A DNA stretch of 64,000 nucleotides, from assembly GCA_001563305.1 (NCBI GenBank), contig CP013703.1, positions 868,001-932,000 of the forward strand. The letters are read 5' to 3'. The translations under genes and the position numbers were made by a program. The notes beneath the pieces were generated by a model. It made no database searches, was not told where the DNA came from, and saw only the letters and a program-made list of their open reading frames with translations. Numbering within the stretch: the first letter of the stretch is position 1; each line of letters starts with the position of its first letter. Source of the stretch: a methanogenic archaeon mixed culture ISO4-G1. Its GTDB lineage: Archaea; Thermoplasmatota; Thermoplasmata; Methanomassiliicoccales; Methanomethylophilaceae. This document shows, in pieces, positions 1-64,000 of this stretch.

Positions 1-1075
1 AGATCATGTACTGGTCACCGACCTCGGGGATCTGCATGAGGGTGTACTCGATCTGACTGGGGAATACGTTGATTCCGCGGACGATGAGCATATCGTCCGA
101 CCTTCCGGTGATCCTTGCGATCCTGGGCGAGGTCCTTCCGCAGGGACACGGCGAATAGTCGATGGATGTGATGTCCTTGATGCGGTACCTGATGAGGGGG
201 AATGCCTGCTTCTTTAGCATGGTGACGACGAGCTCTCCCCTGGATCCCTCGGGGAGGACCTCCTCCGTATCGGGGTCGATGACCTCGACGTACATGATGT
301 CGGCAGGGATGTGGATACCGTTGTGGCACGGACAGTCCGTGAACATCGGTCCCGCCTGCTCGGAGGTACCATAGATGTCGAATGTCTCGATTCCGGTTGC
401 ATCCTCGATCTTCTTCTTCATTGACTCCGACCAGGGCTCCGCTCCGAGGAACGCAAGCCTGACCTTGGTGTCCTTCCTGAAGTCCACGCCCATCTTCTTG
501 GCGACATCGATTAGATGAATGAAGTACGAAGGCGTGCATGCGATGGCGGTCACACCGAGATCCATCATCAGCTCGATCTGCCTCTCGGAGTTGCCTGTGC
601 TGGCAGGGAGGACGGTGGCTCCGACCTTCTCTCCTCCGTAGTGGAGACCGAGACCTCCTGTGAACAGTCCGTATCCGTAACAGACCTGAAGGGTATCGTC
701 CGGACCGAGTCCGGCGGATGTGAGCGATCTTGCGAGGGCGTCGCTCCAGTACTCCAGGTCATCCCTGGTGTATCCTACGAGGGTCGGCTTTCCGGTGGTT
801 CCGGAGGATACATGATACCTGACGATCTGGTTGTTAGGTACGTTGAACATCTTGGTCGGGTAGTTGTCGCGGAGATCCTGCTTGTACATGAATGGGAGCT
901 TAGAGATGTCCTCTATGCACTTGATATCCTCGGGCTTGACCCCCTTGGAATCCATCCTCTCGCGGTAGAACTGGTTGGTCTCGTATAGTCTCGTGACCTG
1001 CTCTTTCAGTTCCTCATACTGGATCTTCTTCAGTTCGTCCAGCGGCATGCATTCAATCTTCGGGTTCCAGAACAT
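1..1075 (-). CDS. paaK: phenylacetate-CoA ligase (PaaK family), 3' end outside window
   Basis: The minus-strand frame opens with ATG at 1075 (MFWNPKIECMPLDEL) and runs off the left edge with about 358 residues visible. It carries the AMP-binding P-loop YHVSSGTTGKPT, the EQAGPMFTDCP segment typical of PaaK, and the C-terminal-domain hinge YSPCPCGRTSPRIARITGRSDD. The family activates phenylacetate or related aryl acids to CoA thioesters with ATP. In anaerobic archaea these thioesters can be reductively carboxylated to aryl pyruvates. A TATA-like stretch lies near 1121-1130, and a perfect 15-bp palindrome sits further upstream at 1164-1178. Only the last part of the C-terminal domain is missing. 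The exact aryl substrate is not decided by the sequence. Confidence 0.93.
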   Translation of the reverse strand, partial: MFWNPKIECMPLDELKKIQYEELKEQVTRLYETNQFYRERMDSKGVKPEDIKCIEDISKLPFMYKQDLRDNYPTKMFNVPNNQIVRYHVSSGTTGKPTLVGYTRDDLEYWSDALARSLTSAGLGPDDTLQVCYGYGLFTGGLGLHYGGEKVGATVLPASTGNSERQIELMMDLGVTAIACTPSYFIHLIDVAKKMGVDFRKDTKVRLAFLGAEPWSESMKKKIEDATGIETFDIYGTSEQAGPMFTDCPCHNGIHIPADIMYVEVIDPDTEEVLPEGSRGELVVTMLKKQAFPLIRYRIKDITSIDYSPCPCGRTSPRIARITGRSDDMLIVRGINVFPSQIEYTLMQIPEVGDQYMI

Positions 1076-1163
1076 AGTATTCCCAACCTTCGTCCTATTG
1101 ACACACCGACTATCTAACGATATATTATAAGTACTGCTCAAAAGAAGGTAAATTGGTAGGTGG

Positions 1164-1178
1164 TTACGAAATTCGTAA
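1164..1178. promoter_or_regulatory. 15-bp palindrome upstream of paaK
   Basis: TTACGAA and TTCGTAA flank a single central A, a perfect inverted repeat about 40 bp upstream of the TATA-like stretch (1121-1130) of the leftward paaK gene. AGAAGGTA at 1143-1150 and the related inverted ACCTACCTTCT near 1212-1222 flank it. The 240-bp gap between paaK and the next gene holds nothing else I can name. Operator function is inferred from symmetry and position only. Confidence 0.35.
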
Positions 1179-1314
1179 ACAATGATAGCAATGACTCCTA
1201 ACTCGGGAATGACCTACCTTCTGTTCACAGTAAAGCATTAATAATTTAGCTTTAACCTAAATTCAAAGGCTTCCGATACGTTACGATTAACAACACTCAG
1301 CATAATGTCCCGTC

Positions 1315-1944
1315 GTGAACAGCGTCTCCGAGGAATTGGGAATCTTCATCGACGGCGTAGGCTCGATGATCACAGATGTGGAGAACCATATAGCCACCAG
1401 GCAGAACGATTTCCGTTCCATGTGCTTCTACAACATCCACAACCGCGGAGTCCTCACAAGGGAGATAGTCACGCTTCTGGACAAGTCGGTCAGACCGTTC
1501 CAGGATGGTGATGCGGAGGACCAGGAGACAGAGAGAATCATCGTCGTGACCAGGGGGCTGTTCACCGATACCATGTCATCTATTGAGAAGGCCGCCAAGG
1601 ACTGCCTCCCGGCCTATTGGATGAACGATATCAAGGACAAGGCCCTGGAGAAGAACACCTACCTCTACCTGAGGAACATAATCGCCGCCTCCGCCGAGAA
1701 GGGCCTGGTGTCCAAGGAGGAGCACAGGGATTGGGAGCTACTGTTCCTGATGAGGAATCTGGTACTCCACAACAACTCCGTCGCGGACCGCTCGATGATA
1801 TTCGAGATGGACGACCTGAAGATCTCGATGCGCCCAGACAGGATGATGAAGGGTCCCACCGTAACATTCGTCAAGCTCTCCGAGAAGGCCGTAGAACTGT
1901 TCTATAACTGGCTGAAAGCCGTGAACGAGGCCTACAGGAGATGA
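1315..1944 (+). CDS. uncharacterised HEPN-like protein
   Basis: A 209-residue protein starting with GTG; an in-frame TAA at 1303 leaves no room for a longer start. I do not recognise the family from full-length similarity. It is helical and charged, has no membrane segment, and contains R147-NLVL-H152. That fits the R-x4-6-H motif of HEPN ribonuclease or nucleotide-binding domains, followed by NN as in many HEPN proteins. HEPN domains occur in toxin-antitoxin, abortive-infection and RNA-processing proteins. The next gene, a methyltransferase, overlaps its stop by ATGA, so the two are probably co-transcribed. The HEPN assignment rests on one short motif and is tentative. Confidence 0.6.
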   Translation: MNSVSEELGIFIDGVGSMITDVENHIATRQNDFRSMCFYNIHNRGVLTREIVTLLDKSVRPFQDGDAEDQETERIIVVTRGLFTDTMSSIEKAAKDCLPAYWMNDIKDKALEKNTYLYLRNIIAASAEKGLVSKEEHRDWELLFLMRNLVLHNNSVADRSMIFEMDDLKISMRPDRMMKGPTVTFVKLSEKAVELFYNWLKAVNEAYRR

Positions 1945-2522
1945 AGCAGGAAGACCTTTGGAACGAACTCTATTCCCGCAACTCCGTCCAATGGAGAGGG
2001 AACACCGTCATCCCCATCCCTAACAAGGGGAAAGCCCTGGACCTTGGATGCGGCAACGGCAAGACTACATCGGTCCTGATCGACGAGGGCTATGAGACCA
2101 CTGGTCTGGACTTTTCAAGCGTGGCCGTTGAGAGGTGCTGGGCACGCTTCCCCGAATCCGAATTCGTCGTGTCCTCAGTACTGGAGATGCCCTTCGGCGA
2201 CGAGACCTTCGATTACGTTACTGCAGTCCACATCCTGGAGCATCTGGGACAAGATGATCTGATGACTGCCGCCAAGGAGATACGGAGAGTGCTGAGGAAG
2301 GACGGCTTCGTCTTCATACGCAGTTTCACGCCGGATGACATGCGCTCCAAGGACAGGGAAGGTTCAGACATCCGCTACATCTTCCATGGTCTGGAAGAGC
2401 TTCTGGAGGCCTTCTCCGGTTTCGACATCCTGGAATCGGGCATCCGCGAGGACAGGACCAGATTCGGTACCACCAGGTCACGCGTGGAGATCCTAGCGAG
2501 GAAGAAACGACTCCCAGCGTAA
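1941..2522 (+). CDS. class I SAM-dependent methyltransferase
   Basis: A 193-residue Rossmann-fold methyltransferase. Motif I is ALDLGCGNGKTTSVL near residue 30, followed by the acidic TGLDF strand and the motif IV region FDYVTAVHILEHL near residue 95. It resembles the Methyltransf_11/UbiE-like group. The substrate cannot be read from the sequence. Its ATG overlaps the stop of the HEPN-like gene (ATGA), which suggests translational coupling. It ends in TAA. Confidence 0.85.
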   Translation: MKQEDLWNELYSRNSVQWRGNTVIPIPNKGKALDLGCGNGKTTSVLIDEGYETTGLDFSSVAVERCWARFPESEFVVSSVLEMPFGDETFDYVTAVHILEHLGQDDLMTAAKEIRRVLRKDGFVFIRSFTPDDMRSKDREGSDIRYIFHGLEELLEAFSGFDILESGIREDRTRFGTTRSRVEILARKKRLPA

Positions 2523-2552
2523 GTATAAAAGCAGGAAGTCAATCCCTCATCC

Positions 2553-2900
2553 ATGAAATGCTCCAAGTGCGGCCACGACAATCCCGAAGATGCGCTGTTC
2601 TGCGAGGAATGCGATTGGAAACTGGGCGAGACATACGTCCCCGAGGTCAAGATCGACCGTTCCATAACATGCTATCTCGCCCTCGTCATCGGTATCGCCG
2701 CCATCGCATGCATGCTCCTGAACCTCAGTCTCTACTCGTTCATCGTCCTGGGTGCCATCGGCCTCATGGTGGGAGGCTACTCGTTCAGCGTACCGATGCT
2801 CCTCGGGAAGTCCAACAAGACCTTCCTGATGGCCATCAGCGCCGTGGGTCTCGGACTGAGCGTCATCTCTTTCATCTACGGAATCTACCTGCTCGCGTGA
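2553..2900 (+). CDS. zinc-ribbon membrane protein
   Basis: A 115-residue protein. The N-terminal CSKCGHDNPEDALFCEEC is a four-cysteine zinc ribbon (CxxC...CxxC). It is followed by three hydrophobic segments at roughly residues 36-55, 60-78 and 90-112, so the ribbon probably faces the cytosol. Proteins of this layout are common and functionally undefined in these archaea. The gene lies 30 bp after the methyltransferase and 4 bp before the next gene, consistent with one transcript. Confidence 0.8.
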   Translation: MKCSKCGHDNPEDALFCEECDWKLGETYVPEVKIDRSITCYLALVIGIAAIACMLLNLSLYSFIVLGAIGLMVGGYSFSVPMLLGKSNKTFLMAISAVGLGLSVISFIYGIYLLA

Positions 2901-2904
2901 TCCG

Positions 2905-3435
2905 ATGGCAGTCTACCGCGGAAAGTACATCCTGGAGGGCCTAGACGAGATCACCCCGGAGATGGAACACAACCTGGACATCGCCTACGAGATCTGCCTC
3001 TCGTTCAAGGACGAGTTCCCCTGCGAGATGTGCGGGAGATGCTGCCATCAGCCCAACATCATAATCATGCCGGAGGAGATCCCCCGCGTGGCCAAGGCTG
3101 CCAACCTCACGGAGTTCATGTTCTCCAGGAACTACGTCGTCGAGATGCCCGACGGAAGGTTCCTCATAAACAAGCCCAACGACGGCCCCTGCCCGTTCCT
3201 GCGCGACGACAACAAGTGCTCTGTCTGGAGGGACAGACCGCAGATCTGCGATGATTTTCCCTATGCAGTCTCCATGTTCATGTCCAGGGTGTATCTGGCC
3301 CTGGTCAACCCCGATGCCGATATCATGAAGCTGATAGCCTATATGGACGGCAAATGGCCATGCACCAAGGTCATTAGGAGGAACATCAGGAAGCGCATCG
3401 ATGAGCGCAGGAAGGATGTCGTTCTCCGAAGGTAA
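2905..3435 (+). CDS. YkgJ-family Fe/Zn cluster-binding protein
   Basis: A 176-residue protein with the YkgJ (CxxCxxCC) signature CEMCGRCCHQ near residue 41, followed by a downstream CPFL...NKCSVW...RPQICDDFPY set of cysteines. Members bind a metal or Fe-S cluster. Their reactions are mostly unknown, though some are linked to methyl transfer or to flagellin lysine methylation in other organisms. It begins four bases after the preceding gene and ends in TAA. Confidence 0.85.
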   Translation: MAVYRGKYILEGLDEITPEMEHNLDIAYEICLSFKDEFPCEMCGRCCHQPNIIIMPEEIPRVAKAANLTEFMFSRNYVVEMPDGRFLINKPNDGPCPFLRDDNKCSVWRDRPQICDDFPYAVSMFMSRVYLALVNPDADIMKLIAYMDGKWPCTKVIRRNIRKRIDERRKDVVLRR

Positions 3436-3507
3436 ATTCGTTTTTACTTTATAGGAAAAAACCATTCAACCATCATCTGGCTCGATACGGTCACAAGGAG
3501 GAATCGA

Positions 3508-4344
3508 ATGTTGAAATGTCCTAGATGCGGAAACAGTTACTTCAATTCGGCTACAACCTGCAAGAAATGCGGCCTTCCGCTGAACGAGGACATAACCATA
3601 ACCGGTACCCTGAAGGACGGGATCGAGGCTCTGAACCAAGGAGAACTGAATCTCGGCACATACAGGTGCCTCGTGGCAGTCAAGAGGGACGGAAACCCGT
3701 CCGATGCGGATTACAAGGAACTCGTCAAGGCCATGTACAGATGCATCACCAAGCATGTGTCCGACACTGATTATCCAAATCACAGGGACGTCTCCGCTCT
3801 GGGATAGGCGCTCAACGAGAGGCTGTTCTTCGAGGATGTCATGTACACCCTGGCCAGCGGTCTCTCCGCGATGTCGAGCAAGAAGCAGGTCAACAGGCTC
3901 GGAGCCGAATACATGTTCCTCGCGTTCGAATCCTTCGATGTCTACGGCGACATCCGCTACCTCATCCGCCTGATGAACACCGCACATGAGGCGATCTCCA
4001 GATTCAAGGACATGCACGGCAAGGTCCAAGGACTTGACGAGACGGAGGGCAAGGATCTCGTGTTCTACACCGAATACACAACGTTCATAGCCGATGCAAT
4101 GCAGAGGAGGGTGGATGAGATCGATCCAGAGATTGTCGACGAGGTCATCGATTACTGGCAGATGCACGACTGCAAAAAGTTCGGTGCGAAGGCCCTGGAT
4201 GCCGCCAAGGCCGGTTCGAGGCTGTACCTTTCGCGCGAAGTGAAGAAGATCTACATCCAGAACAGGGACATCAAGGTCGACCAGTTCCTGGATGCATACT
4301 TCGGACTACCCTTCAAGGACAAGAACAAGGGCAAGTGGAAGTGA
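3508..4344 (+). CDS. zinc-ribbon protein with an in-frame TAG (codon 100)
   Basis: Two adjacent open frames, 3508-3804 and 3808-4344, lie in the same phase, separated only by TAG at 3805-3807. Read through, they give a 278-residue protein. C4xxC7 and C18xxC21 form an N-terminal zinc ribbon, and the rest is a long helical region without membrane segments. An RBS-like AAGGAGG sits just before the first ATG. The second half has its first ATG 33 bases after the TAG with no evident RBS. Codon use looks the same on both sides. In a UAG-decoding archaeon residue 100 would be pyrrolysine or an amber read-through product. Otherwise this would be a truncated 99-residue protein plus a remnant. Function unknown. 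Confidence 0.75.
3805..3807 (+). other. in-frame amber codon (UAG) in zinc-ribbon gene
   Basis: TAG at codon 100 of the gene starting at 3508. Sense codons in the same phase continue for 178 residues to TGA at 4344. There is no length change in the neighbourhood that would suggest a frameshift. Confidence 0.75.
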
Positions 4345-4345
4345 A

Positions 4346-6022
4346 TCAGTTCTTCTTCTCGGCCAGTTCCTTGTCCTTGTTGCGGATGTCGACACGCTTG
4401 ATCTTTCCGCTGATGGACTTGGGAAGCTCCTTGACGAACTCCACCGCCCTCGGGTACTTGTAAGGCGCGGTCTCGTGCTTGACGTAGTTCTGGAGCTCCT
4501 TCTTCAGCTCGTCGGTGCCCTCGTATCCCTGCCTGAGGACGATGGTCGCCTTGACGATCTGCCCCCTGATCGGGTCCGGTACACCTGTGATGGCACACTC
4601 GAGACAGCAGGGGTGCTTCAGCAGCACGGACTCGATCTCGAACGGACTGATCCTGTATCCGGATGATTTGATGACGTCATCGTTCCTTCCGACGTACCAG
4701 AAGTAACCGTCCTCGTCCTTCCAGGCGAGGTCGCCGGTGTGATGGAACCCTCCGAAGAGCGTTGCCCTAGTCTTCTGCCTGTCGTGCAGGTAGCCGACGA
4801 ATATCCCCGCTGGCGGGGGATCGATCCCGACTACGATCTGTCCGACCACGCTGGGCGGGCAGGGCTTTCCGTTGTCGTCGACGATGTCGACCCTGTACTG
4901 GGGCGACGGCTTACCCATGGATCCGGGCTTGGGCGTCATGCCCTTGAGGTTACCCACGAGCACAGTGGTCTCGGACTGTCCAAAACCCTCCATGAGCTTC
5001 AGACCGGTAGCGTTGTACCACTTCTCGAAGGTATCTGAGTTCAATGCCTCTCCTGCGATGCAGCAGTGGGTGAGCGACGAGAGGTCATGTCCCTCCAATC
5101 CTGCCTCACAGTACATCCTGAACATCGTGGGAGGACAGCAGAAGGTGGTGATCCTGTACTTCTCGATGAGGTTCATCACGGCCACGGGGTCGAACTTCTG
5201 ATGCTCGTAAACGAACAGCCCCGCCTCCATGATCCACTGACCGTAGAGCTTCCCCCATGCGTTCTTGGCCCATCCCGTCTCGGCCACGGTCCAGTGCAGA
5301 CCGTCGGGGACGACACAGTGCCAGTGCTTCGCTGTGAGTATGTGTCCGATGGGATATGAGAAATCATGGACCGCCATCTTGGGGTTGCCCGATGTCCCTG
5401 AGGTGAAGTAGATGAGCATCATGTCCCTGACGTGCGTCGGGACCCTCTTCCACTCCTCCGGGGCCGCCTCCACTCCCGCGTCGAAGTCGTCCCATCCGGG
5501 AGGACAGGGGCCGTTGTACTGGGAGTTGGTCATGCACTTGAACTTAAGCGAGGGGATGTTCTCGGCTATGTCGAACTCCTGCCAGACCGGTGCATCCGAT
5601 GTGACGATGGCCGCCTTGATGGATGCAGAGTTGATACGGTACTCGATGTCATGCTTCTTGAGCATGAACGTGGCAGGAATCAGGACGGCACCCATCTTGT
5701 GCAATGCGATGGAGACGTACCAGAACTGGTAGTTGTGCTTGAGGACCACGAGGACCATGTCCCCCTTCCTGACGCCGTGCTGGGTCAGGTAGTTCGCGGT
5801 CTTGTCGGACATCCTCTTGATGTCCGCGAAGGTGAAGCACTTCTCGTGTCCCCTGTCGTCGCACCACAACAGCGCCCTCCTGTTCGGGTCGTTGACGGCG
5901 ATGTCGTCGACGATGTCGTATCCGAAGTTGAAGTTGTCAGGGTAGTGGACGCTGTATGTCTTCAGGAGACCGTTCTCGTCGTAGGTCTCGTCCACGTAGC
6001 GAAGGTTGATGTCCCTGGTCAT
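4346..6022 (-). CDS. AMP-forming acyl-CoA synthetase, paralogue 1
   Basis: A 558-residue ANL-superfamily enzyme. The P-loop YFTSGTSGNPKM is near residue 211, GEALNSDTFEKW and EGFGQSET mark the central adenylation motifs, HHTGDLAWKDEDG is the A8 hinge region, and the C-terminal catalytic lysine lies in PKSISGKIKR. It activates a carboxylic acid to its CoA thioester. The closest relative in the window is the synthetase at 8032-9672, sharing long identical stretches such as the FGYDIVDDIAVN region. It resembles the medium/short-chain MACS-like group, but chain specificity is not deducible. The start overlaps the stop of the upstream XRE-cupin gene (ATGA), so it is the last gene of the minus-strand operon. 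Confidence 0.92.
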   Translation of the reverse strand: MTRDINLRYVDETYDENGLLKTYSVHYPDNFNFGYDIVDDIAVNDPNRRALLWCDDRGHEKCFTFADIKRMSDKTANYLTQHGVRKGDMVLVVLKHNYQFWYVSIALHKMGAVLIPATFMLKKHDIEYRINSASIKAAIVTSDAPVWQEFDIAENIPSLKFKCMTNSQYNGPCPPGWDDFDAGVEAAPEEWKRVPTHVRDMMLIYFTSGTSGNPKMAVHDFSYPIGHILTAKHWHCVVPDGLHWTVAETGWAKNAWGKLYGQWIMEAGLFVYEHQKFDPVAVMNLIEKYRITTFCCPPTMFRMYCEAGLEGHDLSSLTHCCIAGEALNSDTFEKWYNATGLKLMEGFGQSETTVLVGNLKGMTPKPGSMGKPSPQYRVDIVDDNGKPCPPSVVGQIVVGIDPPPAGIFVGYLHDRQKTRATLFGGFHHTGDLAWKDEDGYFWYVGRNDDVIKSSGYRISPFEIESVLLKHPCCLECAITGVPDPIRGQIVKATIVLRQGYEGTDELKKELQNYVKHETAPYKYPRAVEFVKELPKSISGKIKRVDIRNKDKELAEKKN

Positions 6023-6591
6023 CTCTTGGCACCTCCCTTCATGGACACGACGAGGAACTCGCTACCGTCCTTGCTGGTGGCTATCGCACCGTGGGGCTTG
6101 GATGAGTCGTAGTAGATCGAATCGCCGGCGATGAGGTTCTCCTCGTGTCCGTCGTATGCGAACCTGATGCTTCCGCTGATGACGTAGATCAGCTCCTGAC
6201 CGTCGCTGACGGATGTCACGATGGGTGCTTCCTGCTCCTCCTCGAGATACGGCGCCTTGACGAGATAGGGCTCTGCCAGCTTGTCCTTGAAGTATGCCGC
6301 GAGATGGTAGTACTCGTGGCCCTTACGCCTGTTGATCGGGAGTCCCATTCCGTCCTGCACCACGATATAGTCGGTGAGACGGGGGTTCTCGCCTGTGAGC
6401 AGTTCCACCATGTCGATCTGGAAGACATCGGCGCACTTGCTCAGGAATGTGTATGTGAAATCGTCCTGGCCGCTCTCGAACCTGAGGTACTGTTCCTCGG
6501 AGACTCCCGTAGCCTCCGCCATGTCCGCGGTGCTGAGTCCGCAGAGGTCGCGCATAGCACGGACGCGTTCCGAAATAGCGTTGTCGTACAT
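6019..6591 (-). CDS. XRE-cupin transcriptional regulator, copy 1
   Basis: A 190-residue protein with two domains. An XRE helix-turn-helix lies at about residues 8-60 (DLCGLSTADMAEATGVSEEQ). A C-terminal cupin lies at about 110-185 (ISGSIRFAYDG, then AGDSIYYDSSKPHGA with a His of the cupin metal site). This family usually represses transcription in response to a small ligand bound in the cupin. It sits between the ACT-MBL gene and acyl-CoA synthetase 1 and overlaps the latter by four bases. Two more members of the same type sit directly upstream of the other two synthetases. Confidence 0.9.
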   Translation of the reverse strand: MYDNAISERVRAMRDLCGLSTADMAEATGVSEEQYLRFESGQDDFTYTFLSKCADVFQIDMVELLTGENPRLTDYIVVQDGMGLPINRRKGHEYYHLAAYFKDKLAEPYLVKAPYLEEEQEAPIVTSVSDGQELIYVISGSIRFAYDGHEENLIAGDSIYYDSSKPHGAIATSKDGSEFLVVSMKGGAKR

Positions 6592-6595
6592 CTCA

Positions 6596-8035
6596 TCACC
6601 TCAGTTTCTTTATGTTCCCGTGGCCGCCGCATACGATCATTCCGGTCCTCCCGATGGAGTCCATGATCGCACCCAGCTTCGTACGGGTGTCGGTCAGTCT
6701 GTCCAGGTCCTCCTCGGAATTCTCCGAAAGGAACGGGGCGATCTTGTTGTACTCGGCCCTCTCCGGGATGACGTCCTTGTCGTTCGAATACAGGTCACCT
6801 GTGAACAGGAGCTTGGGGTTCCTGCAGATGATGACCGTCTGTCCCTTGGTGTGCGTTCCGGGGCCCTCGAAGATCTCCAGCTCGATGTCGCCGAACCTCA
6901 GCTTGTCGAGCAAGACGAACTCGGAATGGGATTTCGGAGCGTCCCCTATTATGCGGATGTTCTCCCTGCGGGGTGCGACGTAATCGGTTATGATCCTGCA
7001 GAGGCGTCCGTAGCAGTAGTTGTATGCATCCTTGTCGCTGGTAGGCCTGGCCATGTCGAACAGGTCGGCAGCGGTCCTGGCATCCACCACGATCTCGGCG
7101 TTGTCTATCACCGACAGCAGACCGCAGTGGTCGGCATCGGCGTGTGTGACCAGCATGGTCTTCTGCATGCTGAAGAACGCAGGGAACGTCTCCCTGAGCT
7201 CGGTGATCATCTCGTCGGAGAATATACCCATTCCCGAGTCGACGAACAGCAGGCTGTCATCGTTCCTGAGCACGTAGGTGTTGCTTCCGCAGGGGGGCTC
7301 GATCACATAGAGCGAGGTCTCCTCGGTGAGCTGGTGCTGTGTTATCCTGGGCCTGAAGTTGAGGTCCCTGTGATATGCGATGAAGTCGGCGAGCTGACGG
7401 ACCCTGTCGAAAACGACCACCGGGTCCTGTCCCCTCTGTGTAAGGAGCTCCGTGACGCCTCTGCACTCCGCGACGAACTCCCTGACCTTGTCGTCGTCGA
7501 GGCTGAACAGCCTCTGGATCTTGTTGGCCAGACGGATGTATCCGACCGTGGTGTCCAGGACATCGTAGTTGCCGTTGTAGGACACCACGTTGAGCAGGTA
7601 GATGTCGGAGACCTCGTCCAGGATCTTCTTGGACACGGTGGGGTCCTTGACCTCCATACCGATGTTGAAATTCTGGAACCCGCGGTTCTCCTCCCTGGAG
7701 TTCAGATAGGTTATGTTGACCTCATGTCTGTCGATGATCTCAAGGACAGGGAACAGCATCCCTGGCGTGTTGGGGATCTTGACCTCCATCACCAGGACGG
7801 TGGGGACCTTCGGCTGGAAGTCCACGTAGGACATCTCGCTGAGTCCCATCTCGATCGCATCCAGGACGCCCTTCGTGCCCTCTACCTCTATGAAGAGGTT
7901 CAGACCTCCGCGCTTGTAGCTGACACGGGTTATGTTGCCGCCCTGTTCCTTGATCACCTTGCACGCACGCATGAAGGCCCCGGGCTTGTCCGGGGTCCTG
8001 GTGGTGAAGGTGCGCTTTATCAGATCACCGTTCAT
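6596..8035 (-). CDS. tandem ACT domains fused to a flavodiiron-like metallo-beta-lactamase domain
   Basis: A 479-residue protein. Residues 1-75 and about 78-155 look like two ACT regulatory domains (TPDKPGAFMRACKVIKEQGG and then PNTPGMLFPVLEIIDRHEV), folds that bind amino acids or other small ligands. Residues 235-475 form a metallo-beta-lactamase fold. Its metal ligands are H298-A-D300-A-D302-H303, H395, D414 and H472. The first motif is HxDxDH, not the classical HxHxDH, and is closer to the HxExDH of flavodiiron proteins; no flavodoxin domain follows. The reaction is unknown: a thioesterase or an oxygen/NO-handling role are both possible. It overlaps the upstream synthetase gene (4 bp), so it belongs to the acyl-CoA operon. 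Confidence 0.85.
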   Translation of the reverse strand: MNGDLIKRTFTTRTPDKPGAFMRACKVIKEQGGNITRVSYKRGGLNLFIEVEGTKGVLDAIEMGLSEMSYVDFQPKVPTVLVMEVKIPNTPGMLFPVLEIIDRHEVNITYLNSREENRGFQNFNIGMEVKDPTVSKKILDEVSDIYLLNVVSYNGNYDVLDTTVGYIRLANKIQRLFSLDDDKVREFVAECRGVTELLTQRGQDPVVVFDRVRQLADFIAYHRDLNFRPRITQHQLTEETSLYVIEPPCGSNTYVLRNDDSLLFVDSGMGIFSDEMITELRETFPAFFSMQKTMLVTHADADHCGLLSVIDNAEIVVDARTAADLFDMARPTSDKDAYNYCYGRLCRIITDYVAPRRENIRIIGDAPKSHSEFVLLDKLRFGDIELEIFEGPGTHTKGQTVIICRNPKLLFTGDLYSNDKDVIPERAEYNKIAPFLSENSEEDLDRLTDTRTKLGAIMDSIGRTGMIVCGGHGNIKKLR

Positions 8036-9672
8036 TGACTATCCTTCTTCCTGATCACACCGCGTTGGATCTTGCCGTTGACCGTCTTAGGCAGTTCCTT
8101 GACGAACTCCATCGCTCTAGGATACTTATAAGGTGCTGTCTCGTGCTTGACGAAATTCTGCAGTTCCTTCTTCAGATCCTCTGAAGGTTCGTATCCTGGC
8201 CTGAGGACCACGGTCGCCTTCACGAGCTGTCCCCTGACGGGATCCGGGATTCCCGTTACGGCGCACTCCAGGACCGCGGGATGGGTCACCAGGACGGACT
8301 CGATCTCGAACGGGCTGATCTTGTAACCGGAGGATTTGATGACATCGTCGTTCCTTCCGACATACCAGTAGTATCCGTCCTCGTCCATCCATGCCTCGTC
8401 CCCGGTGTGGTACCAGCCGTCGTGCATGGCCTTCTTGGTCTTCTCCGGATCGCGGTAGTACTCCATCATGAGTCCAGGGGGCCTGGGCTCGTAGCTGATG
8501 ACGATCTCTCCGCTCTGTCCGACGGGACACTCCTCGCCGTCCTGATCCACGATCTTGACCTTGTACTGGGGTGAGGGTTTACCCATGGAACTGGGCTTGG
8601 GGTTCATACCCACCAGGTTGCAGATGGTGAGGGTGGTCTCGGTCTGTCCGAATCCCTCCATGAGCTTGATTCCTGTTGCCTGGTACCAGCTGTTGAACAC
8701 ATCCGGGTTCAGTGCCTCTCCCGCGATGCAGCAGTACTTCAGTGACGAGAGGTCGTGACCCTCCAGTCCGGCGTTGATGAACATCCTGAACATGGTCGGG
8801 GGGCAGCACATGGATGTGATCCTGTACTTCTCGACGATGCGGAGGATCTCATGGGGCTCGAACTTGTCGTAATCGTAGACGAAGACCGCTGCCTCCATGA
8901 TCCACTGTCCGTAAAGCTTTCCCCATACGGCCTTTCCCCATCCTGTGTCGGCGATGGTGAAGTGCACCCCGTCGGGGAACACGTTATGCCAGTACTTGGC
9001 TGTGGACAGGTGCCCGAGGCTGTACAGGTGGTTGTGGAGGACCATCTTGGGATATCCCGAGGTTCCGGACGAGAAGTACATGAGCATCGGCTCGTGGACG
9101 TTCGTCTGGATCCTTTCCAGCTTGTCCGAGGCCGCATCCACCCCCTTGTCCAGGTTGTCCCATCCGGGCCTGTCGCTGTTGACGATCATCTTGATCGTCA
9201 GGGAGGGGATGTCCTCTGCGGAATCGACGGCGTCGCAGACGCCGTTCATGTCCGTACAGATAGCCGCCTTGATGGATGCTGACCTGACGCGGTACTCCAC
9301 GTCACCCTTCGTCAGCATGAATGTCGCGGGGACCATGACCGCACCGATCTTGTGGAGGGCCACCGAAACGTACCAGAACTGGTAGTGGCGCTTCAGGATG
9401 ACCAATACCATATCTCCCTTCTTGATGCCTTTGGACAGAAGATAGTTCGCCGTCTTGTCGGACATCCTCTTGATGTCGGAGAACGTGTACCTCCTCTCCT
9501 CGCCCGCGGGGTTGGTCCAGATCATCGCCAGACGGTCAGGTTCGTTGACCGCGATGTCGTCGACGATGTCGTATCCGAAGTTGTAGTTGTCCGGATAGTG
9601 GTACTTGAGGTCCTTGAGTATGCCGTCATCACCGTACGTCTCCTCGACGTACCTCATGTTGATGTTCCTCAT
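8032..9672 (-). CDS. AMP-forming acyl-CoA synthetase, paralogue 2
   Basis: A 546-residue ANL enzyme closely similar to the synthetase at 4346-6022 along its whole length. The P-loop is YFSSGTSGYPKM, followed by GEALNPDVFNSW, EGFGQTETT, YHTGDEAWMDEDG and the C-terminal PKTVNGKIQR with the catalytic lysine. The two genes are most simply explained by tandem duplication with divergence. Four-base overlaps with the XRE-cupin gene upstream and the ACT-MBL gene downstream show tight co-translation. The substrate is probably a short branched or aryl acid, judged from the VOR operon next door (inference). Confidence 0.92.
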   Translation of the reverse strand: MRNINMRYVEETYGDDGILKDLKYHYPDNYNFGYDIVDDIAVNEPDRLAMIWTNPAGEERRYTFSDIKRMSDKTANYLLSKGIKKGDMVLVILKRHYQFWYVSVALHKIGAVMVPATFMLTKGDVEYRVRSASIKAAICTDMNGVCDAVDSAEDIPSLTIKMIVNSDRPGWDNLDKGVDAASDKLERIQTNVHEPMLMYFSSGTSGYPKMVLHNHLYSLGHLSTAKYWHNVFPDGVHFTIADTGWGKAVWGKLYGQWIMEAAVFVYDYDKFEPHEILRIVEKYRITSMCCPPTMFRMFINAGLEGHDLSSLKYCCIAGEALNPDVFNSWYQATGIKLMEGFGQTETTLTICNLVGMNPKPSSMGKPSPQYKVKIVDQDGEECPVGQSGEIVISYEPRPPGLMMEYYRDPEKTKKAMHDGWYHTGDEAWMDEDGYYWYVGRNDDVIKSSGYKISPFEIESVLVTHPAVLECAVTGIPDPVRGQLVKATVVLRPGYEPSEDLKKELQNFVKHETAPYKYPRAMEFVKELPKTVNGKIQRGVIRKKDSQ

Positions 9673-10244
9673 TTGTCCTCACCTTTCATGACCGACGCTA
9701 TGAACTTGCATCCGTTCTTCGATGTGGCGTACATGCCATGGGGCTGTCCGCTGTTGTAATACACGGAATCGCCGGGTTCCAGATCGTAGAAGTGACCTGC
9801 GTGGACGAATCTCATCGTCCCCTCGAGGACGTAATCGAACTCGTTGCCTGGGTGGGTGGAGAGGTGTACGTTCTCGTCGTTGTCGCCCTCTATGTACGGT
9901 GCTATCACGACGAAGGTCTCGGACAGCCTGTTCTTCATGGTGTATCCGAGATGCTGGTATTCGAATCCCTTGCGCCTCTTCATCGGAAGGCCCTTGCCGT
10001 TCTTGACGAAGGTGCACTCGTTGAGGTGGGGTTTCTCACCCGTGAGGAGCTCTACCATGTCGATACCGCACCTTTCCGCGATCTTGTACAGGAAGGTGAA
10101 CGAGAAATCCATCTCTCCGGTCTCGTAAACCAGGTATTCTTCGGGGGTCTTTCCGACCACCGCCGCCATCTCCTCGACGGAGATGTCGCACATCTCGCGC
10201 ATCGCTTTGACACGCTCCGCTACTTCAGCTACTATTGGCTCCAT
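9669..10244 (-). CDS. XRE-cupin transcriptional regulator, copy 2
   Basis: A 191-residue paralogue of the regulator at 6019-6591. The XRE helix-turn-helix is near residues 10-60 (EMCDISVEEMAAVVGKTPEE) and the C-terminal cupin contains LEPGDSVYYNSGQPHGMYA. It shares the linker KNGKGLPMKRRKGFEYQHL with copy 1 (GLPINRRKGHEYYHL), so they arose from one ancestor. It lies 9 bp downstream of the third synthetase and overlaps synthetase 2 by 4 bp. Confidence 0.9.
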   Translation of the reverse strand: MEPIVAEVAERVKAMREMCDISVEEMAAVVGKTPEEYLVYETGEMDFSFTFLYKIAERCGIDMVELLTGEKPHLNECTFVKNGKGLPMKRRKGFEYQHLGYTMKNRLSETFVVIAPYIEGDNDENVHLSTHPGNEFDYVLEGTMRFVHAGHFYDLEPGDSVYYNSGQPHGMYATSKNGCKFIASVMKGEDK

Positions 10245-10253
10245 TTTACCACC

Positions 10254-11918
10254 TCATGCGTCGGGCCACAGCTCGTGGGCTGTCTTCCTCAGCTCGTATT
10301 TAAGAATCTTGCCTGCGGCGTTCATCGGAAAATCATCCACGAACGCCACGTATTTGGGCGTCTTGTACCAGGCGATCTGGCCGCGGCAGAAGTCCATGAC
10401 ATCCTGCTCGGTCATATCCTCGTAACCGGGGAACTTCACAATGAATGCCCCGGGCTGCTCGCCGTACTTCTGGCTGGGAACACCGACGACCTGGACATCC
10501 TTGATGCCGGGCATCTTGTAGAGGAAGTCCTCGACCTCCTTCGGATAGATGTTCTCACCGCCGCGGATGATCATGTCCTTGATCCTTCCGGTGACGTAGA
10601 AGTAACCATCCTTGTCCCTGTATCCCAGATCTCCGGAGTGGAGGTATCCGTTCTTGTCGATGACCTTCGCAGTCTCCTCGGGCATCTTGTAGTAGCCCTT
10701 CATGACGTTGTATCCTTTGCAGCAGAACTCGCCGATGACCCCGTCCGGGCACGGCTCGTAGGTCTCAGGGTCCAGGATGACGGTGTCCACACCCTGGAGC
10801 TTCTTTCCCACGGATGCGCACTTCTTCTCGAGGGAGGGCTCGTCGTATGTGGTCTGCGTCATTCCGGGGGAGGCCTCGGTGAGACCGTAGACGATGGTGA
10901 TCTCCTTCATGTTCATCTTGCTGACGACTTCCTCCATGGTCGATATCGGACAGGGGGATCCTGCCATGATTCCGGTCCTCAACGATGAGAAGTCGAACTT
11001 ATTGAACAGCTTGTGGTTCAGGATGTTGATGAACATCGTCGGCACACCGTACACCGATGTGCACTTCTCCTCCTCGATGGTGGTCATGACCTTGATCGGG
11101 TCGAACACCTCGCAGAAACACATCGTGACGCAATGGTTGATGCATGCCATGACTCCGAGCACGCATCCGAAGCAGTGGAACAGGGGCACGTTGATGCACA
11201 GGCGGTCTGTGGGACCGTAGTTCATGTTGGCTCCGAGCCAGTATCCGTCGTTGGCGATGTTGAAATGCGTGAGCATGACTCCCTTGGGGAATCCCGTGGT
11301 TCCGGACGTGTACTGCATCATGGTGACATCGTAGACGCTGACCGTGTCCTGTCTCGCCTTGTACTCCGCATCAGAGACGGTGATGGCCAGGGACTTGACC
11401 TCGTTCATCGAGTACATCCCGCGGTGCTTGGTGGGCCCCAGGAACACGACCTTCTTCAGGAACGGGTACTTCTCGCTGTGGAAGTTCTCCCTGGGCATGG
11501 TCTTGAGCTCGGGGACGAGCCCGTATACCACCTGCACGTAATCCGTGTCCCTCACACCGTCGATCAGGAACAGCACATCCATGTCGGACTGCCTGAGCAC
11601 GTAGTCCAGCTCGTCCGACTGGTAGTTGGTGTTGATCGTGAGGAGGATCGCACCGATCTTGGCGGTTGCGAACATGAGCGTGATCCAATCGGGGACGTTC
11701 GTTGCCCAGACGGCCACCTTCATTCCCTTCTCGACACCCATCGCCATCAATCCCTTGGCGACGCGGTCGACCTCCTGTCCCCACTGGGTCCAGGAGAGGC
11801 GGAGCTCCCTGTCGACGTAGACTATTGCGTCGTTGTCAGGATGCTCCCTTATGCATTTGTCCAGCAGGTCTCCTAACCTCTCTTCGCTGGTGATGTTCTT
11901 CCTTGGTACGCATACCAT
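10254..11918 (-). CDS. AMP-forming acyl-CoA synthetase, divergent member
   Basis: A 554-residue ANL enzyme with P-loop MQYTSGTTGFPKGVM, VYGLTEASPGMTQT, LHSGDLGYRDKDGYF, and the C-terminal MNAAGKILKYELR with the catalytic lysine. It belongs to the fatty-acyl-CoA synthetase (FadD-like) branch, not the branch of its two neighbours, so its substrate probably differs. It starts at the ATG at 11918, with a second ATG five bases downstream in another frame. The gene is the second in the operon, after the first XRE-cupin gene. Confidence 0.92.
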   Translation of the reverse strand: MVCVPRKNITSEERLGDLLDKCIREHPDNDAIVYVDRELRLSWTQWGQEVDRVAKGLMAMGVEKGMKVAVWATNVPDWITLMFATAKIGAILLTINTNYQSDELDYVLRQSDMDVLFLIDGVRDTDYVQVVYGLVPELKTMPRENFHSEKYPFLKKVVFLGPTKHRGMYSMNEVKSLAITVSDAEYKARQDTVSVYDVTMMQYTSGTTGFPKGVMLTHFNIANDGYWLGANMNYGPTDRLCINVPLFHCFGCVLGVMACINHCVTMCFCEVFDPIKVMTTIEEEKCTSVYGVPTMFINILNHKLFNKFDFSSLRTGIMAGSPCPISTMEEVVSKMNMKEITIVYGLTEASPGMTQTTYDEPSLEKKCASVGKKLQGVDTVILDPETYEPCPDGVIGEFCCKGYNVMKGYYKMPEETAKVIDKNGYLHSGDLGYRDKDGYFYVTGRIKDMIIRGGENIYPKEVEDFLYKMPGIKDVQVVGVPSQKYGEQPGAFIVKFPGYEDMTEQDVMDFCRGQIAWYKTPKYVAFVDDFPMNAAGKILKYELRKTAHELWPDA

Positions 11919-11927
11919 GATATCACC

Positions 11928-12482
11928 TCAGAGCGGCGTATAGAGGACCGCGTATATCTCCGCGGGTCCGTCGATGGCCCCGACGTAGTGGGGGACCACA
12001 GAATTGTAATAGGCGCTGTCACCGGGTTCCAGGACCTTCTTCTCCTTACCGTAGATGAACAGGATCTTCCCGCTCACGACCACTATGAACTCCTCTCCCT
12101 CGTGGGAGCTGAGCTCGGGTGTGTCCTCGACACCGACACGGATGAACATGGGCTCCATGTGACGGTCGGTCTTTCCCTTTCCGAGAGGATAGTACTGGTA
12201 GTCCCCCTTGTCTCCGTGGGATGATGCCTCCTCCTGCCTCTCGTTGAACCTGACGACGATCGGATCGGGGTTGAACTGGTCGTCCGTGAATGTCCCGACC
12301 CTCTGACCGAGCGAACGGGAAAGCCTAATCAAGGATCCGATGGGAGGGTAGGCGATGCCTGCTTCGTAATCCTTAATCGAATCAAGGCTAAGGCCAGAGT
12401 TAATGGCAAGCTGCTCTTGTGTGAGCCCCATCTGTTCTCTGTACTTGCAGATTCTCTTTCCAACTTTGTTCATATCGGCCAT
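11928..12482 (-). CDS. XRE-cupin transcriptional regulator, copy 3 (operon leader)
   Basis: 184 residues from the chosen ATG at 12482 (MADMNKVGKRI). The XRE domain contains QMGLTQEQLAINSGLSLDS, and the cupin contains VSGKILFIYGKEKK and LEPGDSAYYNSVVPHYVGA. A longer frame reaches 12533, but that start would lie upstream of the TATA-like element at 12512-12523. The 12482 start, about 30 bp downstream of it, suits a leaderless or near-leaderless mRNA. It heads the minus-strand acyl-CoA operon and is divergent from the VOR operon, so it may control both. The palindrome at 12505-12514 lies between TATA and start as an autoregulatory operator would. Confidence 0.85.
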   Translation of the reverse strand: MADMNKVGKRICKYREQMGLTQEQLAINSGLSLDSIKDYEAGIAYPPIGSLIRLSRSLGQRVGTFTDDQFNPDPIVVRFNERQEEASSHGDKGDYQYYPLGKGKTDRHMEPMFIRVGVEDTPELSSHEGEEFIVVVSGKILFIYGKEKKVLEPGDSAYYNSVVPHYVGAIDGPAEIYAVLYTPL

Positions 12483-12504
12483 AATATTGCCTCGTCCATC
12501 CGTA

Positions 12505-12523
12505 ATACGCGTATATAATAAAG
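12505..12523 (-). promoter_or_regulatory. promoter with 10-bp palindrome before the XRE-cupin/acyl-CoA operon
   Basis: On the minus strand TTTATTATATACG (12523-12511) resembles an archaeal TATA box about 30-40 bp before the ATG at 12482. ATACGCGTAT (12505-12514) is a perfect palindrome overlapping its downstream edge. The only other gene reading from this intergenic region is the rightward P-loop/VOR operon. Operator function is inferred. Confidence 0.45.
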
Positions 12524-12572
12524 GTTTCGTCACTACAAGGGTTTTTTATCGGGCTTCGAATATGCCAGACAT

Positions 12573-13247
12573 ATGGGATATCTACCAAAAAGAGTGACGG
12601 TCGTCTGCGGACATTACGGTACCGGGAAGACCAATCTTTCGATCAACTTGGCGTTGGATGAGGCCTCGGAAGGCCAGAATGTCACCCTTATAGACATGGA
12701 CGTCGTGAATCCCTACTTCAGGTCCTCGGACTACGCGGACATACTTACCAAAAAAGGAGTAAGAGTCCTGGGACCCAACTTCGCGAACTCTAACCTCGAC
12801 ACCCCCTCACTGCCCGCGGCGATAAGCGATGCGGTCCTCGACGGGGAGAAGGTCATCATCGATGTGGGCGGAGACGATGCCGGGGCGACAGCCCTCGGCG
12901 TATACAGGAAGCAGCTGTGCCAGGCCAACCCCGATGTGATCTATGTCATCAACCGCTACAGGTCCCAGACGACCACCCCCGAGGAGGCGGTGGACATACT
13001 GAGAGAGATCGAGAACGCGGCTCACATCAGGGCGACATGCCTAGCGAACAACTCCCATTTGAAACAGCTCACGAACGAGGATACGATCCTCGACTCGATG
13101 CCCTTCGCAGAGAAGGTCTCCGAGCTTACTGGGCTCCCTCTGAGGTTCACAACGACACCTGTCGGAGTTGACCTCTTAAATAAAATACCAAACATGTACC
13201 AACTCAGTGTCTACGTAAGGACACCTTGGGAAAAGGCAGGTAATTGA
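12573..13247 (+). CDS. P-loop ATPase (SIMIBI/MinD-like) leading the 2-oxoacid oxidoreductase operon
   Basis: A 224-residue protein with Walker A GHYGTGKTNLS near residue 12, the switch LIDMDVVNPYFR near residue 40, and VIIDVGGDDAGA near residue 90. No membrane or Fe-S domain is seen. Such small MinD-like ATPases often sit beside 2-oxoacid:ferredoxin oxidoreductase genes in anaerobes; their exact role is not established. The stop directly abuts the ferredoxin subunit gene. A TTTTTTATC element at 12542-12550 lies about 25 bp before the ATG, compatible with a leaderless transcript. Confidence 0.82.
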   Translation: MGYLPKRVTVVCGHYGTGKTNLSINLALDEASEGQNVTLIDMDVVNPYFRSSDYADILTKKGVRVLGPNFANSNLDTPSLPAAISDAVLDGEKVIIDVGGDDAGATALGVYRKQLCQANPDVIYVINRYRSQTTTPEEAVDILREIENAAHIRATCLANNSHLKQLTNEDTILDSMPFAEKVSELTGLPLRFTTTPVGVDLLNKIPNMYQLSVYVRTPWEKAGN

Positions 13248-13457
13248 ATGCCGAAAGTAATCGTTGACAATATCAGATGCAAGGGATGCGAGATGTGTGT
13301 CGTCGCATGCCCGAAGAAAATCCTGGCTCTGGATCATTCAGTGACCAACAGCAAGGGGTATCACCCCGCTCATGTGACCGACGCTTCCGCGTGCATCGGA
13401 TGCGGCTCATGCACCATCATGTGCCCCGACTGTGCGATCAGGGTGGAGGTGGATTGA
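13248..13457 (+). CDS. 2-oxoacid:ferredoxin oxidoreductase, ferredoxin-type delta subunit
   Basis: A 69-residue 2x[4Fe-4S] ferredoxin with CKGCEMCVVACP near residue 10 and CIGCGSCTIMCPDC near residue 45. It is the size and type of the delta subunit of KOR/VOR complexes and carries electrons from the TPP centre to ferredoxin. Gene order delta-alpha-beta-gamma with no spacing matches known four-subunit oxidoreductase operons. Confidence 0.93.
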   Translation: MPKVIVDNIRCKGCEMCVVACPKKILALDHSVTNSKGYHPAHVTDASACIGCGSCTIMCPDCAIRVEVD

Positions 13458-14519
13458 ATGGCAGACAAGGTCCTCATGAAAGGGAATGAGGCGATCGCCG
13501 AGGCCGCAATAGCGGCAGGATGCAGGCACTTCTTCGGATACCCGATCACGCCTCAGACCGAGGTTGCTGCATACATGTCAAAGAGGATGCCCAAAATCGG
13601 CGGTGTGTACCTCCAGGCAGAGTCCGAGGTCGCTTCCATCAACATGGTCCTCGGAGCCGGCGCGGCCGGAGTCAGGGTCATGACTTCCACTTCATCCCCC
13701 GGAATCAGTCTCATGTCCGAGGGAATATCATACATAGCGGGATCCGACGTACCCTGTCTCATCGTCAACGTGGAGAGGGGCGGACCCGGACTGGGCGGAA
13801 TCCAGCCTTCCCAATCGGACTATTTCCAGGCCACCAAGGCCACCGGGCACGGGGACTTCCACATGCTCGTGTTAGCACCGTCCACAGTCCAGGAGACCGT
13901 GGACCTGATCTCCGATGCCTTCGACCTCGGGGACAAGTACAGGATGCCCACCATGATCCTGTCGGACGGATTGCTCGGCCAGATGATGGAGCCCGTGGTG
14001 CTCCCCGAGCCCAAGGAGCCAACGGACAACAAGGACTGGGCAGCCAAGGGACACCAGGGCAAGAGGGCCCACAACGTGATCAACTCGCTGTACATCGAGC
14101 CCAAGGTGCTGGAGGACCTCAATATCGAGAGGTTCAAGAAATACGAGCAGATCAAGAAGACAGAGCAGAGGGCGGAGGAGTACCTCGCCGACGACGCGGA
14201 TATCATCCTCGTCGCCTTCGGAGCATCATCCAGGATCGCCCACTCTGCGGTGGACATGGCGAGGAAGGACGGCATCAAGGCCGGACTCATCAGACCCATC
14301 ACGCTCTGGCCCTTCCCAGAGAAGACCATCGAGAAGCATGTCGATCACGCCAAGGCGTTCCTCTCGGTGGAGATGAACATGGGTCAGATGGTCGAGGATG
14401 TCAAGCTCGTCGTCCACAACAGGAAACCCGTCCGCTTCTACGGACGCACCGGAGGTGTGGTCCCCACACCCAAAGAGGTCTACAATGAGATCGTCAAGCT
14501 CAACGGAGGCGATTGCTGA
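13458..14519 (+). CDS. vorB: 2-oxoacid:ferredoxin oxidoreductase alpha subunit (VorB-type)
   Basis: A 353-residue protein beginning MADKVLMKGNEAIAEAA, the usual start of VorB/KorA alpha subunits. Characteristic stretches are FGYPITPQTE, QAESEVASINMV, TSSPGISLM and GGPGLGGIQPSQSDYFQAT. The wording is nearest to 3-methyl-2-oxobutanoate (valine-derived) oxidoreductases as I know them, but 2-oxoglutarate or mixed branched-chain specificity is not excluded. The enzyme interconverts a 2-oxoacid plus CoA with acyl-CoA plus CO2 and reduced ferredoxin. In autotrophic or assimilating methanogens it runs toward carboxylation. Confidence 0.92.
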   Translation: MADKVLMKGNEAIAEAAIAAGCRHFFGYPITPQTEVAAYMSKRMPKIGGVYLQAESEVASINMVLGAGAAGVRVMTSTSSPGISLMSEGISYIAGSDVPCLIVNVERGGPGLGGIQPSQSDYFQATKATGHGDFHMLVLAPSTVQETVDLISDAFDLGDKYRMPTMILSDGLLGQMMEPVVLPEPKEPTDNKDWAAKGHQGKRAHNVINSLYIEPKVLEDLNIERFKKYEQIKKTEQRAEEYLADDADIILVAFGASSRIAHSAVDMARKDGIKAGLIRPITLWPFPEKTIEKHVDHAKAFLSVEMNMGQMVEDVKLVVHNRKPVRFYGRTGGVVPTPKEVYNEIVKLNGGDC

Positions 14520-15271
14520 TGTCAAAGGTATTGGGAGAGAGGCCCAAGGCACTCCTGGACGTCCCGCTGCACTACTGCCCGGGATGCACGCACGGAATCG
14601 TGCACAGGCTGGTTGCCGAGGTCATCGACGAGCTCGGAATCGAGGGGAAGACCGTCGGGGTCGCTTCCGTCGGATGTTCCGTCTTCACATACAACTACTT
14701 CGGATGCGACATGGTCCAGGCACCCCACGGACGTGCACCTGCCGTCGCCACCGGTGTCAAGAGGGCAAGGCCCGATGACGTAGTCTTCACCTACCAGGGT
14801 GACGGGGACCTCGCAGCCATCGGAATGGGAGAGACCGTCCACGCCGCCGCAAGGGGAGAGAACATCGTCGCGATCTTCATCAACAACGCTATCTACGGAA
14901 TGACCGGAGGACAGATGGCACCTACCACCCTGCCCGGACAGGTCACCCAGACGACACCGTACGGAAGGGACACGTCCGTCGCAGGAAACCCCATCAGGGT
15001 CTGCGAGCTGCTCTCCTCCGTCAAGGGCGTCGCACTCGCTGAGCGTGTGACCGTCGACTGCGTCAAGAACGTCAAGGCTGCGAAGAGGGCCATCAAGAAG
15101 GCCTTCGAATATCAGATGGCCGGAAAGGGATACTGCATCATCGAGGTCGTCTCCACATGCCCCACCAACTGGGGAATGTCGCCGCAGGATGCGCTCCAGT
15201 GGCTCAGGGACAATATGCTCCCGTACTATCCGCTCGGAGTCTACAAGGATGTCGGGGAGGGAGAGGAATGA
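14519..15271 (+). CDS. 2-oxoacid:ferredoxin oxidoreductase beta subunit (TPP-binding)
   Basis: 250 residues from the ATG at 14519, which overlaps the alpha-subunit stop (TGATG). It has the CPGCTHG cysteine motif near residue 19, the TPP/Mg site GDGDLAAIGMGE with the partner INNAIYGMTGGQ, and a cysteine in SVGCSVF. It forms the active site with the alpha subunit. A TTG six bases upstream is less likely than the ATG. Confidence 0.93.
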   Translation: MSKVLGERPKALLDVPLHYCPGCTHGIVHRLVAEVIDELGIEGKTVGVASVGCSVFTYNYFGCDMVQAPHGRAPAVATGVKRARPDDVVFTYQGDGDLAAIGMGETVHAAARGENIVAIFINNAIYGMTGGQMAPTTLPGQVTQTTPYGRDTSVAGNPIRVCELLSSVKGVALAERVTVDCVKNVKAAKRAIKKAFEYQMAGKGYCIIEVVSTCPTNWGMSPQDALQWLRDNMLPYYPLGVYKDVGEGEE

Positions 15272-15801
15272 CCGAGCTGAACATCCTTCTGGCAGGTTTC
15301 GGGGGACAGGGTATCCTGTTCACCGGGAAGGTCATCGCATATGCCGGGCTCATGGAGGACATGGAGGTCTCCTGGCTTCCTTCTTACGGACCCGAGATGC
15401 GCGGTGGTACCGCCAACTGCAGCGTCTGCCTGTCCAAGAACAAGATCGGATCGCCCCTGGTTACCAACCCCGACGTGCTGGTCGCCATGAACCTCCCCTC
15501 GCTGGAGAAGTTCGAGAACGATGTCGTTCCCGGCGGACTGATCATCATCGACAGCTCGATCATCAAGAAGAAGGTCGAGCGCACGGACGTCAAGGTCATC
15601 TACCTCCCCGCATCGGAGATCGCGGAGAACGCAGGCATCAAGGGCGCGGCCAACATGGTCATCCTCGGAAAGCTGTTCAAGGAGACCGGATTCTGCTCGC
15701 CCGAGAACCTGGATAAGGGACTCCAGAAGACCATCCCCGCAAAGAAGATGGACCTTCTCGACAAGAACAGGCTCTGTATCAAGCTGGGTACGGAGAACTG
15801 A
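15268..15801 (+). CDS. 2-oxoacid:ferredoxin oxidoreductase gamma subunit
   Basis: 177 residues from the ATG at 15268 ([16 protein letters not shown]), overlapping the beta-subunit stop. [12 protein letters not shown] and [13 protein letters not shown] are the usual gamma-subunit motifs. An open frame extends upstream within the beta gene, but the ATGA overlap and domain start decide against it. An intrinsic-type hairpin follows immediately at 15807. Confidence 0.93.
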
Positions 15802-15806
15802 AAACC

Positions 15807-15837
15807 GAGCGGTCCCAGGACCGCTCATTTTCTTCAT
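15807..15837 (+). terminator. terminator of the VOR operon
   Basis: GAGCGGTCC and GGACCGCTC form a perfect 9-bp stem with a two-base loop (15807-15826), followed by ATTTTCTTC and a further T run. It starts five bases after the gamma-subunit stop. The T-rich stretch also serves the convergent hydrolase gene. Confidence 0.75.
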
Positions 15838-15841
15838 TTTT

Positions 15842-16621
15842 TCACATCTTGTGAAGTGCCAGATGCTTCCTCAGAGGCTCGATGTAAAGATCGGGTGCGA
15901 TGGTGTGTCCCTGTCCCGGGAGCTCCACGTAAGTGCATCCGGGGATCGAAGTGCCTATCGCCCTTCCCTTGAGAGGCTCGACCATGATATCCATTCCGCC
16001 GTGAACCACGAGTGTCGGGACCTTAATGTCCTTGGTCTTCTCGGTGGTGTCGAAATGGTCCATCGACAGCATCTGCTTGAGGACCTCCTTGGGATCCTCG
16101 GGGTGCTTCGGGATAGGCATGACCATGTCCTTCTTGGCCAGTTCGGCGAAGGCCGATTCAGGGAAGCAGAAGGAGTTCAGGACCACGTTGACCTCGTCCA
16201 TAGTGCACTTGCCCTCTGCTGCGGCGGCTGTCACCGTGCGCATGAAGTAAGCCGACCTGTGAGGTCTGAACTGATACGATGAGACGAGAGTGAGGCTCTG
16301 CAGCCTGTCGCCGTGCCTTATGGCGAGGGACTGGGAGATCTGCGATCCCATGGACCAGCCGACGATGTGGGCCTTGTAGATATGGAGGTAATCCATGAGA
16401 TGGATGACGTCGTCCGCCATGGTGTCGATCTGGATGTCCCCCTTGTATTCGGTCTGGCCAACGCCGCGGTTGTCCAGGGTGATGACCCTGTATCCCTTCA
16501 GGAGCGGGACCATTGCCTTCCAGAAACGGTGGTTGGCACCGATACCGGCTATGAGTATGACTGGCTCTCCTGAGCCCTCATCCTCATAGTACATCTTGAC
16601 ATCCTGAAGTTCAGCGAACAT
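15842..16621 (-). CDS. alpha/beta-fold hydrolase
   Basis: A 259-residue alpha/beta hydrolase. The oxyanion region is VILIAGIGANHRFW, the strand TLDNRGVGQTEY follows, the nucleophile elbow is VGWSMGSQ (Ser near residue 97), the acid Asp lies in VVHGGMDIMV, and the His in PGQGHTIAP, so the triad looks complete. No signal peptide is seen. Its substrate (ester, lactone or similar) is not identifiable. It is convergent with the VOR operon and otherwise unlinked. Confidence 0.88.
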   Translation of the reverse strand: MFAELQDVKMYYEDEGSGEPVILIAGIGANHRFWKAMVPLLKGYRVITLDNRGVGQTEYKGDIQIDTMADDVIHLMDYLHIYKAHIVGWSMGSQISQSLAIRHGDRLQSLTLVSSYQFRPHRSAYFMRTVTAAAAEGKCTMDEVNVVLNSFCFPESAFAELAKKDMVMPIPKHPEDPKEVLKQMLSMDHFDTTEKTKDIKVPTLVVHGGMDIMVEPLKGRAIGTSIPGCTYVELPGQGHTIAPDLYIEPLRKHLALHKM

Positions 16622-16654
16622 GCACCTGCATACGGCCCATCAAATAAAAAGAAA

Positions 16655-17080
16655 TCACAGGATACCCAATTTCATTACAATGGCTCCGCCATCCGTCAAT
16701 CTGACCTCCGACGTGCATTCCCGACGACAGAAACCGTCGTTCCCGAACGATCTCTGCCACCCTTCGGCGGATAGAGAGAAACGGTACCCGTCCGGCCCGT
16801 ACTGGGAATCCAAGATGGAACGGAGGTATTCGAACGGTCCCTCATCATCGCCCATCGGATGTGCCAGCAGGTCTGTAAGATAGACTAACGATTCATCATC
16901 CATCAAGGTGACATCGGAAGCCCTCAGCTTTATTCCCCCCAAAATGTTGAGGAAGTCCTCGGGATCCATCACATCCGTATCGGCGTGAGGAATCACATGA
17001 ACGGTCACGCCGGCGGCGAGCACCATGACGGTCAGGAATATCATCGCATCAACGTAGGCCGTCATGCCCGAATCGTTCAA
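16655..17080 (-). CDS. pilin-like membrane protein of the Tad-type locus (tentative)
   Basis: A 141-residue protein with a TTG start overlapping the upstream gene's stop; the internal ATG at 17065 is an alternative. A single N-terminal hydrophobic segment (residues about 10-28, AYVDAMIFLTVMVLAAGVTV) is followed by a soluble domain. The layout of an S/G-x-x-x-hydrophobic N terminus with a small exterior domain resembles TadE/F-like or haloarchaeal pilin-like proteins found with TadA/TadC genes. Such genes lie 2.7 kb away on the other strand. I do not recognise a named family. Confidence 0.6.
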   Translation of the reverse strand: MNDSGMTAYVDAMIFLTVMVLAAGVTVHVIPHADTDVMDPEDFLNILGGIKLRASDVTLMDDESLVYLTDLLAHPMGDDEGPFEYLRSILDSQYGPDGYRFSLSAEGWQRSFGNDGFCRRECTSEVRLTDGGAIVMKLGIL

Positions 17081-17466
17081 GCGTATGCTGTCACCACCAC
17101 TTTTACCGGGATGGTACGGCCGTGCTCGAATTCCGACAGGATGAGGAACGTGGATCTGAAAACGCTGTCCGTGACGGATCCGACCCGTATCTCCCTGGAA
17201 TCCGTGATGCCGAATGTCTCCAACAGGATGCTGACCCCGGACAATCCTTCGACGGCCATGAATTCCTCCAGATGAAGGAGTGAGACAGGCACCTCTGAAG
17301 AAAGGTCTATTCCGAATTCCGAGACATCGAGATCGGACAAGGGATCCTCGACGAGAGGGGATGCGTAGGCCAAAGACATCAGATAGAGCCCGAGGACCGT
17401 GGTGACGGCCATGAAAGAAAGCATAGACTCTGTGAAACCCAGGTCGCCTCTGATGTCCGAGATCAT
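17077..17466 (-). CDS. pilin-like membrane protein, partner of the 16655 gene
   Basis: 129 residues from the ATG at 17466 (MISDIRGDLGFTESM). The open frame continues 25 codons further upstream but has no domain content there. Residues 12-34 form one hydrophobic helix preceded by RGDLGFTE, reminiscent of the short leader and Glu of TadE-type pseudopilins. The C-terminal domain is beta-rich. Its stop overlaps the next gene's TTG start, so the pair is co-translated. Confidence 0.6.
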   Translation of the reverse strand: MISDIRGDLGFTESMLSFMAVTTVLGLYLMSLAYASPLVEDPLSDLDVSEFGIDLSSEVPVSLLHLEEFMAVEGLSGVSILLETFGITDSREIRVGSVTDSVFRSTFLILSEFEHGRTIPVKVVVTAYA

Positions 17467-17545
17467 GATTGGATTTCGTCGGATACGGGTTATAAAGATG
17501 ATTGCTGCATGCAATATGCGGAAGGTGGTGCCCGAAGGCACCGTT

Positions 17546-17728
17546 TCATTTCTTTGCAGGTTCCCACTTGCAGCGGACAGGCGATACGATCGTTCCGTCC
17601 TTCTTCATCTCGGCGAAGGCTTTGTCGACGACCTTCCTGTCCAATCCGGTGAGCTCAGCTACCTTGCCGGCGTTAAGGGGCTCGCCTGCCTTCTTCATCG
17701 CCTCTAGGATCTGTTCCTTGACATCCAT
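17546..17728 (-). CDS. small winged-helix protein
   Basis: 60 residues starting at ATG 17728 (MDVKEQILEAM). It is a compact helix-turn-helix: AGKVAELTGLDRKVVDKAF followed by a short wing KDGTIVSPVRCKW. Proteins of this size and type are common in these archaea, and targets are unknown. The frame is open a further eight codons upstream without evidence for use. It lies between the U32 gene and the pilin-like pair, all on the minus strand. Confidence 0.75.
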   Translation of the reverse strand: MDVKEQILEAMKKAGEPLNAGKVAELTGLDRKVVDKAFAEMKKDGTIVSPVRCKWEPAKK

Positions 17729-17785
17729 GATATCACTCAGATTAATCCACATCCTCGATTATAATGGATTAGATGGATGGATAGG

Positions 17786-19684
17786 TCACACCTTACGGGC
17801 ATAGAGACCGCGGGTGGTAGTGCCCCCGCACATCTCCTTGAGCCTGGCCCTGAGCTTGCTGTCGGGATTTATGCAGACCTCTCCGACGGTCTTGACCAAT
17901 GCGGATGGCCTCTTCCTCAGGTCCAGTCCGACCGACGATACACCGGAACGTCCCAGCTCGGGAATTAGGTCCGTGAGGTCCAGATCCACGGAGTTGAGGA
18001 TGTGGGCGAATCCGCGACCGTCCTTGTAGACAGGGAAGGATGCACCAGTCTCGTCGGTGAGGGAGCCGTTCTGTGCGGCGGGATCCCTGGTGTACATGAG
18101 TTCGGTCCTTCCGAATGCCATTACCTCTGTCCTTCCCGGATAGCGGGACATTAGCGAGGAGACCTCGTTCCTGGAGAGCTCCACCGACAGTGTCGTCTGA
18201 TAGAGGTTCATGGGGAAGAACGAGTTGAACATGTTCAGGAGATTGCTGCCGTATATCCTGGGGGCATTCCTGCAGGCCCTGTACTGACCGGGGTTGTTCA
18301 CCATGACCGGCATATCATCGATCCTGAACTCGTCCAGGGCGTCGAACCTCGGGAGCAGTGCCACCAGCTCGACGCCGTCGGCAGCCTCCTTGGCCTCCTG
18401 AAGCTTGTCCATGTTGTCGAAGTAGATCCTGGTCGCATAGGGAAGAGCGGCCTCCAGGCCCTTGATGGTGTTCACATAGAACGACAGTTCGGGTGCCAGG
18501 TTCTTCGGGGGCAGCCTCTCCGACCTTATCGTGACCGGGGACCTGACGGTCTCGCCCCTGAACCTGGGGGTGCTTCCTATGTCGTTCTTGATGACATCGA
18601 TGCGCGGGTCGTACGTGCGGTATATCTGGTATTTCCCGTCGGGGATCTTAAACGGGATGTGTATGGGATTCAGATCCATGACCTTGAAGCCGCCTATCTT
18701 CTCGTCCTCTTTGAATATGGAAAGCCCGTCCTTGATCCCTACCGGCTCATCGAATTCGGATACTATGGCGTTGTCCTTGATCCTGACCTCGGCTATGAAG
18801 AACCCCCTGTTGTCCGGATACAGTGACTGCACCGGTGAGACGACACCTCCCAGATAGCCGTCGCAGGTGCCCCTGTTGAAGACCGTACGGAGCAGTTCAA
18901 GCGTCTCGTCGAACTCCTTGCCAGTCTCCCCCTTCATGGCCATGGAGTAGGCCTTGGATGCCAGATAGGTGTAGGGCGGGGACCTCATGCGGCCCTCGAT
19001 CTTGAGGGATGTCACTCCCAGATCGGACAGGTCCTTGAGATACTTCATCCCGTATATGTCGGCGCAGCTCATGAAATAGCCTTGTTCGCCGTCCCTGGTG
19101 TAGAGTTTCCTGCAGGGCTGGGCACATGAACCCCTATTACCGCTGCGGCCGCCTATGAAACTGGAGAGGAGGCACCCCCCGGACATGCAGTAGCACATCG
19201 CTCCCTGGATGAACACCTCGGTCTCGATGGGGGATTCGGGGACGATCTGCTTCAGCTCGTCCAGCGTTATCTCCCTTGCCAGGACGACCCTGTCCAGACC
19301 GTGCTCGGCGCACCACTCGATACCCTCTAGGGAATGAATCTGCATCTGCGTGGAGGCATGCTTGTGGATATCGACGCTGGTGAGATTCTTCAGCAGTCCC
19401 AGGTCCTGGATGATGATGGCATCCGCATCGATGTCCTTCAGGAACTTCACGAAGGAGACGGCCTCTTCCATCTCGGAATCCTTGATCAGCGTGTTGACTG
19501 TGACATGCACCTTGACTCCGTGGTCATGCGCATAGGCTATCGCCCCTTCGAGCTCTCCGTCGCTGAAGTTGCCTGCGAAGGCACGTGCACCGAAGCTCTT
19601 TCCTGCCAGATAGACTGCGTCACATCCGCCTTTGATGGCCGCGACAAGGCTGTCCGGTGATCCGACTGGCGATAGTATCTCCAT
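17786..19684 (-). CDS. peptidase U32 family protein (RlhA/TrhP-like)
   Basis: A 632-residue protein beginning MEILSPVGSPDSLVAAI, the usual U32 opening. The family cluster CYCMSGGC...GNRGSCAQPC near residues 168-190 holds four conserved cysteines, followed by SLKIEGRMRSP. U32 proteins are now mainly linked to prephenate-dependent hydroxylation of rRNA or tRNA, with older collagenase claims. The long C-terminal half (residues 330-632) is additional to the catalytic barrel. A perfect 19-bp palindrome occupies the 5' leader at 19693-19711. Confidence 0.88.
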   Translation of the reverse strand: MEILSPVGSPDSLVAAIKGGCDAVYLAGKSFGARAFAGNFSDGELEGAIAYAHDHGVKVHVTVNTLIKDSEMEEAVSFVKFLKDIDADAIIIQDLGLLKNLTSVDIHKHASTQMQIHSLEGIEWCAEHGLDRVVLAREITLDELKQIVPESPIETEVFIQGAMCYCMSGGCLLSSFIGGRSGNRGSCAQPCRKLYTRDGEQGYFMSCADIYGMKYLKDLSDLGVTSLKIEGRMRSPPYTYLASKAYSMAMKGETGKEFDETLELLRTVFNRGTCDGYLGGVVSPVQSLYPDNRGFFIAEVRIKDNAIVSEFDEPVGIKDGLSIFKEDEKIGGFKVMDLNPIHIPFKIPDGKYQIYRTYDPRIDVIKNDIGSTPRFRGETVRSPVTIRSERLPPKNLAPELSFYVNTIKGLEAALPYATRIYFDNMDKLQEAKEAADGVELVALLPRFDALDEFRIDDMPVMVNNPGQYRACRNAPRIYGSNLLNMFNSFFPMNLYQTTLSVELSRNEVSSLMSRYPGRTEVMAFGRTELMYTRDPAAQNGSLTDETGASFPVYKDGRGFAHILNSVDLDLTDLIPELGRSGVSSVGLDLRKRPSALVKTVGEVCINPDSKLRARLKEMCGGTTTRGLYARKV

Positions 19685-19692
19685 GGCTATGC

Positions 19693-19711
19693 TTATCCGC
19701 GTAGCGGATAA
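19693..19711. promoter_or_regulatory. 19-bp perfect palindrome before the U32 gene
   Basis: TTATCCGC-gta-GCGGATAA, 9-27 bp upstream of the U32 start codon and 75 bp from the divergent Tad-locus gene start. It could be an operator in DNA or a short leader hairpin in RNA. TTGCAT repeats follow at about 19718-19736. Confidence 0.5.
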
Positions 19712-19785
19712 ATGACTTTTGCATCCTGAATTGCATATTGCACGCAGTGTTCAGCCTTATATTCCATGAGCGACGAAATCGTACC

Positions 19786-20298
19786 ATGAACAGGCTGTTC
19801 GGATTATCCTTCAAAGAACGCAGAAGCAACGATGGGATGCCTTAGCACTGCAAGACAGGCGATGCTCTGATCATCTCTTGTCTGAATTGTAGGTTCGCCC
19901 CCGAACCGAAATCGGCCGAATGCATCGGATGCATGATGAACTGCCTGTTCAGCAGTCCCTCGGCGGATAGGATAATTCTCCGCACGGGAAGAGACATTGA
20001 GGTCTCCGGAAATGGCTGCAAGACGCTGTGCCAGATCGCTTCTCTCAGAAGATGCTCCAAACCGCTGGAGGAGAAGGAGAGGAGATGCAGGCGCTGCAAG
20101 GATTCCAGGAAGGAGGTCACAGGTAGATTCTGGAAGAACTTCCCGGACATATCCCTGGACTTCAAACCGAGGACAACAGAATGTATCATGGACGATGCCT
20201 GCAGGAGATGCATCGCGAACACGGATCGCACGATAAGGAGATTGGAATCCGACCTACGGGAACTGATGGAATCCTGGAGGACTATGAATGACCACTAA
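19786..20298 (+). CDS. cysteine-rich protein with in-frame TAG (codon 20), first gene of the Tad-like operon
   Basis: Read from ATG 19786 through TAG 19843-19845 to TAA 20298 this gives 170 residues. Cysteines at 22, 32, 35, 46, 49 and 53 plus CRRC near residue 100 and CRRC near residue 145 suggest several metal or Fe-S ligands. After the TAG the first possible start is ATG at codon 50, which would delete C32xxC35 and C46xxC49. This favours amber read-through as pyrrolysine or another residue. The gene overlaps the TadA start by 11 bp. No family is recognised; a role in the secretion machine is inferred only from position. Confidence 0.65.
19843..19845 (+). other. in-frame amber codon (UAG) in Cys-rich gene
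   Basis: TAG at codon 20 of the gene starting at 19786. The following 150 codons are open in the same phase and contain the paired CxxC motifs. Confidence 0.6.
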
Positions 20299-21988
20299 AA
20301 TCGCCTCATTCTGCCCTTCGGAATCGGTCCCCGTACCAATATCCGCTCCGGACCCCATCATCAGCGATTCCCTGCTGGATGCGCTTATGTCCGCTATGAA
20401 TGGAACTGTCAGGACGAAACCGTCCTACGCGGACACATGGATACTGGATTCCGACATGGATCTTCCTTTGAAATACAACTACATGACCGATTGCTCGTCA
20501 GTATCCATAGTCGAACTGCCGAACGGCGAATATGAATACAGGGCGATGCCTTTCGAATACTCCTATCCTGACGGGTTGAACTCGATAGTGAAGGAGGTCA
20601 TCGACGGAATAAGAACGGAGCACCTGAAGAGCGGCATGGACATCGACAGGGGCTCCGTGACCGAGCTGTCCCGCATGATGCTGGATCGTAGATGGGATGA
20701 TCTCAAGGATGCCTGCGGGGACGATTGCGACATGAGCCAGATGATGGACGATCTGGGGAATGTCATCCATCGCCATTCCGTGGGATTAGGGGTGTTCGAC
20801 ATCCTTCTGAGAGACAGGCACATAGAGGACATCTATCTCGATGCACCCTGCACCGAGAACAGAATCTACGTCACACTTAACGGACTGAGAGGGTTGAATT
20901 CGCACATGAGGTGCCGGACTAATCTCATGGTCGAGGAGCGGGAAATGTCCAATCTCATAACAAACCTGAGAGTCTCCTCGGGTCTGCGTTTCTCTCAGTC
21001 CGACCCTGTCCTCGAAACCGACCTTCACGGTTACGATGCCAGGGCGACTCTGATCGGCTACCCGATGAGCCCCAAGGGGGACGCCCTTGCCATCAGGAAG
21101 CACTCCGTAAGACCGTGGACGCTGACAAGGCTGATATTCAACGGAACGATCAACCCGGAACAGGCCGGGATTCTTTCGTTCCTCGTAGACAACCGCTGCA
21201 CATTCCTGATCTGCGGTCCCAGAGGAGCGGGGAAGAGTTCCATGCTGTCCGCACTGATGTTCGAGTTCCCAAGGGAGCAGAGGATACTGACGATGGAGGA
21301 TACCCTGGAGCTCCCGTGCGATACTATGCGCCGCCTGGGATACAAGGTCCAGTCCATCCTGCTGGACGATAGATTGGGAGGGGATGCGGGATCCAGGGCC
21401 GATGAGGCCCTGAGAGTATCGCTAAGGTTGGGGGAATCCTCGCTGGTTCTGGGAGAGGTCCGCGGAGAAGAAGCAGTGACACTCTACAGGAGCATGAGGG
21501 TGGGCCGTGCGGGAAGTTCTGTTATGGGGACGGTCCACGGCGATTCCGCCGAATCTGTGTACCATCGTATCGTGGATGACCTTGGCATTCCTGCCGAATC
21601 GTTCTCAGCAACGGATATCATCCTGACCATGGGAACGGTATGTGCCAGATCCGGCGGACATTTGATCAGGAGGATGGAAGAGATGGTCTGTACGACAAAG
21701 GAACCGTGTAAGTTCAAGGACGTCTCCGGATCCATTGGGATCATGATGTCGGACATTATAGACAGGGTCCTGAAGACATCGCAGAAGACACGTGGCGAGA
21801 TATCACGCGAGATCTCCATCAGGGCGAAGATGAGGTCGTGTCTGGCAGAGCATGCCGCGGAGAACGAGAACTTCCTGGGGCCTGAATGGATTCTCAGGGC
21901 GAACGACATCCTCAGGGCCAGCCCGCTCGACCGCCAGCTCTCTGACATCATCGGAGAGCTGGAATCTGCCATGGGGGTCCAAGGTTGA
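20288..21988 (+). CDS. TadA/CpaF-type secretion ATPase
   Basis: A 566-residue type II/IV secretion ATPase. Residues 1-165 are an N-terminal domain. Then come the recognisable GLGVFDILLRDRHIEDIYLDAP region, Walker A GPRGAGKSS at 310-318, the Asp-box MEDTLELP, the Walker B region SSLVLGEVRG at 385-393 and the His-box GTVHGDS at 414-420. It powers a Tad/archaeal T4P-like assembly or secretion system at the inner face of the membrane. Flanked by a Cys-rich protein (11-bp overlap) and a TadC-like membrane protein (4-bp overlap). Confidence 0.9.
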   Translation: MTTKIASFCPSESVPVPISAPDPIISDSLLDALMSAMNGTVRTKPSYADTWILDSDMDLPLKYNYMTDCSSVSIVELPNGEYEYRAMPFEYSYPDGLNSIVKEVIDGIRTEHLKSGMDIDRGSVTELSRMMLDRRWDDLKDACGDDCDMSQMMDDLGNVIHRHSVGLGVFDILLRDRHIEDIYLDAPCTENRIYVTLNGLRGLNSHMRCRTNLMVEEREMSNLITNLRVSSGLRFSQSDPVLETDLHGYDARATLIGYPMSPKGDALAIRKHSVRPWTLTRLIFNGTINPEQAGILSFLVDNRCTFLICGPRGAGKSSMLSALMFEFPREQRILTMEDTLELPCDTMRRLGYKVQSILLDDRLGGDAGSRADEALRVSLRLGESSLVLGEVRGEEAVTLYRSMRVGRAGSSVMGTVHGDSAESVYHRIVDDLGIPAESFSATDIILTMGTVCARSGGHLIRRMEEMVCTTKEPCKFKDVSGSIGIMMSDIIDRVLKTSQKTRGEISREISIRAKMRSCLAEHAAENENFLGPEWILRANDILRASPLDRQLSDIIGELESAMGVQG

Positions 21989-23367
21989 AACCGCATAGGC
22001 TCATACCGGAAGGTCCTGCGGTCATAGGGATGATGGCGGCCGTACTGGAATCGGGAGGCTCCATCGATTCTGCGATCAGAGCGGTATCCAGGAAGGGACC
22101 TTCGAACAGCAGAGAGCTCTTCACACAGGCCGTCAGGATCTCGGACACCAAGGGCTCATCGTCCCTGAGTTCGGCACTAAGAGGTCTTCTGGACGCTCTC
22201 CCCTGTGAGACTGAAGGCTATTCACAGTCGCTGTGCATGGCCCTTTGCGCAGCGGATTCGCCTGACGAAGCTACGATGTCGGCACTGCTGTCCGATGCAG
22301 CGGACGCCTCGTTGGAGTCGGTCAGGATCCTGGGTGAATCCTACGGAAATTCATTGACAGTCCCCTGCATGACGGTGTTCGGATTGGGGATAATGGCTCC
22401 AATGATCCTGGTCAGCATCCTCCCTCTGATGGGAATTGGCGGGATGTTCGGCAACGCTCTTGATTAGAGACTGATTGCAGCAATAACCCTGGTCATAATA
22501 CCGTCCGTCATCGTGATCGTGATACTCAGGATGCGCGAGAGGAATCCATTCTCCAGTGATGGGATACTTCTCTCGGACCTCAGGTATGTGCTACCATTAC
22601 TGTCATCGATACCTTTGGGTTTGGCATACTGCGGAGTGACTGGTACATACGACAACATATTGATCTTCTCCCTTCTGCCGGCCTGCATCCTGACCATCCT
22701 CCTTATGGCGGACGGGGTCCTCGAGATGGATAAGATCAAGAGATACAGGTCTTGCCTGAAGGATACCCTTTCTGATTTTGGGAACGAGATGCTGTCGGGG
22801 AAGAACTATGAGACCGGTCTCATGAGATCGTTGTGGAAAGGATGCTCTGCGACACTGATCTGCAGCTCCTTCGAATCGGAGCTCGCGTACTGCAGGGGAG
22901 ATGTGGAAACCGCCATCGATCGTTCGATAGGGACCATCTCAACAGACGTATCGGATATGCTGAAGGATGTCAGGTTCAATTCGCTTCGGAACTTCGATGA
23001 GGCGGGAAGGCTGGCAATAAGGATGGGCCGGATGCTGAGGGACAGGGAATCAGCCCAGCGGGAATTGGAGATCAAACTGAAGTCCACGACGGACATGATG
23101 TCCGCGACCGCGATGTTCTTCGCGCCCATGGTCCTCGGGATGAGCATAGCTATGATGGAGCCCCTATCGGAGATGATGGGTTATGCCTCGCTCGATGGGA
23201 CCAGGATATTGCTCAGCGCATATCTGGTAGAACTGTGCATACTGATCTCGGCCATGCTCTCCTCACTGGGCAAGTCAGGGGGCCTGATGCAGATGATATG
23301 GTCGTTCTGCAGGATGTCAGCCTTATCATCCGTGGTATTCTGGATTTGCAGCTCAATAAATCTGTAA
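21985..23367 (+). CDS. TadB/TadC-like membrane protein with in-frame TAG (codon 161)
   Basis: A TTG start at 21985 overlaps the TadA stop (TTGA). The frame runs to TAG at 22465-22467, then continues in phase to TAA at 23367, giving 460 residues. A T2SSF-like half at about 10-120 is followed by a hydrophobic helix at 124-150. The TAG sits in the short loop, a second helix follows at 163-181, then two more helices and a second T2SSF-like half (DFGNEMLSGKNYETGL), ending with hydrophobic segments. TadC-type platform proteins have this topology, so stopping at TAG would remove most of the protein. The residue at 161 would be pyrrolysine or a read-through amino acid. Confidence 0.78.
22465..22467 (+). 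other. in-frame amber codon (UAG) in TadC-like gene
   Basis: TAG follows GCT CTT GAT and precedes AGA CTG ATT GCA. 300 in-phase sense codons follow with matching membrane topology. The first GTG/ATG after it (22513, 22531) would delete most of the second helix. Confidence 0.8.
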
Positions 23368-23438
23368 AAATAGTAAGTAAAATTTATTAGATACTGAAAA
23401 ACACGGAATAATCGTAAGTAAATCCCTGTTGAACGGGA

Positions 23439-24188
23439 TCAAGAAGACCAATATGCCGTGATATGGGTCATCTCGCTGTGACTGATGACCTTACCGTCCT
23501 TGACGAAAGGTCTGACCGCTTCCTCCAACTGATCCCTCGTTAATTCTGGATAGACCACAAGATTGTCATTGATGTACTCCTCATAATCGAATTCCCTGTG
23601 GAAGACATCCGCATCGTATCCTAGATAGGGTTTGAATCCGCGTTCGGAGACATGCTTCAGGACTTCATAGAAGAAGTCCGTATTTCCATGGAACGATTTC
23701 TTGGAACAGTTGCGCTCTATAGCTTCCTCCAGAGGATAATCCAATGAAAAACTGGCCATGTACAGCACGAGTCCGCAGCTGACCGCAATGGCCTTGTCCA
23801 GGTCCTCAAGTGTCTTCACGGCTGGTGACATATGGATTAGGATTATGTCATACTTGTCCGCAAGAACGCCCTCCCCGACGACGAGATCTGTCCAGTCGGC
23901 GATGACGAACCTAGTGTTGTCGGCATCGATACTCTTCCTGTTCCTCTCGGCATAACCGATCATGGTCTCTGAGATGTCAACACCGACTATGCTACCTACT
24001 ACATCCGCAAGTGCCAGGGACCAGACTCCGGTACCGCACCCAATGTCAAGGACGCGTGCCTTGGAGAGGTCCCCTTTGAAGGCACCGATGAGCATCCTGA
24101 TGTAATCGTTGTCCTTGGATTGGATCGGGAGATCGGCGAAGTACATGGCCTTCTTGTCCCAGACGGCCTTGCTCTCCTTCTCTGTCAT
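23439..24188 (-). CDS. class I SAM-dependent methyltransferase
   Basis: 249 residues. Motif I ARVLDIGCGTGVWSLAL is near residue 45, the acidic strand VGVDISETMIGYAER follows, and motif IV is KYDIILIHMSPA. It resembles the general UbiE/Methyltransf_25 group. The substrate is unknown. It lies downstream of, and on the same strand as, nrdJ but is separated from it by a terminator hairpin. Confidence 0.85.
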   Translation of the reverse strand: MTEKESKAVWDKKAMYFADLPIQSKDNDYIRMLIGAFKGDLSKARVLDIGCGTGVWSLALADVVGSIVGVDISETMIGYAERNRKSIDADNTRFVIADWTDLVVGEGVLADKYDIILIHMSPAVKTLEDLDKAIAVSCGLVLYMASFSLDYPLEEAIERNCSKKSFHGNTDFFYEVLKHVSERGFKPYLGYDADVFHREFDYEEYINDNLVVYPELTRDQLEEAVRPFVKDGKVISHSEMTHITAYWSS

Positions 24189-24197
24189 GATATTTGG

Positions 24198-24225
24198 AAA
24201 AAAATAAGCAGGGCCGGAGCCCTGC
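24198..24225 (-). terminator. intrinsic terminator of nrdJ
   Basis: GCAGGGC-tccg-GCCCTGC on the minus strand (24225-24208) is followed by TTATTTTTTTCC. It begins 12 bases after the nrdJ stop and lies before the methyltransferase ATG. Confidence 0.75.
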
Positions 24226-24236
24226 GTTTCATGCGA

Positions 24237-26471
24237 TCACTCGCACTTGGTCCATCCGCAGGACTTGCAGACGTTGCAGCCGCCCTGGAACTCCAGCTCG
24301 GCTCCGCACTTGGGGCAGGGGTTGATGATCTGCCTCTTTGTCTCCTCGGGCTCCTCGGTATCGATGCCCTTGAGCTGTGCCTGCATCTCCTTGTACATGT
24401 CGGTCAGCGCCCATCCGACAGCCATCGGACAACAGGATCCGGTGCTGGTGTCCCTCTTGGTGTGGGTCCTTACGACATATGAAGGACAGGAACCGGTGGA
24501 CTTGAGCTGGTCGACGATGGCCTCGATTCCGCAACCGGACCTGGCGGCCAGGGAGATCATCCTCGAGAGACCGACCATGAAGTTGTTGCATCCTCCGGTG
24601 GATCCCTTGTTGAGGTAGGCCTCGACGAGCTCTCCGGTGACGGGGTTGAAGAATGCGGTGCAGTGCAGCGAACCGCATCCGGTCATCAGCTTCCTCTTCT
24701 TACCGATGACGTTGTCCTCGACGACCTCGACGACTCCTCTCTTCTCCTCCTTGTGCTCCTCCTTGGTCTCCTCCTTCTTGCTCTCCTTCGTGGAGAGGAT
24801 TCCGAGACGCTTGCATCCGTCGCGGAAGACGGTGATTCCCTTACATCCGGACTCCCACGCGTACATGTAGATGTTGTAGACGTCCTTCTCGGGGAACTGC
24901 TCCGGGAGGTTGACGGTCGAGGAGATCGAGGCGTCGATGTGCTTCTGCCATGTCGCCTGCATGTCGATCCTCTTCTTGTAGTCGAGGCTCTGGGCGGTGA
25001 TGAACCTCTCGGGAAGGTCCTTCTCGTCCTTGATGTCCAGGTGCTTGTCCATATATGCCTGGACGATCGGGGTGTAGACCTTGTAGTACTTGTCCTTGTC
25101 ACCGTTGAGCGATGTCGTCCTCCTTTCGTAGGAGAGGGCGAAGATGGGCTCGATTCCTCCGGAGATTCCCAGCATCGTGGAAAGGGTTCCGGTGGGGGCG
25201 ATCGTGAGCAGCTGGGAGTTCCTGAGTCCGTACTGCTTGACCAGTTCGGTGGTCTCGGGGGACGCGTTCAGCTTGAAGTAGGGGGACGCGATGATCTGCT
25301 CGGGGACGCACTTCTCGAACATTCCCTTCTCCTTTGCCAGGAGTGCGGACTCGTTGAGCGCCGTGTCGGCCATGAGCTTTCCGAGCTTGTCGCAGAATGT
25401 GACCGCTTCCTCGGAACCGAATGTGTATCCGAGCTCGATGAGCATGTCGGCGAGACCCATTATTCCGAGACCGATCTGCCTCCACTGGCTGACCGATTCC
25501 CTCTGCTCCTGCAGCGGGTGAAGGGGAAGTCCCTCCTCGAGTACATCGTTGAGTCCGCGGACGCAGATCCTGACGGACTCCACGAACTCGTCGTTGAGGA
25601 ACTTGCCGTCCTTGACGAACTTGGCAAGGTTCATGCTTCCGAGGAGACAGCTTCCTCCCGCCGGGAGGGGCTCCTCTGCACAGGGGTTGGTTCCTGCGTA
25701 TGAATAGTTGGGGAACTCGCTGAGTAGATTCCAGCTGGAGATGCGGTCCCAGTAGAGACATCCGGGCTCTCCGTAGTCCCAGTTGGTGTAGCACAGCTTC
25801 TCGAAGAACTCTGCTGCGTTGAACTCCTTCCTGATCTGCTCGTTGCTCTCGGGACGATCGAACTTCTGTGTGAACATGGTCCTCTGCTTGACGCAGCCCA
25901 TGAACTCGTCCGAGACACGGATGGACATGTTGGCCTTGGTGACCCTCTCGAGATCGGTCTTGACGGACATGAACTCCTCGAGATCCGGGTGTTCGCATGA
26001 TATGGTGAGCATCAGCGCTCCGCGGCGTCCGTGCTGACCGATGAGTCCGGTAACCATGGAGAACAGGTCAGTGAACGATACCGCACCCGATGTCTGTGAG
26101 GCAGTGTTGTTGATCTTGGCCCCGCGGGGAGCGAGCTTGGAGATATCGATTCCCGCTCCTCCTCCATAACTGAATGTACGTGCGAGCTTTCCTGCGGTCT
26201 CGAAGATGGATTCGATTGAGTCCTCGGGAGGCGTCAGGACGTAGCAGTTGGAAAGTGTGATCTTCCTCCCTGTCTTCTCGAGTCCCCTGTTGGCGAGGAT
26301 CCTCCCTCCGAAGAGGAACTTCTTCTCCTCAATCATTCTCCTGATTTCCTTGTTGCCACCGCTGACACGATCCAGCCACTGATCGAACGTCTCGTTCTCG
26401 TAACAGTACTTCTTAGTCCATATGTCAATTCCTAACTGGTTGTCCTCTCCCAGCCAATCCTTTATGTCCAT
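24237..26471 (-). CDS. nrdJ: adenosylcobalamin-dependent ribonucleotide reductase
   Basis: 744 residues from ATG 26471 (MDIKDWLGEDNQ), which is preceded by the purine-rich GGGGGAAAGAA. The frame is open 36 codons further but crosses a promoter-like dyad. Class II RNR features are SNCYVLTPPEDSI, SYGGGAGIDIS, the NPCAEEPLPAGGSC active-site loop and FGLADML-like helices. The C-terminal CPKCGAEL...CNVCKSCGWTKCE zinc/thiol tail is near the end. It reduces ribonucleotides for DNA synthesis using coenzyme B12 and so fits a corrinoid-rich anaerobe. Slightly short of some class II enzymes but with all core motifs. No intein seen. Confidence 0.93.
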   Translation of the reverse strand: MDIKDWLGEDNQLGIDIWTKKYCYENETFDQWLDRVSGGNKEIRRMIEEKKFLFGGRILANRGLEKTGRKITLSNCYVLTPPEDSIESIFETAGKLARTFSYGGGAGIDISKLAPRGAKINNTASQTSGAVSFTDLFSMVTGLIGQHGRRGALMLTISCEHPDLEEFMSVKTDLERVTKANMSIRVSDEFMGCVKQRTMFTQKFDRPESNEQIRKEFNAAEFFEKLCYTNWDYGEPGCLYWDRISSWNLLSEFPNYSYAGTNPCAEEPLPAGGSCLLGSMNLAKFVKDGKFLNDEFVESVRICVRGLNDVLEEGLPLHPLQEQRESVSQWRQIGLGIMGLADMLIELGYTFGSEEAVTFCDKLGKLMADTALNESALLAKEKGMFEKCVPEQIIASPYFKLNASPETTELVKQYGLRNSQLLTIAPTGTLSTMLGISGGIEPIFALSYERRTTSLNGDKDKYYKVYTPIVQAYMDKHLDIKDEKDLPERFITAQSLDYKKRIDMQATWQKHIDASISSTVNLPEQFPEKDVYNIYMYAWESGCKGITVFRDGCKRLGILSTKESKKEETKEEHKEEKRGVVEVVEDNVIGKKRKLMTGCGSLHCTAFFNPVTGELVEAYLNKGSTGGCNNFMVGLSRMISLAARSGCGIEAIVDQLKSTGSCPSYVVRTHTKRDTSTGSCCPMAVGWALTDMYKEMQAQLKGIDTEEPEETKRQIINPCPKCGAELEFQGGCNVCKSCGWTKCE

Positions 26472-26556
26472 TTCTTTCCCCCAACCGAGGCTATTGCGGA
26501 TGCATTCCTCTAACTTTCCACGACAAGGTTCCGTAGATAGAAAAAGGCTTCCGCGC

Positions 26557-26581
26557 CCAATATTGGAGATATAATCCAATA
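26557..26581 (-). promoter_or_regulatory. nrdJ promoter dyad
   Basis: TATTGGA (26561-26567) and TCCAATA (26575-26581) form a perfect 7-7-7 dyad centred on GATATAA. The left arm is itself part of the palindrome CCAATATTGG at 26557-26566. It lies 85-110 bp upstream of the chosen nrdJ ATG. The TATA-like core inside the dyad suggests a repressor site over the promoter (inference). Confidence 0.45.
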
Positions 26582-26764
26582 GGTACTAAAAACATCCCTA
26601 GGGCATATTTTTTGTTAAGGTTGGACGTTAATTTGAGTTTTTAAGACCGAATAGGAAACAATTACCACTTTTTTCCGCCGCGCCGGCCTGATCCGCCATG
26701 TTCCGAATAACCCTTCTCGGATGTTTCTTACCATTTTCTCTGGAGAAACTGTCAATTAGAAATT

Positions 26765-26799
26765 TTACATACTAGAAAAAAACTTTTTATAGTATGTAA
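26765..26799 (+). promoter_or_regulatory. Fic gene promoter enclosed by a 10-bp inverted repeat
   Basis: TTACATACTA (26765-26774) and TAGTATGTAA (26790-26799) are perfect inverted repeats around a 15-bp A/T run that ends in the TATA-like CTTTTTATAG (26783-26792). The ATG is 20 bp downstream of the right arm, so the transcript would be nearly leaderless and a bound protein would block the promoter. Confidence 0.6.
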
Positions 26800-26818
26800 T
26801 CAATTTAATTATGATAAT

Positions 26819-27661
26819 ATGCCCGTTGAATACACCCCTGAAAAAGCTGAATTCGACCTGATGAAAAAAATTTGGACCGTATCGGCCTTGGATGGGATCA
26901 GGGGTTCGTTCTACGGCAAGGAACTGAACGCCGCCGAAGTCGAGACAAGAATCACTGATGCCCAGATCCACAACGTGGAGAGCATCCCAGTATCCGACGG
27001 GCGCGTTCGTTCCATTATCGACGGGGAACTGCCGAAGAGCTACAGCGAATGCCTCGTTGCCGGTTATGACAGGGCCATGAAGATGGTCATCAGGGACTAC
27101 GCCCACCTCGATTTCGACGAGAAGAGCATCCTGAGCATCCACCGTGCACTGTTCTCGGACCTCCTGTGCGAAAAGGGTAAGTACAGGTCGGGCACCGGAC
27201 TGGCAATGGAGCAGCTGATCGAGGACTACAGGTCCCAGACCACGGAGGCGCTGTGCTACATCCCCCGCCTGCTCGACGATTTCACGCGCATCTCCCCCTT
27301 CAGGGATGGGAACAAGAGGATGAGGGCACTGCTGACCCAGCTCCTCTTGCTGAAGAACGGGTACAAGGCGCAGCTGTACGTCGGCATGGCCCAGGACAAG
27401 CCTCTTCTGCAAGCCCTCATGGACAGCTACAAAGAGCTCGACCGCAGATATCCGATCGTGGACAACCGCAAGGTGAAGAAGAGGGACAGGATCCTCCACA
27501 TCATCGAGACCGCGGACGAGCCAATCAAGAAGAAGGACATCTGCGCATGCATACCGGATGTCAGCATCAGGACCGCTGATGTGGTGCTGTCCGATCTCAT
27601 GGAGCAGAACAAGATAGAGAAGCTCGGTTCGTTCAAGGATGCCAGATACATCTTCGTCTGA
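26819..27661 (+). CDS. Fic-domain protein with degenerate active site and C-terminal winged helix
   Basis: 280 residues. The Fic core is at about 60-205. The signature that is normally HPFx(D/E)GNGRxxR reads S159-PFRDGN-K166-RMR169: the catalytic His is Ser and the second Gly is Lys, while the phosphate-binding residues remain. The last 60 residues (KKRDRILHIIETADEPIKKK onward) form a winged helix. AMP transfer by the usual mechanism is therefore unlikely. A regulatory role, possibly binding the dyad at its own promoter, is inferred. Monocistronic by layout, with the aminotransferase promoter directly after it. Confidence 0.82.
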   Translation: MPVEYTPEKAEFDLMKKIWTVSALDGIRGSFYGKELNAAEVETRITDAQIHNVESIPVSDGRVRSIIDGELPKSYSECLVAGYDRAMKMVIRDYAHLDFDEKSILSIHRALFSDLLCEKGKYRSGTGLAMEQLIEDYRSQTTEALCYIPRLLDDFTRISPFRDGNKRMRALLTQLLLLKNGYKAQLYVGMAQDKPLLQALMDSYKELDRRYPIVDNRKVKKRDRILHIIETADEPIKKKDICACIPDVSIRTADVVLSDLMEQNKIEKLGSFKDARYIFV

Positions 27662-27666
27662 CAGTA

Positions 27667-27699
27667 TTTATACAACTTATCATCTGAACTGGTTCAGAT
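27667..27699 (+). promoter_or_regulatory. aminotransferase promoter with 18-bp perfect palindrome
   Basis: A TATA-like TTTATAC at 27667-27673 is followed by ATCTGAAC-tg-GTTCAGAT (27682-27699), a perfect 18-bp palindrome that ends three bases before the ATG at 27703. With a start site about 25 bp after TATA, it would cover the transcription start: a classic repressor position. Confidence 0.6.
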
Positions 27700-27702
27700 A
27701 AC

Positions 27703-28911
27703 ATGAAGACTATCAGGGCATCCAGAAGGTCATTGGGAATGGACTACGCCATACGCGAGGTCACCGTTCCAGCCGCAGAGGCGGAGAAGGCCGGGATGAA
27801 GCTGTACAAGCTGAACATCGGCGACCCCAACAAGTGGGACTTCGAGACGCCCGAGTACTTCAAGCAGACCCTCAGGGAAGCTGTCGACAAGGTCGACAAC
27901 GGATACGGAGACTCCCAGGGAGAGATGGCCCTCAGGGACGCCATCGTAGACAGGGAGAAGGAGAAGAACGGCATCAGCATCAGCCACGACGATGTTTATG
28001 TGACATCAGGAGTGAGCGAATGCATCAGCGTCATGATGGGTACCTTCCTGGAACCCGGAGACGAGGTGCTGGTCCCCGGGCCCGGCTATCCCTCCTACAT
28101 GCAATACATCCATTTCTTCGAAGGGAGGACGGTCCCCTACAGGCAGATAGAGGAGGAGGACTGGAGACCCGACATCGACATGATCCGCAAGAGGATCACC
28201 AACAGGACCAAGGCAATGATCCTGATCAACCCCAACAACCCCACAGGCGCCGTCTACACGGAGAAGGACGTCAAGGCAATGGGCGATCTCGCGGCGGAAT
28301 ACGACATCCCGCTGATCTCCGACGAGATCTACGACAAGATCGTCTTCAACGGGAAGTTCTTCTCCGCATCAAAGCTCAAATCCGATGTCCCCAGGATAAT
28401 CCTCAACGGATTCTCCAAGGTGAACCTCATGCCCGGGTGGAGGATGGGATACTGCTACTTCATGGACGAGAAGGGACTCATGGACGAGATCCGCCTCGGC
28501 ATGATGAAGCAGTTCAGGGCCAGGATTTGCCCCAACGTCCCCTGCCAGGCAGCGGCGCAGGCATCGCTCCAGGGACCCCAGGACTACATCGTGGAGATGA
28601 ACAGGAAGCTCAAGGAGAGGGCCGATTACAGCTACAAGAGGCTCAACGAGATCCCGCAGGTATCCACCCGCGAGGCCAAAGGCGCACTGTACATGTTCCC
28701 CCATATCGATCTGAAGGGAACCCCGTGGAAGACCGACAAGGAGTTCGTCATCGACCTCATCAGGAACGAGGGCGTCGTATTGGTGCACGGTACCGGATTC
28801 TGCGAGGAGTTCGGAAAGGACCACTTCAGGAGCATCCTGCTGGCGCCCATAGACGTCCTGGATGAGGCGTACGACAGGATGGAGAAGTTCATCAAGAAGA
28901 ACACGCAGTGA
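27703..28911 (+). CDS. PLP-dependent class I/II aminotransferase
   Basis: 402 residues. The fold-type I aminotransferase motifs are LNIGDPNKWDFETPEYF, YGDSQGEMALRDAI, INPNNPTGAVYT near residue 175, SDEIYDKIVF and the PLP lysine in NGFSKVNLMPGWRMGYC (Lys near residue 234). It resembles alanine/aspartate/branched-chain-type aminotransferases of archaea. Donor and acceptor cannot be fixed from sequence. It could supply the transamination step after 2-oxoacid synthesis by the VOR complex (inference). Confidence 0.9.
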   Translation: MKTIRASRRSLGMDYAIREVTVPAAEAEKAGMKLYKLNIGDPNKWDFETPEYFKQTLREAVDKVDNGYGDSQGEMALRDAIVDREKEKNGISISHDDVYVTSGVSECISVMMGTFLEPGDEVLVPGPGYPSYMQYIHFFEGRTVPYRQIEEEDWRPDIDMIRKRITNRTKAMILINPNNPTGAVYTEKDVKAMGDLAAEYDIPLISDEIYDKIVFNGKFFSASKLKSDVPRIILNGFSKVNLMPGWRMGYCYFMDEKGLMDEIRLGMMKQFRARICPNVPCQAAAQASLQGPQDYIVEMNRKLKERADYSYKRLNEIPQVSTREAKGALYMFPHIDLKGTPWKTDKEFVIDLIRNEGVVLVHGTGFCEEFGKDHFRSILLAPIDVLDEAYDRMEKFIKKNTQ

Positions 28912-28936
28912 CCCGTCACCACATTTTGAATGTAAT

Positions 28937-28966
28937 CGGACCGATAGCGCATGCGCTACCGATCCG
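28937..28966 (-). terminator. 30-bp hairpin between convergent genes
   Basis: CGGACCGATAGCGCA and TGCGCTACCGATCCG pair over 15 positions. On the minus-strand RNA the two non-Watson-Crick positions are G-U wobbles, while on the plus strand they are C-A mismatches. It therefore suits the leftward gene ending at 28975. No strong T tract follows. Confidence 0.5.
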
Positions 28967-28974
28967 TTGAAGGT

Positions 28975-29460
28975 TCACCAGTGGCCCCTGTTGGCCCTTC
29001 TGATGAATGCGACGATGACCGAGAAGACCAGCAGTATGATGACCGCGGCCATGCCTATGTTCTCGATCAGCGTATTCTCGTGATCGGTCACGTTGAAGAC
29101 GAACGATGCCTTGTACTGGGTATCGGCGAACAGCTCTATCTTGTACTGGCGGTTCTGAAGATTGATCAGTGAGGAATCGTCGAAACGCAGGGTCTTCCCG
29201 TCCGGATCCAATGTAGCGGACAGACCGGAGACCACAAGATGGCTGAAACTGTCCTCGTCCTCATACAGCACACTGACGGTGAGGTCCCCAGTGGGAAGCT
29301 CCACTTCCGAGACCAGTACGATGGACCCGGCCTTGCTGTCATAATCCACAGAATAGTTGGTCGGCTCCGGGGGCTGTAAGAATGCCCAGATGGCCACGGC
29401 TATGATGGCGATCGCTACGATGAGCCCGATGATCCTAGAGATGCCGCTGTTAGCTCTCAT
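28975..29460 (-). CDS. membrane protein of unknown function
   Basis: 161 residues with an N-terminal hydrophobic helix (residues 8-28, IGLIVAIAIIAVAIWAF), a beta-rich central domain of about 90 residues and a C-terminal hydrophobic helix (about 133-153) ending in RRANRGHW. The middle domain is probably outside the cell. I do not recognise the family. It follows the protease-like gene on the same strand after 46 bp. Confidence 0.7.
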   Translation of the reverse strand: MRANSGISRIIGLIVAIAIIAVAIWAFLQPPEPTNYSVDYDSKAGSIVLVSEVELPTGDLTVSVLYEDEDSFSHLVVSGLSATLDPDGKTLRFDDSSLINLQNRQYKIELFADTQYKASFVFNVTDHENTLIENIGMAAVIILLVFSVIVAFIRRANRGHW

Positions 29461-29506
29461 GCAGGCATCATCTTCCGCAGGGTATTTTAGATGTTAGGTC
29501 CGTGGT

Positions 29507-30391
29507 TCAATCCACGATGCGGAACTCGGGATTCTCCCAGCATTTCTGGTAGCGGACATTCCTAGAATCCAGCAGCTGCATTATGGTCGAGATGTGCAGT
29601 CCAACCCCGGCGTTGAGGAACTGATTCTCGAGATACTTCTGTCCGTCAAGTTCCGCCATCGGATGGAATCCGAGCGCCCTGTGGACGGTCATGACCTGCA
29701 TCCCGCAGAGATGCCCCTCGCAGTCCAGCATGGGTCCGCCCGACTGTCCTCTGAGTCCGGGGGATGCCGTCTCGATGTTCAAGATGTCGCATGTGTTATC
29801 CTTGGACCTCCCCCTGTTGCCGATAAGGGATATCATGCCGTCGGTGGCATATGCCGCGCTCTCAGTGACCTTGGGGATCTCGAAGGCGTTGGATTCCTCA
29901 TGGAACTTGGGGATGACCTCAATGAACGGATATCCCAGACGGCATATGCTCTCGCCAATCGAGATCTTAGAAGGCTCAGCGAAGACTGGATACTCCTCGA
30001 CCCAGGCGGGGTTGAAGTTCTCCAGCCTGCCGATCGCTATATCGGCCTGGCGGTTCACGAGAATGTCGTTCATCGCCACACCGTCCCATCCCCACCAGAA
30101 CGAATGGTTGGTGAGCATGGTCTTGTCAATCCTGATCTCGGAGATGGGGCTTCCTGGCTTCTGGACCCTGTTGGCGTTGATCTCGTTGATCTCCGCCATC
30201 TTCTTCTTGTCCTCCGTGAACTTCACGAAGGAATCGAAGACGTGTCCCGCCGTGATCGCCCAGCCCTCCCTGTTGAGGACGATGAACGACGCATAATCCG
30301 TGCGCACCGAACCGTCATACTGGCGTACTGAGACCGCCACGGGGCGGGTGTATTTCAATGCGGCACGGCAGGCATCTGCGAACATACCCAC
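29507..30391 (-). CDS. trypsin-like serine protease domain protein
   Basis: 294 residues. The chymotrypsin-fold triad is visible: His in AITAGHVFDS (near 53), Asp in ADIAIGRLEN (near 116) and Ser in LRGQSGGPMLDCEG (near 221). No signal peptide or PDZ domain is seen, so it may act in the cytosol, unlike DegP-type proteases. Substrate and trigger are unknown. An N-terminal stretch of Tyr/Arg-rich strands (VSVRQYDGSV) matches the usual first strands of the fold. Confidence 0.85.
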   Translation of the reverse strand: MGMFADACRAALKYTRPVAVSVRQYDGSVRTDYASFIVLNREGWAITAGHVFDSFVKFTEDKKKMAEINEINANRVQKPGSPISEIRIDKTMLTNHSFWWGWDGVAMNDILVNRQADIAIGRLENFNPAWVEEYPVFAEPSKISIGESICRLGYPFIEVIPKFHEESNAFEIPKVTESAAYATDGMISLIGNRGRSKDNTCDILNIETASPGLRGQSGGPMLDCEGHLCGMQVMTVHRALGFHPMAELDGQKYLENQFLNAGVGLHISTIMQLLDSRNVRYQKCWENPEFRIVD

Positions 30392-30484
30392 CGTTATCTG
30401 TTCTGAATAGATAATTGATTCTACGCTGGATTAGGGACTCCGACGGGATGAAATACGCATATCTGATACCTATGCCCGATACCG

Positions 30485-31279
30485 ATGAGGTCCGTCACCC
30501 TTTCGCTCGTGCAGATGAACTCCAGGATAGATTCTCCTGAGCGTAATCTGGAGAGAATGAGGGGGTATGTCTCCCGCTGCGAGGGATCGGACATCATCTG
30601 CTTCCCGGAGATGTGCCTCTCCGGATACACCACCAAGGGGTCTGACCGCATCGCCATGGATCCTTCCGACCCGTTGATATCCGAGATCCATTCCCTGGCA
30701 TCGGAGAAGGATGTGGCCATCATCTTCGGATACGTCGAGAGGACGGAGAACGGCCTGATGCTCAGGCAGGAGATAGCCGACGGTTCTGAAGATCCCAAGT
30801 TCTACAGGAAGACCCATCTCGGAAGCACCGAGGCCAAGGTCTTTATCCCCGGGAATGAGCTTCCCGTTTTCGATGTCAAAGGCATCCGGTTGGGCATCCA
30901 GCTGTGTATAGAATCCCATATCCAGGAGGTCTGCTCTACCCTTAGGTCCAAAGGGGCCGAACTTGTCCTGACACCGTTCTCCACGGGGATCACCGGCGAC
31001 AGGAGGAGGGATGTCTGGAGGAGCTATCTTCCATCCAGAGCAAGTGATAACGGTATGTTCGTGGCCGCATGCAGCGCGGTTGGCGATAACGGTGAAGGAA
31101 CCGTCTTCGGCGGCGGCCTTATCGCTTACGACCCAAAGGGCAACGTAATCGATGAATACTACGGTACCGAAGAGAAGGTCATGACCATATCGATCGGCGG
31201 TAAACTCCCGAGGGACGGTCCTGAGACGATGTCCAACATCTCCTATTACGAAAGGCGGAGACCCGAACTGTACAGATGA
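30485..31279 (+). CDS. nitrilase-superfamily carbon-nitrogen hydrolase
   Basis: 264 residues starting MRSVTLSLVQMNS. The Glu-Lys-Cys triad is visible: Glu in CFPEMCLSGY (near 41), Lys in FYRKTHLG (near 109) and Cys in LGIQLCIESH (near 141). The family hydrolyses amides or nitriles, for example omega-amidase, carbamoylputrescine amidase or NAD-synthetase-like activities. The specific substrate cannot be told. Divergent from the protease gene. Confidence 0.9.
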   Translation: MRSVTLSLVQMNSRIDSPERNLERMRGYVSRCEGSDIICFPEMCLSGYTTKGSDRIAMDPSDPLISEIHSLASEKDVAIIFGYVERTENGLMLRQEIADGSEDPKFYRKTHLGSTEAKVFIPGNELPVFDVKGIRLGIQLCIESHIQEVCSTLRSKGAELVLTPFSTGITGDRRRDVWRSYLPSRASDNGMFVAACSAVGDNGEGTVFGGGLIAYDPKGNVIDEYYGTEEKVMTISIGGKLPRDGPETMSNISYYERRRPELYR

Positions 31280-31298
31280 TGCTGGCACAGTGTGATTG

Positions 31299-31652
31299 TC
31301 AGGCCTTCTCGGCCTGATTGTTCACGAGCCCGTCGACGAATTCTTTGAGCTCCTTGAATCTTTCCACATGGATGTAGTAGATATGGTCGGGCCCCTCGAC
31401 GCGGCTGTTGACCAGACCTGCCCTGAGAAGTCCGCGAAGGGCCTTGTTGGTCCTCTGCGGGTCCATGCCGTAGAGTCCGTCCGGGAAGGGCGAGCGGACC
31501 TCCTTCCTCATCAGGCCCTTGAGGATCGTCAGCGAATCGGCATCGTCCAGGACTGCGATGATGTCCAGAAGCGGATTTCCCGAGATGTTCGTAAGTATCG
31601 GTCCGCATGCGCACACATGCTTGCTCATCTTCACCTTGGGCTGCTCTTCCAT
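31299..31652 (-). CDS. winged-helix (ArsR-like) transcriptional regulator
   Basis: 117 residues from ATG 31652 (MEEQPKVKM); the frame is open 17 codons further but only across the intergenic promoter. It has an N-terminal CACGP, then a winged-helix segment (LTILKGLMRKEV ... RTNKALRGLLRAGLVNSRVEG) with a wing strand IYYIH. No ligand-binding domain. The target is unknown; it lies between the nitrilase and D-2-hydroxyacid dehydrogenase genes. Confidence 0.78.
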   Translation of the reverse strand: MEEQPKVKMSKHVCACGPILTNISGNPLLDIIAVLDDADSLTILKGLMRKEVRSPFPDGLYGMDPQRTNKALRGLLRAGLVNSRVEGPDHIYYIHVERFKELKEFVDGLVNNQAEKA

Positions 31653-31743
31653 GGATTTCGAAGATTGATGCGCATAGATAATACTGCGCGAACCGAAAAC
31701 CAATTAGTACAAGCACATCTTTCAGACGCCAGGACGATTCAAT

Positions 31744-32727
31744 ATGAAGGTCTTCGCATACGGTGTCAGGGAATACGACGAGAAGGAGCTCTTCGAGAAG
31801 TACACGAAGGAGCTCGGCATGGATCTGGGTTACACCACGGATCCGCTGTGCGACGGGAACGTCGATCTCGCAAAGGGTAGCGATTTCGTCTCGGTCCTTA
31901 CGGTCCCGGTGACCGCGGACATGCTGGACAGGTTCAAGGCCATGGGCATCAGGATGGTCGGTACCAGGTGCATAGGGTACGACCACATAGATATCCAGCA
32001 TGCCAAGGAGATCGGCATGGTCGTCACCAACATCACCTACGACACCGACGGTGTCGCCGAATTCACCGTCATGGAGATGCTGATGGTCGTCAGGAGGGTC
32101 AAGGAGGTCCTGGCGAACACGATGTCCGGGGACTTCCGTCTGGACGGGATGCTCAGCGGTGTCCTGAAGGACATGAAGGTCGGGATCATCGGTGCAGGGA
32201 AGATCGGGATCGCCGTCCTCAGGGACCTTTCGGGCTTCGGATGCGAACTCTACTACTGCAACCGCAGTCAGAACGCGAATGCCGAGAAGTATGCCAAGAG
32301 GCTCACCATGGATGAGCTGCTGGCACAGTGCGACATAGTATCCGTGCACATAGAGCTGAACAAGGATACATACCACATGATCGATGCCGCTGCCATCGCG
32401 AAGATGAAGAAGGGCGCGATCCTCGTGAACACCGCCAGGGGAGCCATCGTGGACACCCAGGCGCTCATCGATGCACTGAACTCGAAGCACCTGTCCGGAG
32501 CGGCGCTGGATGTGGTCGAGGATGAGTTCGACCTCTATTACTACGACTGCCGCGACAAGGATCTTTCCGGTCGCTATCTTGCGATCCTCAGGGAGATGCC
32601 TAATGTGGTCATTACCAACCACATGGGATTCTACTATCACGCCGCCATCAGGGACATGATCTACAACAGCCTTTGCAGCATGAAGATGCTGGAAGAGGGC
32701 AAACCCGTCCCCAGGAGATTGGCCTGA
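31744..32727 (+). CDS. D-isomer 2-hydroxyacid dehydrogenase (D-lactate dehydrogenase-like)
   Basis: 327 residues. The NAD-binding GIIGAGKIGIAVLRDL is near residue 145, NTARGAIVDTQAL holds the catalytic Arg, the LDVVEDE segment the Glu, and TNHMGFYYHAA the His near 296. Overall length and the split Rossmann layout match D-LDH. It reduces a 2-oxoacid such as pyruvate or a branched 2-oxoacid with NADH. Its stop abuts the convergent gene's stop. Confidence 0.92.
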   Translation: MKVFAYGVREYDEKELFEKYTKELGMDLGYTTDPLCDGNVDLAKGSDFVSVLTVPVTADMLDRFKAMGIRMVGTRCIGYDHIDIQHAKEIGMVVTNITYDTDGVAEFTVMEMLMVVRRVKEVLANTMSGDFRLDGMLSGVLKDMKVGIIGAGKIGIAVLRDLSGFGCELYYCNRSQNANAEKYAKRLTMDELLAQCDIVSVHIELNKDTYHMIDAAAIAKMKKGAILVNTARGAIVDTQALIDALNSKHLSGAALDVVEDEFDLYYYDCRDKDLSGRYLAILREMPNVVITNHMGFYYHAAIRDMIYNSLCSMKMLEEGKPVPRRLA

Positions 32728-33153
32728 TCACTGGAAGAATGCGGAAGATGCCCCATCCAGCACGTGCTTGAAACGCTGCTGGATGACATTGTCGAGCCTG
32801 GTCAGGACCATGTTGTACTCCGCTTCAAGATCCTTCTCGCCATGATCCAGCGCATTGAGGTAGATCTTGGAGTGCTTGGGCTCTTCGGCGGCATTGACGA
32901 AATCGACGATCTTCCTGATCTGGCACTCGATGTCGTGCTTGCTTGTGACGTTGATGTTCAGGATCAGGTCGATGAGCCTGATATCCGTCTTAAGGAAATC
33001 AATGACATCCTCGCAGGCCTGATCCTTGATATGGCCGTTTAGCTCCTCGTCGATGAAATGATTGATCTTGGAATCCTTCATCTCCCTGACCTTCTTCAGG
33101 GTGACCGCGTCCTCGATGGACACGATGAGATCGAAAGTGCTGTCGTCGGCCAT
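32728..33153 (-). CDS. uncharacterised helical protein
   Basis: 141 residues, almost entirely amphipathic helix, acidic, with no cysteine pairs or membrane segment. The KHSKIYLNALDHGEKDLEA and NVIQQRFKHVLDGAS segments suggest a small helical-bundle protein. I do not recognise a family. It is co-directional with TBP upstream but separated by the hairpin at 33214. Confidence 0.6.
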   Translation of the reverse strand: MADDSTFDLIVSIEDAVTLKKVREMKDSKINHFIDEELNGHIKDQACEDVIDFLKTDIRLIDLILNINVTSKHDIECQIRKIVDFVNAAEEPKHSKIYLNALDHGEKDLEAEYNMVLTRLDNVIQQRFKHVLDGASSAFFQ

Positions 33154-33213
33154 GTGGATGCGGATGACGGCGATGTTGATATAATTTTAGAAGAATCGAA
33201 AAGATTTGGAGGG

Positions 33214-33234
33214 GAGGCCGTCAGAGACGGCCTC
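33214..33234 (-). terminator. hairpin downstream of TBP
   Basis: GAGGCCGTC-tct-GACGGCCTC, a perfect 9-bp stem starting 10 bases after the TBP stop, followed on the minus strand by CCCTCCAAATCTTTTC. The T run is weak. Confidence 0.6.
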
Positions 33235-33243
33235 TGAACTGTT

Positions 33244-33798
33244 TCAAGGAAGAAGTCCGGCGCTTCTGAGCTCGTCGGCAAGGTTGTCGACAGCCCTTCC
33301 GGCCTCCTCGATCCTCTTTGCACCGGCGATGACGATCTTTCCGGATCCGAAGAGGAGGATGACGACCTTGGGGTCGTTGATCCTGTAGACGAGTCCGGGG
33401 AACTGCTCGGGCTCGTACTCGACCTTCTCCAGTCCCAGTGTGATCGCGGTGGTGTTGAGGTTGACCTCTGCTCCGAGGTCGGCGGACGAGACCATGTTCT
33501 GGATCTCGGTCTTGGGGTTGTCATAGACATCCTGTCCGATCGCCTTGAGGTCCGTCAGCACTTTCTTGACGGAGGCCTCGAGCATCTTGAGGTCTGTGGA
33601 TCCAGTGAAGACCGCCTTTCCCGACCTGAAGAGGAGAACGGATGTCTTGGGGTCCTTGACCCTGTAGACGAGTCCCGGGAATGTGTGGAGGTCGTATTTT
33701 GAGTCGTTCAGGCCCTCCATAATCTTGTTGAGGTCGAATCCATCTGAAAGCTGTGTGGATGCAACAATGTTCTGTACGTGAAGGTCCCAATCGGTCAT
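33244..33798 (-). CDS. tbp: TATA-box binding protein
   Basis: 184 residues from ATG 33798 (MTDWDLHVQNIVAS); an ATG four codons earlier (33810) is possible. The protein has the two symmetric TBP repeats: NIVASTQL...FPGLVYRVKDPK...FRSGKAVFTG and NMVSSADL...FPGLVYRINDPK...FGSGKIVIAG. It binds promoter TATA elements with TFB and recruits archaeal RNA polymerase. A TATA element at 33821-33830 lies about 25-30 bp before 33798, which favours that start as leaderless. Length is normal for archaeal TBP. Confidence 0.96.
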   Translation of the reverse strand: MTDWDLHVQNIVASTQLSDGFDLNKIMEGLNDSKYDLHTFPGLVYRVKDPKTSVLLFRSGKAVFTGSTDLKMLEASVKKVLTDLKAIGQDVYDNPKTEIQNMVSSADLGAEVNLNTTAITLGLEKVEYEPEQFPGLVYRINDPKVVILLFGSGKIVIAGAKRIEEAGRAVDNLADELRSAGLLP

Positions 33799-33820
33799 GA
33801 ATATCGGCATTTATAAGCAG

Positions 33821-33830
33821 TATATAAACC
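33821..33830 (-). promoter_or_regulatory. TATA box of the TBP gene
   Basis: GGTTTATATA on the minus strand, 23-32 bases before the ATG at 33798, with a second AT-rich element CTTATAAA at 33810-33817. Confidence 0.6.
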
Positions 33831-33863
33831 CTGGGCCTTTAGAATCATGTTAATGGTGAATCC

Positions 33864-35510
33864 TCACCTTCTGGGCCTGCTTCCGCCCTTGAAGGGACGG
33901 CCACCCTTCCTGGCAGGTCCCCTCAACTTGGGCCTCCTCTCGTAACCGTCGTCGGCGAATATGGAGTCGAAGGTCGCCAGATCAGCGGTGGATTCGTAAT
34001 GCTGCCTGACGAACTCCTTGACGGATTCGTCCGTGCAGACCTTCTTGAGCCACTTGACGGAAGGCAGTTCCACGTCGCCCTCCATCTCGAAGTACAGCTT
34101 GGCAGCCTCCATGTCCGCACCGGTGTCGTGAAGGGCGTAGATCATCCTCTTGGACTTGTACCTCTCGTCCTTGGACCTCTCGATGAGCTCGTCCCTGCAG
34201 AAGGCCATACCCTTGTCGCTGTGGTCCTTGAGCCAGTCGATCTCCTTGCCGACGGTCTGCTTGCCGAGTTCCCTTCCGACGAGGATGATGCGCTCCGAAT
34301 CCTGTCCGCAGTATGCATCGAGATAGTACTGGTCGTCCAGACCAGCATCGTAGACCTTCAGAAGGCCTTCCAGATCCTCATCCTTGAGGTAGATCGATGC
34401 CAGGCACTTCCTGACGTCGTTCCTGAACATCTTCGAGGAGAGCTCCTCCATGGCCTCCGGCGAACCAGCCTTGGCTGCGTTCATCATGACGGACATCCAC
34501 TCCTCCTTCTTGGCCTCCAGGCTCTTGGCCTTGAGGAACATCCCGAAGGGTGTGTCCTGGATCCTGAACTCCCCCTGCTTGCTGATGATGAGATCCCTGT
34601 ACTGCGGGTACTTGGCCCTGAGCCACTCCACATGGGTGCCATCCATGCGCTCCTTGAGGTACTCGCTGAAGAATGCGGCCTCCGGGACCTGCTTGGATAG
34701 CTTCGCCAGTTCCTTGACGGCCCTGGCATCGCCGTTCATTGCACGGGTGAACATGACGTTGACGGACTTCCTGAGCTCGACGGCTTCCTTGATCCTCGCA
34801 AGGTGCTTGTCGGCCATCTCGGAATCCTTCTTCCTGGAGAGGACTGTCAGACCGGCAACGACCTTCTCCTCGTTGCCCTTGTATCTCAGGGCGAACTCGT
34901 CGATGATCCTGTCGTCACCTTCGACCTCCTCGAGGCATATACTGCGGTAGATGGCATGCGTGGTCCCCTCTGAGAACTGCCTGTCGAGGAACGTGCGGTC
35001 GTAATCCTTGAAATGCGTGATGCAGAGGTAATCGAACTCGGTCAGGGCGTCGTCCGAGCAGTTCTCGGCTATCCTGGACCTCATCTCGCCGACACCGTCC
35101 TTGCCTACTGACTTTATGATGCGGTCGGCGTTGTTCTCGCAGCCCTCGCTCATCATGACCGATCCATGCAGGAACATGACCATGGCGAGATCATCGTTGC
35201 CGTTGACCTGGCAGTCGATGCCTCTGAAAAGGAGCCTTGATGCATCCTGCGGGAGCAACAGCTTCCTGGGTTCTTGCTGGACAGGCTTCTCCTCCCTGAC
35301 GGTCTCGCGGGGCTTTCTGGTGTGATCCCTGTCGGAGTCTCTCCTGGGCCTCCTGTCGCCGAAGTCCTTCCTGGGGGCCTTATCACCGGGTCTGCCTCTC
35401 AGTTTGCCTTTGAAATCCTTACGGGGTTTTCCGCCGTAGGGCTTCTTTCCACCATCCTTACCATGGTCGCGTCTGGGTCTTTCCTTGCGTCCGTCCTTCT
35501 CGTAAGCCAT
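33864..35510 (-). CDS. uncharacterised protein with Arg/Gly/Lys-rich N terminus
   Basis: 548 residues. The first 90 are low complexity and very basic (repeats of KPYGGKPRKDFKGK and RRPRRDSDRD type), and the last 20 (RGPARKGGRPFKGGSRPRR) are RGG-like. Between them lies a helical domain of about 430 residues without membrane segments or catalytic motifs I know. The basic ends suggest RNA or ribosome contact (inference). A TATA-like TTGATAAATACTT lies near 35542-35555. Confidence 0.7.
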   Translation of the reverse strand: MAYEKDGRKERPRRDHGKDGGKKPYGGKPRKDFKGKLRGRPGDKAPRKDFGDRRPRRDSDRDHTRKPRETVREEKPVQQEPRKLLLPQDASRLLFRGIDCQVNGNDDLAMVMFLHGSVMMSEGCENNADRIIKSVGKDGVGEMRSRIAENCSDDALTEFDYLCITHFKDYDRTFLDRQFSEGTTHAIYRSICLEEVEGDDRIIDEFALRYKGNEEKVVAGLTVLSRKKDSEMADKHLARIKEAVELRKSVNVMFTRAMNGDARAVKELAKLSKQVPEAAFFSEYLKERMDGTHVEWLRAKYPQYRDLIISKQGEFRIQDTPFGMFLKAKSLEAKKEEWMSVMMNAAKAGSPEAMEELSSKMFRNDVRKCLASIYLKDEDLEGLLKVYDAGLDDQYYLDAYCGQDSERIILVGRELGKQTVGKEIDWLKDHSDKGMAFCRDELIERSKDERYKSKRMIYALHDTGADMEAAKLYFEMEGDVELPSVKWLKKVCTDESVKEFVRQHYESTADLATFDSIFADDGYERRPKLRGPARKGGRPFKGGSRPRR

Positions 35511-35688
35511 GATGGAACCTCTGACAAATTGATTGCAAGGAAGTATTTATCAATGTTTGGTGAACGGGAGCACCAGATATGATTCCGGACCGAATCATCG
35601 GGATAACAAGTCCAGATTTAAAAAAGGAAGAGGTTTGACAGAGGTCGGGGAACACAGATTCGAAAACCTTGTCCCTGCCCCTGCCTGT
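35511..35688. other. intergenic region without a recognised gene
   Basis: 178 bp between the RG-rich protein gene and the ABC ATPase stop. Apart from the minus-strand TATA-like element near 35542-35555 and a T-rich tract at 35617-35625, I see nothing in it. Confidence 0.5.
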
Positions 35689-36513
35689 TCAATTGTCTTC
35701 GCCGGCGGACATCGTGGATCCAGTTGGCAGGATGTACAGGATACCGCCGGATTCAACCAGTTCGACCTCGATGTCAAAGACCTCTCTGATGGATTCCTTG
35801 GTGATGACATCCTTGGGCAGACCGTAATCGATGATCCTTCCTTTGGAAAGGAGCATGATGCGGTCGCAGAACCTCGTCAGAAGGTTGATGTCGTGGGATG
35901 CGAGCAGGATGGTCAGCCCCGTCCTTCTCGACAGGTCCTTCAGAATCTCCATGACCTGGATCTTGTACTTTATGTCTAGATGTGCGCTGGGTTCATCCAC
36001 CAGCATGACCTTCGGAGTCTGCACAACTCCCTTGGCCAGCAGGACACGGGCCCTTTCTCCGCTGCTCAGCTCATGCAGTCTCCTGTCGGCATACTTGGTG
36101 ATACCCATGTCGTACATGGCCTTGTCCACAATCTCCTCGTCTTCTTTGCTCTCCCACCAGAGGGAGTTGATGAACGGGGCCCTTCCAAGTGAAACGAAGT
36201 CCCTGACCGATAGTGCAAAATCCAGAGGGGTATCGGCAGGCACGGTTGTGACGATCTTCGCGATGTCCTCCATGTTCATGGACAGAACATCGTCACCGTC
36301 GATCTCCACACTGCCGCGCTTGACCTTCATGATCTTGTTGATACAGCGCATGAGTGTGGTCTTCCCGGAACCGTTGGGACCCATCAAAGCGACGAATTCA
36401 CCAGGTTTGATGCACATCTCGATGCATTTCAGGGTCTCTTCGTCCGTATAACTGAATGCGAGGTCCTTCACATCGAGCATGGGCCTTTCCTGACCGTTTT
36501 CCTCACATGGCAT
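35689..36513 (-). CDS. ABC transporter ATP-binding protein (BtuD/FecE-like)
   Basis: 274 residues. Walker A GPNGSGKTTLMR is near residue 44, the Q-loop lies in VTTVPADTPLDFA, the signature is LSSGERARVLLA, Walker B is VMLVDEPSAHLD and the H-loop is LLASHDIN. It is the FecE/BtuD type that imports iron chelates, haem or cobamides. It overlaps the permease gene by 11 bp. The C-terminal 30 residues extend beyond the ATPase core. Confidence 0.93.
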   Translation of the reverse strand: MPCEENGQERPMLDVKDLAFSYTDEETLKCIEMCIKPGEFVALMGPNGSGKTTLMRCINKIMKVKRGSVEIDGDDVLSMNMEDIAKIVTTVPADTPLDFALSVRDFVSLGRAPFINSLWWESKEDEEIVDKAMYDMGITKYADRRLHELSSGERARVLLAKGVVQTPKVMLVDEPSAHLDIKYKIQVMEILKDLSRRTGLTILLASHDINLLTRFCDRIMLLSKGRIIDYGLPKDVITKESIREVFDIEVELVESGGILYILPTGSTMSAGEDN

Positions 36514-37582
36514 ATCTCTTTCCCTCCTTCAACATAAGGTAGATGAAGAACGGGACACCGATAACCGATGTCAGTGCTCCGATGGGCAGTTCTCCGATAG
36601 GTCCGGATTTACAGACTATATCTGCCACCAGCAATACGACCGCACCTACGACGATGCTTGAGGGGATCAGCAATCTGTGGTCTCCTCCGACGACCATCCT
36701 GCAAAGGTGAGGGACGATCAGTCCGATGAAACCGATGACTCCACAGTATGCGACACAGAATGCAGTCAAAACAGCAGAGAGCATCAGCATCATCCTCTTG
36801 TACTTGCGTGAATCGAGCCCAAGATATTGAGCCTGGCTCTCTCCCAACAGCATGACGTTCAGCTTCCTTGCCTCCAGCAGTACGATCAACAGGATTGCGA
36901 TGATTGGAATCGCGATGATGCATACATCGCTCCATTGGATGTTGGCGAAACTGCCGAACATCCACGCGGTGATGCTGTGGATCTTGTCAGCATTGAGCGA
37001 CATGATCAGAGTAGTACCTGCACTGAGTCCAGCGGCGACGATAACTCCGCCAAGGACATAGCTCATGGCCTTTCCGCCGGCGGCCTCTGCGACGACCATC
37101 GTGATTGCAAATGCAACAATTGCTCCCACTATGGCACCTATGGGGGCCAGTACAAACGAAATGGACCAACCGGTCATTGCCCCGCCCAGAGTGAAAAGGA
37201 TCACACCGAAGGATGCTCCGGACGACACTCCGGTGACGTATGGATCGACCAATGGGTTGTGAATCATCGCCTGCATGACGGCTCCTGCGATGGCCAATCC
37301 AGATCCAACGAGTATGACTGCCAACGCCCTTGGAATCCTGAGATTGAGGATGATCTTTCCACTCATGTCATCCGGATTCCCTAAAGTGACGATGATTTTC
37401 CAGACCTGTTCCAGTGCCTCAGAGAATTCTATGGCATACGCGCCAACGGTGAATGAGACTACAAACAGCAGCAGCAATGCAATGAATCCTATCATAATGA
37501 TGACTGCGGCCCTCTTCTTCATCCTCTGGACGTTCGATAGCTGAGGCACGCCATCTTCATCATACGAACTGTTCTTATTCAT
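36503..37582 (-). CDS. FecCD/BtuC-family ABC transporter permease
   Basis: 359 residues with about ten hydrophobic helices. Family stretches are LRIPRALAVILVGSGLAIAG, NPLVDPYVTGVSSGASFG and GFIGLIVPHLCRMVVGGDHR. Residues 1-25 are a charged cytosolic tail. It pairs with the ATPase and the binding protein to import a metal chelate or corrinoid. The importer gene order is binding protein, permease, ATPase. Confidence 0.93.
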   Translation of the reverse strand: MNKNSSYDEDGVPQLSNVQRMKKRAAVIIMIGFIALLLLFVVSFTVGAYAIEFSEALEQVWKIIVTLGNPDDMSGKIILNLRIPRALAVILVGSGLAIAGAVMQAMIHNPLVDPYVTGVSSGASFGVILFTLGGAMTGWSISFVLAPIGAIVGAIVAFAITMVVAEAAGGKAMSYVLGGVIVAAGLSAGTTLIMSLNADKIHSITAWMFGSFANIQWSDVCIIAIPIIAILLIVLLEARKLNVMLLGESQAQYLGLDSRKYKRMMLMLSAVLTAFCVAYCGVIGFIGLIVPHLCRMVVGGDHRLLIPSSIVVGAVVLLVADIVCKSGPIGELPIGALTSVIGVPFFIYLMLKEGKRYAM

Positions 37583-37605
37583 GTTAATCAGACTTCATAA
37601 AAGGG

Positions 37606-37623
37606 ATCGGGCCGAAGCCCGAT
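37606..37623 (-). terminator. intercistronic hairpin between binding-protein and permease genes
   Basis: ATCGGGC-ttcg-GCCCGAT on the minus strand, starting five bases after the binding-protein stop and followed by CCCTTTTATG. It probably attenuates transcription into the permease gene so that the binding protein is made in excess, or stabilises its mRNA end. Confidence 0.6.
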
Positions 37624-37627
37624 TGTT

Positions 37628-38716
37628 TCAGTAGTCCTTGAGCCACTGGATGTAGTCGGTCCACTTCTCGCTGGTAACGACGGTAGGTACGTCGACTCCG
37701 GTGTCCTCGGGATTGACGATGGCTCCGATCAATGCAGCACCGTTGATGAGGTGAGCACTGTTGTATCCGATGGCCTGGAAGGGTTCGTATTCCATGCACC
37801 AGAACATATCGTTCTTGATACAGTCAACAGCTCCCAGAACGGGGTCAGCCTTCCATCCGGCTATAACTTCTGCCCAATTGAGATGCTGTCCCATATCATC
37901 GAAGATGATGAAATCAGGGTTGGCCTGTGCGACGGTCTCCTGGAGCTGAATTGTCTTGTAGGATCCCTCGGTGACGGGCAGAGCATTCACGAATCCGACA
38001 TCGTTAAGAAGACTGATGATGAGAGCGTTCTTGTAGATGTAGTTACCCCACGGAGGGCAGGTGCAGATGTATGCGAACTTCTTTCCGTTCAGATCAGACT
38101 TGGCAGCGACATCCTTGACCTTGTTGTATGCCTTCTGCATCTGGTCGGTGATCGTCTTAGCCAGAGACTGCTTTCCGAAAATCTTTCCCAGCATCGTGTA
38201 GTTGTCCAGACAGTCCTGGAATCCGTATTCGCTGTTGATGACGATAACGGTGATTCCCAGAGCCTGAAGGCTGGTCATCTTCACCTTGTTGGTATCCTCT
38301 ACCTGAGCCTTCTCAACTATCACGACATCCGGGTGAGCGGCGGAGGCGCCTTCTGCGGTCCATCCGTTGTAAGATCCGATATTCGCGATCTTTCCGGAAT
38401 CAATGTCAGCGGGAAGGCCCGCAGGATAATTCAGGTCGAATGTTAGACCGACCACGTAATCTATCACATCATACACGTAGGATCCGCTGGTGATTCCGAC
38501 TATGGTGTTCCTGTAACCGAGGTTACAGAGCATCTCCGATGAGACAGCACTCGTACTTACGATCCTCTTGGGCTCCTCTTTCAGTTCAATCACATTTCCG
38601 GCGTAATCTGTGACGCCTTCCTTGTGGTCCTGGGGGGAGGAGAGGATCATGACCGCTGCAATGGCAACAACGGCCACCACGGCGATCGCGACAATAATCG
38701 ATACTTTCTTGTCCAT
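37628..38716 (-). CDS. ABC transporter substrate-binding protein (BtuF/FecB-like)
   Basis: 362 residues from ATG 38716 (MDKKVSIIVAIAV). An N-terminal hydrophobic anchor (residues 5-25) is followed by an extracytoplasmic domain with the class III folds EPKRIVSTSAVSSEMLCNLG and DFIIFDDMGQHLNW. There is no lipobox cysteine, so it may be held by the helix. The ligand is an iron chelate, haem, corrinoid or similar. The frame is open seven codons further upstream. First gene of the importer operon. Confidence 0.9.
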   Translation of the reverse strand: MDKKVSIIVAIAVVAVVAIAAVMILSSPQDHKEGVTDYAGNVIELKEEPKRIVSTSAVSSEMLCNLGYRNTIVGITSGSYVYDVIDYVVGLTFDLNYPAGLPADIDSGKIANIGSYNGWTAEGASAAHPDVVIVEKAQVEDTNKVKMTSLQALGITVIVINSEYGFQDCLDNYTMLGKIFGKQSLAKTITDQMQKAYNKVKDVAAKSDLNGKKFAYICTCPPWGNYIYKNALIISLLNDVGFVNALPVTEGSYKTIQLQETVAQANPDFIIFDDMGQHLNWAEVIAGWKADPVLGAVDCIKNDMFWCMEYEPFQAIGYNSAHLINGAALIGAIVNPEDTGVDVPTVVTSEKWTDYIQWLKDY

Positions 38717-38765
38717 AGTATCGGATGATAGAACCAACTGTCATTATTTAAATGGATTTATCATC

Positions 38766-38796
38766 CAACTAACTATGATATTCTTAGAATTAGTTG
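38766..38796. promoter_or_regulatory. inverted repeat upstream of the importer
   Basis: CAACTAA (38766-38772) and TTAGTTG (38790-38796) are spaced by 17 bp, 50 bp upstream of the binding-protein start, and next to AT-rich TTATTTAAATGG. A metal-responsive repressor site is possible but rests on position alone. Confidence 0.35.
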
Positions 38797-38886
38797 CTCA
38801 ACAATTCATAATCTGGCTCACCAAAAAAGGCCACATCAAACAGAGGTGAGAAAGTCTGTAACGGTCTCAGATGTGCCAAAAGACCG

Positions 38887-41031
38887 TCATTTCAAACTCC
38901 CTTTCTTCCACCCCTCGTCATTGGGGAGTCTAAGTATGTTCTCCACATATTCTACGTAATCCAAAGAAGGCTGCAAACCCACACCTATCCTCCCCAGCCT
39001 TGCGAACGGCAGGTCTCCGTGAGGGCTGTTTACATTGGCGATGATGAGATCCGGACCGAGCTCCGCCAGATCCCTTCTCAGCTGTTCGGAGTCGTAGTCC
39101 TGCGTGATCATCTCCAGATGTCTGGAGGCGACCTCTGCCCTCTCCTTCCTTGCACTGAATTCGGCCCCTATCCTGACCAATTCCGCGCCCAGGTCCATCA
39201 GGATGTCGATGAGCCAATCGATGTCGTAGTTCAGCTTGTTGACGATGATGATCCTCTTGCCTGAAATTTGCTTGGAATGCTCGGCGATGAAATCCGAGTA
39301 TGTCCTTTCCATCTCCCTGATCTGCCGGGATGGGTCCTTACCCATCATATCCCCGATGACCGTCATCCATTCCCTGCATTCGTACAATCCGGTGGGGAGC
39401 GGGATCGACATGGGTTCCCTCCCGGTCCTCTTCCGGATAGGTTCGTATATGTCGCGGTTGTTGGCCGTGTTGTTGAGCATGATGTCGACCGATGCGCGGC
39501 AGAACCCTTTGACGGAATCCAGAGTCGTGGCGTCCAGGAACCTGCAGTTCACCTTCAGATCGAAACTGGACAGCAGCCTGTTCAATTCGGACATGTTCCT
39601 CTCGGTGTGGACGTCGAAGAATGTCGTGTCGATAAGGTTCACATAACCCTTCTCGGGCTTGATGCTTACATCCATCAGATTCGCCAGACATGTTGCTGCC
39701 GCGATGTAGCCATCGTTGTATTCTCCCGCGATGTCTCCGTCAGTAGGTATCAAGAGGATCTCTGCCCCGTCGTAGAGCTTCTTCACATTCTCCACCACGC
39801 GTTCGCAGTCATCCCCGATGATCCCTGGCATGCATGTGGTGACCACCACGACCTTCCTGAATCCCTCGTCCAGCATGGACTTGAGTCCCCATTCCAGATA
39901 CTCCACACCACCGAAAACGGAGACCGCATCGTCCATCATGGTGCACCTGACCCTGTTGGTGAGGATGCCCCTTACGGCCTTCTTCCCGTACAGGTCAGAA
40001 ATCCTGCTGTAGACGGGTGCGTTCATGAAATACAGACAGCTCTCCGGCCCGTGCAGCAGTATCCCCACGTCGTTAATCCTGCAGATCGCGTTGACCGCAC
40101 CGCATGCAGCACATGACTGCATCACACGGGTATCGTTGATGGAGGTCCTCCTGCAGGACTGGCAGCTACTGTGGCCCATGTCGGCCATCTCCACATGCTT
40201 GGCCGCGCGGATCTCCCTGCCCGCGATGAGGTCGGTGAACTGGTCGTCGTCCAACGGGTGCGGGTATACGCAGCTATTCACGCCTTTAGATATTCCTTTT
40301 ATGTATAGTGCCAGATCATCGAATCTATGAGCTATTTCCGAATCGGGGAACAGCTCCCTGACGGTATGACCCTGACCCTCCGCTTCCGAGAACAGCTGGT
40401 CCCTGGGTATTTCGGCTATGATGCTAGTGCCCGTGGCAGCGGCGAATCTCTCGACCACATCGCGCTCGTTGTCCCCGCCGCGGGAATTGAATATTATACC
40501 GATGAAACGGGGCTTGCCGGTATCGAAGTTCCTCAGCCCCTTCATTATGTTGTTGGCCGCATAGATGGACATGAATTCGCCGGAGGTCACTAGGGCGACC
40601 CCGTCCGCATTTTCGTTCCTGAGAGGAACGGCGAAGCCTCCGCAGACCACGTCCCCCAGGACATCGTAGAGCCTAACATCGACATCCAAGCCCTTGGCCC
40701 CCAGCTTCTTTAGGGTGTCCAGAGCGGTGAGTATCCCCCTTCCGGCGCATCCGATACCCGGTTTGGGACCTCCCGCCTCGGCGCAGAGTATCCCATTGGT
40801 GCCTACCTTCACGATATCGTCTAGTTCCCTCTGATCGGACTGGGTCTCACGGACGTAATCCATGATAGTCCTCTGAGGCACCCCTCCGAGGAGGAGCCTG
40901 GTGGAATCATGCTTCGGATCACATCCGATCTGCATGACCCTGTCCCCCATGTAGGAGAGGGCCACCGAGATGTTGGCAGACATGGTGGATTTCCCTATCC
41001 CGCCTTTGCCGTACAGAGCTATCTGGAACAT
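38887..41031 (-). CDS. single-chain NifH-NifD-like nitrogenase-family protein (CfbC/CfbD-like fusion)
   Basis: 714 residues from ATG 41031 (MFQIALYGKGGIGKST); the frame is open 48 codons further but without domain content. Residues 1-250 are a complete NifH-type reductase: Walker A G8-T16, IGCDPKHDST, Fe-S ligands C95 (GIGCAGRGI) and C130 (GDVVCGGFA). Residues 285-700 are a NifD/CfbD-like catalytic part with cysteines C290, C293, C307, C310, C317, C332 (LLHGPESC), C400 (TTCMPGIIGDD) and C511 (GFCRASVD). CfbC and CfbD together reduce Ni-sirohydrochlorin diamide in coenzyme F430 synthesis, and this is the leading assignment. Other nitrogenase-like reductases are not excluded. Neighbours are a FecBCD-like importer and a BchID-like pair. 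Confidence 0.85.
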   Translation of the reverse strand: MFQIALYGKGGIGKSTMSANISVALSYMGDRVMQIGCDPKHDSTRLLLGGVPQRTIMDYVRETQSDQRELDDIVKVGTNGILCAEAGGPKPGIGCAGRGILTALDTLKKLGAKGLDVDVRLYDVLGDVVCGGFAVPLRNENADGVALVTSGEFMSIYAANNIMKGLRNFDTGKPRFIGIIFNSRGGDNERDVVERFAAATGTSIIAEIPRDQLFSEAEGQGHTVRELFPDSEIAHRFDDLALYIKGISKGVNSCVYPHPLDDDQFTDLIAGREIRAAKHVEMADMGHSSCQSCRRTSINDTRVMQSCAACGAVNAICRINDVGILLHGPESCLYFMNAPVYSRISDLYGKKAVRGILTNRVRCTMMDDAVSVFGGVEYLEWGLKSMLDEGFRKVVVVTTCMPGIIGDDCERVVENVKKLYDGAEILLIPTDGDIAGEYNDGYIAAATCLANLMDVSIKPEKGYVNLIDTTFFDVHTERNMSELNRLLSSFDLKVNCRFLDATTLDSVKGFCRASVDIMLNNTANNRDIYEPIRKRTGREPMSIPLPTGLYECREWMTVIGDMMGKDPSRQIREMERTYSDFIAEHSKQISGKRIIIVNKLNYDIDWLIDILMDLGAELVRIGAEFSARKERAEVASRHLEMITQDYDSEQLRRDLAELGPDLIIANVNSPHGDLPFARLGRIGVGLQPSLDYVEYVENILRLPNDEGWKKGSLK

Positions 41032-41122
41032 CGCAATGATGCTGGAACGTATTGATACGATATAAATCGGACTATACGTCCATATGGCAGACTTTTTACC
41101 TTTTGAAGGACGTCCATCCTTC

Positions 41123-41614
41123 ATGGGTCTGTTCTCTAAGAAGAAGGAAGAGGTGTCGCTGCCCACCGGAGGCAACGAGCTCTACACTGACAGAAGATAC
41201 AATACATATTGGCTCCTCGGGCTCAGCCCCTTCGAGGATTTCACACCGAATCAGATAAAGGAGGCCATGGATGCCGAGATCAAGAAGCTCGACCGTGTCC
41301 TCAGGACGCAGCCCGTCGAGATGGTGAGGGTCAAGACCCAGAAGAAGGTCGACAAGCTCCAGGACATCTACGGGAAGCAGGACATCATCGATCATGAGAG
41401 GGATGTCGCTGTCATGATGTTCAACGAGGACATGCTCAGATACAACAACGAGCTGAGCACCGACATGGATAAGATCAACTCCGCCATCGTGAGATCTGGA
41501 TGGAGGGGCGACGGCATCAACCCCCTGAAGGTGGACGGGTTCCCGCAATGCTCCGGCTGCGGTTACATAAACCGCAGGGTCAAGAAGTGCATAAACTGCG
41601 GCGGAAAGCTGTGA
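41123..41614 (+). CDS. zinc-ribbon protein with helical N-terminal domain
   Basis: 163 residues from ATG 41123 (MGLFSKKKEEVSL); an ATG at 41084 would add 13 residues. Residues 30-70 (YWLLGLSPFEDFTPNQIKEA) recall a J-domain-like fold opening but lack an HPD motif. The C terminus carries CSGCGYINRRVKKCINCG, a four-cysteine zinc ribbon. Function unknown. It is divergent from the nitrogenase-like gene and convergent with the TPR gene. Confidence 0.72.
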   Translation: MGLFSKKKEEVSLPTGGNELYTDRRYNTYWLLGLSPFEDFTPNQIKEAMDAEIKKLDRVLRTQPVEMVRVKTQKKVDKLQDIYGKQDIIDHERDVAVMMFNEDMLRYNNELSTDMDKINSAIVRSGWRGDGINPLKVDGFPQCSGCGYINRRVKKCINCGGKL

Positions 41615-42250
41615 TCAGCGCTTGAGGAACGAGAAACGGGACTTTCTCACGTTGCCGTCCTTGTCGAACTTCTCGCGCATAAGACGGTCGTAGTTGTCCT
41701 TGATCTTCTTGTCCGCAGGCTTGAGCTCCATCAGGATCTCCAGCTCCTCCTTCGCCTTCTGATAGTCCTTCAGGTCGTTCAGGAGGAGGGCGGCGTAGTT
41801 CTGGTGGTACTCGTACCTGTTGGGCGACAGCTCGATCGCCTTCTCGTAGTATTCTGCGGCCTTCTTGAAATCAATCATCTGATTCCTGAGGAACCTGGCA
41901 TACTCGTTGTACATATCGGCGGAGGGATTGACCTCCAGCAGCTTCCTGAACTTCTCGTCGGTCTGGACGTTGTACTTCTTGTACTGCGAGGATACCGCGA
42001 CCTGGGCCAGGATGGCATCTGTATAACCCGGATCGATGTCAAGGATGACCTCCAGCTGCATTAGGCCGTACTCGATGTCCTTGAGCCCGTAGATGATGTG
42101 CTGCGCAAGCTGGAGCCTCACCTTGCAGTTGTGGGGATCGGTCTTGAGGTACTCCTCGAGGGTGTTCACCGCTCCCTGCGGGTTACCGCTCTCGAACTGC
42201 CTCTTCGCTCTGCTGCATGCATCGTACTCGGGGTCGCTGCTCATCAGCAC
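41615..42250 (-). CDS. tetratricopeptide-repeat protein
   Basis: 211 residues made of about five TPR-like helical pairs; clearest are the ESGNPQGAVNTLEEYLKTDP unit and the FKKAAEYYEKAIELSPNRYE unit. It is soluble with a basic C terminus and probably a protein-protein adaptor. The partner is not known. Two candidate ATGs lie two codons apart at the start; the first is used here. Confidence 0.8.
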   Translation of the reverse strand: MLMSSDPEYDACSRAKRQFESGNPQGAVNTLEEYLKTDPHNCKVRLQLAQHIIYGLKDIEYGLMQLEVILDIDPGYTDAILAQVAVSSQYKKYNVQTDEKFRKLLEVNPSADMYNEYARFLRNQMIDFKKAAEYYEKAIELSPNRYEYHQNYAALLLNDLKDYQKAKEELEILMELKPADKKIKDNYDRLMREKFDKDGNVRKSRFSFLKR

Positions 42251-42303
42251 CGCATGTCCTCACAGACTAAAATGGCTTATCCTCGTTCACCTTTCTGCCT
42301 TGC

Positions 42304-42717
42304 ATGGGAATAGCACTGAAATTCCTCTGCGGAATACTGATGACCTTGGCGTACGTCGTTGTCGTTCCGTATGTGACCGATACGTACATTACACCGTACA
42401 TCATCGAATTCGTCGGGGACAATTCGTTCCTGTTCATCGGAACAGAGACCCTGATACAGATACTAATGTTCCTTGTCCTGATCGCCTTCATCCTCCTTCT
42501 CGGAGGCGGCGCCGTCCTTAGATGGTGCGGGATATTCGGTGTCCTCGGAATGATCGTGGCATACTGGCTGCTCGGCGATGTGACCAAGGCCACCATCCCA
42601 GTCATCTCCCTGATAATCGTCTACTTCCTCCTGCTCCCCTTCAAGATCAGCAAGAAGGCGAAGGAGGACAGGAAGGAGCTGAAGAAGAAGATCAAGGAAC
42701 GCAGATCCAAACACTGA
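42304..42717 (+). CDS. small multi-spanning membrane protein
   Basis: 137 residues with four hydrophobic segments (about 5-25, 48-68, 70-90, 93-113) and a strongly basic C-terminal tail of about 20 residues rich in Lys, which by the positive-inside rule is cytosolic. I recognise no family. Divergent from the TPR gene, 104 bp before the BchI-like gene. Confidence 0.68.
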   Translation: MGIALKFLCGILMTLAYVVVVPYVTDTYITPYIIEFVGDNSFLFIGTETLIQILMFLVLIAFILLLGGGAVLRWCGIFGVLGMIVAYWLLGDVTKATIPVISLIIVYFLLLPFKISKKAKEDRKELKKKIKERRSKH

Positions 42718-42820
42718 AACCATTAATCTGGGCCTCGGGCATTCGGGGCCATTTATCCATTCCAACATCCATTATATCCTAGCATCCTGTTACATACTCT
42801 AATTGTCTAGGAGCTCGGCC

Positions 42821-43858
42821 ATGTCAGAGAAAGAGGTCAACCTGCAGTTCCCCTTCGTCCGCATAGTTGGACAGGAGGATATGAAGCGCGCACTGTTGTT
42901 GAATATCATCGATCCAGGGATCGGGGGCGTGCTGCTCAGAGGGGAGAAGGGTACGGCCAAATCCACCACCGTGCGTTCCCTAACGCAGATCCTCCCGGAG
43001 GTCAACGCCATAGAGGGATGCCAGTTCCACTGCAACCCCGACAACCAGAGATACCTCTGCGAGGACTGCAAGAAAAAGATGGAATCCGGCAAGTACAATG
43101 TCATAAAACGCAACATGCAGGTGGTGGAGCTCCCGCTCAACGCCACCGAGGACCGTATCTCCGGAAGCCTGGACATCGAACATGTCCTCCGCACCGGGGA
43201 GAGGAAATACGAGGGAGGTGTGCTGGCACAGGCCAACGGCAACCTTCTGTACGTCGACGAGGTCAATCTCCTGGACGACCATATCGTCGACCTGCTTCTG
43301 GATTCAGCGGCGATGGGCCGCAACTTCGTCGAGAGGGAAGGGATCTCGTACTCCCACCCTGCCAAGTTCGTACTCATCGGTTCCATGAACCCCGAGGAGG
43401 GAACGCTCCGCCCCCAGCTCATGGACCGTTTCGGAATGTGCGTCGAGATCAAGAGCGAGAGGGACCCTCAGGTCAGGGTCGAGGTCATCAAACGCAGGCT
43501 CGCGTTCGATGCGGATCCCGAAGGATACACCGAGGCCTGCAAGGCCGACACCGAGGAGCTCAAGCAGAGGATCGCCCGCGCAAAGGAACTCGTCGGCAAG
43601 ATCGATGTCCCTGACAACGTCCTGAACGCCATCGCGATGGTCTCCATCGGATTCGTCATGGAAGGGCACCGTGCCGATATCGCCATGATACGCGCCGCCA
43701 AGGCAAATGCCGCACTCGACGGCAGGACGAAGATCGAGTTCAAGGACATCTCCACTACGGCGCCGCTCATCCTGCGCCACCGTCTCAAGTCCGGTCCGTT
43801 CGAGGAGGCCAACTTCCGCCAGAACGAGCTGGATTCCATCATCAGGGGGTATCTGTAA
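42821..43858 (+). CDS. AAA+ ATPase, magnesium-chelatase I subunit-like
   Basis: 345 residues from ATG 42821 (MSEKEVNLQFPF). Walker A is RGEKGTAKSTTVR near residue 37, LYVDEVNLLDDHIVD is Walker B, GSMNPEEGTLRPQLMDRFG the sensor region, and RVEVIKRRLAFD the lid. A CxC-rich insert (CQFHCNP...CEDC) resembles that in BchI-type subunits. It drives metal insertion into a tetrapyrrole with a VWA partner and a large subunit; no CobN/BchH gene is in this window. Ends in TAA and is followed by its partner after 20 bp. Confidence 0.87.
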   Translation: MSEKEVNLQFPFVRIVGQEDMKRALLLNIIDPGIGGVLLRGEKGTAKSTTVRSLTQILPEVNAIEGCQFHCNPDNQRYLCEDCKKKMESGKYNVIKRNMQVVELPLNATEDRISGSLDIEHVLRTGERKYEGGVLAQANGNLLYVDEVNLLDDHIVDLLLDSAAMGRNFVEREGISYSHPAKFVLIGSMNPEEGTLRPQLMDRFGMCVEIKSERDPQVRVEVIKRRLAFDADPEGYTEACKADTEELKQRIARAKELVGKIDVPDNVLNAIAMVSIGFVMEGHRADIAMIRAAKANAALDGRTKIEFKDISTTAPLILRHRLKSGPFEEANFRQNELDSIIRGYL

Positions 43859-43878
43859 TCCTAAGGCCGGAAGAGTTC

Positions 43879-45699
43879 GTGGGGATGGAAGACTCCCTGC
43901 GCGCTCTAGAGTGCCTGATGTGCAATCCCGACCTCCACGGACTCCTAATCAAGGGTCCCGCAGGATCCGGGAAATCCGCACTGATCCATTCGTTCTCCAG
44001 CGCATATACTGGAAAGAAGGCACTCGTCATCCCCCAGAACATAACCGACGAACAGCTGTTCGGGACCATAGACCTGGAGGAGGTCCTGGCCACCGGGAAC
44101 ATGTCCTTCGAGCCAGGACTTCTCGGGAAGGAGGACGGGATACTCCTGGTGGACGACGTTAACCTGCTACCGCGCAACATGTCCCTGGCACTCATGGATT
44201 CGGTCCACAGGGGCAGGGTCCACATCGAGAGGGAGGGATTGTCAGTCTCATACCCATGCAGGGTCAAGGTCGTGGCCACGGCCAACGACCGCGAGCAGCC
44301 TCTGAACTCGGCCGTGAACGACCTGTTCGACATGTGCGTCGTCCTGGCGAGGGAACCTGACCAGGAGAAGCGTGTCGCCGTGATGAGGAACGTCATGGGC
44401 GAGTCGCAGGACGAACTGGGGCAGGATCAGGATCTCGTCGACAGGATCAACGTCGGCAAGGCAAACATCAAGAATGTTGGTATCTCAGACGACATGCTGA
44501 GCGTCATAGTGAAGGTGTGCGACGAATACGGCACGCAGGGCCTTCGCGGAGAGCTCTCGGCGGCCAGCGTCGCTCGGGCCTCGGCCGCCTTGGACGGCCG
44601 CCGCGAAGTGGAGAGCCAGGATGTGGAGTTCGCACTCAAGGTCTGCGTCCCGCACCGCCGCACCAGGGCCAAGAAGAAGGAAAAGGAGGAGAAGGAGGAC
44701 AGGGTCCTGTTCTATCCCAACAACATCCTGAAGAAATACCTCACCAGGGAGAAACCCAAACCCAAGGAGAAGAAGGTCCAGGATATGACCGAGGAGGAGC
44801 TCTCCGAGGAGAACGTCAGTTCCGCTGCTGACAGCGGTTCCTCCGAAAAGGATCCGGACGACGACGTGGTCTTCAACATGGCCAGCCTCTTCGATTCGAT
44901 AGACCTGCTGGAGGACAGCCGTAAGAAGAGGGGCATGGACACCCACCTGCTCCGCCGTTACATGAAGGACACGGGAAGGGACGGAAGATACGTGTCGTCA
45001 CGTCACGCCGAGAACACCACCGACGATCTGGCCATCGATGCCACCATCCGCTATGCCGCACCCTACCAGAAGAAGAGAAGGGAGAGCACCGGGAGGGATG
45101 GGGTCATAATCATGCCGTCGGACCTCAGGCAGAAGGTCAGGGAGAGGCACACCTCATGCATGTTCTTCTTCATGATCGATAACAGTGGTTCGCTGATAAT
45201 CAGGGCCAGGATGAGAGCCGTCAAGGCGGCAATCATGTCGATGCTGACCGACCATTACATCCGCAGGGACAGCGTCGCGATAATGACATTCAACCAGGAC
45301 TACATCAGGATGCTGCTTTCTCCCACCCGTTCGGTGGGCGGGGTCCAGAAGGTCATCGAGGACATCCCTGCCGGTTCCAAGACACCGCTCTCGGGTGCGT
45401 TGGTTTACATGCACGAGTATGTGGGCCAGTATCTGAGGAAGCATCCTGCCGATGTGGCCTTCGTCGTGCTTATGACGGATGCCGACGCGAACATCTCCAT
45501 CGATCCGGACAAGGATCCGTTCGAGGAGGCCCTGGAGATCGCCTCCCGCATCCGCATGGACCGCCTGGAATGCGCCATGGTCGACATCAAGGTCTCCAAC
45601 CAGGTCAACGATAAGGCAAGGAAGCTGGCCTATGCTCTTCAGGCACCGTATTACAAGATAGAGGATCTGAAATCCTCGGAAGAGATCCTCAACAGATGA
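43879..45699 (+). CDS. AAA+/VWA protein, magnesium-chelatase D subunit-like
   Basis: 606 residues from GTG 43879. The stretch LRPEEFVG just upstream is in frame and looks coding but has no ATG/GTG/TTG, so the true start is uncertain. The AAA+ part at 1-250 has Walker A KGPAGSGKSAL and LLVDDVNLLPRN. A low-complexity charged linker spans 260-345. A von Willebrand A domain at about 425-600 carries the MIDAS motif D434-N-S-G-S438. It pairs with the I subunit next door as in cobalt or magnesium chelatases. Confidence 0.85.
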   Translation: MGMEDSLRALECLMCNPDLHGLLIKGPAGSGKSALIHSFSSAYTGKKALVIPQNITDEQLFGTIDLEEVLATGNMSFEPGLLGKEDGILLVDDVNLLPRNMSLALMDSVHRGRVHIEREGLSVSYPCRVKVVATANDREQPLNSAVNDLFDMCVVLAREPDQEKRVAVMRNVMGESQDELGQDQDLVDRINVGKANIKNVGISDDMLSVIVKVCDEYGTQGLRGELSAASVARASAALDGRREVESQDVEFALKVCVPHRRTRAKKKEKEEKEDRVLFYPNNILKKYLTREKPKPKEKKVQDMTEEELSEENVSSAADSGSSEKDPDDDVVFNMASLFDSIDLLEDSRKKRGMDTHLLRRYMKDTGRDGRYVSSRHAENTTDDLAIDATIRYAAPYQKKRRESTGRDGVIIMPSDLRQKVRERHTSCMFFFMIDNSGSLIIRARMRAVKAAIMSMLTDHYIRRDSVAIMTFNQDYIRMLLSPTRSVGGVQKVIEDIPAGSKTPLSGALVYMHEYVGQYLRKHPADVAFVVLMTDADANISIDPDKDPFEEALEIASRIRMDRLECAMVDIKVSNQVNDKARKLAYALQAPYYKIEDLKSSEEILNR

Positions 45700-45756
45700 T
45701 GATCCGGCATCCGCCGAGCATCGTCTATTATATCGTTCAAAGCCATAGCCACGCTT

Positions 45757-46911
45757 ATGGCAGACCCTTCTAGCCTCAAGAACCGCGGGAAGACCAAGGC
45801 CGACGCCGAAGAGCGTCGCAAGGCAGCCGAGGAATACACCGGTACCGAACTGAGGTCCATCTCGAACTACGGATTCGAGCCAGAGCTCGCATCGAAGAAC
45901 ATCGAGAATATGATCGGTACCGTCCAGATCCCGCTTGGATACGCCGGGCCCATGCGGATCAACGGCGAGTACGCGGAAGGGGATTTCCTTGTCCCCCTGG
46001 CCACCACCGAGGGGGCACTTGTGGCATCGATATCGAGAGGCATGTCCGTGATCAACGCGGCAGGAGGTGCCGACACGATGGTGTTCATGGACGCCATGAC
46101 GAGGGCACCGGTCCTGCAGGTGGACGGGATCAACCACTCCAAGGAGGTCATGCTGTGGATAGAATCCAATCTTGATGCCATAGACGAGGCCGTTGCCGGA
46201 ACTACATCCCACGGGAAGCTGAAGGACATCGAGTTCTTCCCCGACGGGAGGAACCTATACCTCAGGCTCTCTTTCGAGACCGGTGACGCGATGGGTATGA
46301 ACATGGCCACCATCGCTTCGGAGGCAGTATGCAGGCTCATCGAGAAGAACACCGGTGCCAAGATGGTCTCCGTCTCCGGCAACATGTGCTCCGACAAGAA
46401 GCCCGCCGCGATCAACATGATCTCGGGGAGGGGCAAGACGGTGATCGCCGAAGCCACCATCCCCAAGGAGATAGTCGAGGAGAAGCTGCACACAACAGCC
46501 GAGGCAATCGCCGATACGAACTACAGGAAGAACCTCGTCGGAAGCAGCATGTCTGGCACTTTAGGTGCTAACGCACACGCGGCCAACATGGTCGCCGCCC
46601 TGTACATCGCCACGGGACAGGATCCCGCACAGGTCGTAGGAGGAAGCATGACCCTCACCACATGCGAATGCATCGACGGGGACCTGTACATCTGCGTACG
46701 TATGCCTGCGGTCGAGGTCGGTACGGTGGGAGGAGGCACATCGCTCCCCTGCCAGAGAGAGGCGCTCTCGATGATCGGCTGCGTGGGCGACGGCAAGGCC
46801 AGGAAACTGGCCGAGATCGTTGCGGCCACCGTCCTTGCCGGGGAACTGTCCACATTGGCCGCCCAGGCCGCAGGACAGCTAGGACAGGCGCACAAGGCCC
46901 TCGGAAGATGA
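45757..46911 (+). CDS. hmgA: 3-hydroxy-3-methylglutaryl-CoA reductase
   Basis: 384 residues, a class I archaeal-size enzyme. It has ENMIGTVQIPLGYAGPM near residue 50, TTEGALVAS, MDAMTRAP, FETGDAMGMNMATIA, NMCSDKKPA with the catalytic Lys, ANMVAALYIATGQD and GTVGGGTSLPCQ. It makes mevalonate from HMG-CoA with NAD(P)H for isoprenoid ether lipids. A TATA-like TCTATTATATCG lies about 27-38 bp upstream (45722-45733). No membrane anchor, as usual in archaea. Confidence 0.96.
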   Translation: MADPSSLKNRGKTKADAEERRKAAEEYTGTELRSISNYGFEPELASKNIENMIGTVQIPLGYAGPMRINGEYAEGDFLVPLATTEGALVASISRGMSVINAAGGADTMVFMDAMTRAPVLQVDGINHSKEVMLWIESNLDAIDEAVAGTTSHGKLKDIEFFPDGRNLYLRLSFETGDAMGMNMATIASEAVCRLIEKNTGAKMVSVSGNMCSDKKPAAINMISGRGKTVIAEATIPKEIVEEKLHTTAEAIADTNYRKNLVGSSMSGTLGANAHAANMVAALYIATGQDPAQVVGGSMTLTTCECIDGDLYICVRMPAVEVGTVGGGTSLPCQREALSMIGCVGDGKARKLAEIVAATVLAGELSTLAAQAAGQLGQAHKALGR

Positions 46912-46967
46912 GGGCCAGCGTCGCGCTTCCCTTAATTATTATTTATAGGCAGAGATATCGAGGTCTC

Positions 46968-48626
46968 ATGCCTGTCATAAACTTCAAGTACAGCGATCTG
47001 TGCTCCATCATCGGCCAGGAGATCCCCATGGAGACCCTGACCGCAAGGATCCCGATGATCGGTGCCGACATCGAGCATGCCGAGGCCGGCTGCGACGACA
47101 TGTCGGTAGAATTCTTCCCGGACCGCCCGGACCTGTACAGCGTCGAGGGTACCGCCAGAGGGCTGAAGGCCTTCCTCGGGCTCGAGACCGGAATGAAGAC
47201 CTATCCCGTCAAGGAATCGGGGATGGATGTTTTCATCGATGAATCCGTCAGCAGCGTCAGACCCTACTTCCTCTGCGGGATAGTAAAGGGCGTGGACATA
47301 GACGATGCCACCCTGAAGTCCATCATGGAGATGCAGGAGAAACTGCACACCACCATCGGAAGGAAGAGGAAGAAGCTGGCGATAGGCATACACGACCTGG
47401 ACAAGGTCAAGGCACCGTTCACATACAAGGCCGTGGACCCGCACTCGATAAGGTTCGTGCCCCTCGCCAAGACCGAGGAGATGGATCTCGAGGAGATCCT
47501 GACCAAGCACGAGAAGGGCAGGGACTACGCCCATCTGGTCAGGGACTACGAGAAGTACCCGATCATCCTGGACAAGGACGGGAATGTCCTTTCGTTCCCG
47601 CCGATCATCAACGGTTCACTCACCACGGTCACCACCGAGACCCGCAACCTCTTCGTCGATGTGACAGGATTCGACAGGAAAGCGGTCAAGGGTGCCCTGG
47701 ACATCATCTGCTCGGCACTGGCCGAGCGTGGCGGATCTATCGAATCCGTCACCATGCATTCGGGCAAGGACGTGTTCCAGTCCCCCGACCTCACACCGGC
47801 CGAATACAGCATCTCCGCAGAGGAGTGCAACAGGCAGCTCGGTACTAGTCTCTCATCCGAGGACATGGTCAAGGCCCTCCAGAGGATGGGGATGGATGCT
47901 TCCGCGGACGGGGACAAGGTCAACGTCACCGTTCCCCCGTACAGGCTGGATATCATGCACAAGGTCGACATCTTCGAGGATGTGGCCATCGGTTACGGTT
48001 TCGAGAACTTCGGAGGAAAATACTCTGTCACGCAGACCCATGGCGGTCTGGAACCGGTCAACTCGTTCTCCGAGAACCTCAGGGACGTCATGGTCGGTCT
48101 CGGCTTCATGGAGGTCATGACCCTCACGCTCATCAACGACAGGGACGAGTTCCAGATCTCCAGGCTTCCCAGGATCGACAACGTCAGGGTCCTGAACCCC
48201 GCCACGGAGGACGTCACATGCCTGAGGTCCTATCTCACGCCCAGCCTCGTCAATATCCTGAGACACAACAAACACCGCGACCTCCCCCAGAGGATCTTCG
48301 AGATCGGGAACGTCGTGGTCGACAATCTCACGCGCATACACCTGTGCGCCATGTACACTGCATCGAGGGTCTCCTTCACCGAGATCAAGTCCGTGACGGA
48401 GTCGGCGCTCAGGGAGATGGGCTGCGAGTACGAACTCAGGCCAACGGACATCGGGACCTTCGTCAACGGAAGGGGAGCCGAGGTCCTCTACAAGGGCAAG
48501 CCCATCGGGATGTTCGGCGAGATAGCCATCGAGGTCGTCACCGGATACGAGATCACACACCCGGTCGCATTCCTGGAGCTTGACCTCGAACCGATCATCG
48601 AGGACCACAGGAGCACAATGTTCTGA
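46968..48626 (+). CDS. pheT: phenylalanine-tRNA ligase beta subunit
   Basis: 552 residues from ATG 46968 (MPVINFKYSDLCSIIG), the archaeal/eukaryal-type PheT without the bacterial EMAP domain. FFPDRPDLYSVEGTARG is the B1/B3-like start, TVPPYRLDIMHKVDIFEDVAIGYG the B5 region, and the C-terminal part is the catalytic-like fold with LRSYLTPSLVNIL. It charges tRNA-Phe with PheS, which is not in the window. TATA-like TTATTTATAGG lies at 46939-46949. The open frame extends upstream inside hmgA but has no support. Confidence 0.94.
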   Translation: MPVINFKYSDLCSIIGQEIPMETLTARIPMIGADIEHAEAGCDDMSVEFFPDRPDLYSVEGTARGLKAFLGLETGMKTYPVKESGMDVFIDESVSSVRPYFLCGIVKGVDIDDATLKSIMEMQEKLHTTIGRKRKKLAIGIHDLDKVKAPFTYKAVDPHSIRFVPLAKTEEMDLEEILTKHEKGRDYAHLVRDYEKYPIILDKDGNVLSFPPIINGSLTTVTTETRNLFVDVTGFDRKAVKGALDIICSALAERGGSIESVTMHSGKDVFQSPDLTPAEYSISAEECNRQLGTSLSSEDMVKALQRMGMDASADGDKVNVTVPPYRLDIMHKVDIFEDVAIGYGFENFGGKYSVTQTHGGLEPVNSFSENLRDVMVGLGFMEVMTLTLINDRDEFQISRLPRIDNVRVLNPATEDVTCLRSYLTPSLVNILRHNKHRDLPQRIFEIGNVVVDNLTRIHLCAMYTASRVSFTEIKSVTESALREMGCEYELRPTDIGTFVNGRGAEVLYKGKPIGMFGEIAIEVVTGYEITHPVAFLELDLEPIIEDHRSTMF

Positions 48627-48634
48627 GGGATACC

Positions 48635-49093
48635 ATGGAGACAGGAGACAGATTCCCGGATTTCGTCCTCCAGGACGACAACGGCCAGACTTTCGACAGC
48701 AAGACTCTGAAGGGCAAGAGGTACGTCATCTACTTCTATCCCAAGGACAACACCTCAGGATGCACCAGGGAGGCCGTGGCATTCTCCGAGAACCTCTCGG
48801 AGTTCGAGAAGCTCGGAATCCCGGTCATAGGGGTCAGCAAGGATTCGGTTGCCTCGCACAGGAAGTTCATAGATTCGAAGGACCTGAAGATCAAGCTGCT
48901 CAGCGATCCTGAACACACCCTTCTGGAATCCTCCGGTGCATGGGGAACCAAGATCATGTACGGGAAGGAGACCACTGGCACCATAAGGTCCACATTCATC
49001 GTAGGTGCCGACGGGAAGGTCGAGGCCGCATGGAAGAAGGTCAAGGTCGACGGCCACGTGGAGAAGGTCCTCGAGAAGGCCAGATCCCTCTGA
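48635..49093 (+). CDS. bcp: peroxiredoxin (Bcp/PrxQ family), one-cysteine type
   Basis: 152 residues. The peroxidatic Cys43 is in YPKDNTSGCTREAV. The resolving cysteine usual five residues later (CxxxxC) is Val48, and I see no other cysteine in the protein, so it must work as a 1-Cys enzyme with an external thiol. It reduces hydrogen or organic peroxides. It follows pheT after 8 bp, with its stop abutting the convergent oxidase gene. Confidence 0.9.
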   Translation: METGDRFPDFVLQDDNGQTFDSKTLKGKRYVIYFYPKDNTSGCTREAVAFSENLSEFEKLGIPVIGVSKDSVASHRKFIDSKDLKIKLLSDPEHTLLESSGAWGTKIMYGKETTGTIRSTFIVGADGKVEAAWKKVKVDGHVEKVLEKARSL

Positions 49094-49942
49094 TCAGAGA
49101 AGATTGCCGATATTCAGGATGTAATTGGTATCGAGGATTTCCTTGATCCTCCTCACCTCATCGACTCCTTTCTGGCCGCATCTCTCCTTGATCAATCCGT
49201 TCCTCAGCTTGCCGGATTCTACAGTCTCGGTATCCGTGACCGAATCCGACAGGTAGACGTCGGCCTCGGTTATGATGCCGAATATCCCCTCGGAACCGAC
49301 GAACAGGTCTATCAGGTCCATGTTCTCTGAGAAAAGAGGCCCGTTGTCACCGGTGGAATCGAAGCCTGGCAGATCGAAAGAGAAGTAGTTCCTTCCCGCC
49401 GGGAAGGTCATCCTCCTGCCGTCGGCCCTGTACTCGCCGCGTTCTATGGTCAGGAATGTGCTGTCGGAGAACACGACCTTGATCCTCCTGACGAACGGGC
49501 GGATACCAGAACGGTTGACCGCTATGCAACCGCCTACGGAATTGCCGGGGTCCGCCTTGACCGGGAACATCAGCCCGGACATGTCTGACACTTCGCCGTC
49601 ATCTATCGGCGGAACACCGGATTTGATAGAATTATTGAACATCGATACCGTGGTGCAGGGCAGCACCCTGAGGTATCTGCCATGGGCGTCCTCTCCCGCA
49701 CCTATGATGCCCGAGAGGTTCTCCATGGACATAACGTCCCCTCCGCACGGCACGGCGCCTCCCATGGAACCCATCCTCGTTCCCGAGATGGTGACCTTGG
49801 TGTTGCCCTTGCTGGAGTATCTTATGCCCTCTCTGAGCTCGGTCTCGTCGTTGGGAAGGATCACATTCTTGGCATGTCCCTGAAGGGACGACCTGTCCCT
49901 CATATACTTCGAATCTGACTGGATCCTTTCCCGTAAGAACAT
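49094..49942 (-). CDS. FAD-linked oxidase-family protein lacking the cap domain
   Basis: 282 residues. The FAD_binding_4 core is clear: KGNTKVTISGTRMGSMGGAVP, NSVGGCIAVNRSG and FVGSEGIFGIITEADVYLS match the GlcD/PCMH fold. Immediately after it the sequence jumps to KEILDTNYILNIGNLL, equivalent to the extreme C terminus (ILNPGK) of GlcD-like enzymes. The usual 200-residue substrate cap is therefore absent, with no stop or frameshift in between. It may use FAD with a different partner or be a reduced form. Stop abuts the peroxiredoxin gene. Confidence 0.8.
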   Translation of the reverse strand: MFLRERIQSDSKYMRDRSSLQGHAKNVILPNDETELREGIRYSSKGNTKVTISGTRMGSMGGAVPCGGDVMSMENLSGIIGAGEDAHGRYLRVLPCTTVSMFNNSIKSGVPPIDDGEVSDMSGLMFPVKADPGNSVGGCIAVNRSGIRPFVRRIKVVFSDSTFLTIERGEYRADGRRMTFPAGRNYFSFDLPGFDSTGDNGPLFSENMDLIDLFVGSEGIFGIITEADVYLSDSVTDTETVESGKLRNGLIKERCGQKGVDEVRRIKEILDTNYILNIGNLL

Positions 49943-50887
49943 TCACTCATCCCACAGACGCGGGACCATGGCCGCCATGACCGACTGCTCGGTCAGAGAT
50001 TTGCGGTCCAGAAGCCCCTTGCTCAATAACCCGATGGCGCCCTGCTTTTTGCCTATTTCGGTGTTCCCGTAGACTTCCTTCACGGCGTCGCCGACGGTCA
50101 TCCCCTCAAGGACCAGTTTCGAGATGGGATCTGGATATCTGAATCCGGAACCGTGTCCGTATGTGACCTTCCCGTCCTTCGATATGATCGTGCAGTGCTG
50201 AATGTCATAGAGGCCGTCCAGCATGCGGAACACGCCGGCCTCTATGCCCACCGCCATGTCATGGTCCTTAAGAGCGGCACGGGCGCGATTCTCCGAACCC
50301 TGGTGCGTCTGCTCCTCGAACGGCTGAGGAGGTACTCCGCTGGGGACATCCTCCGCCGTAATCCTGACTTCTCCGTATATCCTCTCCATGACGGAGCGGA
50401 CGGCCGCAACCTTGACTGGATTCGTGGAACCGACTGCGATGTCTGGCACATCCCTGTGTCCGCTGCGTCCGTAACATCCCTTCAATATCGATGACGCGCT
50501 GATCTTCGTACCGTCGTAGGCCATCCTGAGATCCACAACCGAGAGCTCCAGAGGTTTCAGGCCCCTTCTGGCCCTCTCCTCATTCACCTTCGTCCCGTTG
50601 GAAAGGGTCTCCTCCGAGACCACCAGAACATCGACGTCATCCATCATCGCCGCGGGGCCGTAGATATCATCAATTTCGAATATAGCGTACCTTCCCATTC
50701 CCTTCACAAAGGATTCCAGTTCCTTCCTGCGGACCTCCATGGGTGTGAAGGTATCCCTGCCATCTGCTGCCATGCGGTCCGAAGTTATGCCTATCCTGAC
50801 CTCGTCCCCCAGTTCGAACGCCCTTCTCAGAAGCGCCTTGTGGCCGTCATGGAGGATGTTGAACGTACCTGCTACAGCTGCGATCAT
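49943..50887 (-). CDS. fusion of CoaD-like pantetheine-phosphate adenylyltransferase and ITPase-like NTP phosphatase
   Basis: 314 residues from ATG 50887, which overlaps the upstream stop (ATGA). Residues 1-140 are an archaeal-type nucleotidyltransferase: GTFNILHDGHKALL with the HxGH motif, then GITSDRM and ISASSI. Residues 148-314 resemble the YjjX/DUF84 inosine/xanthosine triphosphatase (IAVGSTNPVKVAAV, AVGIEAGVF, GFRYPDP). Half one makes dephospho-CoA; half two would clean non-canonical nucleotides. The linkage implies one chain for both tasks. An ATG at 50902 is an alternative start. Confidence 0.86.
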   Translation of the reverse strand: MIAAVAGTFNILHDGHKALLRRAFELGDEVRIGITSDRMAADGRDTFTPMEVRRKELESFVKGMGRYAIFEIDDIYGPAAMMDDVDVLVVSEETLSNGTKVNEERARRGLKPLELSVVDLRMAYDGTKISASSILKGCYGRSGHRDVPDIAVGSTNPVKVAAVRSVMERIYGEVRITAEDVPSGVPPQPFEEQTHQGSENRARAALKDHDMAVGIEAGVFRMLDGLYDIQHCTIISKDGKVTYGHGSGFRYPDPISKLVLEGMTVGDAVKEVYGNTEIGKKQGAIGLLSKGLLDRKSLTEQSVMAAMVPRLWDE

Positions 50888-51087
50888 TTCCAACCGAACC
50901 ATAATGCGACGATCACGATGGCCACAAGGACCACTTCCAGAAGCAGGTACTTGCGGAGCTTGCCCTTGACCTCCGACGTGGAGGTCTCCTGGCATTCCTT
51001 GCTGCAGAACCTTCCCTCTCCGATGAACGCCTTTCCGCAGGCCACGCAATGCCTGTGCTGCGGGATCTTCTCTGTGTACTCTGCCAT
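50884..51087 (-). CDS. small zinc-ribbon membrane protein (DUF2116-like)
   Basis: 67 residues with HCVACGKAFIGEGRFCSKEC near the N terminus and a single C-terminal helix (residues about 47-66, YLLLEVVLVAIVIVALWFG). This two-part layout is common in euryarchaea beside tRNA or CoA genes and has no known function. It overlaps the CoaD fusion by four bases, so it is in the same operon as TrmY and SRP54. Confidence 0.82.
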   Translation of the reverse strand: MAEYTEKIPQHRHCVACGKAFIGEGRFCSKECQETSTSEVKGKLRKYLLLEVVLVAIVIVALWFGWK

Positions 51088-51091
51088 GATA

Positions 51092-51682
51092 TCATCCTCT
51101 GCGGTCCAATTCGTTCTGTACGATTATCATGCAATGGTCTGCATGGAGGCTGTGGGGCCCTATGCTGATCTTGTCAGGTGAATAGGAGAGGAGAGTGCTC
51201 TCCTCCTCTTCCGTGAGATCGTGGTTGTCACCGAGGACGAATATGGGGTTCTCGGGGAACTCGAAGCTCCTGCAGTCCTCCCCGTCCTCCTTCAGATAGA
51301 CGAAGTTCCCCTTCTGCGAGAGCTGTGCCAGAACATCTGAGAATGACATCCTGGCTATCGTCACTCCGGGAGATGATCTGACCTCCTCTCCGTGGCCGAT
51401 CTTCTTCAGGAGCGCGTTGCGTATTAGCGAAGAGGTGCTCCTCTCGTCCGGGTTAAGATACCTAAGGAACTGCCCCCTGAATATGACTGTCTTCGGGGCA
51501 TCCTCCCCTCCTTCGAGGACCAGATAGGTCTCCACGTCCTTGCGAAGGTCGTGGCTCAGGAAGAAAGCGGAGTTGACGCACCTGACCAGGATATCCAGCC
51601 TGCCGGCCCCTCCCGCTATGTCGTCCAGCTTGAAGTCCCCGGTGGTCACCGCCTTGTGGCCGGTGATTACGAAATATCTCAT
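51092..51682 (-). CDS. trmY: tRNA (pseudouridine(54)-N(1))-methyltransferase
   Basis: 196 residues, a SPOUT-fold enzyme: MRYFVITGHKAVTTGDFKL opening, RLDILVRCVNSAFFLSHD, and the knot FVLGDNHDLTEEEE near the C terminus that binds SAM. It makes N1-methylpseudouridine at tRNA position 54 (archaea only). The start overlaps the SRP54 gene's stop, giving an operon ffh-trmY-zinc ribbon-CoaD fusion. Confidence 0.93.
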   Translation of the reverse strand: MRYFVITGHKAVTTGDFKLDDIAGGAGRLDILVRCVNSAFFLSHDLRKDVETYLVLEGGEDAPKTVIFRGQFLRYLNPDERSTSSLIRNALLKKIGHGEEVRSSPGVTIARMSFSDVLAQLSQKGNFVYLKEDGEDCRSFEFPENPIFVLGDNHDLTEEEESTLLSYSPDKISIGPHSLHADHCMIIVQNELDRRG

Positions 51683-53040
51683 TCGGATCCCTGAAGGTCC
51701 TTGAGGGCATCCATGTCGATGCCTCCCATCTGCTTCATGAGCTGCTTGCGCATCTTACGGTCCTTACCGACGGACGCCATCATCTTCTTGCTCTGGGTGT
51801 ACTGCTTGAGCAGCTCGCGGACATCGTGCGGCGTCACACCGGCGCCTGCCGCGATCCTGTCGATGCGCTTGGCCTTGATGATCGACGGGTCGTCTTTCTC
51901 AGCGTTCGTCATGGAATCCATGATGACCTTGAAGACCGTCAGCCTCTTCTGCGTGGCGTCGTAGTCGATCTTGTCGGACATGTTGCTCATACCGGGGATC
52001 ATGCTCATCAGCTTCTCCAGTGTCCCCATCTTGCCCATCGCGGACATCTGGTAGTACATGTCGTTGAGTGTGAAGCGCCCGTTCATCATGTTGCGGGCGA
52101 CCTGCTCCATGGCCTCCTGGTCGTCGATCTCCTGGGATGCCAGCTCAACCAGCGAGGACAGGTCTCCCATCCCCAGAAGTCTGGAGATGAACCTCTTGGC
52201 ATCGAACGCCTCCAGGTCGCGGATGTGCTCTCCAACTCCCAGGAAGACGATCCTTGCGTTGGTCTTCTGGATGGCCGAGATGGCTCCTCCTCCCTTAGAG
52301 GTACCGTCCATCTTGGTCAGGATGACTCCCGTGACGCCCACTGCGTTGTGGAAGGCCTCGGCCTGCGGTCCGGCCTGCTGACCTACCTGCGAATCCAGGA
52401 CGAGAATCCTCTCCTCGGGCTCCGCCACCTTGGCGATGTCCTTGATCTCCTGGATGAGGTCGTCCTCCAGAGCATGACGTCCGGAGGTATCGATGATGAC
52501 GATCTGCTTGTGCTTGAAGGCTTCCTTTCCCCTCTTGACAATGCCTGCGGCATCCGACACGCCGGGTTCACCGTAGACATCGACCCCGACCTTCTCTCCC
52601 AGCTGCTTCAGCTGATCCAGTGCTGCGGGCCTGTAGACGTCGGCCCCGATGAGTCCGACGGAGAAGCCTTTCTTGGAGAAGTACAGTGCGAGCTTACCGG
52701 TCGTGGTGGTCTTTCCCTGTCCGTACAGACCGACCATCATGATGGTCTGGGGCTTCAGCTGGAGGCCTTCGCCGTTGTTGACCAGCCTGACAAGCTCCTC
52801 GTAGATGATCCTGGTGACGTGGTCCTTCATGCTCCTTCCGGCCTCGGGGGGCTCGTTGAGGGCACGCTCCTTGACGTTGTTCGTCACTTCCAGAACGAGC
52901 TTCACGTTCACATCGGCCTCAAGGAGCGCACGCTGAAGATCCTTGCAGAGCTCCTTGACCAGCTCATCGTCGATGACGGATGCCTTGCCGATACGTCCCA
53001 GCACGTTCCTGAGGGATTTTCCCAATCCTTCCATGACCAT
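51679..53040 (-). CDS. ffh: signal recognition particle protein SRP54 (Ffh)
   Basis: 453 residues from ATG 53040 (MVMEGLGKSLRNV); an open stretch of 38 codons upstream has no support. It has the N domain, then the G domain with GLYGQGKTTTTGKL, GADVYRPAALDQL, DTSGRH and LTKMDGTSKGG, and the Met-rich M domain at 300-440 (GRFTLNDMYYQMSAMGKMG). It targets nascent membrane proteins with 7S RNA to FtsY. No SRP RNA gene is in the window. Confidence 0.96.
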   Translation of the reverse strand: MVMEGLGKSLRNVLGRIGKASVIDDELVKELCKDLQRALLEADVNVKLVLEVTNNVKERALNEPPEAGRSMKDHVTRIIYEELVRLVNNGEGLQLKPQTIMMVGLYGQGKTTTTGKLALYFSKKGFSVGLIGADVYRPAALDQLKQLGEKVGVDVYGEPGVSDAAGIVKRGKEAFKHKQIVIIDTSGRHALEDDLIQEIKDIAKVAEPEERILVLDSQVGQQAGPQAEAFHNAVGVTGVILTKMDGTSKGGGAISAIQKTNARIVFLGVGEHIRDLEAFDAKRFISRLLGMGDLSSLVELASQEIDDQEAMEQVARNMMNGRFTLNDMYYQMSAMGKMGTLEKLMSMIPGMSNMSDKIDYDATQKRLTVFKVIMDSMTNAEKDDPSIIKAKRIDRIAAGAGVTPHDVRELLKQYTQSKKMMASVGKDRKMRKQLMKQMGGIDMDALKDLQGSE

Positions 53041-53113
53041 GGTAAACGTCCCACTATACGCGCACGTAATAAAAAATGATGTGATGGCAACGTCGGTGTT
53101 CCTGCATGAACGT

Positions 53114-54777
<1,664 letters not shown>

Positions 54778-54781
<4 letters not shown>

Positions 54782-56514
54782 GCCCATATGCCGCACCTCC
54801 CCTGACCCACTCTGTAGAGTTTGTTGTACAGCTCCGACCTCGAGAGCAGTTCCTCATGGCTTCCGGAATCCGATATGACTCCGTTGTCCATCAGGATGGT
54901 CCTGTCCGACATCTCGCATGTGGATGCGTCATGGCCGATGAACAATACGGCCTTCTGGGCGCATCTCTTCCTTATCGTCTCCATGATGCGGTGCCTGGTC
55001 TCCATGTCGATGGAGAAGAAGCACTCGTCGAACACGTACAGCTCGGCATCGCGCAGTATGCAGCGGGCGATGATGATCTGGAGACGCTGTCCCCCAGACA
55101 TTATGACCTTCTCCTCGCTGATGAACGTGTCGAGCCCTTCCGGAAGTCCTTCGATGTACCTGTCAAGACCGAGTTCGGCACACACTTCCAGGATCTCATC
55201 GTCGGTGTGCCTCCTGTGAGGGTCGATATTGAAGCGCAGTGTGTTACTGAACAGATTGATGCTGTTGCTGGCGTACGCTACGGTATCGTGGATCTTCGAG
55301 GAGTCGTAAGACGATGCATCGTAGCCTCCGACCACGATCCTCCCTGAATCGAACCCCTTGAATCCCATCATCGCCATTATCAGGGCCGAGCTTCCGCAGT
55401 CATTGGGACCGACCAATGAGACGACCTCGCCCTTGCGTAAGTTGAACGATATCCCGTCGACCGCCTTCATGCCGTATGCGTCCACTATTCTGACGTCCTC
55501 GACACGGACGACCTCGTCCTCGCCCATCCTGTACGGGACCGCCTCATCGCCGACAGCCCAGTCGCGGTTCGCCAACCTGTTGATACGGTTGAAACAGACC
55601 CTCGCCCTTGGGATCCCGACACAAAGGTATGGGATCAGTGCCAGGGTGGAAACAATGTAGGTCGCGTACTGCATGAATATGATGACCTCGATGACATTGA
55701 AGTTGGGGTCGTCGTCATCGATCGTGGATATGATGAAGATGAAGACTATGAAGACCCACATCATCGCGGTCGCCAGATACGGGATGTAGAAACTGTTAAG
55801 CTTGATCCTCTTATTGCTCTTGCCGAACTCGTTGCTTATGCCCTCGAACTTCTCGGTCTCGTATTCGTAGCCTGAATAACCGCGGACCGTGCGTGCCCCG
55901 GTTATCTTCTCTTTCAGGGCGCCGTTGACCCTGTTCATGGCCTTTATGTTAGAATCGAACAAGGGGTGGACCCTCAGGGAGATCACGTATGAGACGGTGA
56001 GGATCACAGCCATGACCGCGACCATTATGCACGATATCACAGGACTGGTATAGTATGCGTTGTACAGCAGCACGACCAATAGTATGGGCATCGCAACATA
56101 CGAACTCAGGGTCTCGAAGACGTATCTCTGGACCGAGCTGACATCCTCGGTGAGCGTTGTAAGCGGATCCACCGAACTCCCCTCGGCCGAATGCAGGTCC
56201 TTGAGGGCCAGGGTGGATTCCATTATCCTCATCCTGAGGTTCTTCGATACGGAGGTGGCCACCAGGGATGCGATATAGGCCGTCGTCGCAAGGACGGCAG
56301 CGAGCTCCGCTGTCAGAAGCAGCAGGTAAAATCCCAATTCGAGGACCTTGTCCACGTCCTTTGCGTAGACACCTTCGTCAAGTATCGGTCCGAAGAGCTG
56401 GATGGTGCCAATCTGTGCGACGGCTCCGAGAATGTCTATGGCCACGATCAGGATGATGTATTGCCAATACGGACGCAGGATACCGGATAGGCTCTGGTTC
56501 TCACGTCCGTTCAT
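54778..56514 (-). CDS. ABC exporter half-transporter B (Walker A without lysine, intact signature)
   Basis: 578 residues with a six-helix membrane domain (about 15-310) followed by an ATPase. The Walker A is GPNDCGSSAL: the invariant Lys is Ser, so this site cannot bind nucleotide in the standard way. The signature is VIMSGGQRLQIII (intact), Walker B is FDECFFSID and the H-loop is FIGHDA. It forms an asymmetric heterodimer with the downstream gene, in which only one of the two composite sites is catalytic. Heads its two-gene operon. Confidence 0.9.
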
Positions 56515-56588
56515 GGATGTGCCATCGCCTATTCTGATAAAAGGATATCTTAGGCAACTGAATTATATCCGAATACAATCGGGCATTT

Positions 56589-57002
56589 ATGAGGGATGGC
56601 GCCCCGGGCAGGGTGAAGTACGCATTGGGCCTGATGTTCGTCATGGCGACGCACATGATGTTCAACACAGTGATGTCCCTATTCTTTCCGGACGTCTACC
56701 AGACTCCGCTCCTGCAGAGCGTCTACTATCAGGTCCTCTTCATCGGCGTATCGATCTGGGAGTACATCCTCATAATATTCATGTATCTGGGCTCAGGACT
56801 ATTCCACAAGCTCGCACTCTTCTCGCTGTTCTGGGCGCTGGCCCTGACGGTGGCCAATCTGATGATCGGGGGCACTTTTGGATTCGACTTCTGGTTGCAC
56901 ATCACCCTGGCCGCGATCGTGTTCGTGATGCTGATCACGAAACCATCGAGGGAGTTCTACCACAACTGGTCACTCGGAGAAAGACCCTCGATGACGGTCT
57001 GA
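56589..57002 (+). CDS. small multi-spanning membrane protein
   Basis: 137 residues with four hydrophobic segments (about 10-30, 46-68, 72-93 and 97-117) and charged ends (RDGAPGRVK and KPSREFYHN). I recognise no family. Divergent from the ABC exporter with only 74 bp between starts, so it may share its control region. Confidence 0.7.
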   Translation: MRDGAPGRVKYALGLMFVMATHMMFNTVMSLFFPDVYQTPLLQSVYYQVLFIGVSIWEYILIIFMYLGSGLFHKLALFSLFWALALTVANLMIGGTFGFDFWLHITLAAIVFVMLITKPSREFYHNWSLGERPSMTV

Positions 57003-57165
57003 TGAGTGATCATGAAAAACCATGAAACATCCAACTCGGAATCCGAAGAGAACAGATGAAGGTTGGGGGACCGGTCAGCAATAAGAAGGGATGGGATGCA
57101 CTCTACAGCCTGACCGAATCCCTGTATCTCTATGATTACCGCACAGAGTATTTAATCGTTTTTAC

Positions 57166-57192
57166 AAAAATTAAGTTACAGCCTTAATTTTT
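57166..57192. repeat. 10-bp AT-rich inverted repeat
   Basis: Arms AAAAATTAAG and CTTAATTTTT with a 7-base loop. The T run on either strand makes it look like a bidirectional terminator, though no coding gene ends close by except the one at 57002. Confidence 0.45.
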
Positions 57193-57262
57193 GATAGACT
57201 ATACCTTAATGATATAGATTGTATCAAACATAATTCCGCCAAAAATAGAGAAACGAAAATGA

Positions 57263-57282
57263 GAAGGGGGAAGACCCCCTTC
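57263..57282 (-). terminator. terminator of the coiled-coil gene
   Basis: GAAGGGGG-tctt-CCCCCTTC on the minus strand, beginning 16 bases after the stop at 57298 and followed by TCATTTTCGTTTCTC. Confidence 0.7.
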
Positions 57283-57297
57283 GGTAATGGTTTAGGA

Positions 57298-58281
57298 TCA
57301 GAGGTAGCCTGACTTCTGGAGGGCCATAAGGTCCTCGGTGGAGAGCTTCTCTCCGGCCTTGAAGCGCTCGAAGATCTCCTTGGCCTCTTTCTTGCCAGTC
57401 TCGTCGACCTTCTTCTTCTTGACGCTGTTCTTCTTGTTCTTGAAGGCAGCTGCATCCTTGTCCATCTCGTGGACGGACTTGATCTGCTCGATGTGCTTCT
57501 TGTGCTCTTCGTCGGCGGCCTGCTTGCACTCGATGAACTTCGCCTGTGCTGCGTCGGCTTCCTTCCTGAGCTTGTCTGCCTGCTCGTAGTAGCCGATCAT
57601 CCTGTCGTGTGCTGCCTGAGCCTGCTCTGCGTACTCGGAGACCTGGTGGTGGTAGGTCTCTGCCTGGGCCTTGGCCTCCCTGAGCTGTGCGACGAGACCC
57701 TTGATCTCATCGTTCTGCTCGTAGGTCTTCTCCCTCTCGCCGATCTGTTTGGCGAGGACGGCGATCTGCTTGACGATTCCGTTCTCCTTGTCCTTTCCAA
57801 GGGGCATCGTCTGCTGCATGTATTCGAGATCCTGGAGCTGTTTCTTCAGCTGCTTGAGGGGGACCTGGTCCTTCTCCTCTGCCTTCTCAGTCCTGTAAGG
57901 TGCGAGCTGCTCCTTGAGTGCGGTGACCTTCTGGTTCCACTCATCCCTGAGCTCTTTCGTCTCCCTTACCTTCTGGTTGTAGGAGTCGCGCTCCTCCCTG
58001 CACTTGCCTGCCTGGTCGACGAGTTCCCTGACCTGACCGTTGAGTGCGTCCCTCTTGGCCTTCCACTCCTTGGTCTGGTTGTTGAGCTCGTCCCTGAGCT
58101 TCCTGTGCTTCTCAGCATCCTCGTTCACGATGCTGCGCTTCTCCTCCATTGCTGCGAGGCCTTCCTCGGACGAGATGGTCGTCTCCTCCTCGGTGTCGGT
58201 AACCTGCTCGGTAACCTGCTCTGCCTGCTGCTGCTCTTCCTGAGAATCCTGCTGCTGAATTTCCTCCACAAAATCTTCCAT
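57298..58281 (-). CDS. long coiled-coil protein
   Basis: 327 residues. An acidic Gln/Glu-rich N terminus (1-45, QQDSQEEQQQAEQ) is followed by a nearly uninterrupted coiled coil at about 45-270 with heptad patterns (RKLRDELNNQTKEWKAKRD), then a Lys-rich stretch (FKNKKNSVKKKKV). It resembles the archaeal coiled-coil proteins often labelled as phosphoserine-phosphatase-like by error. It may be a structural or scaffolding protein. Promoter TATA-like TTTATAAATAAG near 58354-58365. Confidence 0.78.
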   Translation of the reverse strand: MEDFVEEIQQQDSQEEQQQAEQVTEQVTDTEEETTISSEEGLAAMEEKRSIVNEDAEKHRKLRDELNNQTKEWKAKRDALNGQVRELVDQAGKCREERDSYNQKVRETKELRDEWNQKVTALKEQLAPYRTEKAEEKDQVPLKQLKKQLQDLEYMQQTMPLGKDKENGIVKQIAVLAKQIGEREKTYEQNDEIKGLVAQLREAKAQAETYHHQVSEYAEQAQAAHDRMIGYYEQADKLRKEADAAQAKFIECKQAADEEHKKHIEQIKSVHEMDKDAAAFKNKKNSVKKKKVDETGKKEAKEIFERFKAGEKLSTEDLMALQKSGYL

Positions 58282-58383
58282 AAATGTTCAACTCACTATG
58301 TTCGAAACGACCATGAGATAAGCATGGTCCACTTTATTCACGCATAATAATAACTTATTTATAAACTTTGAGGGAGGAAGCAC

Positions 58384-58440
58384 ACCCTTTCAAACAGGAA
58401 AAGGGTTGATCCGGCCGTGGAATAGTACAAGAACGGCCGG
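58384..58440 (-). terminator. tandem stem-loops downstream of uspA
   Basis: Two hairpins on the minus strand: ACGGCCGG...CCGGCCGT (58440-58411) with a 14-base loop, then ACCCTTT...AAAGGGT (58406-58384). They occupy most of the space between the uspA stop and the coiled-coil promoter. Confidence 0.5.
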
Positions 58441-58448
58441 AATGAGTA

Positions 58449-58871
58449 TCAGCGGATGACAAGCACAGAACACTTGGCATACTGAACGAGTGATTTCGAG
58501 ACGCTGCCCATGAGTTTGGCCAGACCAGAACGGCCCAGGGTCCCGCAGACAAGGAGATCGTAATCTCCCGAAACCGCCACGATGGACTCGCAGGGTTTGC
58601 CGAACAGCAACTTGGTCTCGAAACCGATGCCTTTGGAGGCTGCCATCGCCTCGGCGAAATCGAAGGCTTCCTTCGCCGACTTCTCCGTTATGGCCTGCCT
58701 CTCCTCGGCTCCGACATCTCCTCCGAACATGTTCGGTTTCAGATCGGTGTTCGGCATCACATAGACGGCAGTGATCTTCGAACCCAATTTCTCGGCCAAA
58801 GACACTGCCTGCCTCACTGCATCCTTGTTCTGCTCGCTTCCATCCACTGCCAGCAAGATATTGCCATACAA
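58449..58871 (-). CDS. universal stress protein (UspA family)
   Basis: 140 residues: MYGNILLAVDGSEQNKDAV opening with the ATP-site Asp, KITAVYVMP strand, and the C-terminal GTLGRSGLAKLMGSVSKSL motif (G-2x-G-9x-G-S/T) that marks ATP-binding members. It is a stress-linked nucleotide-binding protein. Its promoter holds TTGAC/GTCAA arms around ATATATAAATGG near 58897-58920. Single gene between two structured leaders. Confidence 0.9.
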   Translation of the reverse strand: MYGNILLAVDGSEQNKDAVRQAVSLAEKLGSKITAVYVMPNTDLKPNMFGGDVGAEERQAITEKSAKEAFDFAEAMAASKGIGFETKLLFGKPCESIVAVSGDYDLLVCGTLGRSGLAKLMGSVSKSLVQYAKCSVLVIR

Positions 58872-58989
58872 TCCCTACCACCGGATATTGTATCGACATA
58901 TTGACCATTTATATATTGTCAAGAATAGCCAGAAATATCCAACGTCCGTGTCGGGTTAAAACTAAAAGCAGGACCGTTCATCACCACCC

Positions 58990-59508
58990 ATGGACAACGG
59001 GTTCGCAGTGGATGAGACCGGCATGACGGCGGACGGGTACCGCACCCTCCCGAAGAACAGTGTCAAATCCATGTATGTGAAGAACTTCATCAAGTTCGCA
59101 ATCATATCGGTGATCGTAGGCCTGGTGATCCACTTCTGGGAATACCTTACGGATTACGACAGAGATCTAGGATCCATCATAGTCATCGCATTCTACGTGA
59201 TCATCGTCCTGTATCTTATCATCGGCCCCCAGATCTTCTACAGGCGCTACAGGTACAGGATGGACGACGACAAGGTGGAGATCAGGCGCGGGATTATCAC
59301 CATCACCCACTCCCTGGTACCCATCGAGAGGATCCACCAGGTCCAGGTCGCCAAAGGCCCCATCAACCGCATGTTCGGACTGGCCAATGTCAACATCACC
59401 ACGGCAGGCGGTATCGCCACGATGGAATATCTCGACGAGGAGGTAGCCGAGAGCATCGCCTCCAAGCTGAACGAGTATGTCGTAAGACTCCTCAAAGACC
59501 GTGATTGA
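58990..59508 (+). CDS. bacterial-PH-domain membrane protein (YdbS-like)
   Basis: 172 residues with two N-terminal hydrophobic helices (about 33-55 and 61-84) and a C-terminal bPH2 domain (KVEIRRGIITITHSLVPIER, VAKGPINRMFGLANVNI). These proteins form pairs with YdbT-like proteins and are common in bacteria. The pair here sits directly before the YdbT-like gene. Confidence 0.85.
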   Translation: MDNGFAVDETGMTADGYRTLPKNSVKSMYVKNFIKFAIISVIVGLVIHFWEYLTDYDRDLGSIIVIAFYVIIVLYLIIGPQIFYRRYRYRMDDDKVEIRRGIITITHSLVPIERIHQVQVAKGPINRMFGLANVNITTAGGIATMEYLDEEVAESIASKLNEYVVRLLKDRD

Positions 59509-59509
59509 G

Positions 59510-61006
59510 ATGGATGGCGAGACTCCGGAAACAGTCCCCGAGCTTGCGGAGATCAAGGTATACAGGAACCATTTCGTCTACGTGCTCAAGACCGTCGTCT
59601 TCGCCCTGTTCTTCATATGCATCTGGGTCATCAGCATGGCCGCCAACGAGGATGTCGGCATAGTGAGGTTGGAGCTGATATACCCGGTAGCCGTGTTGGT
59701 AGCGGCCATCCTCTACATCGCCATCCGCATATGGCTGAAGACCACCTATACGTTCGGCCCCACTGAACTGACGGTCAAAAGGGACACCATCTTCAAGAAG
59801 GACACCAAGATCCAGTACTCCAGGATGGCGTCGGTCAACGTCAGGAGGAACATTATAGACCACCTGTTCGGGACCACCACACTTATGTTCAACATCAACT
59901 CCTCGGTGAACAGCCAGCAGGCGGAGGCATCTCTGATCCTGAAGGCCGATGAGGCCAATGCCCTCCGTGAGGAGATCTCCAAGCTGATCTTCTCCAAGGC
60001 CATGAGCATCGACGAGGATGTCCATCAGGAGACCATGGTGTCGATCAGCAACTTCGACGTCATCCTCCACGGATTCTTCGGACAGCCCACCGTCCAGTCG
60101 GTTCTGGGTCTTGTCTTCCTGGGCTATTCCATATTCACTGCGCTTACCGACTCCGGCGGACTCTTCGCCGCATTGATCATGTTCGGTCTGACGTCCGTCC
60201 TGCCGTGGATCTCCACGATCCTCCGTTACTACAACTACAGGGTCTACAGGGTGGGCGACACCATCACCGTGGAGAGCGGTCTGCTCAGCAACTTCAGGAG
60301 CTCCTTCAACATCAAGAAGGTCAACTCCGTCCGCATCCGCGAGCCACTCCTGGCACGCCTCATGGGCAAATCGGTCCTGGAGGCGGAGGTCGTCGGACTG
60401 GCCGACGGACAGGGAATGCCTCTCCTGTGCCCCCTCAAAGGCAGGAAGACCGTGGATACCCTTGCCCAGAAACTGGTCCCGGAGTTCCTGTTCGACACCA
60501 ACCATCTGACCCAGCCGAGGCAGTCGGTGATCCCCACGATCCTGTACAAGATCGTGTTGGCGCTGATATCCCTGGCCATCGGAGCGGCGTTCTACATCTA
60601 CGTGAGCACCAACTTCCCTCCGGAATCCACGGTCGAGAGGTTCTTCTTCCAGATCGCGTACGTCACACTCCTGGTGATCATCCCCGCGACATCATTGGCC
60701 CACGGTGTTCTAGCACAGCGTAACAGAGAGTTCGAGATGGGTGACGAGACGTTCATGCTCGTAACCGGCGCGTTCGACCGTCAGAGGGAGTTCATAAGAT
60801 ACGACAAGGTCCAGAAGAGCATAGTGGCGGCGGGCCCGATCCAGAGATTGTTCGGCGTCGGGACGATCACCGTCTCCATGATGACCTCGATGGGGGCAAG
60901 GAACGTCAGCTCGGGGATCTTCATCAAGGATGAACTGGAGAAGGTCCCCGCAGAGGTGCTCGGAAGGATCCTCGACGGAAGGTACGACTACCGCAAGTAC
61001 CAATGA
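59510..61006 (+). CDS. bacterial-PH-domain membrane protein (YdbT-like)
   Basis: 498 residues from ATG 59510; an in-frame GTG at 59501 overlaps the preceding gene. It has repeated pairs of membrane helices and bPH2 domains (PTELTVKRDTIFKKDTKIQY near 95, VGDTITVESGLLSNFRSSF near 255, and MLVTGAFDRQREFIRY near 420). It likely forms a membrane complex with the YdbS-like protein. Role unknown. Confidence 0.85.
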   Translation: MDGETPETVPELAEIKVYRNHFVYVLKTVVFALFFICIWVISMAANEDVGIVRLELIYPVAVLVAAILYIAIRIWLKTTYTFGPTELTVKRDTIFKKDTKIQYSRMASVNVRRNIIDHLFGTTTLMFNINSSVNSQQAEASLILKADEANALREEISKLIFSKAMSIDEDVHQETMVSISNFDVILHGFFGQPTVQSVLGLVFLGYSIFTALTDSGGLFAALIMFGLTSVLPWISTILRYYNYRVYRVGDTITVESGLLSNFRSSFNIKKVNSVRIREPLLARLMGKSVLEAEVVGLADGQGMPLLCPLKGRKTVDTLAQKLVPEFLFDTNHLTQPRQSVIPTILYKIVLALISLAIGAAFYIYVSTNFPPESTVERFFFQIAYVTLLVIIPATSLAHGVLAQRNREFEMGDETFMLVTGAFDRQREFIRYDKVQKSIVAAGPIQRLFGVGTITVSMMTSMGARNVSSGIFIKDELEKVPAEVLGRILDGRYDYRKYQ

Positions 61007-61061
61007 AAGGCGCGCGTGGATACGCTTATAAGCGGCACTATCCATCGCCATAGCGATAACG

Positions 61062-62429
61062 ATGAGCAACAGCTGTCCCCTCGACTACAGATACGGACGC
61101 GCCGAAATGAAGGCCGTCTTCTCGGAAGAGAGCCGTATCCAGAACCAGATGTACGTAGAAGCCGCCCTCGCAAGGGCCCACGCGTCCCTCGGCACGATTT
61201 CCGAGGCCGATGCGAAGGAGATCACCCGCGTGGCGAGCCTCGATGTCGTCAGTGTCGAGAGGATAAAGGAAATCGAGAGCGAGACCAGGCACGACCTCAT
61301 GGCGATGGTAAAGGCCATGACCGAGAAGTGCGAGGGCGATGCCGGGAAGTACGTGCACCTCGGCGCCACATCCAACGACATCGTGGATACCGCCACGGCG
61401 CTCCAGATCAAAGCGGCCATGGAGATCATCCTGGAGGATGTGGAGACGTTCATCCACACGCTCGCCGTCATCGCCAAGAGGGAGAGGGACACCCTCGAGA
61501 TCGGCAGGACGCACGCTCAGTTCGCTATCCCCATCACATTCGGATTCAAGATCGCCGGATACATCGCCGAGATGATCAGGCATAGGGAGAGGATCATCGA
61601 GTGCATGCCCAGGGCCTGCGCAGGAAAGATGGCGGGAGCCGTCGGTACCGGTGCCGCTCTGGGAAAGAACTTCTTCGAGATCCAGAAGAGGGTCATGAAG
61701 GACCTTGGCCTCACCTACGAGCCCGCCGCGACACAGGTCGTCGGAAGAGACAGGTACACTGAGGTCATCTGCCTCATGGCCAACATCGCCACCTCCATCG
61801 AGAGGTACGGGACCGAGATCAGGAACCTCCAGAGGTCCGAGATCGGCGAGGCGTCTGAATTCTTCGACGTGAAGAAGCAGGTCGGAAGCTCCACAATGGC
61901 CCAGAAGCGCAACCCGATGAACTCGGAGAACTGCTGCGGTCTAGCAAGGGTCGTCAGGGGATTCGTCACACCTACATTCGAGAGCCAGGTCCTCTGGCAC
62001 GAGAGGGACCTGTCCAACTCCTCCACCGAGAGGTTCACGCTCACCCACGTCTTCATCCTCACGGACGAGATTCTCAAGAAGATGAACTGGATCTTCGAGG
62101 GACTCGAGGTCCATGCCGACAAGATGCTGGAGAACATCGAGTCCTCCAGGGGACTGGTCATGGCGGAGCCCCTCATGATGAAGCTCACCGAGAAGGGTAT
62201 CGGCAGACAGGATGCGCACGAGATCATCAGGGAATCGTCCATGATCGCCGAGGACCAGAAGAGGCACCTCAGGGACGTCCTCATGGAGAGGGAGGACCTG
62301 AAGGGAGTGCTCACCAAGGAGGAGATCGTCGCCACCATGGACGCCGCCAACTACGTGGGCGGGGCCAGGGAGATCGTCGACAAGATGGTCGAGGCCGCCG
62401 AGAACGTCACCGGACGCAAGGTGGAATGA
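61062..62429 (+). CDS. purB: adenylosuccinate lyase
   Basis: 455 residues. The fumarate-lyase signature GSSTMAQKRNPMNSE is near residue 276, with HLGATSNDIVDTATALQ near 95 and IGRTHAQFAIPITFG near 147 holding the catalytic His/Ser pair. It splits SAICAR and adenylosuccinate in purine synthesis. A TATA-like GCTTATAAGC element is at 61024-61033, about 30 bp upstream of the ATG. Confidence 0.95.
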   Translation: MSNSCPLDYRYGRAEMKAVFSEESRIQNQMYVEAALARAHASLGTISEADAKEITRVASLDVVSVERIKEIESETRHDLMAMVKAMTEKCEGDAGKYVHLGATSNDIVDTATALQIKAAMEIILEDVETFIHTLAVIAKRERDTLEIGRTHAQFAIPITFGFKIAGYIAEMIRHRERIIECMPRACAGKMAGAVGTGAALGKNFFEIQKRVMKDLGLTYEPAATQVVGRDRYTEVICLMANIATSIERYGTEIRNLQRSEIGEASEFFDVKKQVGSSTMAQKRNPMNSENCCGLARVVRGFVTPTFESQVLWHERDLSNSSTERFTLTHVFILTDEILKKMNWIFEGLEVHADKMLENIESSRGLVMAEPLMMKLTEKGIGRQDAHEIIRESSMIAEDQKRHLRDVLMEREDLKGVLTKEEIVATMDAANYVGGAREIVDKMVEAAENVTGRKVE

Positions 62430-62593
62430 TGATCGCTCAGATGCGCCACGGACTCATTATCGGTGCTGTCGTTGGCGCCGCATTGGCCTTCTTCCTGTAC
62501 TCGCAGAACGGCGGCAGCTGGGTCAGCTTCATCATGATCCCGATCGGCGCCATAATGGGCGCCGCGCCCTGGATGCTCAAGCCCCAGGAATGA
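62426..62593 (+). CDS. small two-helix membrane protein
   Basis: 55 residues. ATG at 62426 overlaps the purB stop (ATGA), with a second ATG directly after. Two hydrophobic segments (about 9-25 and 34-49) are separated by QNGGS, ending WMLKPQE. No family recognised. Overlap with purB and a sensible topology support it as a real gene in the same transcript. Confidence 0.65.
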   Translation: MMIAQMRHGLIIGAVVGAALAFFLYSQNGGSWVSFIMIPIGAIMGAAPWMLKPQE

Positions 62594-62604
62594 AAATATG
62601 ATGG

Positions 62605-62620
62605 CCTGCCACGAGGCAGG
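62605..62620. terminator. hairpin between the two-helix protein and PNPOx-like genes
   Basis: CCTGCC-acga-GGCAGG, between two convergent stops. The minus-strand side is followed by ATTTTC, so it probably ends the PNPOx-like transcript and perhaps both. Confidence 0.5.
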
Positions 62621-62632
62621 TCGTATGGTTTC

Positions 62633-63034
62633 TCAGAGTTTGTTACCGGCGTGGTCGCCGGGAGTGACATAGAAGATATCCTCGACCTTCATCTTGATGA
62701 GGTTCTTGGCCGGATAGATCTCGTTCTTGTCATGGGCCATCTTGACCGCCTTCTCGTAGTCCGCTCCGGAGCTCTCGATGGTCACTGTGCCCTTGATCTG
62801 ATAGGACTCCTTGAAATCCCTGGTCCAGACGAAGAACGCCGCCTTGGGGTTCTCCTTGAGGTTCTGCAGTGTCTTCTTGAAGTAGTTGTCGATGACCCAG
62901 ATGTTCCCGTCGGGACCCATGAAGAGGAATCCTACTGGGACGACATTGGGCGTTCCGTCCTTGGATGCAGTTGCGAACGACTTGATGCCGGTGGCGTTCA
63001 ACTCGTCGATCATTTCCTGTGTAAGCTGTGCCAT
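62633..63034 (-). CDS. pyridoxamine 5'-phosphate oxidase-like FMN-binding protein
   Basis: 133 residues from ATG 63034 (MAQLTQEMIDEL). It has the split-barrel FMN/PNPOx-like fold: KSFATASKDGTPNVVPVGF at the N terminus, WVIDNYFKKTLQNLKENPKA, and FFVWTRDF strand. Such proteins bind flavin or F420; the reaction is unknown. The frame is open 49 codons upstream across an AT-rich promoter and is not used. Confidence 0.88.
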   Translation of the reverse strand: MAQLTQEMIDELNATGIKSFATASKDGTPNVVPVGFLFMGPDGNIWVIDNYFKKTLQNLKENPKAAFFVWTRDFKESYQIKGTVTIESSGADYEKAVKMAHDKNEIYPAKNLIKMKVEDIFYVTPGDHAGNKL

Positions 63035-63125
63035 GAATGCTCGGATTGCATCATCCCGAGATAAAATGAACGGAACTAATAGGGAATATAGAGTCCCGTA
63101 AATAGACTGGATTCGATTAACGTTT

Positions 63126-64000
63126 ATGAGCAGGGAGGTTATCTTCTCTAAGGACCTGATCCTCGACATGGGGGTGTGCATGTGTTGCTCCCTGAACTAC
63201 TTCCTGCTGCTCATTGTGATGGTCGGTTTCTCAACGTCCGCTTTCGGGTCCTCCACGGCCGAAGGCGGTCTAGCCGCTGGACTGTATGTGGTAGGCGGCC
63301 TGATATCCAGGTTCTTCTTCGGGAAGTACACCGAGCTCCTCGGCAGGAAGAGGATGCTGGTGATATCGATATCGCTGTCCGTCGTCGTGTCCCTGGCCTA
63401 TTTCGTGGTGGATTCGATGATGATGCTTCACCTCATCCGCTTGGTCCACGGCATGATATTCGGCATAAGCAGCACCTGCACCGCGGACATAGCCGCGAGA
63501 CTGATACCGGCCAGCAGGAGGGGCGAGGGCCTTGGATACTACTATCTCTCGGTCACCTTCGCCATGGCCATAGGTCCACTCATAGGGATGCACTACGGTG
63601 CCCTGGAGGACTACACGATGGTCTTCACCATCGGACTGGCCGTCTACGTCCTGGCGACTGTGTTCTCGATCCTGATGCATGTCCCCGAGGAGGGCCTCAC
63701 CGAGGAACAGAAGACGGAGGCGAGGAGTTTCACCTTCAACAACCTGGTGCAGCCTTCCGCAATCCCGCTGGGACTGACCTGCATGGTGTTCTATTTCGCA
63801 TACTCCGGGGTGCTGGCCTTCATCATCCAGTACACCCAAGGCTCAACTGTGGAGGAGGTCAGTTCGCTGTTCTATCTGGCCGTTGCGGTGGGAACGCTGC
63901 TATCAAGGATGACCGCGGGCAGGATATTCGACGAGCACGGCCCCAACATCGTGATCGTCCCGGCGTTCCTGGCGTTCACCGCCGGGATCGTGATCTATGC
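63126..64000 (+). CDS. MFS transporter, 3' end outside window
   Basis: From ATG 63126 (MSREVIFSKDLILDMGVCM), the frame is open to the right edge, about 291 codons visible. Hydrophobic helices alternate with the MFS loop GKYTELLGRKRML (motif A-like) after helix 2 and AARLIPASRRGEGLGY after helix 4. The remaining helices lie beyond the window. Substrate unknown. Divergent from the PNPOx-like gene with 91 bp between starts. Confidence 0.85.
   Translation, partial: MSREVIFSKDLILDMGVCMCCSLNYFLLLIVMVGFSTSAFGSSTAEGGLAAGLYVVGGLISRFFFGKYTELLGRKRMLVISISLSVVVSLAYFVVDSMMMLHLIRLVHGMIFGISSTCTADIAARLIPASRRGEGLGYYYLSVTFAMAIGPLIGMHYGALEDYTMVFTIGLAVYVLATVFSILMHVPEEGLTEEQKTEARSFTFNNLVQPSAIPLGLTCMVFYFAYSGVLAFIIQYTQGSTVEEVSSLFYLAVAVGTLLSRMTAGRIFDEHGPNIVIVPAFLAFTAGIVIY

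Follow-up and report, generated by a model that had tools for sequence, protein, structure and literature searches.

A NifH-NifD-like fusion family in Methanomassiliicoccales and its predicted role in corrinoid or tetrapyrrole salvage

The genome of ISO4-G1, a Methanomassiliicoccales isolate from the sheep rumen (PMC4824259), encodes a protein in which a NifH-like reductase and a NifD-like catalytic part form one chain. Judged by sequence, this protein belongs to a fusion family with a clade and an architecture of its own among nitrogenase-like enzymes. The fusion is called HD below, its usual NifK-like partner K, and the two together HDK. We put at about 0.5 the probability that HDK enzymes of this family are ATP-driven macrocycle reductases acting in the salvage or (de)metallation of corrinoids or related tetrapyrroles, a substrate and a reaction that we infer from gene company. 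The window, the 64-kb stretch of DNA that was analysed, covers positions 868001-932000 of a genome of 1,593,503 bp in one contig. Its features are as follows, in window coordinates; positions in kb refer to the genome.

35689-36513, minus strand: importer ATPase; scores highest, though below cut-off, with the NCBIfam model 'corrinoid ABC transporter ATPase'
36503-37582, minus strand: FecCD/BtuC-like permease; nearest NCBIfam model BtuC, below cut-off
37628-38737, minus strand: FecB/BtuF-like binding protein (PF01497)
38738-38886, minus strand: gap of 149 bp between HD and the binding-protein gene; site of the NifK-like gene in relatives, no K here
38887-41031, minus strand: HD, NifH-NifD-like fusion of 714 aa; start ATG at 41031, stop at 38887-38889; homologous fusions exist
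40222-41031, minus strand: H reductase domain, NifH-like, residues 1-270 (PF00142; AlphaFold2; Fe-protein fold matches at TMt of about 0.9)
40984-41010, minus strand: P-loop GKGGIGKST, residues 8-16, invariant in 22 fusions
40747-40749, minus strand: C95, first of the two H-half Cys ligands for [4Fe-4S] (NifH alignment)
40642-40644, minus strand: C130, second of the two H-half Cys ligands for [4Fe-4S] (NifH alignment)
40114-40221, minus strand: linker, residues 271-306, mostly predicted disordered (pLDDT <50 at 279-305); holds a CxxC pair
38890-40113, minus strand: D catalytic domain, NifD/NifE-like, residues 307-714 (PF00148; profile matches to NifE, VnfD and NifD)
40111-40113, minus strand: C307, NifD Cys62 position (alignment)
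40036-40038, minus strand: C332, NifD Cys88 position, in HGPxxC (alignment)
39832-39834, minus strand: C400, NifD Cys154 position (alignment)
42803-43858, plus strand: BchI-like AAA+ chelatase subunit; nearest model putative cobaltochelatase TIGR02442, below cut-off
43879-45699, plus strand: BchD-like AAA+/vWA chelatase subunit (profile matches)

The original prediction described NifH- and NifD-like parts in a single 714-residue chain that keeps its reductase cysteines and several candidate ligands in the second part, and both descriptions hold. The minus strand from 38887 to 41031 is one uninterrupted frame, while the corresponding plus-strand frame is interrupted by stops. The PF00142 (NifH-like) match spans residues 3-271 at 292.9 bits and the PF00148 (NifD-like) match residues 307-669 at 179.9 bits, both far above the Pfam cut-offs. 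A frameshift or missed stop is excluded, with fusions of about 700-790 aa present in many other species. C95, C130, C307, C332 and C400 are all invariant in 22 fusions, and the three in the D half align with the P-cluster Cys of NifD/VnfD. AlphaFold2 modelling (22 fusions) gave a mean pLDDT of 81 and a pTM of 0.55, with residues 1-270 and 308-703 folded and residues 279-305 disordered; the closest PDB folds to the model are nitrogenase Fe proteins. The window HD thus has the features of the nitrogenase superfamily, a NifH-type reductase with P-loop and [4Fe-4S] ligands and a NifD-type part with cluster Cys.

A scan of genome contigs found fusions across the Methanomassiliicoccales, in samples from the rumen, colon, termites, digesters and other sources, and in bacteria of the Oscillospiraceae and one Syntrophobacteraceae MAG. 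The query matched 47 of 60 relatives, some through CfbC only, and many carry several full-length fusions. Each part of the enzyme has its own clade in maximum-likelihood trees (quick mode), with support of 100 for the fused D halves, 99 for the K partners and 95 for the fused H halves, and all three lie apart from the NifD/E/H, BchN/Y/L/X, MarD/H and CfbD/CfbC references. Since H and D halves are each monophyletic, they most likely moved together from one fusion event, and a single origin of the family is most likely. The joining of parts that are normally separate is real but not unusual in its own order, and relatives add a NifK-like third chain. The sole mention of a natural fusion found in the literature searched is a 'fused nifH/nifE' of Ca. 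Methanomassiliicoccus intestinalis, which serves as a landmark in an origin-binding-site table (Borrel et al. 2014, PMC4153887). It comes from the same order, its annotation notes the fusion, and it probably belongs to this family; the passages on it differ from the present account in describing neither a function nor a K partner nor a link to a chelatase or importer.

ISO4-G1 itself has four fusions: the window HD and copies at 1,004, 1,210 and 1,532 kb, the last of which contains an in-frame TAG. In-frame TAG codons, one per gene, occur in the seven fusions read for this (L016, L034, L189-L193), and in this pyrrolysine-using order they are probably read through as Pyl; a Pyl site of shared function in the family was rejected, as the TAG positions differ and are unconserved. 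In the 1,532-kb copy (L016, 9297-11435; genome ~1,531.3-1,533.4 kb), the TAG lies between an invariant Pro and Gly (window residues 546/548). Apparent internal TGA codons were checked in the fusions of G023 and G027 and proved to be ordinary terminal stops. ISO4-G1 also encodes a very diverged NifD/NifK-like pair with no NifH (L019, 8148-13273; genome ~1,099.1-1,104.3 kb), adjoining a Fec-type ATPase, permease and binding protein. In locus L091, a fusion-family D protein without an H half (9920-11245) lies between CbiZ and K; either H was lost or the reductase of another copy is used. Very long binding proteins (about 940-1240 aa), which begin with a dockerin-like part and carry repeated modules at the C-terminal end, occur near HDK in rumen-type MAGs (L104, 7260-10991, and L113, L114 and L119).

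The original prediction favoured F430 synthesis, and here it fails. ISO4-G1 has separate cfbC, MurF-like cfbE and cfbD genes at about 331.7-335.6 kb, named by position and similarity, in a compact cluster (330-336 kb) that includes a CbiA/CfbB-like protein. A separate cfb cluster is also reported for Methanomassiliicoccales in PMC4153887. CfbCD resembles the fusion as a nitrogenase-like tetrapyrrole reductase of methanogenic archaea, and the H half reaches 309.1 bits with the CfbC model NF033200. CfbD moreover operates without a NifK homologue, as a K-less window HD would have to. The CfbC score nevertheless falls below the cut-off of 402, and the CfbD model TIGR03282 returns 20.8 bits against a cut-off of 268.4. 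Both halves fall in clades apart from CfbC and CfbD, relatives of the window HD carry K, fusions also occur in non-methanogenic bacteria, and CfbCD has no importer or chelatase partner. We rule out this identity and give next to no credence to the window HD being the reductive cyclase of F430 synthesis. What stands of the earlier reading is the tetrapyrrole or metal-cofactor setting, with a putative B12-type importer (binding protein, permease and ATPase) and a BchI/BchD-like pair beside the fusion.

The cluster ligands point to a different type of enzyme. To our knowledge, all characterised nitrogenase-like enzymes except Cfb have a NifK-type third subunit. The K family of the fusions has one invariant Cys (C32), at the NifK C95/BchZ position, where BchB has Asp, and the other two NifK P-cluster Cys are missing. 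In the D family, the FeMoco ligand positions (Cys275/His442-type) are not Cys or His. The resulting pattern of three Cys in D and one in K, with no cofactor ligands, is that of the dark-operative protochlorophyllide and chlorophyllide reductases (DPOR and COR), although only its D part is present at the window locus. By sequence, the family lies outside DPOR and COR, the BchL/BchX models giving 178-186 bits against cut-offs of 331-345 and the clades being separate. From the ligands, a chlorophyllide-reductase-like [4Fe-4S] enzyme is predicted. In chlorophyllide reductase, the [4Fe-4S] cluster directly reduces the bound tetrapyrrole.

COR (BchX/BchY/BchZ) is accordingly close in kind, being an H, D and K set that reduces a macrocycle. 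Its D has three Cys, and of the NifK Cys its K-type subunit keeps just the one at the HGPxGC position. It differs in having its components on separate chains and in other clades, and it serves bacteriochlorophyll synthesis, whereas the fusion hosts are not phototrophs. DPOR (BchL/BchN/BchB) likewise has no FeMoco ligands and a catalytic [4Fe-4S], and Roseobacter/Sulfitobacter plasmids hold bchN-bchB-(BchH/CobN-type chelatase)-bchL together, so that there, too, a nitrogenase-like enzyme is paired with a CobN/BchH chelatase. It is set apart by the BchB Asp in place of the K Cys, by separate chains and a different clade, and by the absence of an importer or CbiZ.

The same ligands bear on whether the family could be a small-molecule nitrogenase-like reductase (methylthio-alkane, isethionate or diazotrophic) with a FeMoco-like cofactor made by way of NifB. 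A NifB-family protein in ISO4-G1 scores above its cut-off at 460 bits, and one Oscillospiraceae copy (L112) adjoins a cysteine-synthase-like gene in a genome without CobN. The cofactor Cys/His of D are replaced, however, while a MarD-like protein keeps the Cys; two of the three P-cluster Cys are missing from K; and the D and K clades lie apart from Mar and Nif. NifB, moreover, has a different role in methanogens, which concerns the MCR activation complex and its complex Fe-S clusters. The full FeMoco-type set, D cofactor ligands with three K P-cluster Cys, is not found in the fusion family. We reject a FeMoco-type enzyme on the D ligands and consider a small-molecule reductase very doubtful. 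The NifB-family gene lies at genome positions 1292025-1293206 (L204, L205), and no true nitrogenase was recognised in ISO4-G1.

For the macrocycle reductase, the indications of substrate come from neighbouring genes. The fullest relative of the window locus, in Methanomassiliicoccus sp. QR_Bin.16 (L084), reads FecB-FecC-FecD-CbiZ-BchI-BchD-HD-K with a convergent CobN. Another reads FecBCD-CbiZ-D-K-CobN (L091), and four more (L106, L095, L098 and L089) are overlapping partial versions of the L084 operon. In the Syntrophobacteraceae MAG (L099), HD-K has a BtuF-CbiZ protein nearby. The BchI-like family of the window also occurs beside HD in L084, L089 and L107 and beside K in L098. ISO4-G1 has seven CobN homologues, at 540, 568, 673, 767, 1129, 1230 and 1563 kb (L175-L181), and one of these belongs to an importer-BchI-BchD-CobN operon that lies 18 kb from the 1,210-kb HDK. 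Several of the seven adjoin Fec-type importers, and in the ISO4-G1 stretches that were read there are only two BchI/BchD pairs, in the window and in L180.

This association extends across genomes. HD and CobN are concordant in 57 of 60 genomes (33 with both, 24 with neither), and their copy numbers, counted by hand in genomes that are related and not independent, correlate with a Spearman coefficient of 0.91. A CobN is found no more than 10 kb away from 14 of 76 HD copies, against 5.3 expected (z of 2.1-4.3), a test that is weakened by fragmented assemblies and repeat-counted syntenic orthologues and so gives support, not proof. CobN was not found in four Bacillota genomes tied to fusion loci L112, L115, L116 and L118 (the L118 gene being cut by a contig end), or in the archaeal relatives G033 and G040 despite their HD. 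CobN is thus a frequent partner and no strict requirement. CbiZ, present in 50 of the 60 genomes of the order, is so nearly universal that its co-presence with HD says little, adjacency excepted. The literature searched held no paper connecting CobN or CbiZ of these archaea to a nitrogenase-like enzyme. Archaeal CobN homologues are described in the HmuS paper as lying apart from other cob genes, with their use unclear (PMC12583661). HmuS/BtuS of gut Bacteroides offer a parallel, as CobN-superfamily proteins that salvage metal from environmental tetrapyrroles in gut anaerobes, and differ in that no nitrogenase-like partner is described for them (PMC12583661, PMC6460266).

Fec-type importers are close to most HDs and would also suit a metallophore or siderophore system, in which HDK would reductively free metal from imported chelates. 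ISO4-G1 has 15 annotated Fe3+/siderophore ABC systems (PMC4824259), and one of its HDK copies lies beside phosphopantetheinyl-transferase-like and NRPS-like genes. Linkage to CobN, BchI/BchD and CbiZ has no known siderophore role, however, and the importer models favour B12, so that we regard this alternative as rather improbable. The copy concerned (L018, 7846-15986; genome ~1,001.8-1,010.0 kb) is the most diverged HDK of ISO4-G1 and adjoins a universal-stress-like protein as well; its NRPS-like ORF is possibly the pyrrolysine-containing NRPS mentioned in PMC4824259. Its position hints that not every HDK copy acts on tetrapyrroles.

At the window locus, the importer genes lie downstream of HD on the same strand, from 38737 down to 35689. 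The BtuC and corrinoid ATPase models score best on them, yet below cut-offs, and the same is true of the class-I chelatase models (TIGR02442/TIGR02030/TIGR02031), with 471/413 bits for the BchI-like and 371/336 bits for the BchD-like protein. The window permease groups (support 100) with the permeases of the CbiZ-HDK operons L084, L091 and L106, and the locus thus resembles that operon in a rearranged state. The importer and BchI/BchD would have been retained, HD would come from another subfamily, and K, CbiZ (at 305 kb) and CobN would lie elsewhere. The BchI/BchD pair at 42803-45699 is encoded on the other strand, three unrelated small genes away from HD, which speaks against the proposed role. 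None of the TPR, small and membrane genes that separate HD from BchI recurred near another HD examined, and we leave them out of the proposed system.

The window copy is also unusual in its partner. A NifK-like gene lies directly downstream on the same strand in 53 of the 54 fusions with readable downstream sequence, the sole exception being the window HD, and no K gene occurs anywhere in the 64-kb window. The window HD shares 58% identity with the 1,210-kb copy. Orthologues of the latter occur throughout the genus at 55-78%, while the 30 other species of the genus yielded none of the window HD. The 20 orthologues of the 1,210-kb copy agree fully at 219 columns of H and D; the window HD departs at 19 of these and other copies of that clade at 0-7; it matches 69 of the 76 D columns invariant in the same set. 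Such excess change at invariant columns, beyond that of any other copy of the clade, together with the missing K and the lack of an orthologue, would suit a decaying or non-functional duplicate related to the 1,210-kb HD that has lost its K. Against decay, the 714-codon frame is intact, every cluster ligand and all nucleotide-site residues are kept, and the importer genes are intact and co-directional. The window-specific changes, moreover, are scattered over H and D and are not clustered at ligands or in one domain. We regard decay as unlikely, if worth keeping in mind. The window HD has diverged from its paralogue at 1,210 kb, has no K of its own and most likely shares the K of that copy. 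We favour the 1,211-kb K as the source of its fourth ligand; another K or a CfbD-like homodimer may serve instead.

For the family as a macrocycle reductase, we propose the following mechanism. The NifH domains of two chains would come together as an ATP-binding dimer, with a [4Fe-4S] cluster held by C95 and C130 of each. ATP hydrolysis would drive electrons to a second cluster, presumably [4Fe-4S], held by C307, C332 and C400 of D and C32 of K. As there are no FeMoco ligands, the substrate would receive its electrons from this cluster itself, in the manner of chlorophyllide a reductase. With H and D covalently joined 1:1, a D2K2 core would bring two H domains, that is, one Fe-protein dimer and not two. 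The flexible tethers of ~36 residues would allow half-site docking in place of free association. The substrate would be a macrocycle, likeliest a corrinoid or another metallo-tetrapyrrole. The BtuFCD-type importer would deliver it, and CbiZ and the class-I chelatase CobN/BchI/BchD would take part in its processing, in salvage, remodelling or (de)metallation. With B12-type importers and cobalt/magnesium-chelatase genes beside the family, the enzyme probably reduces an imported B12-like or related ring and does not serve F430 synthesis.

These results tentatively suggest an unrecognised anaerobic pathway of gut methanogens, a fuller proposal to which we give somewhat less than even odds. In it, scavenged corrinoids or other metallo-tetrapyrroles would be taken apart, re-metallated or remodelled by a tethered single-chain reductase working with CobN-BchI-BchD, CbiZ and a dedicated importer. 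A genome would hold several paralogous sets for different substrates, and in ISO4-G1 one fusion would work without a K of its own. In nitrogenase-like enzymes, a separate Fe protein is thought to dock and release in cycles. A family with reductase and catalyst covalently joined 1:1, and hence one reductase dimer per D2K2, would allow a direct test of that view. The methylotrophic methane formation of the rumen and gut methanogen hosts depends on corrinoid proteins, so that corrinoid supply is of practical interest. The gene linkage, finally, offers a testable role both for an uncharacterised nitrogenase-like clade and for many archaeal CobN homologues (PMC12583661).
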